Source of the DNA: Bacillota bacterium | GTDB lineage: Bacteria; Bacillota; Sulfobacillia; JAJYWN01 | Assembly: GCA_021791495.1 (NCBI GenBank) | Contig: JAJYWN010000062.1 | Location: 1 to 40,897, forward strand | Direction: 5' to 3' | Length of the DNA: 40,897 bases | Part shown: positions 1 to 40,897 of the stretch, piece by piece | Numbering within the stretch: position 1 is the first letter of the stretch | How the letters are laid out: the number at the start of each line of letters is the position of its first letter | Notes under the pieces: generated by a model | Databases searched by the model: none | What the model was told of the DNA's origin: nothing | Seen by the model: only the letters and a program-made list of their open reading frames with translations | Made by a program: the position numbers and the translations under genes

Positions 1-1
1 G

Positions 2-631
2 CCCGGAACTGGCTTGCCCGCTACAGGAACGCCTGGAACGGGACTACCTGGTACGGGTACGCCGGGAACCGGCATGCCCGGCACAGGAATGCCTGGAACT
101 GGGATGCCTGGCACCGGGATGCCCGGAACTGGCTTGCCCGCTACAGGAACGCCTGGAACGGGACTACCTGGTACGGGTACGCCGGGAACCGGCATGCCCG
201 GCACGGGAATGCCTGGAACTGGGATGCCTGGCACCGGGATGCCCGGGACTGGCTTACCTGGTACAGGAACGCCTGGAACTGAACTACCTGGTACGGGTAC
301 GCCGGGAACCGGCATGCCCGGCACGGGAATGCCTGGAACTGGGATGCCTGGCACCGGGACGCCCGGGACTGGCCTATCTGGTACAGGAATGCCTGGAACG
401 GGACTACCTGGTACGGGTACGCCGGAAACCGGCATGCCCGGTACGGGAATGCCTGGAACTGGGATGCCTGGCACCGGGATGCCCGGGACTGGCTCACCTG
501 GTACAGGAACGCCTGGAACTGAACTACCTGGTACGGGCACACCGGGAACCGGCATGCCTGGTACAGGAACGCTTGGAACGGGACCACAGCCGCCCATGGA
601 ACAACCGCCAATGCAACAACCACCGTTCTGA
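2..631 (+). CDS. Partial protein made of elastin-like xPGTG pentapeptide repeats
   Basis: The reading frame is already open at the left edge, so the N-terminus lies outside the window. About 38 consecutive pentapeptides of the form x-P-G-T-G (x is Met, Leu or Thr) are followed by a short Pro/Gln tail with PQPP, EQPP and QQPP, then a stop. The pentapeptides form a higher-order unit of eight (40 aa, 120 bp) in the order L-T-L-T-M-M-M-M, with nearly identical copies starting near 1, 121, 241, 361 and 481. The pattern resembles the V-P-G-x-G repeat of elastin, not the G-x-y of collagen. There is no catalytic domain, membrane segment or sorting motif in the visible part. A surface, spore-coat or matrix role is a guess. 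A perfect hairpin follows the stop. Confidence 0.75.
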
Positions 632-663
632 CGTCCGGAAGTTGCCAATCGAGGATGAGACAA

Positions 664-700
664 GCAAAGACCAGGGGACTTGACTTCCCCTGGTCTTTGC
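664..700 (+). terminator. 15-bp perfect hairpin after the repeat protein
   Basis: Arms at 664-678 and 686-700 pair perfectly over 15 bp with a 7-nt loop. It lies 33 bases after the stop codon of the repeat protein. No T-run follows, so it may be a weak terminator, a 3' end stabiliser or a binding site. Confidence 0.5.
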
Positions 701-812
701 GGTTGATGACGAAACCTGGCCGGGTATTTGGCCCTTGCTGTGTTCGGACATTTTGCTTTCTAGAGCGTTCTCTCTTCAGGCACTTTTGCTTCTTCTATAC
801 CCGAGGTATTTT

Positions 813-821
813 TGCTATAAT
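813..821 (+). promoter_or_regulatory. Candidate extended -10 promoter of the arginine decarboxylase gene
   Basis: TGCTATAAT is an exact extended -10 (TGn-TATAAT). It lies in a locally AT-rich stretch about 75 bases before the decarboxylase start. No good -35 hexamer is visible at 17 bp, which is compatible with an extended -10 promoter. Confidence 0.5.
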
Positions 822-896
822 TCGTTCGTGCTTTGTCATCTACTCGTTCGTGGCGTGCGCGAGGTTAGCGTTCGCCCGGAAAGGGGGTCTAGCTGC

Positions 897-1430
897 ATGG
901 CCGTACAGGAGATTCACCGGCCGCAGAATGCCGGACAGCTTGCTGTCGGTTCCATCATTACCACGATCCATTCACTGCCTCGTCCAACGACTTTCATGTT
1001 GTGCGCGGGTTCATCTGAAGGCGAAACTGAGCTCACCGCGTTTGACGGCGCCCTTCTAAAGGCCGGTATCGCCAACGTCAATCTGCTACGCGTTTCGAGC
1101 ATCTTACCTCCTGGCGCGAAGCACCATGAGAAGCTGGACATCCCGCCGGGTTCGCTGGTCCCCACTGCGTACGGTAGCATCACCAGCGACGTGCCCGGCC
1201 AGACAATTTCGGCCTGCATCGGCGTGGGTCTCTCCGCCGACACCTATGGCGTCATCATGGAGTTCTCCGGGGTGTGCGGCGCTAAGCAGGCCGAGGACAC
1301 TATCAAGGCAATGATCAAGGAGGCCTTCACCAAGCGCAACCTTCCGTTGGTCAAGACGATGGTGAAGTCGGTCGAACACAAGGTCGAGAAGATCGGCTGT
1401 GTTTTCGCCGCCGTGCCGCTTTGGTACTAG
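897..1430 (+). CDS. pdaD: Pyruvoyl-dependent arginine decarboxylase
   Basis: The 177-aa protein converts arginine to agmatine and CO2 using a covalently bound pyruvoyl group made by self-cleavage of the proenzyme. The cleavage motif of the family is present: N-V-N-L-L-R-V-S-S-I-L-P-P, with Ser67-Ser68 as the expected cleavage pair and Ser68 becoming the pyruvoyl group. Glu122 in GVIMEFSG matches the family's catalytic acid. The length fits the family (about 160-195 aa). The ATG at 897 is preceded by AAAGGGGG; the frame is open further upstream but without a better start. It is followed by a terminator and then by speE and speB, which use its product. The family is best known from archaea and occurs in some bacteria. 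Confidence 0.92.
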   Translation: MAVQEIHRPQNAGQLAVGSIITTIHSLPRPTTFMLCAGSSEGETELTAFDGALLKAGIANVNLLRVSSILPPGAKHHEKLDIPPGSLVPTAYGSITSDVPGQTISACIGVGLSADTYGVIMEFSGVCGAKQAEDTIKAMIKEAFTKRNLPLVKTMVKSVEHKVEKIGCVFAAVPLWY

Positions 1431-1445
1431 AGGCCCTATGAAGGT

Positions 1446-1471
1446 GAGTGCTAGCATATATGCTATCACTC
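1446..1471. promoter_or_regulatory. Palindromic site after the decarboxylase gene
   Basis: GAGTG (1446-1450) pairs with CACTC (1467-1471) around the internal palindrome TAGCATATATGCTA (1452-1465), with one mismatch (1451/1466). It shares GCTATCAC with the dyad at 34805-34824. It could be an operator or a short hairpin. Confidence 0.35.
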
Positions 1472-1520
1472 AACCCGACAGGCGCTGATTAAGCACACGA
1501 CACCGGCATTGCGTTGACAG

Positions 1521-1547
1521 GCCCCGGCCTTCGGGCCGGGGCTTTTT
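1521..1547 (+). terminator. Intrinsic terminator with TTCG tetraloop
   Basis: The 9-bp stem GCCCCGGCC / GGCCGGGGC closes a TTCG loop and is followed by TTTTT. It lies between the decarboxylase and aminopropyltransferase genes, so speE and speB probably have their own promoter or depend on read-through. Confidence 0.85.
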
Positions 1548-1654
1548 GCAGCCACGAAAGCAGGGGTTACCCCTCACCGCCGAGAACAGGCCTGCGACAA
1601 CGATTGGCGCCGCCGCCTGGGAAAGTTAGTAAAGGACACGAAAGGGGTGGGCGC

Positions 1655-2551
1655 ATGGCCGACCGAAAGACTGAGGAATGGGCTGCTGAGGAGCAGACCC
1701 CGAACCTACGCCTGTCGCTTCGGGTCAAGGAAGTCCTGCACCGGGAGAAGACGCCTTACCAAGAGATGGCCGTCTACGACACCTTCGAATGCGGTAGGAC
1801 CCTATTCCTTGATGGCACAGTTCAAACGACCGAGGCCGACGAGTTCACCTACCATGAGGCCTTGGTCCACGTCCCCCTCTTCGCCCATCCGGACCCGCGC
1901 CGCGTGCTCATCGTCGGTGGCGGCGACGGCGGCCCGGTGCGTGAGGTCTTGAAACATCCCAGCGTGGAGGAAGTACACCTGGTGGAAATCGACCGGCGCG
2001 TGTTCGAAGTGGCGCGCCAGTACCTTCCCTTTAATAACAGCTGGTACGGTACCGATCCGCGCGCCAAGGTCATGTTCCTCGACGGCATCAAGTATGTCTC
2101 TGATCTGACCGGCCAGATCGCGGCCGGCAAGGCCAAACCGTACGACGTGGCCATCGTCGATTCCACTGACCCCGTTGGTCCGGCGGTGGGCTTATTTACC
2201 TCGAACTTCTACGCCGCCGTCCGGCGCGTGCTGAGCCCTGACGGGCTGATGGTCGCCCAGAGCGAATCCCCCTTCGTGCACCGCCACGTCATCAAACGGG
2301 TAGTCGACGCCATGTCCGAGGCCTGGCCGGTCTGCCGCCTGTACCTGGGCCCCATGCCGACTTACCCCAGTGGGTATTGGTCCTACACCATCGGCTCCAA
2401 TGGCGGCGACCCAAGTCATCCGGCGCGCCCAGTCCCCGCGGGTTTCCAGGCGAGGCTATACACTTCGGAGTGGCACCGCGCGGCCTTCGCCCTGCCACCT
2501 TTCGTCCAAGAGCTAATGCCCGGCGATGCCGCACGGAGCGCCGGTCGATAG
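1655..2551 (+). CDS. speE: Spermidine synthase family aminopropyltransferase
   Basis: The 298-aa protein transfers an aminopropyl group from decarboxylated S-adenosylmethionine to an amine. The fold is clear: an N-terminal beta domain, then the Rossmann-like domain with VGGGDGGPVRE (87-97), the acidic VEID after the next strand, and the catalytic VDSTDP (Asp169). The ATG at 1655 follows AAAGGGG with normal spacing; upstream in-frame codons lack a site. Putrescine is the standard acceptor. The neighbouring decarboxylase and agmatinase leave open that the acceptor is agmatine, as in Thermus. No gene for S-adenosylmethionine decarboxylase (speD) is visible in the window. The gene ends 17 bases before speB and is probably co-transcribed with it. 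Confidence 0.93.
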   Translation: MADRKTEEWAAEEQTPNLRLSLRVKEVLHREKTPYQEMAVYDTFECGRTLFLDGTVQTTEADEFTYHEALVHVPLFAHPDPRRVLIVGGGDGGPVREVLKHPSVEEVHLVEIDRRVFEVARQYLPFNNSWYGTDPRAKVMFLDGIKYVSDLTGQIAAGKAKPYDVAIVDSTDPVGPAVGLFTSNFYAAVRRVLSPDGLMVAQSESPFVHRHVIKRVVDAMSEAWPVCRLYLGPMPTYPSGYWSYTIGSNGGDPSHPARPVPAGFQARLYTSEWHRAAFALPPFVQELMPGDAARSAGR

Positions 2552-2568
2552 AAGGAGGGTATCAAGTC

Positions 2569-3516
2569 ATGACCTTCACTCAGGGCAAGGCCAGTGATAC
2601 TCCCTTCGTTCCGGCCACGCGGCCCTTTCTGGCTGCGGCGGGTGAGGCCGGGAATGCACCGCGGGCGATACTGCTCGGCTTGCCCTTTGACGGTACGGTC
2701 TGGTTCCGGCGCGGGACCTGGAAAGGGCCCGACGCCGTGCGCGAGATGTCGGACAGTCTGGAGACCTATAGCCCGCGGCTTGACCGGGCGCTGGACGACC
2801 GTGCGGAGGCCTTGTTCGCGGACTTAGGAAACATCTGGCCCGACGCGCAAGGACCGTCCGGGGCCGGCGATTTCTCCGAAGAGGTCGTCGCCCGGTACCT
2901 GGAAAAGGTCGAAAGCGCCGCTGCCGGCCTGTTCCGCTCCGGCGCCCTGCCGTTTGCCATCGGTGGCGAGCACCTTGTCACCCTCCCTCTGGTGCGCGCG
3001 GCGGCAGCCCAGTTCCCCGGCCTGACTGTGATGGACTTCGACGCCCACACCGACCTCCGCGACGATATGGAGGGGCGGCGCCTGTCGCACGCCACCGTGA
3101 TGCGGCGTATCCTTGAGGTCATTGCCCCCGGTGACCTGCATCAGTTCGGCATCAGGTCCGGTACCAGGGCCGAATTCGAGCTGGCCCGGCGCGGGGTCGG
3201 GTCGTTCTACGAAACCGTAGGCGAGAACCCAAAAAACGCGCTTCCAAGGTTATGGGGACGGCCGGTCTACCTTACCATTGATATTGATGTGCTGGACCCG
3301 GCCTACGCGCCGGGGACCGGTAGCCCGGAGCCGGGCGGCTGTACGCCGGCTGAGCTGTTCGAGGCACTCTACCTCGTCGCCGAGGAGCACCGGCGCGGCA
3401 AACTGCGGGTGGTGGGTGTCGACGTGGTCGAGGTCCACCCCGACCTTGACCCGACGGGGATCACGGCCATCATCGCTGCCAAGGTGGTGCGGGAGGCCTT
3501 ACTCGGCTTGGCTTGA
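2569..3516 (+). CDS. speB: Agmatinase / ureohydrolase family protein
   Basis: The 315-aa binuclear manganese ureohydrolase is expected to release urea from agmatine, or from N1-aminopropylagmatine, giving putrescine or spermidine. All metal ligands are visible: GGEH (His135), DAHTD (Asp158, His160, Asp162) and the late DIDVLDP (Asp238, Asp240). The family segment GTGSPEPGG follows. The ATG at 2569 is preceded by GAAGGAGGG. The gene follows speE by 17 bases. Arginase and formiminoglutamase are alternatives in the same fold, but the arginine decarboxylase next door favours an agmatine-type substrate. Confidence 0.9.
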   Translation: MTFTQGKASDTPFVPATRPFLAAAGEAGNAPRAILLGLPFDGTVWFRRGTWKGPDAVREMSDSLETYSPRLDRALDDRAEALFADLGNIWPDAQGPSGAGDFSEEVVARYLEKVESAAAGLFRSGALPFAIGGEHLVTLPLVRAAAAQFPGLTVMDFDAHTDLRDDMEGRRLSHATVMRRILEVIAPGDLHQFGIRSGTRAEFELARRGVGSFYETVGENPKNALPRLWGRPVYLTIDIDVLDPAYAPGTGSPEPGGCTPAELFEALYLVAEEHRRGKLRVVGVDVVEVHPDLDPTGITAIIAAKVVREALLGLA

Positions 3517-3627
3517 GAGCTGTCGGGCCCGGACGAAGTGCCAGGCCCGACGAGAATGCGGCGCCGCGACACCGGCACGTCTCCCAGGACCGTGGACTAA
3601 GGGTCTATGAGGGAAGGGGCTGGCCCG

Positions 3628-4866
3628 ATGCGCGCCAACGGCTGTCCTTACGGCACTCACCGTGTGTTGGAACCCCAAGGAGTTCAGGGCGTATTGCCCC
3701 AAGCAGCTTGGAAGCTGGACAACTCCATGGGCCCTGGGGATTTCTACGATAACGAGGTCCTCATCGACCTTCAAACTCTGAACGTGGATGCCGCCAGCTT
3801 TACACAGCTGGAACGGCAGGCAGTCGCGGAGTTGGGCGGCGGGCAGGCCGCGGCGCCACGACCTGACTCCGAAACAGTGGCCACCCGCGTCGGCGAACTT
3901 ATCTTGGACATCGTGGCCCGCCGCGGGAAGATGCATAACCCGGCGACAGGGTCCGGCGGCATGCTGATTGGCACCGTGCGGGAGGTCGAGCCGCGCTCGG
4001 CCCATTTCCACGACCTACAACCGGGCGACCACATCGCCACCCTGGTCTCCCTATCCCTGACCCCACTGCGCCTGGACCGTATCCGTCGCGTCTACCTGGA
4101 TACCGATCAGGTGGATGTGGACGGCCAGGCGATCCTCTTCGAGAGCGGCATCTACGCACGCCTTCCGGCGCCCGACGATATCCCGGAGAAGCTGGCTCTG
4201 GCGGTTCTGGACGTGGCGGGGGCCCCGGCTCAGACTGCCAAACTGGTGGGACCAGGTGACACCGTGGTCATCCTGGGCGCCGGCGGGAAGTCAGGTCTGC
4301 TCTGCACCTACGAAGCGCGGCGGCGGGCCGGGCCGGACGGGCTGGTGATTGGCGTGACCGGCAGTGAGGCCAGCTTCAGGCGCTTTGAGGGCTTCATTGC
4401 CGCCTGCGACCGTGTGGGCGCTCCCACCTCCACCTCCACCTCCACCCCCGCCCCCACACGCGCCCACGCCCACACCATTGCCCCCGCCCCCGTCGTCGCC
4501 GTCCGCGCCGACGCCACCCATCCCCTTGAAGTCCAGACCGCCGTCCGCCGCTTAACCGGAGGTCGCCCGGCCTGCGACTTGGCCGACGTCACCATTAACT
4601 GCGTCAACGTCCCCGGCACCGAAATGGCCGCCATCATGGCCACGCGCCGCGGCGGAACGGTGTACTTCTTCAGCATGGCCACGAGCTTCACGGCGGCGGC
4701 GCTGGGCGCCGAAGGCATTGGCCATGATGTGACCATGATGATTGGGAACGGATATACCGAAGGCCACGCCGAACTGGCTTTAAACCTGCTCCGCGAGGCG
4801 CCGGTTTTGCGCCGATTGTTCGAGGATGTATTTGTGGGTTCACTGGAAAGAGGCAAGGCAGAATAG
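3628..4866 (+). CDS. kdd: L-erythro-3,5-diaminohexanoate dehydrogenase
   Basis: The 412-aa enzyme oxidises 3,5-diaminohexanoate to 3-keto-5-aminohexanoate with NAD(P)+, the third step of lysine fermentation. The N-terminus GCPYGTHRVLEP and the following VLPQAAWKLDN are characteristic of the family. The nucleotide-binding VVILGAGGKSG is at 213-223. I place the start at 3628 because it follows GGGAAGGGG and matches the family N-terminus; an ATG at 3607 is possible. An in-frame low-complexity insertion (residues about 265-292, Thr/Ser then Pro/Ala/His, positions 4420-4503) interrupts the Rossmann domain; I do not expect it in the family. It lies upstream of lysine 2,3-aminomutase, 242 bases away. 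Confidence 0.9.
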   Translation: MRANGCPYGTHRVLEPQGVQGVLPQAAWKLDNSMGPGDFYDNEVLIDLQTLNVDAASFTQLERQAVAELGGGQAAAPRPDSETVATRVGELILDIVARRGKMHNPATGSGGMLIGTVREVEPRSAHFHDLQPGDHIATLVSLSLTPLRLDRIRRVYLDTDQVDVDGQAILFESGIYARLPAPDDIPEKLALAVLDVAGAPAQTAKLVGPGDTVVILGAGGKSGLLCTYEARRRAGPDGLVIGVTGSEASFRRFEGFIAACDRVGAPTSTSTSTPAPTRAHAHTIAPAPVVAVRADATHPLEVQTAVRRLTGGRPACDLADVTINCVNVPGTEMAAIMATRRGGTVYFFSMATSFTAAALGAEGIGHDVTMMIGNGYTEGHAELALNLLREAPVLRRLFEDVFVGSLERGKAE

Positions 4867-5108
4867 GTCGCTCCCGGCGTACCTTGAAAACGAAAAAAAG
4901 CGAGAACGAAGTATTGCGAAAACTGGTAAGATGAGAAGGCAAAAGGGCTCGAATATCGAACCTGCAAATGGGTTTCAGGCCGCAGATGAATGGCCGAAAA
5001 CTGTCCGATACACAGCACATGAACCGAGGGGGCGGACCGGTGTCACCAGAGCCGGGAGGAAAGGACCAAAACGAGAGCAACGGACTCAAAGAAGGCGCCA
5101 AGGGGACG

Positions 5109-6476
5109 ATGACCGACGACGAAGTCCCGCTGGCGCCTTGGCAGAGAGACTGGCACAAGATTCCCCTGTGGCAGCACGTCACCGAAGACGAGTGGAAAGA
5201 CTGGCATTGGCAGATCCGAAACCGTCTGGTAACCGTCGAGCAGTTGAAGCAGGTGGTGCCCCTCACCGCGGATGAGGAGGAGGGGATCCGGCGGTGCCTT
5301 GGCTCACTCCGCATGGCCATCACCCCTTACTACGCCACCCTGATCGACCCCGAGAATCTGAACTGCCCCATTCGTAAGCAAGCCATCCCGACCGTGGCGG
5401 AGCTGCATAGCGGCCCCTACGACATGGAAGACCCCCTATTCGAGGACGTCGACTCGCCCGTTCCGGGACTCACGCACCGCTACCCCGACCGTGTTCTCTT
5501 CCTGGTCACCGACCAGTGCTCCATGTATTGCCGCCATTGCACAAGGCGACGCGTGGCCGGCCAAACCGACCATATGCGCCACCCGGCGGAGATCGACGCC
5601 GCCATCGCCTACATCCGGGCCACGCCGGAGGTGCGCGACGTGTTGGTGTCGGGCGGCGACCCGTTGACCCTTGATGATGATGTGTTAGAGAGCATCATTG
5701 CCCGGCTGCGCGCCATTCCGCATGTAGAGATCATTCGCATCGGCACGCGCATCCCGGTGGTCAGCCCGCAGCGGGTAACCGAGGGGCTCTGCAATATGCT
5801 GCGAAAGTACCATCCGGTGTGGGTGAACACCCATTTCAACAGTCCGCGCGAACTGACGCCGGCGGCGGCGCGGGCGTGCGCCATGCTGGCCGACGCGGGC
5901 ATCCCGCTGGGCAACCAGAGCGTGCTCTTGCGCGGGGTGAACGATCATCCGGCCACCATGCGCGAGCTGGTGCACGGGCTGATGCGGTGCCGGGTGAGGC
6001 CTTATTACCTGTACCAGTGCGACCTGTCGCGCGGACTCTCGCACTTCCGCACGTCGGTAGCACGGGGCGTCGAGATCATCGAGAACCTGCGCGGACACAC
6101 GACGGGTTTGGCCGTGCCGACCTACGTCATCGACGTGCCGGGCGGCGGCGGCAAGGTTCCGGTGGGGCCCGAATACCTCATTTCTCAAGGCGCCAACAAG
6201 GTAGTGCTGCGCAACTACGAGGGTGTCATTTCGGTCTACCACGAGCCCGAGGATTACCGGCCCGGGCCGCAGCCGCCGGGGATTTCGCTGGGTGCGGTAG
6301 AAGCGGTGGCCGCGGTGGCGACGACAGCCGCCGGAGCCGGCAGACCACCGGGTAACGGCTCGAAGGCAGCCGGCGTAGCTGGCCTGATGGCCGGCAGCGA
6401 GATCAGCATCGACCCGCCGGGGCTGGCGCGCGGGAAGCGGCGCCGGCCGCCGAAGAAGCAGCCGCCTAAGGCCTAG
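5109..6476 (+). CDS. kamA: Lysine 2,3-aminomutase (radical SAM, PLP)
   Basis: The 455-aa enzyme interconverts L-lysine and L-beta-lysine, the first step of lysine fermentation. The radical SAM motif CSMYCRHC gives Cys137, Cys141 and Cys144. PLP should bind Lys349 in PGGGGK. Asp305 and Asp342 align with the residues (Asp293, Asp330 of the Clostridium enzyme) that hold the substrate side-chain ammonium, which supports lysine over glutamate as substrate; the spacing to the cysteine motif matches exactly. The ATG at 5109 follows AAGGGG; the longer frame upstream looks untranslated. A C-terminal tail of about 60 residues, rich in Ala, Gly and Pro and ending in Lys/Arg and Pro, goes beyond the conserved core. 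It stands between kdd and kamB. Confidence 0.94.
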   Translation: MTDDEVPLAPWQRDWHKIPLWQHVTEDEWKDWHWQIRNRLVTVEQLKQVVPLTADEEEGIRRCLGSLRMAITPYYATLIDPENLNCPIRKQAIPTVAELHSGPYDMEDPLFEDVDSPVPGLTHRYPDRVLFLVTDQCSMYCRHCTRRRVAGQTDHMRHPAEIDAAIAYIRATPEVRDVLVSGGDPLTLDDDVLESIIARLRAIPHVEIIRIGTRIPVVSPQRVTEGLCNMLRKYHPVWVNTHFNSPRELTPAAARACAMLADAGIPLGNQSVLLRGVNDHPATMRELVHGLMRCRVRPYYLYQCDLSRGLSHFRTSVARGVEIIENLRGHTTGLAVPTYVIDVPGGGGKVPVGPEYLISQGANKVVLRNYEGVISVYHEPEDYRPGPQPPGISLGAVEAVAAVATTAAGAGRPPGNGSKAAGVAGLMAGSEISIDPPGLARGKRRRPPKKQPPKA

Positions 6477-6546
6477 GGCTTCCGGCGCGGACTGAAGGCC
6501 CGAGCCCGAATCCATGCACCTCCTTCTGGGGGGCTCCGAGACCTGT

Positions 6547-6600
6547 TTTTCGCCAATTCCTAGCGGGCCGAGGACCTAGCTCGCCAGGATTTGGCGAAAA
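6547..6600 (+). promoter_or_regulatory. Long imperfect hairpin between kamA and kamB
   Basis: Arms at 6547-6568 and 6579-6600 pair over 22 bp with three mismatches; the outer ten (TTTTCGCCAA / TTGGCGAAAA) are perfect. No T-run follows on the plus strand. It could be a processing site, an attenuator or a protein-binding site in the leader of the next gene. Confidence 0.5.
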
Positions 6601-6686
6601 TCGTCCCTTGAGACTTCCCATAGACATATGGCGAGACCCTTGCTGGACCCAACGGCTGTGGGGGTTGAAGGTGGTGACGCCGCGCC

Positions 6687-7751
6687 ATGTCCATTCTTGA
6701 ACTCATTCTGGGCGGAGGGTACAAGAGTGTGGCCGTCGTGGGAATGGCCAAGAACACGGGAAAGACGACTACCTTAAATCACATGATCAAGGAGGCGGCC
6801 GCATCTGGAGGAGGCCAAGTGATGCTCGGCCTCATTACCGCCGGCCGTGACGGTGAGAAGACCGACATCCTCACAAACCTGCCCAAACCCGTCATCGTCG
6901 CCCCGACCGGGGCGCTGTTCGCCACGGCGGAGCAGGTCCTGCCACGCTGCGAGGCACGGCTGGAGCTGGTGGAGGACACAGCGTACATTACCCAGCTAGG
7001 GCGGGTGTCCATCTACCGGGTGGAGGAAGCCGGGGCGGTGGAATTGGTCGGCCCCGATACGGCCGGCCAGCTACGGCACATCATCCGGCGGATGCGGGAC
7101 CTGGGCGCGGCCCTGGTGCTGGCCGACGGCGCCTTCGACCGCCGCGCCTCAGCCAGTCCAGCCATCGTTGAGGCTGCTATCCTGGCAACGGGGGCAGCCT
7201 TGTCGCCGGACATGGCCACGACTATCGCCTGGACGTCCATGGTCGCCCGACTCCTTCAACTGCGGCGCCCAGCGGATCGGCGCCTGGAGGCGGCGGCCCG
7301 CAAGGTCATAGCGGAGCGGCGAGTGGCCGTCATCGACACCGAATACCGCACTCGTTACCTTGACGTCGGCACCGCCCTCGGAAATGCGGACAAGGTGACC
7401 CGAGCGGTAGCCGCCACCCGGACCATAGAGGGGGCAGAGTGTCTGGCTTTGGCTTGCGGTCGGTCGGTAACAGGCGAGATATTGACCGCGCTGACCAGCA
7501 AGGCGGCGGACGGCAGGAAAGTCGAGCTAGTAGTAGGTGATGGCACCCGCCTCTTCGTGGAGCCGGAGGAGTGGCGTCGCTTCACCGCCGCCGGCGGCCG
7601 CGTCACCGTGCTGAACCCCATCCGTCTCTTGGCCGTAACTGTGAACCCCTACTCGCCAGTCGGCCCATCCTACAACCCCGCCGACTTCCTCGCCAAGGTG
7701 GGCCGCGCCGTGACACCCATCCCCGCCTTCGACCTGGGGCGCGGACCTTGA
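6687..7751 (+). CDS. kamB: P-loop protein, probable lysine 5,6-aminomutase reactivase subunit KamB
   Basis: The 354-aa protein starts with a Walker A motif, GMAKNTGKTT (residues 19-28), typical of an ATP- or GTP-binding protein. The rest is Ala/Val-rich alpha/beta sequence without a recognisable catalytic motif. From memory it resembles the KamB proteins of lysine-fermenting Clostridia, which with the MutS-like KamC are annotated as reactivating the B12 enzyme lysine 5,6-aminomutase. Its place after kamA supports this. The KamC partner is not in the window. The ATG at 6687 has only a distant GAAGGTGG as ribosome site. It converges with the minus-strand membrane-protein gene, with 13 bases between the stops. 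Confidence 0.7.
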   Translation: MSILELILGGGYKSVAVVGMAKNTGKTTTLNHMIKEAAASGGGQVMLGLITAGRDGEKTDILTNLPKPVIVAPTGALFATAEQVLPRCEARLELVEDTAYITQLGRVSIYRVEEAGAVELVGPDTAGQLRHIIRRMRDLGAALVLADGAFDRRASASPAIVEAAILATGAALSPDMATTIAWTSMVARLLQLRRPADRRLEAAARKVIAERRVAVIDTEYRTRYLDVGTALGNADKVTRAVAATRTIEGAECLALACGRSVTGEILTALTSKAADGRKVELVVGDGTRLFVEPEEWRRFTAAGGRVTVLNPIRLLAVTVNPYSPVGPSYNPADFLAKVGRAVTPIPAFDLGRGP

Positions 7752-7764
7752 ATACTCCGGACCT

Positions 7765-8307
7765 TTACCAAGGGTGCCAGACCATCCCTACCAGGACCCC
7801 GAAAAAGCCCAGCACGACCCCAAAAGCGGAATACGTGAAGACGGGCTGGAGCGTCCAAGCCACGACCAGGTCGAGTTGGAGTGGGATTCCGACCGCGCGC
7901 ATGGCAACCATAACGGCGCCGACGTAGATGGCGAGGCTGATGGCGTTCACCGCCACGAGCAAGGCGAGCAGGGTTCGCGTATCACGGCTGCCGTGGACCA
8001 CCAAGACCCCCGCGAGAGTCATCAGAGCATAGAGGAAGTAGGCTGAAACCTTGAAAGGAGCGAAGCCGGAGAAGTCAACACTGACGAGGATCATCAGAAA
8101 CCCCGACGCGACGGTGACTAAGAGCAGCCAGAGCCTCGACCTTAGCAGGGAGGCCGCCATCATGGATGAAACCAGGGCAGCCTCCGCGTCCAAGGCGCTC
8201 ACGTCAGGATCATGGGCGAAAGGGGCAATAGCCGCGCCGGTAGCCCTCTTGGAATCAGGGCTCATATCAGGCAAAGCGGCACCCCCTCGCCCATCGGACA
8301 CCACCAT
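7765..8307 (-). CDS. Small integral membrane protein of unknown function
   Basis: The 180-aa protein has a soluble N-terminal stretch of about 50 residues and then four hydrophobic segments (roughly 56-76, 85-105, 111-135 and 150-175), ending close after the last. I do not recognise a family. It is the last gene of the minus-strand transporter block, starting 13 bases after the stop of the preceding gene. The ATG at 8307 lacks a strong ribosome binding site. A role linked to the transporter is inferred only from position. Confidence 0.6.
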   Translation of the reverse strand: MVVSDGRGGAALPDMSPDSKRATGAAIAPFAHDPDVSALDAEAALVSSMMAASLLRSRLWLLLVTVASGFLMILVSVDFSGFAPFKVSAYFLYALMTLAGVLVVHGSRDTRTLLALLVAVNAISLAIYVGAVMVAMRAVGIPLQLDLVVAWTLQPVFTYSAFGVVLGFFGVLVGMVWHPW

Positions 8308-8320
8308 AGCAGCAGGGAAC

Positions 8321-8869
8321 TCATTTATCGGCCGTCACGGTCACTGGGAACTTCGGCCGCACGCCGGGCATCAGCACCAGGGCCCGCCCCCGGAGGCGCC
8401 AGCGGCCGGCGGCGCGCCGATTGCCACTGTCGCCCACCACCGCCGCGAAATAGGGGTCCAGGACCAGGTCGTACTTGAAAGCCGTGGTCTTTCCGGCCTC
8501 CAGAGCAGCATCGGCGAGCGAATTGGGGTTGGTCACCACGAACTTGTCGCCCCGGTACAGGCTGAAGGACAGTTCCTCCAGGTCCAGGGTAATGGCCGCA
8601 TCGTTGTGCACTTCGACCGACACCGAAAGCCGGCTGGCGGCTTGGTCCCAAACCACGTCGACCAGGGTGAACCGGAGTGACCGGACGGCGGTCGTGCTCT
8701 CGACAAACCGATCCAGGGTCACCCAGGCGCACCATGCCAATGCCGCCGTCAGCGCTATCGCCGCACCCCAGAAGGACCACGTCGCTATCCGGGCCCTGGT
8801 CCATGTGGTGCGGGCGGGCGCGCGGGCGGGCGGCTTGAGGCCGGCCCCGCCCCCAGTCTCCAGTGTCAC
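8321..8869 (-). CDS. Membrane-anchored protein with LEA-type-2-like beta domain
   Basis: The 182-aa product has a short basic N-terminus, one membrane helix (about 24-47) and an exported beta-rich domain. The segment with SRLSVSVEVHN and later LSFSLYRG resembles the late-embryogenesis (LEA14, water-stress) type of domain; this is a weak resemblance. I chose the GTG at 8869 because it overlaps the stop of the permease gene as GTGA, a sign of translational coupling; the frame is open further upstream inside the permease gene. The coupling suggests the same operon as the transporter, but its function is unknown. Confidence 0.65.
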   Translation of the reverse strand: MTLETGGGAGLKPPARAPARTTWTRARIATWSFWGAAIALTAALAWCAWVTLDRFVESTTAVRSLRFTLVDVVWDQAASRLSVSVEVHNDAAITLDLEELSFSLYRGDKFVVTNPNSLADAALEAGKTTAFKYDLVLDPYFAAVVGDSGNRRAAGRWRLRGRALVLMPGVRPKFPVTVTADK

Positions 8870-9756
8870 GACAGTTTCCCGCGCAACCTCGGATCCAGCG
8901 TGTCGCGCAGCCCGTCGCCGATAAGGTTGACGGACAGCACACTCGCCATAATAGCGAGGCCCGGGAAGGTCGCCGCCCACCAGCAGACCCGGATGAAAGC
9001 CCGTGACTCCGACAGCATCAAACCCCATTCGGGTGTCGGCGGTTGCGCGCCCAGCCCCAGGTAGCCCAGGGACGCGGCCGACAGAATGGAACCGCCGACG
9101 CCGAGGGTGGTGAACACGATGATGGGCGCCAGGACGTTTCCAAGGATATGGCGGAACATGATGCGCGCGTCGGTGGCGCCGGCGGCCTTGGCGGCAGTGA
9201 CGAAATCGGTCTCCTTGATGGAGAGAACGGTGCTCCGCACCAGGCGCGCCCAGCGCGGCGTGTTACCGATACCAACCGCCACCATGACGTTCATTAACCC
9301 CGGGCCAAGCCAGATGATGATCACCAACGCCAGTAGCAGTCCGGGGAAGGCCAGCATGATATCGACCAACCCGCTGATGACGGCGTCCACCCAACCGCCC
9401 GCGAAGCCAGAGATGAGGCCCAAGACCACACCGGCGCCCCCGCCGATGGCCACGGAGACGAACCCGACGATCAGCGACAGCCTGGACCCAAAGAGCAGGC
9501 GCGAGAGCACATCCCGCCCCAGCTGGTCGGTGCCCAGGATATGCTTGGCGCTGGGCGGCACTAACTGCTCGTTCCTGCTGATGGCGATTGGGTCATACGG
9601 CGCGATCCAGGGGGCGAAGATGGCGCCGGCGGCGAGAAACGCCACGATGACGGTGCCGATCACCACACCCTTGATCTTGAAGAGCCGCTTCAGCGTGCTC
9701 TGCGCACCGGATTGTTCCCCTTCCGCCGCTTCCACTGGTGCTTCCATTACCGCCAT
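8866..9756 (-). CDS. dppC: Peptide ABC transporter permease, DppC/OppC type
   Basis: The 296-aa inner-membrane permease has the family's early HILGTDQLGRDVLSR signature, about six membrane segments, and the EAA-like loop with AAKAAGATDARIMFRHILGN that contacts the ATPase. The N-terminal cytoplasmic part before the first helix is acidic. It follows the DppB gene by 22 bases and overlaps the next gene by four. Its substrate cannot be read from sequence; the class carries di- and oligopeptides, nickel or other solutes. Confidence 0.92.
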   Translation of the reverse strand: MAVMEAPVEAAEGEQSGAQSTLKRLFKIKGVVIGTVIVAFLAAGAIFAPWIAPYDPIAISRNEQLVPPSAKHILGTDQLGRDVLSRLLFGSRLSLIVGFVSVAIGGGAGVVLGLISGFAGGWVDAVISGLVDIMLAFPGLLLALVIIIWLGPGLMNVMVAVGIGNTPRWARLVRSTVLSIKETDFVTAAKAAGATDARIMFRHILGNVLAPIIVFTTLGVGGSILSAASLGYLGLGAQPPTPEWGLMLSESRAFIRVCWWAATFPGLAIMASVLSVNLIGDGLRDTLDPRLRGKLS

Positions 9757-9778
9757 TGGTTACACCTCCCGCCCCGGC

Positions 9779-10732
9779 TCACTTATACCTGATCCGCGGA
9801 TCCAGCAGCCCGTAGCAGATATCCACCAGAAGGTTCGCCAGCACGTATGACACCGCCATCATCAGAACCGTTACCTGTACCACCGGATAGTCCTTTTCGT
9901 TGATGGCGTCGACGGCGATGCGTCCCAGCCCGGGGCGGCCGAAGACGTTTTCCACGATGACCGAGCCACCCAGCATGTGTCCTAGAGAAAGCCCCACCAC
10001 AGTGATGACGGGGATCATGGCGTTACGCATGGCATGCTTGAAGACCACCAGGCGCTCGGCCAACCCCTTGGACCGGGCGGTGACGATATACTCCTGACGC
10101 ATCACCTCAAGCAGGCTTGACCGGGTCAGCCGGGCCACCATGGCTGCCCCGCCGATACCCATGGTGAAGGCGGGCAGGACCAGGTGTTTCCATGAACCGG
10201 CGCCGATGGGCGGCAGCCACCCCAGTTTCAGGCCGAAGAGGAGCATCAGCATCAGTCCCAACCAGAAGCTGGGGGCACACACGCCACCCACGGCCAAGAT
10301 CATCGAAATAGTGTCGATCCAGGTGTGCTCTTTGACGGCGGCGATCACCCCCAGCACCACCCCCAGGACGATGCTGATGGCCATGCCGGCCAGACTCAGT
10401 TCGATGGTGTAGGGCGCGTTCTTTGCGATCATGGTCATGACTGTGCGCTTCGTGCGCCAGGAGGTGCCGAAGTCACCGTGCAATGCGTTCCAGACGAATC
10501 GTCCAAACTGGATGTACAACGGCCGGTCCAACCCCAACTGGTGCCGCAGGGCCTCGATCTCCGCGTCGGTCAGGGCGCCCTCTATCGTCGGGGCCGTTCC
10601 GGTCTGGTGCTGCATCACCAGTTCCCTGACCGGGTCGACCGGAAGGAAATGGAGCACCAGGAAGACCAGGAGAGAAACCCCTAGTAGGACAGGAACGGCC
10701 AGCAGTAGCTTTCGGACGATGTATCCTCTCAT
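9779..10732 (-). CDS. dppB: Peptide ABC transporter permease, DppB/OppB type
   Basis: The 317-aa permease begins with MRGYIVRKLLLAVPVLLGVS, the usual first helix of DppB/OppB. The periplasmic loop has LGLDRPLYIQFGRFVWNALHGDFG, and the ATPase-contact loop reads VTARSKGLAERLVVFKHAMRNA. The ATG at 10732 follows GAGGGACC. It is the middle gene of binding protein, DppB, DppC. An intercistronic hairpin separates it from the binding-protein gene. Confidence 0.92.
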   Translation of the reverse strand: MRGYIVRKLLLAVPVLLGVSLLVFLVLHFLPVDPVRELVMQHQTGTAPTIEGALTDAEIEALRHQLGLDRPLYIQFGRFVWNALHGDFGTSWRTKRTVMTMIAKNAPYTIELSLAGMAISIVLGVVLGVIAAVKEHTWIDTISMILAVGGVCAPSFWLGLMLMLLFGLKLGWLPPIGAGSWKHLVLPAFTMGIGGAAMVARLTRSSLLEVMRQEYIVTARSKGLAERLVVFKHAMRNAMIPVITVVGLSLGHMLGGSVIVENVFGRPGLGRIAVDAINEKDYPVVQVTVLMMAVSYVLANLLVDICYGLLDPRIRYK

Positions 10733-10803
10733 GGTCCCTCGAGACCCCCTATCGGATCTTCGGCGGCAGGTTGAATCGGTGCCGGCTGGGCCCGCAGGTC
10801 CAA

Positions 10804-10840
10804 AACATGGCATGCCCCATCGGAAGAGGCATGCCATGTT
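10804..10840 (-). other. Hairpin between binding-protein and permease genes
   Basis: AACATGGCATGCC (10804-10816) pairs perfectly with its reverse complement (10828-10840) around an 11-nt loop. On the minus strand it lies after the binding-protein stop and before the DppB start. No U-run follows. Such hairpins commonly protect the upstream message so that binding protein is made in excess over the permeases. Confidence 0.6.
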
Positions 10841-10863
10841 CTGCGACCCACATCACTCCGTGG

Positions 10864-12456
10864 TTACTTCGTGGTCACAGGCTTTGTCAGGATCAGCAAG
10901 GGGTTGCCGTTGGCGTCAAACTTGAAACCGGTAACCTTCTTCTTGTTAATGGCCCAGACGTAGGTGTCCTCATGGGAAGGAATCCACCAGCCGTTGCTCA
11001 TGATGTACTTCTGGGCGTCAATGTAGAGCTGCTTGCGGTCTTCGGCGGGCATGGCCTCGTTGCGGCCCTTGTCCAGCATCTGGTCCAGATTCTGGTCGGC
11101 GATCTTGGTACGGTTGAACCGTGAGCCGCCGGTGATCTGCGACGAGTGGAAGGCGCTCCACAAGACGCCCGGGTCGGTGCCGGAGAGGCCGAGTCGGGCG
11201 ACTTCGTATTCGTTATCCGCCATCCTTTTTACGGTCGCTTCATAGGCCATGGACTCTAGGATGGCGTCGAACCCCACGGCACGCCATTGGGTTACCGCGA
11301 CTTCGTGGTTCTTGCCTGCGGTGGTCACCAGGCGGATCTTGAGCGTCTTCCCGTTCTTTTCGCGGATACCGGTCTTTGGGTTGACGATCCAGCCGGCTTC
11401 GTCCAAGAGCTTCTTGGCCTTCTCGGGGTCGTACTTGTATTCCGTCTTGGAATCGGCCCAGAAAGCGACGTTGCCGGAGGCCAGGGCCGAGTTGGCCGCG
11501 GGGTTCACACCGAAGAAGGCGAGCTGGCTGAGTTCTTCCCGGTTAAGGGCGTAGATCATGGCCAGGCGGACGTTCTTCTCGTTCGTGGGCGACCGGGTGA
11601 CGTTCGGCATGTAGCCCTGCGGCAGGCCGCCTGACAGGTACCGCATGATCTGGAAGTCGGCGCTCTTTTCCAGCCGCGGGACTTCGATATTCGGCGGCTG
11701 GAAGATCATGTCGACTTCGCCTTTCTCCAAGGCCACGATGCGCGAGGTTTCTTCCGGGATGATCTTAAAGACGATCTTGTCGTAGGTCGGAGGCGCCAGG
11801 AAGTCGGGCGCTTTATACTCTTTGTTCTTTAGAAGGACCAGAGTGTTCTCATCCGGCCAAGGTGACTGCACCGTGTACGGTCCATAAGCCACCGGATTCA
11901 TGGTATACTCGGTGCCTTTGGCCTTAATGGCGTTGAGCGAGTTGGGAGAAGCCCAAGTCCCCGTAAAGTGGTTGATGATGCGGTTGTACGGGTTCTTGAA
12001 AGTAACCTTGAAAGTCAGGTCGTCGACCTTCGCGTAATCCTTGACGGTCTCGAGGTTCCGGACCTGGAGCGACGCGGTCTTCGGGTCCTTGATGCGATCG
12101 AAGTTCCCAATCATCAAGTCCGTATTGATCGGCGTCCCATCCGATAGTTTCAAGCCCTTTTTCAGCTTGATAGTAATCTCGGTCATTTCTTTATTGACCG
12201 TCCAGCCTTCCGCGAGCCCCGGTTTGAAGTTGCCCGGTTCCACTTCATAGATCAGGGGCTCATAGATGGACGCGTCGGGCATGGCGTCCCAACGTGAAGC
12301 ATGAACCGCTGGGTCAAGGCTGCTGAATTTCGCATACCACCCGATGTTGAGAACTTTCCCTTCCTTATTGGCCGTTCCCGATTTTCCGCACCCGGAAACG
12401 GCTAGGCCTACCAGAACGACGACGAGCGCCAAGGCCAACCAACGATTGCGCGGCAA
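10864..12456 (-). CDS. Peptide-type ABC transporter substrate-binding lipoprotein (family 5)
   Basis: The 530-aa lipoprotein has a signal peptide with lipobox V-S-G-C (lipidated Cys23) and the solute-binding family 5 body, for example the early LNIGWYAKFSSLDPAVH and the central VRLAMIYALNREEL. It captures substrate outside the cell for the permeases encoded downstream. The start is TTG at 12456 with AGGGAGGG before it, chosen because the signal peptide begins there. It is divergent from the amidohydrolase pair, so a shared control region at 12457-12598 is likely, although no clear promoter stands out there. Peptides are the most likely substrate given the neighbouring hydrolases. Confidence 0.9.
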   Translation of the reverse strand: MPRNRWLALALVVVLVGLAVSGCGKSGTANKEGKVLNIGWYAKFSSLDPAVHASRWDAMPDASIYEPLIYEVEPGNFKPGLAEGWTVNKEMTEITIKLKKGLKLSDGTPINTDLMIGNFDRIKDPKTASLQVRNLETVKDYAKVDDLTFKVTFKNPYNRIINHFTGTWASPNSLNAIKAKGTEYTMNPVAYGPYTVQSPWPDENTLVLLKNKEYKAPDFLAPPTYDKIVFKIIPEETSRIVALEKGEVDMIFQPPNIEVPRLEKSADFQIMRYLSGGLPQGYMPNVTRSPTNEKNVRLAMIYALNREELSQLAFFGVNPAANSALASGNVAFWADSKTEYKYDPEKAKKLLDEAGWIVNPKTGIREKNGKTLKIRLVTTAGKNHEVAVTQWRAVGFDAILESMAYEATVKRMADNEYEVARLGLSGTDPGVLWSAFHSSQITGGSRFNRTKIADQNLDQMLDKGRNEAMPAEDRKQLYIDAQKYIMSNGWWIPSHEDTYVWAINKKKVTGFKFDANGNPLLILTKPVTTK

Positions 12457-12598
12457 CCTGGTATTCCCTCCCTAGTCGGAGAATTGGGACTTGATTCTAC
12501 TTTCCGACCAGGAATCCTTTCCCAAGTAAACGAATTCCAGATTGTGATTTCATGCGGGTTAGCAGCATTTTCAGCAGATGAAAGGAGCCGGAAAAAGG

Positions 12599-13936
12599 AT
12601 GTCTGGGCGGATCGTCGTCAGGGCCGGATTGTTAATCGATGGCAACGGCAACGCATGGAAAAACCGCAGTGTGGTGGTAAAGAGTAGGAGCATCGAAGGG
12701 GTAGTGGAGTCGGAAGACTGTCACGTCCTCCCGGGCGATGAGGTCATCGACGCCTCCGCCTACACCGTGATGCCCGGCCTCATCGACTGCCACGTCCACA
12801 CGCGCAGCTCGGGTGACCCGAAGGACCGGGGGTTCGATTCCACCCAGACCAGCATTCCCACCTTCGCCTACCGTGCGCTCCTCAACGCCCATAAGGATCT
12901 GGAGGCCGGCTTCACCACCATCCGCGACATGGCCAGCATCGGGTACGTGGACATCTCGCTGCGCGATACCTTCGAGCGCGGCGATTTCCCGGGCCCGCGG
13001 ATGCGCGTGGTCGGCTACGGTCTGACCCAATGGGGCGGGCACATGCACCACTTCCTGCGACCGGGGCTCGACATGGTGGAGAGCACCGGAGTGGTGAATA
13101 ACCCGGCCGAGGCCCAGTCTGCCGCCCGCTACCAGATCGGACGCGGCGCCGACGGTATCAAGTTCAACTCGGGCGTGGGCAAGTTGGTGGACGGCAAGAT
13201 CGTGATGGAGCAGGAGATGGACTACGACCTGATGGCGGTGGCGGTCAAGGAGGCGCGCAAGGTCGGTGCCTGGAGCGCAACCCACTGCCACGGTGGACGG
13301 GGTGCCACCGACGCTATCCTGGCGGGCGTGACGTCTATCGAGCACGGCCATTGGCTGACCGACGAGCACTTCGATCTGATGTTGAGGAACGGTACCATCT
13401 TCGTCCCGACCATGTGCCCGAACGAAAAGCGGTACGAGCGCGGGAAAGACCGGACGGGGAGCGGGCCGGAGTTTTGGGAGTGGCTGGAGCGGGAGACGGA
13501 GGACAAGATCGACACGCTGGCCCGGGCCATGAAGGCCGGGGTGCCCATCGCGGCGGGGAGCGACGCCGGGACCAACTACAACTTCCACGGCGAGAACGCG
13601 CGGGAGATGGAGTTCCTGGTCATGCGGGGCATGCCGCCGATGATGGCTATCGTGGCGGGGACGAAGATCGCCGCCATGACGGCGAAGCTGGACCACAAGA
13701 TCGGGACCCTGGACGCCGGCAAGTGGGCGGACGTCATCGTGGTGAACGGTAATCCGGTGGAAAACATCAAGGTCTTGAACGATAAGGCCAACATCCTTCT
13801 CATCATGAAGGACGGCAAGGTTACGATCGAGCGCGGACCGTCCCTGCGGTCGGTGGTGCCAGCCGAGGCTACGGCCGCGGCGGCCAGCGCGGGGTCCGGC
13901 ACGGGCTGGGGCGCCGCGGAAGGGGGGCGCGTCTAA
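12599..13936 (+). CDS. Metal-dependent amidohydrolase, prolidase/imidazolonepropionase-like (copy 1)
   Basis: The 445-aa TIM-barrel hydrolase of the amidohydrolase superfamily carries the metal motif DCHVHTR (His65, His67), a candidate bridging lysine in GADGIKFN, histidines in THCHGG and EHGHWL, and the late aspartate in AAGSDAG. Members of this subgroup often cleave Xaa-Pro or other dipeptides, or cyclic amides; the substrate here is not known. The start at 12599 follows AAAGGAG; an ATG at 12578 is possible. The C-terminus carries an Ala/Gly-rich tail. Its stop overlaps the start of a close paralogue by one base (TAATG). It is divergent from the peptide-binding protein gene. Confidence 0.88.
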   Translation: MSGRIVVRAGLLIDGNGNAWKNRSVVVKSRSIEGVVESEDCHVLPGDEVIDASAYTVMPGLIDCHVHTRSSGDPKDRGFDSTQTSIPTFAYRALLNAHKDLEAGFTTIRDMASIGYVDISLRDTFERGDFPGPRMRVVGYGLTQWGGHMHHFLRPGLDMVESTGVVNNPAEAQSAARYQIGRGADGIKFNSGVGKLVDGKIVMEQEMDYDLMAVAVKEARKVGAWSATHCHGGRGATDAILAGVTSIEHGHWLTDEHFDLMLRNGTIFVPTMCPNEKRYERGKDRTGSGPEFWEWLERETEDKIDTLARAMKAGVPIAAGSDAGTNYNFHGENAREMEFLVMRGMPPMMAIVAGTKIAAMTAKLDHKIGTLDAGKWADVIVVNGNPVENIKVLNDKANILLIMKDGKVTIERGPSLRSVVPAEATAAAASAGSGTGWGAAEGGRV

Positions 13937-15234
13937 TGTCGAGTTCCTCCGGTTCTTCCATCTCCAGCCCCAGCTCCAACGGCGCCCGGCTAGTCATCAA
14001 GGCCGGTCTGCTCATCGACGGCAACGGCGGGCAGGCGCGCGACCAGGTGGTCGTGGTGAACGGAAGAAACATCGAGGGCGTTTACCCCTTGAACCCTTTC
14101 CAGCCGCGCCCCGACGACAAGGTGATCGACGCTGCCCAATATACCGTCATGCCGGGCCTCATCGACTGCCACGTGCACACCCGCAGCACGGGCGACCCGC
14201 GCGATCAGCGGACGGCGTACACGACTAGCGTGCCGGATTTCGCCTATCGGTCCTTAAGGAACGCCCAGAAAGACTTGGAGGCCGGGTACACCACACTACG
14301 GGATATGGCCAGCATCAATTATGTCGATGTGGCCCTTCGGGACGCCATCGAGCGTGGCGATTTCAAGGGGCCGCGGCTGCGCGTATCGGGCTGGGGCTTG
14401 ACGCAGTGGGGCGGGCACATGCACCGCTTTATGCGGCCGGGGCTGGACATGGTCGAGAGCAAGGGCGTCGTCAATAACCCGGGCGAGGCGCAATCGGCGG
14501 CCCGCTATAACATCGGGCGGGGCGTGGACGGCCTCAAGTTCAACACGGGCGGCGGCGTGCTGGACGATAACGGGAAAATGGTGATCCATCAGGAAATGGA
14601 TTACGCGATGCTGCGGGCGGCGGTCAAGGAAGCCGAGAAGGTGGGTGCCTGGACCGCTACCCACTGCCACGGGGGGCAGGGGGCGACTGATGCGATACTG
14701 GCGGGGGTATTCTCGATCGAGCACGGGCACTGGCTGACGGACGAGCAGTTCGCGCAGATGTTGGAGCGGGGCACTATCTTCGTCCCGACCTTGTGCGCGA
14801 ACGAGAACCGCTACCGGCTGGGGCCGGCGGCGGTAGACCACGACGAGAAGGCGTGGCGGTGGCTGGAGATCGTCATGGAAGACAAGACAGACACGGTCAA
14901 GAAGGCCATGAAAGCGGGGGTGCCTGTGGCGGCGGGGAGCGACGCCGGAATGGTGCACACCTACCACGGCGAGTGTGCGCGGGAAATGGAGTACCTGGTC
15001 AGGCGGGCCATGACGCCCATGCAGGCCATCGTGGCCAGCACGAAGACGGCGGCCATGGCGACGAAGCTGGACCATAAGACCGGGACGCTGGACGCTGGTA
15101 AGTGGGCGGACGTCATCGTGGTGAAGGGTAACCCCTTGGACGATATCAGTATCCTGACCGATAAGAACAACATCTTGCTGGTCATGAAAGACGGCAAAGT
15201 GATGGTTGAGCGGGGGCCGAAGCTGGCGGCGTAA
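13936..15234 (+). CDS. Metal-dependent amidohydrolase (copy 2, paralogue of the preceding gene)
   Basis: The 432-aa protein matches its upstream neighbour nearly residue for residue through the barrel: DCHVHTR (His79, His81), GVDGLKFNTGG, THCHGG, EHGHWL and AAGSDAG. It begins with a Ser-rich stretch (MSSSSGSSISSPSSNG) in place of the neighbour's short start and lacks the Ala/Gly tail. The ATG shares its first base with the previous stop, so translation is coupled. The two may have different substrates or form a hetero-oligomer; this is inference. A tandem duplication is the simplest origin. Confidence 0.88.
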   Translation: MSSSSGSSISSPSSNGARLVIKAGLLIDGNGGQARDQVVVVNGRNIEGVYPLNPFQPRPDDKVIDAAQYTVMPGLIDCHVHTRSTGDPRDQRTAYTTSVPDFAYRSLRNAQKDLEAGYTTLRDMASINYVDVALRDAIERGDFKGPRLRVSGWGLTQWGGHMHRFMRPGLDMVESKGVVNNPGEAQSAARYNIGRGVDGLKFNTGGGVLDDNGKMVIHQEMDYAMLRAAVKEAEKVGAWTATHCHGGQGATDAILAGVFSIEHGHWLTDEQFAQMLERGTIFVPTLCANENRYRLGPAAVDHDEKAWRWLEIVMEDKTDTVKKAMKAGVPVAAGSDAGMVHTYHGECAREMEYLVRRAMTPMQAIVASTKTAAMATKLDHKTGTLDAGKWADVIVVKGNPLDDISILTDKNNILLVMKDGKVMVERGPKLAA

Positions 15235-15369
15235 AACATGGCGGCCACCGCCGTATCGCGACATCGCCGCCCCTTGGACCGTCGCCGCTCCTTGGACCAG
15301 CGTCGGCCGTTGGAGCGCCGCAGCCCCTTGAGCAGGTAAATGAGTGAATCATCGGAGGTGTAGACATCA

Positions 15370-16047
15370 ATGGTCAAGATCCATCCTCATGCGCCACAGA
15401 CAGTATCGGCCGAGACCCTGGCCCGCCTGAAGAAGATCGCCCCAGCTACACTGGGGCACATGATCGCCACCGGATTCATCGATACCGCCATCCGGCCGCT
15501 CACCGGGACGCAGCGCATTCGCTTCGCCGGCCCGGCCACCACTCTTCAGCCCTACGTCGGCGCGGGCCACATCGCCATCGACGAATGCCAGCCAGGTGAT
15601 GTCCTGGTCATCGCGTGCGGTGGCGAAACCCAGTTGGGGACCTGGGGCGAGATGACCTCCCTGGGCGCCAAGATGCGGGGCGTCGGCGCCGTCATCATCG
15701 ACGGGGCAGTCACCGACGTCTACGAGATCGTCGAGATGGGGCTACCGGTCTACAGCCGCTCCGTCACCGCCCTGCTGGGAACGCCCGAGGACAAGAAGGG
15801 GTGGGACGGCGAGATCAACGGCACCGTGGTCTGCGGTGGCGTGACGGTCCATGCCGGCGACATCGTCCTTGGCGACGAGAACGGCATCGTGGTCATCCCA
15901 CCCGAGAAGGTCCTGGAGCTGCTGGAAGTCGCCGAGCCACGCCAGGCCAGGGAGCCGTTCACGCGGGCGAACCTGCTGTCGGGCAAACCGCTGACGGAGG
16001 TCTCGTCTAGCAGGGCGAAGCCGGAGATCGTCAGGCTAGCGGAGTAA
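15370..16047 (+). CDS. RraA-like / 4-hydroxy-4-methyl-2-oxoglutarate aldolase family protein
   Basis: The 225-aa protein has the RraA/HMG-aldolase fold signature: ACGGETQLGTWGE followed by GAKMRGVGAVIIDGAVTD, where the family binds divalent metal and oxoacid. Members act as aldolases or oxaloacetate decarboxylases, or as inhibitors of RNase E; sequence alone does not decide. The ATG at 15370 follows TCGGAGGTG. It lies 135 bases after the amidohydrolase pair on the same strand, so it probably belongs to that unit. A hairpin with a wobble pair follows at 16110-16130. Confidence 0.85.
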   Translation: MVKIHPHAPQTVSAETLARLKKIAPATLGHMIATGFIDTAIRPLTGTQRIRFAGPATTLQPYVGAGHIAIDECQPGDVLVIACGGETQLGTWGEMTSLGAKMRGVGAVIIDGAVTDVYEIVEMGLPVYSRSVTALLGTPEDKKGWDGEINGTVVCGGVTVHAGDIVLGDENGIVVIPPEKVLELLEVAEPRQAREPFTRANLLSGKPLTEVSSSRAKPEIVRLAE

Positions 16048-16109
16048 TGGATAGGGCTTCACAGGGCAACCTGCTTGGAAGGGCTTCTCGGGGGAGGCTT
16101 CTCAGGAGA

Positions 16110-16138
16110 GGGCTCCCAACCTGGGGGCCCTTCCGTTT
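16110..16138 (+). terminator. Probable intrinsic terminator after the RraA-like gene
   Basis: GGGCTCCC (16110-16117) pairs with GGGGGCCC (16123-16130), including one G-T wobble, and is followed by the pyrimidine-rich TTCCGTTT. It lies about 60 bases after the stop codon. Confidence 0.6.
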
Positions 16139-16192
16139 CTCGCCACGGGTGGTTTGTCAGCAGAGGTGGTTCGTCTGTGGCAAAATGCCACC

Positions 16193-16495
16193 GTCAACTT
16201 CTCTTGACACCTCGGCGACCGTCTCTGTCAAATCTCTTATTCACCCCCCCGCCGCCGGTAAGTCTGAGCCTCCTGCACCGACCCGGAACACCGAAGGTTG
16301 CACAAGGGCATGTCGCCGTGGGAGATGATGGCGCAGCTAAGCCCTTTCCCCAAGCGTCGCGAAGTTCGTTGTTCCCCAACCAGCCTCTTCCGGCCCACCC
16401 GTAAGCCTTATCTTCCGCTCTGGAGCGTCCTTCCAAAGGGGGGGTGCATGGGAAATCTGACACCCCGAAGCCAACAGGTATCAAAAGGATTTGAC
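16193..16495. mobile_element. MITE-like inverted-repeat element, copy A (about 303 bp)
   Basis: The 58-bp ends (16193-16250 and 16438-16495) are inverted repeats identical at about 37 of 58 positions, best at the outer 20 and inner 25. Each starts GTCAA and ends inward with CACCCCCCC. There is no credible gene inside. Copy B at 22861-23153 has ends of exactly the same length and layout and a related interior, including GCGCAGCT and a run leading to CCAAGGGGGGG. A non-autonomous transposable element is the most economical reading. The rest of 16048-16647 holds the terminator above and a GGGTC/GACCC repeat stretch. Confidence 0.7.
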
Positions 16496-16564
16496 ACCCC
16501 CCTCGTCGGCACCTAATGGTGCGCGTCCGATCCGTGGGATTGGACTTCCATGCCCGCTGCCAGT

Positions 16565-16618
16565 CCGCTCGGGTCAGGCCCGCTCGGGTCAGGCCGGCCC
16601 GACCCGACCCGACCCGGC
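16565..16618. repeat. Short GGGTC / GACCC repeat stretch
   Basis: CGCTCGGGTCAGGCC occurs twice in direct order and is followed by tandem GACCC units that are complementary to it. The stretch can fold on itself. It lies between element A and the small minus-strand gene, and no function is evident. Confidence 0.45.
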
Positions 16619-16641
16619 CATTGCCATTAACCACGACAGTG

Positions 16642-16666
16642 CTACTGTCACCTCAAATGACAGTAG
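16642..16666. other. Perfect 9-bp hairpin at the end of the small minus-strand ORF
   Basis: CTACTGTCA (16642-16650) pairs with TGACAGTAG (16658-16666) across a 7-nt loop. It overlaps the last codons and stop of the small ORF. No T-run follows on either strand, so a protein-binding site is as likely as a terminator. Confidence 0.4.
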
Positions 16667-16944
16667 AGTTGGGTGATGTGCATCACGCGTTTGGCCAGTT
16701 CTGCCTGTAAGTCCCAGGTGTCGTCGACCAGGTAAGAGCTGACGAGGCGCCGCCGCGTGTTCTGTCGGAGGAGAGGCCACCGGGCTTCCCGGCGCAGCCC
16801 CTTGAACTCCTTAATAATCGCCTGGAGTTCCGAGACAGAGCCTTCGCCGGGCACGCCCGCCTTCCGGCCGGCCAGCTCTTCCTGAAGGAGTTCCAGAACG
16901 GCGTCAACCTCGGTGATGAATTGTTGGGCAGTCACCCGCGCCAT
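16648..16944 (-). CDS. Small helical protein of unknown function
   Basis: The 98-aa predicted protein is rich in Glu, Leu, Arg and Gln and looks mostly helical, with heptad-like stretches such as ITEVDAVLELLQEEL. There is no signal peptide, membrane segment or recognised domain. The ATG at 16944 has only a distant GGGGAGG upstream. It stands alone between the mobile-element region and the ABC ATPase genes. It is probably real by composition, but I do not recognise it. Confidence 0.5.
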   Translation of the reverse strand: MARVTAQQFITEVDAVLELLQEELAGRKAGVPGEGSVSELQAIIKEFKGLRREARWPLLRQNTRRRLVSSYLVDDTWDLQAELAKRVMHITQLYCHLR

Positions 16945-17031
16945 TCGGTTTCTGCGTGCCTCCCCACCGGTCCCGGAGCCCTCAGGTCACTACCCAGTGA
17001 GCCTTATGCGGACCCCTCAAGACAGCTACGG

Positions 17032-17068
17032 AAAGGCCAGCCCGCAATCCTGCTGCGAGCTGGCCTTT
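17032..17068 (-). terminator. Likely terminator of the ABC ATPase operon
   Basis: AAAGGCCAGC (17032-17041) pairs perfectly with GCTGGCCTTT (17059-17068). On the minus strand it follows the DppF/OppF stop by about 85 bases and ends in TTTCC; on the plus strand it ends in TTTTAAT. It may therefore work in both directions. Confidence 0.6.
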
Positions 17069-17153
17069 TAATCTACTTGTTTCTCTCTGGCTCGTTTCCT
17101 TACTGGAACTGGCTCGGAACGTAGGTTTTCAGGTCCCGCCCCGATTCCCATCT

Positions 17154-18212
17154 CTACCTCAGATGGCAGGCCACCCAATGGTCCGGCGCGCACTCGCGCC
17201 ACTCCGGCTCCTTCGTCTTGCAGACGTCTTGGGCCAGCCAGCACCGCGTGTGAAAGCGGCAGCCCGACGGCGGCTTGACCGGGCTGGGCACATCGCCTTC
17301 CAGGACGATGCGCTGCCGCACCAGGGTGGGTTTGGCGACCGGCACGGCCGACAAGAGCGCCTCGGTGTAGGGGTGACGCGCATTCTTGAAAAGCTCTTCC
17401 TCGCTGGTCATTTCCACGATCTTGCCCAGGTACATGACGCCGATGCGGTCGCTGATGTGCTTGACCACCGAAAGGTTATGGGCTACGAACAGGTAAGTCA
17501 GGTTGAAATCCTCCTGGAGTTCCTCCAGGAGGTTCAGGATCTGCGACTGGATGGAAACGTCCAGCGCCGACACCGGCTCGTCGCAGACGATGAGCTTGGG
17601 ATGCAGGGCCAGGGCGCGCGCGATGCCGATGCGCTGGCGCTGCCCGCCGCTGAACTCGTGAGGATAGCGGTTGATGTGGTAGGAGGCCAGCCCGACGACG
17701 TCGAGCAGGTCGCGCACCCGCTCCTCCTTCTTCTTCCCCGTGGCCACGCCGTGGATTTCGAGCGGCTCGCCGACGATGTCGCCCACGGTCATGCGCGGGT
17801 TCAAGGAAGCGTAGGGATCCTGGAAGATGACCTGCATCTCACGGCGCAGGCGGCGCATTTCCTCCTTGCTCAGCGCCCCCACGTCGCGCCCCTCGAAGTA
17901 GACCTTCCCGGACGTGGGCTCCTCCAGCTGGAGGATGGTCCGGCCCATGGTGGTCTTGCCGCAGCCCGACTCGCCTACCAGGCCGAACGTCTCGCCCTTC
18001 CGGATGAAGAAGGAGACGCCGTCCACCGCCTTTACATATCCGACCACCCGTGACAGCACGCCGCCCGTGATGGGGAAGTACTTGACCAGGTTTTGGACGT
18101 CGACAAGGTTCTCGCCCGCCGCGGTCACCGTGGTGGCGCCCGCGGTGGCAGCGCCAGCACCCGCGCGGGTAACGGCACGGGGGTCAGGTGTCTTCAAGGC
18201 GCCAACGCTCAC
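17154..18212 (-). CDS. oppF: Peptide ABC transporter ATPase, DppF/OppF type
   Basis: The 352-aa ATPase has Walker [10 protein letters not shown] (80-88), the Q-loop [13 protein letters not shown], the signature EFSGGQRQR, Walker [13 protein letters not shown] and the switch VAHNLS. The C-terminal segment GCRFHTRC, with its cysteines, is the oligopeptide-transporter extension. The start is GTG at 18212: it overlaps the upstream gene's stop as GTGA and sits after AAGGAGG. An Ala/Thr-rich stretch of about 30 residues precedes the ATPase core. It pairs with the DppD-type gene upstream and probably energises the permeases at 8866-10732. Confidence 0.92.
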
Positions 18213-19207
18213 GACGCCACCTCCTTCGTCAGGCCCTCTTGCGCTCTCAGCCAGCAAGCGACGTAGCGCGTCGGCGCCACCTGAGTGAAGACCGGCTCCT
18301 TCTCCTTGCACAGGTCCGTGGCCTGCGGGCAGCGCGGGTTGAAGCGGCACCCCTTCGGCATGTGCAGCGGGTTCGGGACGATACCGTTGATCACGTGGAG
18401 CTTACCCTTGCCGGTGTCGAGCTGAGGAATGGATTTCAGGAGCCCGTCGGTGTAGGGGTGGAGTGGGTTCTCGAAGATGCTGACCACGTCGCCCTCTTCC
18501 ACGATCTTGCCGGCGTACATGACCACCACGCGCTGGGCCATCTCGGCGATGACGCCAAGGTCGTGGGTGATGAGCATGATGGCCATGCCCATTTCCTGTT
18601 TCAGGCGTTTCATCAGCTCCAGGACTTGGGCCTGGATGGTGACGTCGAGAGCCGTGGTCGGCTCGTCGGCGATGAGGAGCTTGGGGTTACAGGAAAGGGC
18701 CATGGCGATCATGCCGCGCTGCCGCATGCCGCCCGAGAGCTGGTGCGGGTACTCGTTTACGCGCCGCTCGGGGAGGGGGATACCCACCAGCCGCAGCATG
18801 TCGACGGCCTTGGCCATGGCGTCCTGGCGGTTCAGCCCCTGGTGCAGACGGATGGCTTCGGAAATCTGGTCCCCGATGGTATAGACGGGGTTCAAGGAAG
18901 TCATCGGCTCCTGGAAGATCATTGACATGTGGTTACCGCGGATCTTCCGCATGTCGGCCTCGCTCTTATCGAGGACGCTTTCCCCTTCGAACAGGATCTG
19001 GCCGCCCACGATCCGCCCCGGCGGGTTCGGGATCAGCCGCATGACCGAGAGGGAAGTCACGCTTTTGCCGCAGCCGGACTCACCGACGATGCCGAGGGTC
19101 TCCCCCTTATCCACGTGGTACGTCACGCCATCGACCGCCGGTACGACGCCTTCCGCAGTGTAGAAATACGTCTTCAGGTCTTTTACCTCGAGGAGGCGCT
19201 CAGCCAC
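18209..19207 (-). CDS. oppD: Peptide ABC transporter ATPase, DppD/OppD type
   Basis: The 332-aa ATPase has Walker A GESGCGKS, the Q-loop [12 protein letters not shown], the signature LSGGMRQR, Walker [13 protein letters not shown] and the switch ITHDLG, then the C-terminal peptide-transporter extension with GCRFNPRC. The start is GTG at 19207, with GGAAAGGAG nine bases before it. It is translationally coupled to the DppF-type gene. The two ATPases are separated from the permease genes by the plus-strand amidohydrolase unit, so the transporter is encoded in two minus-strand units. Confidence 0.92.
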
Positions 19208-19298
19208 TTGCCAAGACTCCTTTCCGACTGGCAGTAAGTCCCAGTGTTAGAGGTTCTACATTCGGGCCGACCGGGCGTTCTCCTGCCGCTTCTCGGGG

Positions 19299-20909
19299 TC
19301 AGACGGACAGGCTGGTGTGGAACTCCTTCCCATCCCGCCGGCACAAGGTTTGGACCAACTGACGACCGGTCATGGCGCCGGAGGGCAGGCCGCCGCCCGG
19401 CTGGACCCATTGCCCGGCCAGGTACAGCCCGTCCAGGCCTTCCAGAGTCTTGGGCATTCGCAAGGTGACGGACTTGGGCGTCGGTAACCACCCCTCGAAC
19501 GAACCGCGCCAGTTCCACGTGTAACGTTCGAAGGTCGTCGGGGAGGCGACGTCGGTGACGGCGATGGCCGCCTTGAAACCGGGGAAGCGGGCTTCCAGGA
19601 TGTCCGCCACGTCGGCGGCCGCCTGCTTCTTCGCCGCCAGGTAGCGCGCGCGGTCCTTGGCCAGCTCCTTCCAATGCTCATAGGGCGCCTGCAGCATGAC
19701 CTGCACCACGGTGGAGCCGGCGGGGGCGAAGGTGGGGTCGAAGTTGTAGATGCGATACATGATCTGCCGGTGCGGGGCGCCGGCGATGACCCGTTCCTCA
19801 GGCAGCTGCAGGGCGACGTACGACGCGACCAAGGGGTGGTCGGCGAACTCGCGCCTCACCCCATAGCTCAGCAAGATAATGGGCTCGAAAATGGGGCACG
19901 AGTCGAAGAAACCCTTTTGCCTGGCACTGCCGTGGGTGCCGTCGAGAAGCTGGTAGATCAAGGAGTGGAGGTCGCCGGCGCCGACCACATAGTCGGCGCG
20001 GTGTTCGGTGCCACCCGCCAGGCGCAGCCCCACCGCCTTTCCGCCCTCCACCAGCACCTTTTCCACCCGCGTTCCCAGGTGGATGCGGCATCCAAGCTCC
20101 CTGGCCCGCTGCTCCAGCGCCCCGGCCAGCTTCAGCGACCCGCCCACGGGGTAGCCCGCGTTTTTCGCCGCCAGCCAGGCATAGGTCATGAACACGCCGA
20201 CTATCGAAAACTCCGGCATGTCCCAGGAGGCCTCGAAGGCCCAGCGCAGGAACGGGTTCTTGAAGCGTTGCGCGTACTGGTGGATGGTCAGGCGGCCGTA
20301 CTTGATGAAGACGGGTACCCAGGTGAGGAGCCAGCTCGGGCGGCGCATGACAGACATGTCCGTAAGATTGCCGATGGAGTCGGGGCGCCCGAACTTCTCC
20401 ACCAACGCGATGAAACGGTCAATTTCCCCACGGTCCTCGGGGGCGACGCGCAGCATTTCAGCGCGCAGGCGCTGGAGGTCGCTGTAGAAAGTGAGGCGGC
20501 GGCCGTCGCGCCCTTCGGCGACTTGAAAGACCTCGCTGTCGACGAAGGTCTGGCCCCGGAGGACGCCCAGTTCGCGCCAGAGGTGTCCCATGGCCGAATC
20601 GGGGTTGGATCCGACCAGCCAGTGGATACAGCCGTCGAACGTGTAGCCTTGGCGCTCCCAGGCGGTACACAGCCCGCCCACCATATCGTGCTGCTCGAAA
20701 ATGTCAACTTCGTAGCCGTTCATACGTGCATAGCAGCCCACCGACAGGCCGGCGAAGCCGGCGCCGATGATGGCGATCCTTTTGGCTGTGGAGTTGGCGG
20801 GGTTTGTGGCGCTTGCAGTGTGTGCGGTGCTTGAAGTCGCGCTCGAAGTCGTCAACGGGGATTTCCACTCCCTTGAAGATCGGCGGGTCAGCTCTGTCCC
20901 TGATCTCAT
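19299..20909 (-). CDS. FAD-dependent oxidoreductase, phytoene desaturase (CrtI)-like
   Basis: The protein (536 aa) has an N-terminal dinucleotide-binding motif, IAIIGAGFAGLSVGCYA, followed by GYEVDIFEQHDMVGGLC, and the C-terminal FAD-contact segment LYLAGQWVQPGGGLPSGAMTGRQ. These mark the CrtI / all-trans-retinol-saturase-like group of flavoproteins. Many bacterial members are not carotenoid enzymes, so substrate assignment is unsafe. I place the start at ATG 20909 with AGGTG upstream, leaving a Ser/Thr-rich stretch of about 43 residues before the Rossmann motif; a GTG at 20918 is also possible. It is divergent from kamD. Confidence 0.82.
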   Translation of the reverse strand: MRSGTELTRRSSREWKSPLTTSSATSSTAHTASATNPANSTAKRIAIIGAGFAGLSVGCYARMNGYEVDIFEQHDMVGGLCTAWERQGYTFDGCIHWLVGSNPDSAMGHLWRELGVLRGQTFVDSEVFQVAEGRDGRRLTFYSDLQRLRAEMLRVAPEDRGEIDRFIALVEKFGRPDSIGNLTDMSVMRRPSWLLTWVPVFIKYGRLTIHQYAQRFKNPFLRWAFEASWDMPEFSIVGVFMTYAWLAAKNAGYPVGGSLKLAGALEQRARELGCRIHLGTRVEKVLVEGGKAVGLRLAGGTEHRADYVVGAGDLHSLIYQLLDGTHGSARQKGFFDSCPIFEPIILLSYGVRREFADHPLVASYVALQLPEERVIAGAPHRQIMYRIYNFDPTFAPAGSTVVQVMLQAPYEHWKELAKDRARYLAAKKQAAADVADILEARFPGFKAAIAVTDVASPTTFERYTWNWRGSFEGWLPTPKSVTLRMPKTLEGLDGLYLAGQWVQPGGGLPSGAMTGRQLVQTLCRRDGKEFHTSLSV

Positions 20910-21054
20910 GCAACGCACCTAATTGTTCCATCTTGTCGGCCAGACCCCCTGCCCGCGTCGGCCAAACCCCGTTGAAATCCCCTGCGCTGGCGCCCACTCA
21001 GGGATTAGCCTGTAACTCCACTCATATCTCAGAAGGGGAGAGGGGTGAACATCC

Positions 21055-22875
21055 ATGCCACCGGAGCCGAAAGGTCCGCTCGGACCGCCTGAGCTGCCTG
21101 AGCTGCTTGACCCGCCTGACTTGCCCAGCCAGCCCGACCTGACCGGCCCGCCTGACTGGCTCGACCTGGACCAGCGCCTTATTGCCCAAGCCCGCGCCTC
21201 AGCGGCGCGCGTCGCCGGCGAGGTCCAAGCCTTCATCGACCGGCATACCACCGTTTCCATCGAGCGGGCGGTAATACGGCTACTGGGCGTCGATGGAGTC
21301 ACAGAGGACGAGTGGCCGTTGCCCAATGCCGTGGTGGAGAACATTCAGGTGGGCGCGCCAGATGTCCTCAGGGGCGCCGACGAAAACGCGGGCCTGGCTC
21401 GCGGGGCTGCCTACTGGCTGGCCAATGCCGTCCTTCATTTCGGTGACAGCCCCCAGGAGATCGCCGAGGCGGTGGGGCGCGGCGCCTTCGACCTCACCGA
21501 GATCCCTCAACACGATGACGGCGCCATCCGTTGGACGGCCTTGGAGCTGGCCGTTCCGGCGATGGAGCAGATCGCGGCGAACCGGCGGCGGCGGGAGCGG
21601 GCGCTGGCAATCAACGGCCTGGATGGGCGGTGGGCGCCCACTGGGGCCGACCAAGGTCGCTGCCATCGCCACAAACCCCTGCTCTATGTCATCGTCGCCA
21701 CTGGAGACATCCGGGAGGATGTGGTCCAGGCCCAGGCCGCCGTCAGGCAGGGCGCCGATATCGTCGCCGTCATCCGCAGCACCGGCCAGAGCCTCTTCGA
21801 CTATGTACCCTACGGCGAAGTGCGCGGCGGTTTCGGCGGCACCTACGCCACGCAGGAGAACTTCCGCATCATGCGGCGCGCGCTGGACGAGGTGGGGGCT
21901 GAGCTGGGGGGTGGGGCGGGTGGCGGCGGGGGTGGCGGCCGCGTGGCCGGTGGCGCGCGCTACCCCCTGCAAGTTAACTACTGCTCCGGCCTGTGCATGC
22001 CCGAAATCGCCGCCATGGGCGCGCTGGAGAGGCTGGACATGATGCTAAACGACGCCATGTACGGGATACTCTTCCGCGACATAAATATGCAGCGGACCTT
22101 TGTGGACCAGCACTTTTCGCGGGCGCTAAACGCATGCGCAGGCATAATTATCAATACCGGCGAGGACAACTACACCACCGTCGACGACCCCATCCGCGCC
22201 GCCCACACCGTGCTGGCCAGCCAGTTCATTAATGAGCAGTTCGCCCACCGCGCCGGCCTGCCCGATGAGCAGATCGGGCTGGGTCACGCCTTCCAGATCG
22301 ACCCCGAGCTGGAGGACGGCCTGCTCCTTGAGATCGCGCAGGCGCAGATGACCCGCCAGATTTTCCCGCGCTCGCCGCTGAAGTACATGCCCCCCACACG
22401 CCACATCACGGGGAACATCTTCCGCGCCTACCTGATGCAGGCCATGTTCAACCTTGTCGGCGTCCTGACTGGTCAGGACATCCAACTCCTCGGCATGCTG
22501 ACGGAGGCGACGCATACCCCCTTCATGCAGGACCGTTGGCTGGCGGTGGACGGCGCCCGCTACGTGATGGGGACGGCCCGGCACCTGCGCGAAGAAGTGC
22601 TGTTCCGGCGGGGTGGGGCGGTGGAGCGGCGCGCGCAGCAAGTCCTGGGGGAGGCGGCGGCGCTGCTGAAGGAGGTGGAGGCCACCGGCCTCATGGCGGC
22701 GCTGGAAAAGGGGGTCTTCGCGGGAGTGCGGCGGCGGATCGACGGCGGCAAGGGGGCCGACGGCGTGATCAGGAAGGCGCCGGATTACTTCAATCCCATC
22801 CTTGAGGTGGCGGCGCCGTTCACGGCGGTCGGGGGAAAGGGGGGGGTGCAGCAGGGGGGAGTCAAGAGTCTTTGA
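21055..22875 (+). CDS. kamD: Lysine 5,6-aminomutase alpha subunit
   Basis: The 606-aa protein is the large subunit of the B12- and PLP-dependent enzyme that moves the terminal amino group of lysine or beta-lysine. Diagnostic stretches include RSTGQSLFDYVPYGE, GGFGGTYATQENFRIMRRAL, YCSGLCMPEIAAMGALERLD and DINMQRTFVDQHFSR. It is longer than the usual roughly 520 aa because of a Pro/Leu-rich N-terminal extension (about 1-40), a Gly-rich insertion at 285-300, and a C-terminal addition. The ATG at 21055 follows GAAGGGGAGAGGGG. The last codons and the stop lie in the left end of inverted-repeat element B. Translation into kamE is interrupted by about 400 bases. Confidence 0.93.
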   Translation: MPPEPKGPLGPPELPELLDPPDLPSQPDLTGPPDWLDLDQRLIAQARASAARVAGEVQAFIDRHTTVSIERAVIRLLGVDGVTEDEWPLPNAVVENIQVGAPDVLRGADENAGLARGAAYWLANAVLHFGDSPQEIAEAVGRGAFDLTEIPQHDDGAIRWTALELAVPAMEQIAANRRRRERALAINGLDGRWAPTGADQGRCHRHKPLLYVIVATGDIREDVVQAQAAVRQGADIVAVIRSTGQSLFDYVPYGEVRGGFGGTYATQENFRIMRRALDEVGAELGGGAGGGGGGGRVAGGARYPLQVNYCSGLCMPEIAAMGALERLDMMLNDAMYGILFRDINMQRTFVDQHFSRALNACAGIIINTGEDNYTTVDDPIRAAHTVLASQFINEQFAHRAGLPDEQIGLGHAFQIDPELEDGLLLEIAQAQMTRQIFPRSPLKYMPPTRHITGNIFRAYLMQAMFNLVGVLTGQDIQLLGMLTEATHTPFMQDRWLAVDGARYVMGTARHLREEVLFRRGGAVERRAQQVLGEAAALLKEVEATGLMAALEKGVFAGVRRRIDGGKGADGVIRKAPDYFNPILEVAAPFTAVGGKGGVQQGGVKSL

Positions 22876-23153
22876 CACCTTGGAGCACCGGGCATTCAAA
22901 TTCCTCATACACCTCCCTCCACCGCCCCCGGCTGTCGAGAGTGTGGACTGGCGCCAGGTGTCGGGGGAGGAAGCTGTCATGGGAAAAGCGCAGCTCCCGC
23001 CACCGCGAAATGGCGGGGGATGGGACACTGCCCGGCAACCTCCCTTGCGGCCATACTCCCAGAGCACTTTTCCCCTCCGGTGGTGCCGTCTCCAAGGGGG
23101 GGTGCATAAGGAATTTGACAGTTCAGAGCGCCAAGGTGTCGGCGAAATGTGAC
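22861..23153. mobile_element. MITE-like inverted-repeat element, copy B (about 293 bp)
   Basis: The 58-bp ends at 22861-22918 and 23096-23153 are inverted repeats that share GTCA, GACACCTTGG, TCAAATTCC and a terminal CACC with C-runs. The layout is identical to copy A (16193-16495): same end length, same GTCAA start, same GGGGGGGTGC inner border. The left end overlaps the kamD 3' end and supplies its stop codon. The element fills most of the 340-base gap between kamD and kamE; no gene is seen in it. Confidence 0.72.
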
Positions 23154-23221
23154 ACCCCCGTTGACTAGCACTTGCAGGCGCCCGGCGCTGGCGGAGAAGG
23201 AGGCGCGCGGAGCACGTGCCG

Positions 23222-23284
23222 GCAGCGAAGGAGGCGGGGGCAGCAGCGAAGGAGGCGGGGGCAGCAGCGAAGGAGGCGGGGACG
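23222..23284 (+). repeat. Three 21-bp tandem repeats, each with an AAGGAGG
   Basis: A 21-bp unit is repeated three times, placing AAGGAGG at 23228-23234, 23249-23255 and 23270-23276. A further AAGGAGG lies at 23197-23203. If translated the unit reads AAKEAGA. The repeats sit directly before or inside the start of kamE, so they bear on which start codon is used. Confidence 0.7.
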
Positions 23285-23290
23285 GCGAAG

Positions 23291-24136
23291 ATGCAGGTAA
23301 GGACGGCGGAGAAGATGGCGGAAATCAGACCCTACGGTGATACCCCTAACGACGGGCGGGTCCAGCTTTCCTTTACCCTACCATTGGCCGCCGGCGCGGC
23401 GGCGGCCGAGGCGGCCCGCCTGCTAGCACGGAAGATGGGCCTGCAGGAGCCGCAGGTAGCCTTCATGCAGGACCTTTACGCGGGTGCGGGTAGCCGAGCC
23501 GCTGCCTCGGGTGCCGCGATCGGCTTCAGCTTTCTCATCCTCTACGGCCGCTGCGTCCACACCATCGACCCGGCGGCCATCGAAGTCCCGCCGGCCGCGG
23601 ACGTCCACGAAATGGACTTCTATGAGATCAATGACTTCATCGCCCGCCGCATCGGCCGCCGCGTTGTCGTCGTCGGCGCGTGCACCGGCAGCGACGCCCA
23701 CACGCTTGGGCTGGATGCCATTATGAATATGAAAGGCTACACCGGCCGCCCCGGACTCGAGAGATATCCCTGGTTCGAGGCCATTAACCTCGGAAGCCAG
23801 GTCCCCAACGAAACCTTGGTGGCGAAGGCCATCGACGCCGGCGCCGACGCGATCCTGGTGTCTCAAGTGGTGACGCAGAAAGACGTCCACGTCCCGAACC
23901 TGACGCAGTTGGTGGACCTCCTGGAAGCCGAAGGGATACGCGACGACGTGATCTTGATCTGCGGTGGCCCGCGCGTCAGCCATGAACTGGCCGTCGAGCT
24001 TGGGTACGATGCCGGATTCGGCCCCGGAACGTTACCGCCCACCGTGGCCGCCTACATTGCCCAAGAAATGGTACGCCGGGGATTGGCGGCACAGTGTCAG
24101 CCAAAGCAAGGAATTGCAGGCAGAGCCGAGAACTAA
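23291..24136 (+). CDS. kamE: Lysine 5,6-aminomutase beta subunit (B12-binding)
   Basis: The small subunit carries adenosylcobalamin and PLP. The B12 motif D-A-H-T-L-G (cobalt ligand His137 from this start) and the PLP lysine in NMKGYTG (Lys148) are both present, 11 residues apart as in the Clostridium sticklandii enzyme (133 and 144). The N-terminal YGDTPNDGRVQLSFTLP is a family hallmark. The start is uncertain: GTG 23216 would add an AAKEAGA repeat leader, ATG 23315 would shorten it by eight. I prefer ATG 23291 because the upstream repeats look like untranslated leader, but the nearest AAGGAGG is 14 bases away. It is expressed with kamD unless element B stops transcription. Confidence 0.92.
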   Translation: MQVRTAEKMAEIRPYGDTPNDGRVQLSFTLPLAAGAAAAEAARLLARKMGLQEPQVAFMQDLYAGAGSRAAASGAAIGFSFLILYGRCVHTIDPAAIEVPPAADVHEMDFYEINDFIARRIGRRVVVVGACTGSDAHTLGLDAIMNMKGYTGRPGLERYPWFEAINLGSQVPNETLVAKAIDAGADAILVSQVVTQKDVHVPNLTQLVDLLEAEGIRDDVILICGGPRVSHELAVELGYDAGFGPGTLPPTVAAYIAQEMVRRGLAAQCQPKQGIAGRAEN

Positions 24137-24217
24137 TGGACGAATCGTTTTCCTAGCCCATATGGCGTCAGAGCGTCCATTAACAGCCAAAACGTCCAGC
24201 TAAACCGGTGAAGCCCG

Positions 24218-26035
24218 ATGATTCCTCTCAGTCAAATCATCGAAGACAGCCGCCTATGTGAACTGGACCGGGCCCTCCGGCTATCGACGGCCCTGGTCGG
24301 CGCATTGGCGCATCTGCACGCCACGGGCTGCTCACCGACATCCTTCGACCTCTCCACCATCATGTGGGACGAGCGGGAAAGAGCCGAGTTTGTTCTGGTG
24401 AGGGAGTGGCGCGGGGACCAAGGAGATCACGCGGACGACATGCGCGCGGATGCCGCCGGACAAACCATCGACGCCGCCGGCGGTGCCGCCGCACCGGGCG
24501 CCGCCGCCCCCGCCGACTCCGTCGCTCCCGCCGACTCCGTCGCTCCCGCCGGCTCCATCGCCCCCGCCGGCTCCGCCGCACCCGTGGCGGACGCCTTGAC
24601 TGGCGGCGAGACCCAGGTCCAGGCGGACCTGGCCGACCTCGGCCGCCTCCTGTACCACCTCCTGACCGGCCGCGCCTGGGAACCAGGTGCGCCCCAGCCG
24701 CGCCGCCTGAACAGCCAAATCCCTATTAAGCTGCAGATTTGTGTCCTGAGGGCCCTGGGCGACCCGGGCGCCGGCGGCGCTTACGCATCCTCCGCCGCCA
24801 TGCTCCAAGAATTGCGGCAGGTGGGCCACCGCCCCCAAGCCTATTACACGGCGCGGACTGGCCTGCAACCCGGCGATATGGCCCAGCGCCTCAGGGCGGC
24901 GGCCGGCACGAGCGGCACGGCCGACACGGCCGACCCGCACGACCCGCACCACCTCCCGGCCCTGAAGGGTACGAAGGAAGAGCGGCTGGCCGCCAGTGCC
25001 GCCAACGGCGGCGGCACCGGCAACCGCGGCGGCGGCCGCAACGGCAACCGCGGTGCCGGCGGCAGCGCCATGACGCTGCCTCCGCCGCCCGCGCCGCTCG
25101 GCCCCATTCCGGCCTTCCTGCGCCAACTGGCCTTCTTCATTCCCGCGCTGGCGGTCATCGCCGTCGCCGCCGGTCTCCTTGGCGGCTTCATCTCCCTCGG
25201 CCCACCGCCGAACCGCGGCGAACTGACCGTGTACTCCATCCCGTCGGCGGCCCGCGTCTTCGTCGACCAGACCTATATCGGCCAGACACCCATTTCCCGG
25301 CACCAGCTGGCGCCGGGCGACCATCAGGTCTTGATCAAGGCCGACGATTACTACGATTACCAGTCGTCCTACTCTCTGCAGGCCGGCAAGGAGACCGTCG
25401 TGTCGGCCGGCCTCGCGCCCATGCCTGGTAGCATCATGGTACAGTCCGAACCCAGCGGCGCGCAGATCTTCCTTGACGGCATCCTCCTGAAAGACCAGGT
25501 CACGCCCTATCTGGTGGCGGACGTGCCCCCCGGCCAGCATAAAGTCAAGCTCCGCAAGGCCGGCCATGAAGACCTGGAGAGCGCGGTCACCGTGAAACCG
25601 CACGACCAGACACTCTTGATGCGGGCCCTGACGGCCATCCGCGCCACCGGCAGCCCCGGCGGCCCCGTGGAGGAAGAGCCCATCGAGGTCGGCTATAACG
25701 AGACCCGCGGCCCCGGCTTCCAGCCATACGACCTGAAACCGAATACGACGAAGCGCTTCCCGGTCTCCCAGGCGAAGAACATCGGCTTCCGCGTGTTGTC
25801 CGCCAGTTTTGGGCTAGAGCGTGGCACCGTGGTGCCGTCGGTGATTTGGGTTGTGTACCCCGACGGGACGCGGAACACGATCTGGGACTTGGAGTACGCC
25901 ATGGATTCGGTGCGCTTCCTGGACGGCGGCGGCCAGTTCGAAATCGCCCCCGGCGTGTACACCATCTACGTCCAACTGACCTTTGGTGGGCGCAAGCAGA
26001 CCCTCTCGACGAAAGTCGTGGTGGAAACTGACTAG
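24218..26035 (+). CDS. Pseudokinase-like membrane protein with two PEGA domains
   Basis: The 605-aa protein has three parts. Residues about 20-202 resemble the C-lobe of a Hanks-type Ser/Thr kinase: ALAHLHATG then DLSTIMW where active kinases have HRDLKPSNIL, then DLADLGRLLYHLLTGR and a final YASSAAMLQELRQV. The catalytic HRD and the whole N-lobe are missing, so it should not phosphorylate. A low-complexity Ala/Pro/Asp/Ser insertion (about 88-125) splits this part. A single membrane helix (304-327) follows a Gly/Asn/Arg- and Pro-rich linker. Outside are two PEGA-type beta repeats (335-400 and 404-472; for example GQTPIS and PSGAQIFLDG) and a further beta-rich domain to the end. A signalling or surface-sensing role is inferred. 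Confidence 0.78.
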   Translation: MIPLSQIIEDSRLCELDRALRLSTALVGALAHLHATGCSPTSFDLSTIMWDERERAEFVLVREWRGDQGDHADDMRADAAGQTIDAAGGAAAPGAAAPADSVAPADSVAPAGSIAPAGSAAPVADALTGGETQVQADLADLGRLLYHLLTGRAWEPGAPQPRRLNSQIPIKLQICVLRALGDPGAGGAYASSAAMLQELRQVGHRPQAYYTARTGLQPGDMAQRLRAAAGTSGTADTADPHDPHHLPALKGTKEERLAASAANGGGTGNRGGGRNGNRGAGGSAMTLPPPPAPLGPIPAFLRQLAFFIPALAVIAVAAGLLGGFISLGPPPNRGELTVYSIPSAARVFVDQTYIGQTPISRHQLAPGDHQVLIKADDYYDYQSSYSLQAGKETVVSAGLAPMPGSIMVQSEPSGAQIFLDGILLKDQVTPYLVADVPPGQHKVKLRKAGHEDLESAVTVKPHDQTLLMRALTAIRATGSPGGPVEEEPIEVGYNETRGPGFQPYDLKPNTTKRFPVSQAKNIGFRVLSASFGLERGTVVPSVIWVVYPDGTRNTIWDLEYAMDSVRFLDGGGQFEIAPGVYTIYVQLTFGGRKQTLSTKVVVETD

Positions 26036-26070
26036 GAGCAAATATTTGGAGCGTGCAGGAAATCGGCGAG

Positions 26071-26097
26071 CCAGGGCGAATACGTCCCCGGTTTTTT
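26071..26097 (+). terminator. Probable terminator after the PEGA protein gene
   Basis: CCAGGGCG and CGTCCCCGG form a stem with one mismatch and one bulge around AATA, immediately followed by TTTTTT (26092-26097). It lies 36 bases after the stop codon. Confidence 0.6.
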
Positions 26098-26170
26098 GGT
26101 ACCCGAAGGAAAATACTTAGCCAATACAGGCACCTAAACAACGGTTTCCCCCACGGGAGGTATCAGGCTC

Positions 26171-26755
26171 ATGGCCCAGGCGGGTCAAGCGCGCGACCCC
26201 AGAACCGCACCAACAGATGTAGCCTACGAAATACTCGTCCAGAACGGTGCGCCCATGCACTATAAGGACCTGTTGGCCGAGGTCCTGCGGCAGAAAGGAA
26301 TGGAGTCGGCCGGCGATACCGGCCGCATCGTCGCCGGCATCTTAACCGACATCAACCTTGATAGCCGCTTCGTCCACGTGGGTCAGGGCCAGTGGGCCCT
26401 GCGCCGCTGGGCACCCAAGCAGCCGGAGACCAAAGTGCCGTCCCTGGTCCCGGTGGGACGGGACCTGCGGCGCCGCAAGGATTTCGCCTTGGTGGTCGAA
26501 GACGAGGACGATGACGACAAGGATGACGCCGGCGCGGCCAACGCGGACGGCGCCGACGACGACGAAGACGAAGACGAAGAGGGCTGGGAAGCGGAAGTCG
26601 AACCCGAGCCCAGCCCCGACGACTCCGGAGACGATCCGGAGTCCGACTCCGACTCCGACTCCGACTCCGACTCCGACGCCGATTCGGACGCGGATGCGGA
26701 TGCGGATACCGACGCGGACTCTGATTCCGATTTGGACGACGACCCCGAGGTCTAG
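26171..26755 (+). CDS. rpoE: DNA-directed RNA polymerase delta subunit
   Basis: The 194-aa protein has an N-terminal HARE-HTH winged-helix domain (about 14-80; MHYKDLLAEVLRQKG and a later RFVHVGQGQWALRRW) and a strongly acidic tail from about residue 111 to the end, the layout of Bacillota RNA polymerase delta. Delta speeds recycling of polymerase and changes sensitivity to the initiating nucleotide. The tail includes a Ser-Asp run encoded by GACTCC hexamers (about 26641-26680), a sequence prone to length change. The ATG at 26171 follows GGGAGGT. The gene lies directly upstream of pyrG, as in Bacillus and relatives. Confidence 0.9.
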   Translation: MAQAGQARDPRTAPTDVAYEILVQNGAPMHYKDLLAEVLRQKGMESAGDTGRIVAGILTDINLDSRFVHVGQGQWALRRWAPKQPETKVPSLVPVGRDLRRRKDFALVVEDEDDDDKDDAGAANADGADDDEDEDEEGWEAEVEPEPSPDDSGDDPESDSDSDSDSDSDADSDADADADTDADSDSDLDDDPEV

Positions 26756-26957
26756 TCCCCAGCTGCGGCATCTGGGCGAAGTCCCAAAGCGCCTTTCGCC
26801 AAAGACCTCGGAAATCTGACATTTTCCAAGAGGGATTCTCCCTGTCCAGGCGAATATGGACGTTGTTTTGGGGGAGATCATTTGCGGATAGACCAATTGG
26901 GACAGGACGTAACAAGACTAAGACGAGAGAGGACTCACCTCACCTCGTAAGACTGAG

Positions 26958-26998
26958 AGCCCAGCGTCGGGACGCTGGGCTCCGTCACTTTTTTTAGG
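26958..26998 (+). terminator. Terminator or attenuator hairpin upstream of pyrG
   Basis: AGCCCAGCGT pairs with ACGCTGGGCT around a CGGG loop, and TTTTTTT follows after eight bases. It is a strong intrinsic terminator 80 bases before pyrG. In Bacillus subtilis a terminator in the same place, with a UC-rich 5' arm, attenuates pyrG in response to CTP. The rest of the 323-base rpoE-pyrG gap holds only short dyads; no clear promoter was found. Confidence 0.8.
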
Positions 26999-27051
26999 GC
27001 TTGTTGCGGGGACGATAAGAACGGTTTCGGGGCGGGCACAGGTTTTCATAG

Positions 27052-28725
<1,674 letters not shown>

Positions 28726-29465
28726 CGTACCGTTCCGCCAGACCTACCCAAACCTACGCTAAGCCCCCGGTCCTCCAGAAGCTGATGGGCATCTGCTAAC
28801 GCGTCAGGTCGTCTGTCGCCCAGAAGCTTGTCTCATCATACTATGTAGAGACGCCACCAGAGTGGTGATACAGGGACGGGGTGGTCTGATGAGTTGGCAT
28901 TTCCGAAAGCCATCGGGGTCCAGTCCTTTCAGTCGACGCGTGACAGCCAGCACCGGGGTTACCCAGATCATGGGTACGAACCGGGCCCCAGGCATACGCC
29001 GGGCCGTCGAAACAGGCCGTACGTCAGGTTCTGGCTGTGGCTGCCCAGGCTGTGGGCCGCGCATCCGGCGGTTCATTGATGCAGGCCTGATCAACCCCAA
29101 CCGTATCGTCGGTAATAAGCACCAGTAGGAGGGCCAACCAGGATTTGGCATGGCTATGAGTTAACATAAAGGCAGGAAAGAAGCCTCGCGTCAAGAAAAC
29201 CGCAGCTACAACAATAGAAGAATTCCTCCCCGCTCCCTCCCGCCTGAGCCGGCCACCCCCAAGGCCGGCTCCTTTTCGTCTGGAACCGTGGAAGACACTT
29301 TGGCAATTGTCGAATTCTCTGAGCCACTAAAAGGATTGACCGTGCACCCGCCTAATACAAGCCCAGGTGCCTCGGCATAACTATGGAAGCCGCAGTCGCC
29401 GGCGTGGACCCGCCTTGCGGCCTGACCCTTGTCTGATGGTCCGACCCTTGGGGGTAGCTGCCTTG
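28726..29465. other. Gap between pyrG and sppA with one terminator
   Basis: Most of this 740-base stretch shows no gene I can support. A 79-codon plus-strand frame from ATG 28889, with GGGGTGG before it and ending in a Gly/Cys-rich then basic stretch, is a weak candidate. A 115-codon minus-strand frame overlaps it and looks like a shadow. The clear element is the terminator described at 29246-29276. Confidence 0.6.
29246..29276 (+). terminator. Intrinsic terminator upstream of sppA
   Basis: GAGCCGGCC (29246-29254) pairs perfectly with GGCCGGCTC (29263-29271) over an 8-nt loop, followed by CTTTTC. It ends transcription from the pyrG side. Confidence 0.75.
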
Positions 29466-30473
29466 ATGAAGAACCTCCGCGCCGCCATGGCGGCCAACCG
29501 CCGCGTCGTGATCGCCGGCATTCTGGCCTTGGTCGCCCTCTCCGTGGTTGTCGCCCTTTTTTACCAGGGCGGAGGCGGGGTCGCCGGGGCGGGGTGGGTC
29601 CGGGGAGCGCGAAACGTCATCGGACTCATCTACCTTGATGGCGTGCTGACTTCCGGCGCCGGGTACTCCAGCTTGACCGAGTCTTACACCGGGTCGGACG
29701 ATATCGTCGCCTTCCTGCGCGAGGCCACGCAAGACCCGGCGGTGCGCGCCGTCGTGCTGAGGGTGAACAGTCCGGGCGGCAGCGCCGCGGCGGCGCAGGA
29801 AATTTCTCAAGAAATAAAGGAGTTCCGCGACGCCGGCAAGGTCATCGTCACTTCTATGGGCGACGTGGGCGCCTCGGGCGCCTACTGGATCGCGGCGCAG
29901 ACGGACCGCATTTTCGCTGTGCCCGCCACCATGACCGGCAGCATCGGTGTGATCATGGAGACGTACGACCTGGCCGGGCTTTACGGTAAGCTGGGCATCA
30001 GTCCGGAAACCATCAAGAGTGGCCCCTTCAAGGACATTGGCACTTCGTCACGCCCCATGACTCCGGAAGAGCAGAAGATCATGCAGGCCATGGTGGACGA
30101 CATCTTCGACCAGTTCGTGGGCGTGGTGGCCGAAGGGCGGAAGATGACAAGGGCGGCGGTCCTTCCGTTGGCCGACGGGCGCGTGTTCACGGGGCGGCAG
30201 GCGATGGCGGCGGGGCTGGTCGACGAAATGGGCAACCTACCCGCGGCGGTGAGGAAGACGGCGGAGTTGGCCGGCATCGCAGGCTCCTACCGAGTGAAAG
30301 AGTATGGGGCGTTGTCGCCTTGGCAGCTGCTTCTGAGGGAAATCGGGGCGGCGGCGCGGAGCCTGGGGGCAGCGGCGGGGAATCTGGGCGCGGCAGCGGG
30401 GAGTCTGAGCGGGGCCGCGCGCGGGCTGGGTGTCCTACAGACGCTTCCCATTAGCATTCCGGGCGGGCGGTGA
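29466..30473 (+). CDS. sppA: Signal peptide peptidase SppA
   Basis: The 335-aa membrane-anchored serine protease degrades cleaved signal peptides and membrane-protein fragments. One helix (about 13-33) anchors it. The catalytic dyad is clear: Ser137 in GDVGASGAYW and Lys189 in SGPFKD, 52 residues apart as in the Bacillus subtilis enzyme (Ser147, Lys199). Length fits the short, single-domain type. An Ala/Gly/Leu-rich tail (about 289-318) contains near-repeats of AAAGxLG. The ATG at 29466 is preferred because the anchor follows at once; the frame stays open upstream. The Yip1-type gene begins eight bases after its stop. Confidence 0.93.
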   Translation: MKNLRAAMAANRRVVIAGILALVALSVVVALFYQGGGGVAGAGWVRGARNVIGLIYLDGVLTSGAGYSSLTESYTGSDDIVAFLREATQDPAVRAVVLRVNSPGGSAAAAQEISQEIKEFRDAGKVIVTSMGDVGASGAYWIAAQTDRIFAVPATMTGSIGVIMETYDLAGLYGKLGISPETIKSGPFKDIGTSSRPMTPEEQKIMQAMVDDIFDQFVGVVAEGRKMTRAAVLPLADGRVFTGRQAMAAGLVDEMGNLPAAVRKTAELAGIAGSYRVKEYGALSPWQLLLREIGAAARSLGAAAGNLGAAAGSLSGAARGLGVLQTLPISIPGGR

Positions 30474-30480
30474 GTGGAGT

Positions 30481-31233
30481 TTGACGGAGAGACCAGAAGA
30501 TCAAAGGCCGGAAAACCGGAGACCAGACGGCCACGAGGCGCAAATGCCAAGTGGCATCGCTACACCGTTGTCGGACGGTCCCGTCCCGCCCTCCGCCTCC
30601 GCCGCCCCTGCTTCCGGGTCCACGTCACCCTCTTCATTCTTAGATAACCTATACGGCGCGCTCTTCACGCCGCGCCGCGCCTTCGCCGACCTTGCTGCCG
30701 ACCCGCCGCTGGGCCAAGCCGTCATCCTCTTCGTCATCATCGATGTGGTCGGCGCGGCGACCATGAGTTCTCGGCTTTTGACCGGTTTGGGGGCAGGTGG
30801 GCGCGGCATCCTGGCGCCGGTCGGGCTCATCGTTTCGCTGCTGGTCTTTTCGTTCTTCCTCTGGTTCTTGTCCGCGGCCGTGCTTAACCTGCTGGCCGAG
30901 TTCTTGGGCGGCCGCGGGCGGGGGGCGACTCTTTTTGTCCTGCTGGCCTTCGCCGAAGCGCCGGCCCTGCTCACCGGCCCCATTCGCATTCTGCGCACCA
31001 CGTTCTTGGGGCCCATCGCCGTCCTCGCATCCATCGCCGTCTACCTCTGGACCCTATGGCTCACCGTGGAGGCGGTGGGGGCGTCTCACCAGCTATCCTT
31101 CAAACGGTCCCTCCTCGCCGTCGTCCTGCCTCTGTTGGCGGTGCTGGCGTTCTTGGTCGTCGTCGTCATCGCCGCGGGCGCCGCCTTGACCTTGCCATTC
31201 TTCCGGGGGACGCCGTACATTCCCAGGATCTAG
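30481..31233 (+). CDS. Yip1-domain integral membrane protein
   Basis: The 250-aa protein has a polar, Pro/Ser-rich N-terminus of about 60 residues, then FLDNLYGALFTPRRAFADLAADPPLG, the typical entry of bacterial Yip1 proteins, and about five membrane segments. Function in bacteria is not established. The TTG at 30481 follows GGTGAGTGGAG and lies seven bases after the sppA stop; ATG 30544 is an alternative. It is probably co-transcribed with sppA, which suggests a membrane-related role. Confidence 0.8.
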   Translation: MTERPEDQRPENRRPDGHEAQMPSGIATPLSDGPVPPSASAAPASGSTSPSSFLDNLYGALFTPRRAFADLAADPPLGQAVILFVIIDVVGAATMSSRLLTGLGAGGRGILAPVGLIVSLLVFSFFLWFLSAAVLNLLAEFLGGRGRGATLFVLLAFAEAPALLTGPIRILRTTFLGPIAVLASIAVYLWTLWLTVEAVGASHQLSFKRSLLAVVLPLLAVLAFLVVVVIAAGAALTLPFFRGTPYIPRI

Positions 31234-31620
31234 GGGGCGCCGTCCAGTCCGCCGCAGGGCATCGTTCGAGCGATACTCAACACGAAGGCGCATACGCCGG
31301 CGCGGGTGGCATGGTAGGATTGGAGGAATGGACCTTTGTCGAATGATCCGTCATTTAGACCGCCACCCTTCTGTGGTCGTGGACCGGTGCGCGCAACCCT
31401 GGTTGGTACGGACTAAGTTAACCGGAATCGACCGTTACGGTAAACGACTTCCTTCGCGGAGTGGGCAAGTATCGACTCCCGCCCCAGTTTCGGGAATAGA
31501 ACGGGTCGACGGTGGGCGGAGAGACGGCCCGACGGGGCTGACAGGGGTGGGACGGTCTAGAAAACGGAACGTTCGACAAACATACGTTCCTCGAATGTGA
31601 CCAAAATGCCCGCCCCGCGC
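31234..31620. other. Convergent gap with an inverted repeat
   Basis: The 387 bases separate two convergent genes. No gene is supported; a 90-codon plus-strand frame at 31328-31600 lacks protein character. GGAACGT (31566-31572) and ACGTTCC (31584-31590) form a perfect inverted repeat with an 11-base spacer. Within it, 31577-31590 matches the Bacillus LexA box at 12 of 14 positions. I see no T-rich terminator. Confidence 0.5.
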
Positions 31621-32976
31621 CTACTCCACTCCCAGCAGCTCCATCAAGGCCACGGCGTACACCTTCGTCGTCTTGATGAGGTCGTCCACGTGGATGCGCT
31701 CGTCGATGGCGTGGTGGAAGTTCAGCACCCCGAAACCGAACAGGACAGTCGGAATATCGTGCTTGGCCACGAACTGCGAGGCGCCGGTGGGCGATGGCAC
31801 GCCGGTGATGTTCGGCTCGACGCCGAAGACCTTCTTGACCGCGCGCCGGATGCCCTGGATGATGGGGCTATTCTCCTCCAGCACATAGGGCGGCGTGTCC
31901 GCGATAACCTCGAAGGTGATGTTGTGTTCGGGGTAATCGCGGTTGAAGGTGTCGACAGCGTCCCGCATCTCCTTGACGGCCGCCTTCGGGTCGTGTCCGG
32001 GCGGGATGCGGCGGTTCATGATGACCTCGGCCGTCTTGGCCTGGTGATGCGAGGCCCCCCGGTAGCCACAGTCTATCGCGTTCACGCGCATCCGCGGCTG
32101 CCCGTGCCCTTCGAGCGGTACCTCCATAGCGTTCACCCGGTCCATCATGGGACGCAGCCGGTCGATGAACAGGAGGGCCGCCTCCACCGCCCCCAGGCCC
32201 ACCTTCGGCGTGAGAACGTGGTAGTTGTGGCCGGTGAAAGTGAACCGGTAAGCCTGCTGGCCGGCCATGGCGCGGATGATATTGTTCTCCTTCATGGAAG
32301 TGAAGAAGGACCTTCCAAGGGGGGTGAAGTCGGTGGTGCACCCGTACAATGCCATATCAAAGTCCATGGGATAGTGCTTGGCGATGTACTGCATTCCCTT
32401 GGCGCCGCCCGTTTCCTCGTCGGCGTCGAAGATGACGGTCAGCTTTCCGCCCAGCTTCACGCCGGCCGCCTGCAGGGCTTCCAGCCCTTTCAATAGCGCC
32501 ACACCCGGCGACTTGTGGTCGCAGGCGCCGCGCCCGTAGATGAAGCCGTCCACGATGTTGCCGGAAAAGGCGCCGCCGCTGGCCTCGCTCCACTTTTCCA
32601 GCAACTCGCCGGTGAAAGGGTTGATCCAGGGGCCGACGATTTCGGGGTGGGTGTCCATGTGAGCGTTGAAGAGGAGCTTGGGGCCCGGTTCGACGTCCCG
32701 CTGGGTGCCTGGCCGGCCGGCGCGTTTGTTGCTCTCGCTCTCCAAGGTGGCGATGAGGCTCGGCCGCCCGTCCACTTCCACCCGCTCGATGGAAAAACCC
32801 AGCTTCTTCAGGTAGCCGGTGTAGAAGTCGGACATGGCGCCTTCGCCGGCGGAAGTGGGGTCGAAGGATGGGTTCACGCTCTTGGTGCGGATGGCAGTCT
32901 GGAGTGTAGAGATGATTTCTTCGCGGTGGTCGTCGACGTAAGACAGGACTTTCTGGACGGTATCACTGGCAGGCAC
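31621..32976 (-). CDS. M20 family metallopeptidase (ArgE/DapE/ACY1-type)
   Basis: The 451-aa zinc hydrolase has the first metal motif in LFNAHMDTHP, the bridging aspartate in GRGACDHKSPG, the catalytic glutamates in DADEETGG and a late histidine in LNFHHAIDERIHVDD. The family removes acyl or aminoacyl groups from amino acids, or splits dipeptides; the substrate is not clear. The GTG at 32976 is chosen because GGGAGGG lies ten bases upstream. It lies downstream of the amidase gene on the same strand, 82 bases away, and both fit peptide or amide breakdown. Confidence 0.9.
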   Translation of the reverse strand: MPASDTVQKVLSYVDDHREEIISTLQTAIRTKSVNPSFDPTSAGEGAMSDFYTGYLKKLGFSIERVEVDGRPSLIATLESESNKRAGRPGTQRDVEPGPKLLFNAHMDTHPEIVGPWINPFTGELLEKWSEASGGAFSGNIVDGFIYGRGACDHKSPGVALLKGLEALQAAGVKLGGKLTVIFDADEETGGAKGMQYIAKHYPMDFDMALYGCTTDFTPLGRSFFTSMKENNIIRAMAGQQAYRFTFTGHNYHVLTPKVGLGAVEAALLFIDRLRPMMDRVNAMEVPLEGHGQPRMRVNAIDCGYRGASHHQAKTAEVIMNRRIPPGHDPKAAVKEMRDAVDTFNRDYPEHNITFEVIADTPPYVLEENSPIIQGIRRAVKKVFGVEPNITGVPSPTGASQFVAKHDIPTVLFGFGVLNFHHAIDERIHVDDLIKTTKVYAVALMELLGVE

Positions 32977-33058
32977 TTTCAGTTCTCCCTCCCGAACGAG
33001 ATTAGGCAAGATGAGCAAGCTCTCTGCTCTTCGGTTTCAGAAGGCTTGGTCGGAGCAT

Positions 33059-34681
33059 CTACAAGGCCGGGTGACGCCGGTGCCAGCCGGTCGCCTGCTG
33101 GTAGGCGTGGGCCACACGCAAAAGCAGGCCTTCTTCCCAGGGGCGCCCGGCTATCTGGAGACCGATGGGAAGTTCGACCGCGGTGCCCCCACTGCCCCCG
33201 CTGCCCCCGCTGCCCTCGCCACCCTCGGTTCCCGTACTACTCACCTCGTCCGTCCCGAACCCGCACGGTACGGACAGGACCGGGTAGCCGGTCAGGGGAT
33301 ACGGGCAACTCCGCCGCAGCGCCGGCGCGATGTCCCGCCCCGGCGCCTCGGCCGAGAAGGGGCGGGCGACAGTGGACATGGTCGGGCCCAGCAGTAGGTC
33401 GACGCCGCCGGCGAACACCCGCGCCAGCGAGTCGGCGAAGTGCCGCCGCAGCTCCTGCGCCTCCAAGTAATCCACAGCTGGGATCCTCAGACCGGCGCGC
33501 AGCCGCTCCAACGTGGCCGGCGAGTAGCCCGGAGCCCGGCGCCGCAGCGCGTCCTGGTGGTGGGCCGCCGCCTCCGCGCCGACGATAACGCTCCAGGCCT
33601 TGACCGCGTCGTCCAGCCGCGGGACCTCGATCTCGCGGACCTCCAGGCCCAAGCCCTTGAGGACCTCGACGGCCTCCCAGACCGCCCGCCGCACCGGTTC
33701 GGCCGTGGGCGCCTCGAAATCACGCACTAAAACCCCAGCACGCAGCCCTTTCAGACTGGGGACGCTCCCCGAGCTCCCCGTGCTCCCCGTGCTTCCCTCG
33801 CTCCCCGCCGCGCCTCCCGTGGAGCCCCCGGCGGCCGCCCTGCCCAGCGCCGCCCGCACATAGTCCACCGGCGCGCCCCGGTCCATCACCGGGTCGTCGG
33901 GGTCGTACTCGGCGATCTCGTTCAAGACGACCGCCACGTCGGCCGCCGTCCTGGCCAGCACCCCTACGTGGTCGCAGCTACCCGACAGCAGGACCAGCCC
34001 ACTACGGCTCAGCAGCCCGAAAGTGGGTTTCAGCCCCACCAGCCCGCAAAACGCGGCCGGCGCGCGGGTGGAGGCGCCGGTCTCCGTACCTATCGAGAAG
34101 AAAGCCTGTCCAGCCGCCACCGAAGCGGCCGACCCCTTGCTGGAACCACCCGTGGAGCGCGCCACGTCCCAAGGGCTACACGTGACCCCAAAGTCCGGAT
34201 GGTCGTCGGCGTAGGCAAACTCGCGCAGCGTGGTCTTGCCCATCAGCACCCCGCCCGCGTCCAGAACGTGGTCCGCCACGAAAGCGTTCTCCCCCGGCAG
34301 GGGCCGCCGGTCGAAGGCGCGGCTGCCGCAGGTGGTGGGTAGCCCCCGGACGTCGAACAGGTCCTTGACGGTGAAGGGGACGCCGCACAAGGGTGACAAG
34401 GAGCTGGCCTGTTTCACGCGCGCCCCCAGCTTGAACTGGGCCTCCGCGCGCCGCGCCGCCGCCCGCGCCTCGTCTAGGGTGATCTGCATGTAGGCGTGCA
34501 ACGTCGGCTCCTGGCGCAGCAGCCGCTCCTCCGCCAGCCTCTCCACCTCGACCGGCGAGACCTCCCGCTTACGGTAAAGCTCCGTCAGCTCCAGAATGCT
34601 CAGCCACAGGAGCTCCTCGCGGTCTTCTCCCCGGCTCTCTGGGCCTTGACTCCTGCGTCTTTCTTCTTTCTCTCCGGCCAT
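33059..34681 (-). CDS. Amidase signature family hydrolase
   Basis: The 540-aa protein has the Ser-cisSer-Lys triad of the amidase signature family: Lys106 in FTVKDLFD, Ser181 in GGSSKGSAAS and nucleophile Ser204 in GTETGASTRAP. The glycine after GGSS is replaced by Lys182. Related enzymes include GatA and aliphatic or aryl amidases; the absence of gatB or gatC nearby argues against a tRNA role. Two Gly/Ser/Thr-rich insertions stand out, at residues 284-306 (33764-33832) and near the C-terminus (about 33178-33245). The ATG at 34681 follows GAAGGAGA. A perfect dyad lies about 125 bases upstream. Confidence 0.88.
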   Translation of the reverse strand: MAGEKEERRRSQGPESRGEDREELLWLSILELTELYRKREVSPVEVERLAEERLLRQEPTLHAYMQITLDEARAAARRAEAQFKLGARVKQASSLSPLCGVPFTVKDLFDVRGLPTTCGSRAFDRRPLPGENAFVADHVLDAGGVLMGKTTLREFAYADDHPDFGVTCSPWDVARSTGGSSKGSAASVAAGQAFFSIGTETGASTRAPAAFCGLVGLKPTFGLLSRSGLVLLSGSCDHVGVLARTAADVAVVLNEIAEYDPDDPVMDRGAPVDYVRAALGRAAAGGSTGGAAGSEGSTGSTGSSGSVPSLKGLRAGVLVRDFEAPTAEPVRRAVWEAVEVLKGLGLEVREIEVPRLDDAVKAWSVIVGAEAAAHHQDALRRRAPGYSPATLERLRAGLRIPAVDYLEAQELRRHFADSLARVFAGGVDLLLGPTMSTVARPFSAEAPGRDIAPALRRSCPYPLTGYPVLSVPCGFGTDEVSSTGTEGGEGSGGSGGSGGTAVELPIGLQIAGRPWEEGLLLRVAHAYQQATGWHRRHPAL

Positions 34682-34804
34682 GTCGGCCCAGTCTCCTTCT
34701 GTTTTCGCGCGGCCGCGGTGTCGTCCTCCCAGCTCGACGGCCCCCCCGCGGCCGACTGCCCCAGAGCCGTGCGGGTGAACTCTCAGCGCGCCTGTGATGG
34801 TCGA

Positions 34805-34824
34805 TGCTATCACCTGTGATAGCA
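34805..34824. promoter_or_regulatory. Perfect 9-bp dyad upstream of the amidase gene
   Basis: TGCTATCAC and GTGATAGCA are perfect inverted arms separated by CT. The size and symmetry suit a dimeric repressor operator. It lies between the stop of the 209-aa gene and the amidase start, and shares GCTATCAC with the dyad at 1446-1471. Confidence 0.5.
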
Positions 34825-34912
34825 CCCGAGTGCATAGGCGTCAATAAGTTACTCCCGACCGCCGCCGGTCGAACAAGGCGCGCGCCGCAGGCGATCGGAC
34901 GCGCCGCCCCGG

Positions 34913-35542
34913 CTACCTTCCCGCCTCGGCCGCCCGGCTGAGCAGCGCCTCCGCCCGCTTGGTGTTAAACACGCCACAGACGCACTGGCGTCCCAGCTCC
35001 ACGGCGGCTTCCGCCACAGGGCGCCGCCCCGCGCGCACGTCCTCGATCATCTGTAGCACAAGGTTACGAGCCACCAGCCCGTGCCCGCACATGGTGGTAA
35101 CGGCCAGAACTGACGGTGGCGGCAGCCGCGCCGTATCGCCCCACACCCCGAAAGACTGGTTGGTGGTGTGTGGCGCCAGCCCGACCTCGCCCGCCAGGCG
35201 GGCCACCTCCCCGCACAGCCCCGAGACAACGATGCTGAGGCCGATCCCCGAATCCTTGATGGCCTGGAGAGCGCGCGCCACCGTCGCGGCGTCGGTGAAC
35301 ACGGCATGGAAGATGCCGGACTGCCCGCAAACCTTGGCGATCTTCTTCGGGTCGGTGGTGAGGCTGGTCCCGTTTCGGAGATCGCCCATATTCACGGGGT
35401 TGAAGGCCAGCAGGGTCTCGGCCAGCTGCTGGAATTTAGGGGTTGAGTCGTCGCGGTTCACGCCCTTGGCCGCCATGGCGAGGATTACGAAATCACCAGC
35501 TAGGTCTGGCGGGCTGCCTGCCCGGTGCAGTGTGTGGGTCAT
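34913..35542 (-). CDS. Unrecognised 209-aa protein paired with a ferredoxin-fusion gene
   Basis: The 209-aa protein appears soluble. Recognisable stretches are GVNRDDSTPKFQQLAETLL, SGLCGEVARLAGEVGLAPHTTNQSFGVWG, TTMCGHGLVARNL and a final CVCGVFNTKRAEALL. The conserved-looking cysteines and histidine in the last two could bind metal or a cofactor, but I do not recognise the family. The ATG at 35542 follows AAGGAGGAG, which lies inside the end of the ferredoxin-type gene; the two stop and start eight bases apart, so they are translated as a pair. Their association suggests a redox function. Confidence 0.7.
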   Translation of the reverse strand: MTHTLHRAGSPPDLAGDFVILAMAAKGVNRDDSTPKFQQLAETLLAFNPVNMGDLRNGTSLTTDPKKIAKVCGQSGIFHAVFTDAATVARALQAIKDSGIGLSIVVSGLCGEVARLAGEVGLAPHTTNQSFGVWGDTARLPPPSVLAVTTMCGHGLVARNLVLQMIEDVRAGRRPVAEAAVELGRQCVCGVFNTKRAEALLSRAAEAGR

Positions 35543-35549
35543 CGCGCCG

Positions 35550-36281
35550 TCACTCCTCCTTAAAGGAGGGGCGGCCCAGCCCCACGTTGGTCTTGCCATT
35601 GGGGTAGGGGGTGATGCCGAGCGCCCGTGCCACCTTGGTCTGGGGCGTCGAGCCGTCGGTGTCCACCCGCGCCGCCACCGAAACGCTGAAGACGGTTTCA
35701 AGGGAGGGGGCCAAGGCCAACACAGCCTGAAGGACGGTGGCGGCCGACTCCTCGGGGACGTCGCCTTCGACGATGGCTGAGAGGACGCGCTCGCCCAGCA
35801 CTTCCTCTTTGAGGCGGCCCGTCGCCGGATCGGCCATGATCTGGGTCACCGGGTTGGCCGGCTCGAACTTCACGCCCAGGCCGGCCATGGCGCGCGCCAC
35901 CCTCTCGACCTCGCGGAAGGTCGTCCCCACGCCGGGGCGGCCGATCTCAATGGCCAGGCCGATGCGCCCGCGGCGGTAGCGTCCGGTGACATCGTTGGTC
36001 TTCATTTCCTCCGTCCCACGGCCCGGGATGTCGGTGCCGACGTGGACTACGAGGGGGTCGGAGAAGGCCGAGCGCAAGACGCGCGGCCAGGCGGACGGCG
36101 TGGTCTTGAAGGCGCCGGTGGGGCAGACGTCGGCGCGCAGGCAAACGCCGCACTCGACGCATTGGTCGGTGTTAACCTTGGAAGTCAGGCCGGTCGCCTC
36201 GTCGAGGGCGATGGCCCCGACCGGGCAGTAGGGGATGCAGGCGCCGCATCCGGTGCAAAGCTCTTGGTCGATCTCCGTCAC
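35550..36281 (-). CDS. Two-[4Fe-4S] ferredoxin fused to an unknown domain
   Basis: The protein (243 aa) starts with a bacterial-type ferredoxin domain: cluster one Cys9, 12, 15 and 19 in CTGCGACIPYCP, cluster two Cys41, 44, 47 and 53 in CVECGVCLRADVCP. The last gap of cluster two is longer than usual (CxxCxxCxxxxxCP). From about residue 75 follows a domain of about 165 residues with GTEEMKTNDVTGRYRRGRIGLAIEIGRPGVG and TPYPNGKTNVGLGRPSF, which I do not recognise. The GTG at 36281 has GGGGG upstream and starts just before the first cluster; an ATG at 36344 would add 21 residues. It is the first gene of a minus-strand group including the 209-aa partner, amidase and M20 peptidase. Confidence 0.75.
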   Translation of the reverse strand: MTEIDQELCTGCGACIPYCPVGAIALDEATGLTSKVNTDQCVECGVCLRADVCPTGAFKTTPSAWPRVLRSAFSDPLVVHVGTDIPGRGTEEMKTNDVTGRYRRGRIGLAIEIGRPGVGTTFREVERVARAMAGLGVKFEPANPVTQIMADPATGRLKEEVLGERVLSAIVEGDVPEESAATVLQAVLALAPSLETVFSVSVAARVDTDGSTPQTKVARALGITPYPNGKTNVGLGRPSFKEE

Positions 36282-37173
36282 AGGTTGGCCCCCAATATCA
36301 CAAGAGTCTTGGTGCGCAGCGAGAAGGACTGCAGTGACTCTCATCCCTTCGCAATTCTCGTGCCACGGCCGGGGCCCTGCTAAGCGACGACGCGTCTGCC
36401 AATAGGGATCATTTCCAGCGGCGGAAATGGGATCACAAAGCGCGAGGGCGGGTGTCGGCGCTCCCGTTATGCTCCCATTCAGCCCTGCGGTGGGGGTATC
36501 CGCCGCCATTGGGTCGCGGGAGTCAATTCGGGATACTCTTCCGCGATCAACAGGGTATCTTGGGTTTACCCCAGGCTTACCCCAAGATATTGTGCCGGCT
36601 GTCACGAGGAGGCGGGGCGTCTCTGGAGCGAGGGGCGGAGGGCCTTGCCTTCCTTGCCGCTGCTAGAGAGCATGAGTCCACTTTCGCGTTGGCGGACGGA
36701 CGGACAATCCGGGGCATGAGTGGGTTCCGACGGGGCCCGGGTAGGTTTCGACGGTCGGCAGCAGAGGCTCAAAAGGGTTTCCATGTACCCCATGGGGTAT
36801 TACCAATACCCCCCTAGGGTATGGCTCCACGGCAGGGGGTAAACCCAAGATACCTTGCTGTCGAACGAAAAGTGTCTGGAGTTTACTGCACCCCCCAACC
36901 GCTTGGGTGGCGTTGGGAGTAGCGCTACCGGGGAGCACCGGCCGCGGTCTGGCGCCCCGCGCCCGCCGTCCCTCTTTGCGCCGCATCCTTTCCGTCGCGC
37001 GTCGCATCCTAAACCTTGCATCTTAGCCAAAGGCAGGAACGCAGCGCTGTCACGTCCAAGTAACATCGGGCTCTGCGATCACCGGAGTAAGCGCAAGGAT
37101 AGTGCAAGGTATGACCGCAGGTTACCAGACCAATAGCAGGCAATTGACAATGCAGACAGAGGAGGAAACCCCG
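36282..37173. other. Long intergenic region with an inverted-repeat element
   Basis: No gene is supported in these roughly 890 bases. Near the ferredoxin gene a hairpin is formed by CATTTCC (36410-36416) and GGAAATG (36423-36429). Most of the middle is element C, described separately. The last 300 bases before the carboxyltransferase gene look unstructured apart from GC-rich short repeats, with no recognisable riboswitch or T-box. Confidence 0.55.
36554..36854. mobile_element. MITE-like inverted-repeat element C (about 301 bp)
   Basis: GGTATCTTGGGTTTACCCC at 36554-36572 is repeated exactly in inverse orientation at 36836-36854, giving perfect 19-bp ends 301 bp apart. Inside the right end are nested palindromes: TACCCCATGGGGTA at 36786-36799 and GGGGTATT / AATACCCC around ACC. 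The left end has its own fold, TATCTTGGG with CCCAAGATA. No gene lies inside. Size and design resemble elements A and B, but the end sequence differs. Confidence 0.65.
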
Positions 37174-38625
37174 TTGTCATCCGCAACTGAAGCTGCCGCC
37201 GCCGCGTGCCCCGTGGCGCCAACCAGGGCCGTCGGCATTACCGACACCACCTTCCGCGATGGCCACCAATCCCTGCTCGCCACGCGTATGAAGATCGAGG
37301 ACCTCCTTGAGATCGCGCCGGAAATGGACAAGGTCGGCTTCCACTCCATGGAGGTGTGGGGCGGGGCGACCTTTGACAGCTGCATCCGCTTCCTGAACGA
37401 GGACCCGTGGGAGCGCCTGCGCCGCTTGAAGAAAGCCTTGCCGCACACCCCCACCCAGATGCTCCTGCGCGGCCAGAACCTGGTGGGGTATAAGCACTAC
37501 GCCGACGACATCGTCGAAGCCTTCGTCAAGAAGATGCGCGATAACGGCATGGACATCATGCGCGTCTTCGACGCCCTCTCCGACCGCCGGAACATGGCCA
37601 AGGCGATGGAGGTGGCGAAGAAGGTCGGCCTCCACGTCCAGGCCAGCGTGGTCTACACCACCAGCCCGGTCCACAGTAACGAAGGGATGGCCGAGGACGC
37701 GCGCCTGCTGGCCGAGATGGGCGCCGACTCCATTTGCGTGAAGGACATGGCCGGCATCATGAACCCTTACGACGGTTACGACCTGGCGCGGCGCGTGAAG
37801 GCCGCCGTCCCGGACCTCCCGCTCCAGTGGCACGCCCACTACACCAGCGGCATGGCGTCGATGGTCTACATCAAGGCCATCGAGGCGGGGGTCGACGTGG
37901 TGGACACCGCCGTCTCGTCGATGTCCATGAGCACCAGTCAGCCACCGACGGAGACCATCATCGCCTTGTTAAAGGGAACGCCGTGGGACACCGGGCTGGA
38001 CCTGGCAAGGCTGACGGACATCGCCGCCTTCTTCACCAAGGTGCGGAAGAAGTACGCCGCCTTCGACGTCGGGATGACCTTGGACACGAACGTCCTGCAA
38101 TACCAGATCCCCGGCGGCATGATTTCGAACTTCACCAGCCAGCTGGCGCAGCAGAACGCCCTGCACCGCCTGAAGGAAGTGCTGGAAGAAGTGCCGCGCG
38201 TGCGGGAGGACCTTGGCTATCCGCCGCTGGTCACCCCGACCAGCCAGATCGTGGGGTCGCAGGCGGCCATGAACGTGCTGGCCGGGCGCTATAAGGTTAT
38301 TTCGAACGAAGTGAAAGCCTATCTACACGGCGAATACGGGCAGCCGCCGGCGCCGATGAACAAGGAGTTGCAGAAGCAGGTCCTGGGCGATGGCGGCGAG
38401 GCCATCACCTGCCGGCCCGCCGACCTCATCCCGCCGGGGTATGCGGAAGCCAAGGCCGGCGCGGCGCCCTACATGATCCAGGAAGAGGATGTCCTCACCT
38501 ACGCCTTGTTCCCGCCTAACGCCACGAAGTTCTTCCAGGAGCGGCTGGCGGCCTCGGCTAAGGTCGACTCCAAGCTGCTGGAGGAGTCGAAGAAGAACAG
38601 CCCGCTGCCGTATCATCCGGTGTAA
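37174..38625 (+). CDS. Carboxyltransferase subunit (pyruvate carboxylase B / oxaloacetate decarboxylase alpha type)
   Basis: The 483-aa protein has the TIM-barrel carboxyltransferase domain: ITDTTFRDGHQSLLATRM, the catalytic lysine region CVKDMAGIMNP, the metal histidines in WHAHYTSGMA, and the accessory segment GGMISNFTSQL. It moves CO2 between biotin and pyruvate/oxaloacetate or a CoA ester. It ends after about 480 residues with no biotin-lysine MKM motif, so the biotin carrier must be a separate protein, not in the window. The TTG at 37174 is preferred because GAGGAGG lies eight bases upstream; ATG 37150 is possible. It converges with the antitoxin gene. Confidence 0.9.
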   Translation: MSSATEAAAAACPVAPTRAVGITDTTFRDGHQSLLATRMKIEDLLEIAPEMDKVGFHSMEVWGGATFDSCIRFLNEDPWERLRRLKKALPHTPTQMLLRGQNLVGYKHYADDIVEAFVKKMRDNGMDIMRVFDALSDRRNMAKAMEVAKKVGLHVQASVVYTTSPVHSNEGMAEDARLLAEMGADSICVKDMAGIMNPYDGYDLARRVKAAVPDLPLQWHAHYTSGMASMVYIKAIEAGVDVVDTAVSSMSMSTSQPPTETIIALLKGTPWDTGLDLARLTDIAAFFTKVRKKYAAFDVGMTLDTNVLQYQIPGGMISNFTSQLAQQNALHRLKEVLEEVPRVREDLGYPPLVTPTSQIVGSQAAMNVLAGRYKVISNEVKAYLHGEYGQPPAPMNKELQKQVLGDGGEAITCRPADLIPPGYAEAKAGAAPYMIQEEDVLTYALFPPNATKFFQERLAASAKVDSKLLEESKKNSPLPYHPV

Positions 38626-38651
38626 GCAGCGTCGTCAAAGCCCTGGTGGGG

Positions 38652-39533
38652 CTAGTCCAGCCGGGTCAGTTTCAACTCCCGAATCTTGTCAAAAATAGCG
38701 GTATTGGCGCCCTGAAGCAGGGGTGCCTTTCCGTTCCTTATCTGGACTTTTGCCGCCGGCTGCCACCCATCATCTATGCGCAGCTCCGCGGCGAATGCAC
38801 CGTTCCACGGTGACCAGAGGACCAGGCTCACAGTGGCAATGGTCGCATCATAGGTCAGAGCACCGCAATCTTTCATATTAGTCATGTCATATAGCAGGTG
38901 CGATCCGGTACCATAGCTAGCTGGAGCCTCTCCTACGGCGGAACCGGCGGCTACAGACTCTCCCGCAGAGACTGCCGGCCTGACGGCAGCTTCCGGTTCG
39001 GGGGCGACTTTCTTTACCGATAAGGAAACAGTCGCGGCCCTCCTAGCCTTGGCAATCTTCTTCCCGAGGCTACTCCCGAATACCGCAGCCCTAGCGCATA
39101 GGAACTCTAGGACATCTACCTGCCGATTCTCAAGAGAATCGCTGATCAACCTCAGTATTGAGTCAGTCATCCGGGATTGGTGGAACTGCCGTCTGGGTGA
39201 TTCCCAATTACGAACGGATTGCCGAGTCGTTCCCAGAAGGCGGGCGAAGTCAATCGCGGAAAGCCCGAGTCTTCCCCTCAGTGATCGGATCTCTTGCGGG
39301 GACATGAAGTCCCTGGCGTGGAAATCCTCATAGGCTTTGTGCCATCGCTCAAGCTCCTTGTACATGACGTTCCAGTTGCCACACTTGTCACAGACTTCAA
39401 CAACAGCGTTTTCAACAACGAAAGGATTTCCTTCGACGGCTGTTTCGTATTTAGGGAATATAGTCGTCCTCATGATTCCCTTTTCGCACTGGTCGCAAGG
39501 GTACCCGGACTGTTCCTCGGCCGTCACGTTCAA
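38652..39533 (-). CDS. MqsA/YgiT-type antitoxin with an extra C-terminal domain
   Basis: The 293-aa protein starts with a YgiT-type zinc finger (YPCDQCEKG and VEVCDKCGNW) followed by a helix-turn-helix of about 55 residues (MSPQEIRSLRGRLGLSAIDFARLLGTTRQSVRNWE), the layout of MqsA-family antitoxins that repress their own operon. Antitoxins of this kind are usually about 100-170 aa. Here an Ala/Pro/Val-rich linker (about 170-215) leads to a further domain to the end, which I do not recognise. The TTG at 39533 overlaps the toxin stop; GTG 39527 is an alternative. Gene order, toxin first, is that of mqsRA. Confidence 0.78.
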   Translation of the reverse strand: MNVTAEEQSGYPCDQCEKGIMRTTIFPKYETAVEGNPFVVENAVVEVCDKCGNWNVMYKELERWHKAYEDFHARDFMSPQEIRSLRGRLGLSAIDFARLLGTTRQSVRNWESPRRQFHQSRMTDSILRLISDSLENRQVDVLEFLCARAAVFGSSLGKKIAKARRAATVSLSVKKVAPEPEAAVRPAVSAGESVAAGSAVGEAPASYGTGSHLLYDMTNMKDCGALTYDATIATVSLVLWSPWNGAFAAELRIDDGWQPAAKVQIRNGKAPLLQGANTAIFDKIRELKLTRLD

Positions 39534-39874
39534 TCACCACCCTCCCGTCCCTCGATGTAGTGTTTCGCACTGATAACCTGGTAGATCCGCTGGCCACCAA
39601 GGAGCACAATCTTTCCACAAGTGTAGAACGCGCAACCTCCGGTGTCTGGTCCCCGAACGACATATCGAAGCCCATCGAGGGCTTGCCCGTCTGTCTCGGC
39701 TTTGACCACGCGTCTGGCGTTAGTGAGGCATGTGCGGACATCATCGTAGGTGAAGTCGCCGTCGGCAACACGTTCGATCACATGCCCGGTATAGGCGATT
39801 CTGAAGTCACTAGCGAGGGCTCTGATGACCTGCAGCCGGTCTTCCTTCTCGGGTCCGGAGAGGGTGACGATCAT
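39530..39874 (-). CDS. DUF4258-like putative toxin
   Basis: The 114-aa protein has FRIAYTGHVIERVADGDFTYDDVRTCL, close to the His-containing segment of DUF4258 toxin-like proteins, followed by beta strands and a late VISAKHYI. Members are thought to be RNA-targeting toxins related in fold to RelE/MqsR, so this is probably the toxin of a type II system. The start may be ATG 39874 (AGGTG upstream) or TTG 39886. Its stop overlaps the antitoxin start, so the two are translated together. Toxicity is inferred. Confidence 0.72.
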   Translation of the reverse strand: MIVTLSGPEKEDRLQVIRALASDFRIAYTGHVIERVADGDFTYDDVRTCLTNARRVVKAETDGQALDGLRYVVRGPDTGGCAFYTCGKIVLLGGQRIYQVISAKHYIEGREGGD

Positions 39875-39965
39875 GCCACACCTCAAGGCCCCCCAAGTTC
39901 TTCCATGTAACGTTACTGTACACTTTTACGACTGCGGACGTCAAATACTTAACACTTCCGGACCC

Positions 39966-40895
39966 CTACAGGACTTTTCGGTACAGCACGAAGCTCCTCG
40001 TCACCTGGCAGCCCATGCGCTCGTAGAAGGCCACATTGCGCCCGCCGGCCCACCCGAACCACAGGTACCGGCTGCCGCGCGCCCGCGCCCGCTGGACCAT
40101 GTTCCAGAAGATGACCGCCCCGATGCCGCGGTTCCGGAGGTCGGGTCGGACGCCGAAGGGGCCGAATCGCCCCGGCATCCCGCGCGGCGGGTCGTTGTAG
40201 GTGTTCTCCCACTGGGCGCAGCCGACGATCTCAAGGTTAGGGGCGCCGCCGGCCGCCGTCGCGCCGCCGCCGCCGGCCACCGCCGAGTCATCCATGGTCG
40301 CCACCACGATTTCCAGGTTCTCGTGCTGGAGCCCGTCCCGCACCGACGGCGCCCAATCGGGAAAATGCTTCTCCACAAAATCCAGCAGCGGCAAGGTGTC
40401 CTCCACCTGGAAACCCCGCACTTCGATGCCCTCCAGCGACAGCATGGCCTCGCGCTCCCGCACCCAGGCCGGCGTCGCCGCCCGCTCCAAGGCGCGCCCC
40501 ATCGCCACCGGCGCCGCCACCCTTGTGAAACCGTTCATTGCCAAGAAAGAGTGGGTATCGACGTAGTCCACGTCCACTCCGGGGGTCACATAATAAGGAA
40601 CATATCCGCCACACCGCAGCTCCCGGCAGCCGTGGCCCCGTAGATACTCGATGGCCACACTGAGCAGGGCCGTGGCCACCCCGTGCCGCCGCTGCTGCGG
40701 CTCGACGAAGAAGACGTTGAGGTAACCCCGGCCCGGCTCCAGGCCCAGCGTGCCAAGGGGGAACCGCCGCACGACCACCTGCAGGAAGCCGAGGTTCCCG
40801 AGGTACGCGAGCCCCGGGATGCTGATGAAGGTCAGCGCGCTGGTCTCGCTGGCGACGATGGAGAACAGCACCGCCCACCAGCATCCTCGAAACGG
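39966..40895 (-). CDS. Partial GNAT acetyltransferase with a sodium/solute symporter N-terminus
   Basis: The frame is open at the right edge. Its first visible residues, WWAVLFSIVASETSALTF and then AYLGNLGFLQVVV, match the first helices of sodium/solute (SSS) symporters. After about position 40770 the sequence becomes acetyltransferase-like: the acetyl-CoA motif FFVEPQQRRHGVATALL, then a second GNAT domain with FGVRPDLRNRGIGAVIF and ending FYERMGCQVTRSFVLYRKVL. The first GNAT domain lacks its N-terminal strands. A low-complexity Ala/Gly stretch (GGGGATAAGG) sits in the second domain. This may be a real gene fusion by deletion, or a chimeric join near the end of the assembled sequence. Confidence 0.75.
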   Translation of the reverse strand, partial: PFRGCWWAVLFSIVASETSALTFISIPGLAYLGNLGFLQVVVRRFPLGTLGLEPGRGYLNVFFVEPQQRRHGVATALLSVAIEYLRGHGCRELRCGGYVPYYVTPGVDVDYVDTHSFLAMNGFTRVAAPVAMGRALERAATPAWVREREAMLSLEGIEVRGFQVEDTLPLLDFVEKHFPDWAPSVRDGLQHENLEIVVATMDDSAVAGGGGATAAGGAPNLEIVGCAQWENTYNDPPRGMPGRFGPFGVRPDLRNRGIGAVIFWNMVQRARARGSRYLWFGWAGGRNVAFYERMGCQVTRSFVLYRKVL

Positions 40896-40897
40896 CG

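Follow-up and report, generated by a model that had tools for sequence, protein, structure and literature searches.

The window, that is the whole stretch of 40,897 nucleotides analysed here, harbours three short elements bounded by inverted ends. Two of them, termed A and B, belong to the same subfamily, whereas the third represents a sister subfamily. The elements, their arms and the genes that enclose B are as follows:

16188 to 16501, minus strand (the family orientation, with the better conserved arm type first): element A, 314 bp
16193 to 16250, plus strand: left arm of A, without GGGGG border, with outer site at 16193 to 16211 and inner site at 16226 to 16250
16437 to 16501, minus strand: right arm of A including its GGGGG border (profile E 6e-14)
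21055 to 22875, plus strand: lysine 5,6-aminomutase alpha subunit gene (PF09043, E 3e-229)
22855 to 23159, minus strand: element B, 305 bp, separating the two subunit genes (alpha and beta)
22855 to 22919, plus strand: left arm of B, of the less conserved type (profile E 6e-15)
23094 to 23159, minus strand: right arm of B, of the conserved type, 79-87% identical to the left arms of copies C51, C54a and C55
23216 to 24136, plus strand: lysine 5,6-aminomutase beta subunit gene (PF16554 and PF02310)
36497 to 36903, minus strand (the strand of the alignment model): third element, sister subfamily, with arms at 36521 to 36572 and 36836 to 36887 and palindromes at 36786 to 36799 and 36806 to 36822

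A preceding sequence-only reading had described 58-bp inverted ends in A (16193-16250/16438-16495) and B (22861-22918/23096-23153) with a common order of GTCAA, GACACC, TCAAAT and CACCCCCCC blocks, and all of these are indeed present. Local alignments of the ends (A left with right, B left with right, A with B at the left and at the right) scored 40-54 as compared to a maximum of 26-29 in 300 shuffles, and a single register fits all four ends, leaving 26 columns invariant. The suspicion that GGGGG extends the repeat was borne out as well: a G run precedes (T/A)GTCAA in three of these four ends and in most ends of the other copies. Since the G run belongs to the repeat, the arm length amounts to ~64 bp. 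The proposed lack of a gene in both elements agrees with the lists of open reading frames, which show short frames only, none of which is shown to be conserved among copies. Scans for promoters and terminators yielded nothing above shuffles within A or B. The GC content of the elements is 0.54-0.62 as compared to 0.64 for the window. The assertion that the interiors can be aligned stood in part. It failed for A and B in local alignment (score 20; 177 of 300 shuffles equally good) and obtained a weak signal in global alignment (z 2.5), but homology is clear by way of the other copies of the family. With the conserved arm type placed first, global alignment of the interiors reached z 10.5 for C55 with C54a, 6.2 for C55 with B and 3.8 for C55 with C51, and no comparable signal appeared in these pairs in reversed orientation.

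A sequence-only profile (R1) was built from the four ends of A and B and a second profile (R2) from thirteen ends. The further copies that the sequence-only reading had advised to look for do exist in this genome, that is four more complete copies and a damaged one of the same subfamily, and a sister subfamily besides. The complete copies were recognised by paired inverted arms and profile search, the damaged one by profile search:

C55, 334 to 619: complete copy
C54, 27419 to 27730: complete copy
C51, 34572 to 34881: complete copy
C54, 160373 to 160711: complete copy
C1, 1791 to 1844: damaged copy with a single arm

The true arms in R2 thus number 13 (six pairs and one single arm), and element lengths range from 288 to 341 bp. 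No further arm pairs were found by profile elsewhere in the 4.2-Mb, 97% complete assembly, and the best candidate for a left arm of the damaged copy did not exceed shuffles. Close matches to the sites lie almost exclusively in inverted pairs ~300 bp apart. No convincing copy was obtained from the three order-mates, from another 150 members of the class or from a phylum sample (398 genomes searched). The few matches to the end profile in relatives were isolated, weak and partial; being single short partial matches, several of them inside genes, they were treated as chance. The exact pattern hit three single, unrelated sites in a collection of 84,980 species, and plasmid and phage DNA gave chance-level similarity only. 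Viral contigs contained no match to strict patterns, two partial matches to a looser pattern and six matches to the motif of the sister subfamily. Absence from the other 153 genomes of the class is what would be expected of a lineage-specific mobile repeat.

B supplies the stop codon of the alpha subunit gene. From this stop to the conserved beta start there are 449 nt. The corresponding spacing is 15, 30 and 63 nt in the order-mates, of which there are three, and among 28 relatives it stays within 223 nt in 26. This longer gap makes an insertion in this lineage the best reading of B, with approximate borders of the empty site. A sits behind an RraA-like gene. The remaining copies of its subfamily are located before a polysaccharide deacetylase gene, between aldo/keto reductase and PmbA/TldD genes, before a methyltransferase gene, between a HAD hydrolase gene and pdxS, and between amidohydrolase and M28 peptidase genes. 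The neighbouring genes share neither function nor arrangement, and convergent, divergent and tandem sites all occur. Upstream of the C51 copy, a gene for class II fructose-bisphosphate aldolase (L052, 6583-7300) appears to be broken by a frameshift; as the frameshift apparently lies ahead of the element, this gene is uninformative as to insertion.

The third element of the window has the same layout as A and B and a different sequence. Inverted arms spaced by 60-450 bp were sought in 1.33 Mb of the genome. The scan returned 14 pairs, as compared to none in shuffled sequence, and most of the stronger ones belong to the sister subfamily. Its profile detected at least eight copies and two partial ones, a lower bound since these 1.33 Mb, which include the window, make up about one-third of the total. 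Besides the third element, the following copies were recorded:

L137, 18767 to 19144: sister copy
L151, 13042 to 13417: sister copy
L179, 153 to 517: sister copy
L176, 7675 to 8047: sister copy
L155, 10915 to 11263: sister copy
L163, 6754 to 7122: sister copy
L162, 7022 to 7348: sister copy

In the alignment of this subfamily, identity is 93% in the arm at the right end of the model, 92% in its tail with GGCGGCGGATACCCCC, which lies outside the arm, 75% in the other arm and 64-79% in the interior. Two features recur in both subfamilies, a TAGCTGCGG-like block in the centre and, ~10 bp inward from one arm, a TACCC...GGGTA palindrome or hairpin; on account of layout and these short motifs, we regard the subfamilies as related. 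Between the copies L137 and L151, identity is 81% across 553 bp, beyond the arms and up to TTGTTGACAAA-like inverted ends. The left end of the L151 copy is directly abutted by a group II intron domain V (12911-12980; Rfam RF00029, 46 bits), the end of a seemingly truncated intron.

Within the arms of the first subfamily, the order from the outside is G run, outer site TGTCAAATTTCGCCGACACC, a spacer of ~16 bp, inner site TGTCAAATTCCTTATGCACC and C run. Each arm therefore contains two related sites of ~20 bp, ~35 bp apart, with the consensus TGTCAAATTYCnnnnRCACC. A scoring matrix for the inner site detected the outer site in tandem in 10 of 13 arms (at most one of 2000 shuffles was as good). In some arms the facing orientation was detected as well, because the sites are palindrome-like; our first view of the arms as simple palindromes was given up, as the tandem reading of two sites fits most arms better.

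We consider it probable that the family to which A and B belong is an old one, made up of short, non-autonomous, transposon-like repeats that are non-coding and resemble miniature inverted-repeat elements (MITEs). The arms would be recognition sites of a DDE-type transposase that binds two sites per end, pairs both ends and moves the unit; its autonomous source may have been lost from this genome or have become too divergent to be recognised, and the copies would since have decayed between genes. Paired arms, dispersed intergenic copies, diverged homologous interiors and the splitting by B of two genes that lie together in relatives all speak for mobility, and the proposal of the sequence-only reading, either a non-autonomous mobile element or else a large structured repeat family, gains support from the additional copies and the sister subfamily. 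Two further features that it had advised to look for did not turn up. Target duplications sought at the copy junctions were not seen, the best repeats being 2-4 bp, the same as for mispaired flanks, and no transposase gene with the ends of the family was found when the genome was searched for IS256-type and rve transposases. Mobility is thus likely rather than proven. Ends of IS256 resemble those of the family; IS256 was dismissed as parent because PF00872 is absent from the genome, and the three rve loci were dismissed as sources because they lack such ends. One rve transposase locus (L118) is flanked by long inverted ends of repeated TCCGTCCACY..TTCCG units (5010-5136 and 7580-7654) and is apparently autonomous with multi-site ends, but these are unlike those of the family. 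The mover is probably a transposase that is no longer recognisable in this genome. Judging from their divergence, the copies are old; direct repeats wane with age (PMC10969869).

Comparison with known systems places the repeats as an unusual form of an already known kind rather than as a new kind of system. Several transposase sites per transposon end are found in Tn552, Tn5053/Tn402, Mu, Tn7 and IS21. The family is similar to these in having two ~20-bp sites per end and a TGTC start, but differs by a G run outside the TG at both ends, and no such transposase with these ends was found in the genome. Tn3-type ends start with GGGG and are 38 bp long; the ends of the family are longer than and dissimilar to these, which separates it from the Tn3-derived miniature elements (TIMEs). 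The elements share with TIMEs the miniature size and the inverted ends (PMC4133298). The closest likeness is to bacterial MITEs such as Correia, Chunjie and QMITE, which are also gene-less, shorter than 500 bp, bounded by inverted ends and dispersed between genes, and whose copies likewise vary in length and identity with better conserved ends (PMC10969869). Indeed, all complete copies of the first subfamily have inverted ends, and its several dispersed copies measure 288-341 bp and lack a coding gene. However, the arms of ~60 bp exceed the 4-30 bp of those MITEs and carry two sites each, they are unequally conserved, and the family is not strongly AT-rich and shows neither target duplication nor a source element (PMC10969869). 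Since two usual marks, target duplication and an autonomous partner, were not found, we regard the family as MITE-like in its workings, short of a proven MITE.

Long inverted arms could also form the stem, with internal hairpins, of structured non-coding RNA genes, in which the conserved arm would serve as promoter or as a functional piece of the RNA, a reading we consider unlikely. When folded, B and most sister copies were more stable than shuffles, in many cases with an advantage for the strand on which the conserved arm comes first, whereas A on the plus strand folded only slightly better than shuffles; such stability is explicable by a long inverted repeat alone. The recurrence of the small hairpin and the central block in both subfamilies and the near-identity of one sister arm among copies would fit an RNA, and in the alignment of the first subfamily pairs amounted to 85.4% as compared to 80.5% in column shuffles (0 of 500), although the structure tested had itself been obtained from these six rows. 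However, permutation of arms among copies revealed no co-variation in either subfamily, with the limited power of six and seven copies, and wobble pairs (37 versus 34 in the first subfamily) were symmetric between strands. Left arms of the first subfamily paired with their own right arms at 0.606 and with those of other copies at 0.595 (p 0.15; six copies), and the corresponding values in the sister subfamily were 0.944 and 0.947 (seven copies). As arms match those of their own copy no better than foreign ones, they look like predicted protein-recognition sites, kept as sequence, rather than a selected RNA stem. In addition, Rfam matched only the adjacent group II intron remnant and none of the elements, and the copies have no common gene neighbourhood.

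The unequal conservation of the arms is contrary to what a simple inverted-repeat transposon predicts. Four arms (right in B; left in C55, C54a and C51) are mutually 68-87% identical as compared to 50-69% for most other arm pairs, and in each subfamily conservation is higher for one arm type than for the other. Conserved sequence outside the arms of some sister copies likewise counts against a transposon-like origin. Recent spread of whole copies alone would not yield unequal arms together with a conserved tail, whereas selection on that arm, be it for protein binding or for a role within an RNA, would. The better conserved arm in both subfamilies and the conserved tail in the second thus gave rise to another reading: one arm and the tail near-fixed, partner and interior drifting, in a two-subfamily repeat that the host would have adopted for a function at many loci, be it that of a structured RNA, of a recombination site or of a binding site. 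We consider this quite unlikely. Still less probable are clusters of binding sites for a chromosomal protein, either a regulator or a nucleoid protein, that were spread by duplication and selected for binding. Conserved sites in decayed interiors, arms without co-variation and palindrome-like sites would all suit such clusters, but the adjoining genes have no common function or orientation, one copy splits the two genes of a single enzyme, and near matches to the sites are almost confined to the inverted pairs. There is a very slim chance that the true ends lie farther out, beyond the GGGGGTGTC arms, and that the repeats form the inner part of a larger mobile element. Candidate ends of this kind are the TTGTTGACAAA-like inverted sequences that flank two sister copies at distances of ~60 and 110 bp, and to which the identity of L137 and L151 extends past the arm-bounded model. 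However, the remaining sister copies cease to be homologous immediately beyond the arms or beyond the GGATACCCCC tail, and the first subfamily, modelled between the arms only, has flanks without an evident common extension by eye.

The findings thus show two or more related families of miniature repeats with long arms, and no visible mobiliser, in one genome of a bacterial order that has been sparsely sampled. Their unequal arms provide a testable case of miniature repeats that are maintained by something other than recent transposition.

Other inverted pairs were noticed as well. One on L122 (10931-11213; ACTGGAAACTGTCCAGATTTTGGACAC...) has 51-bp arms that are 82% complementary, a total length of 283 bp and an unrelated sequence, one in the window (31319-31596) spans 278 bp with arms of ~50 bp and 77% complementarity, and one on L123 (5805-6170; GGAACTAGTGTGTCGCTTCGGGACACACG...) has 60-bp arms with 73% complementarity. 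The window further contains two adjacent amidohydrolase genes (12578-15234) that look like tandem duplicates (74-81% identical in several stretches) and, at the contig start (1-630), a repeat array with a period of 15 bp within an open frame.
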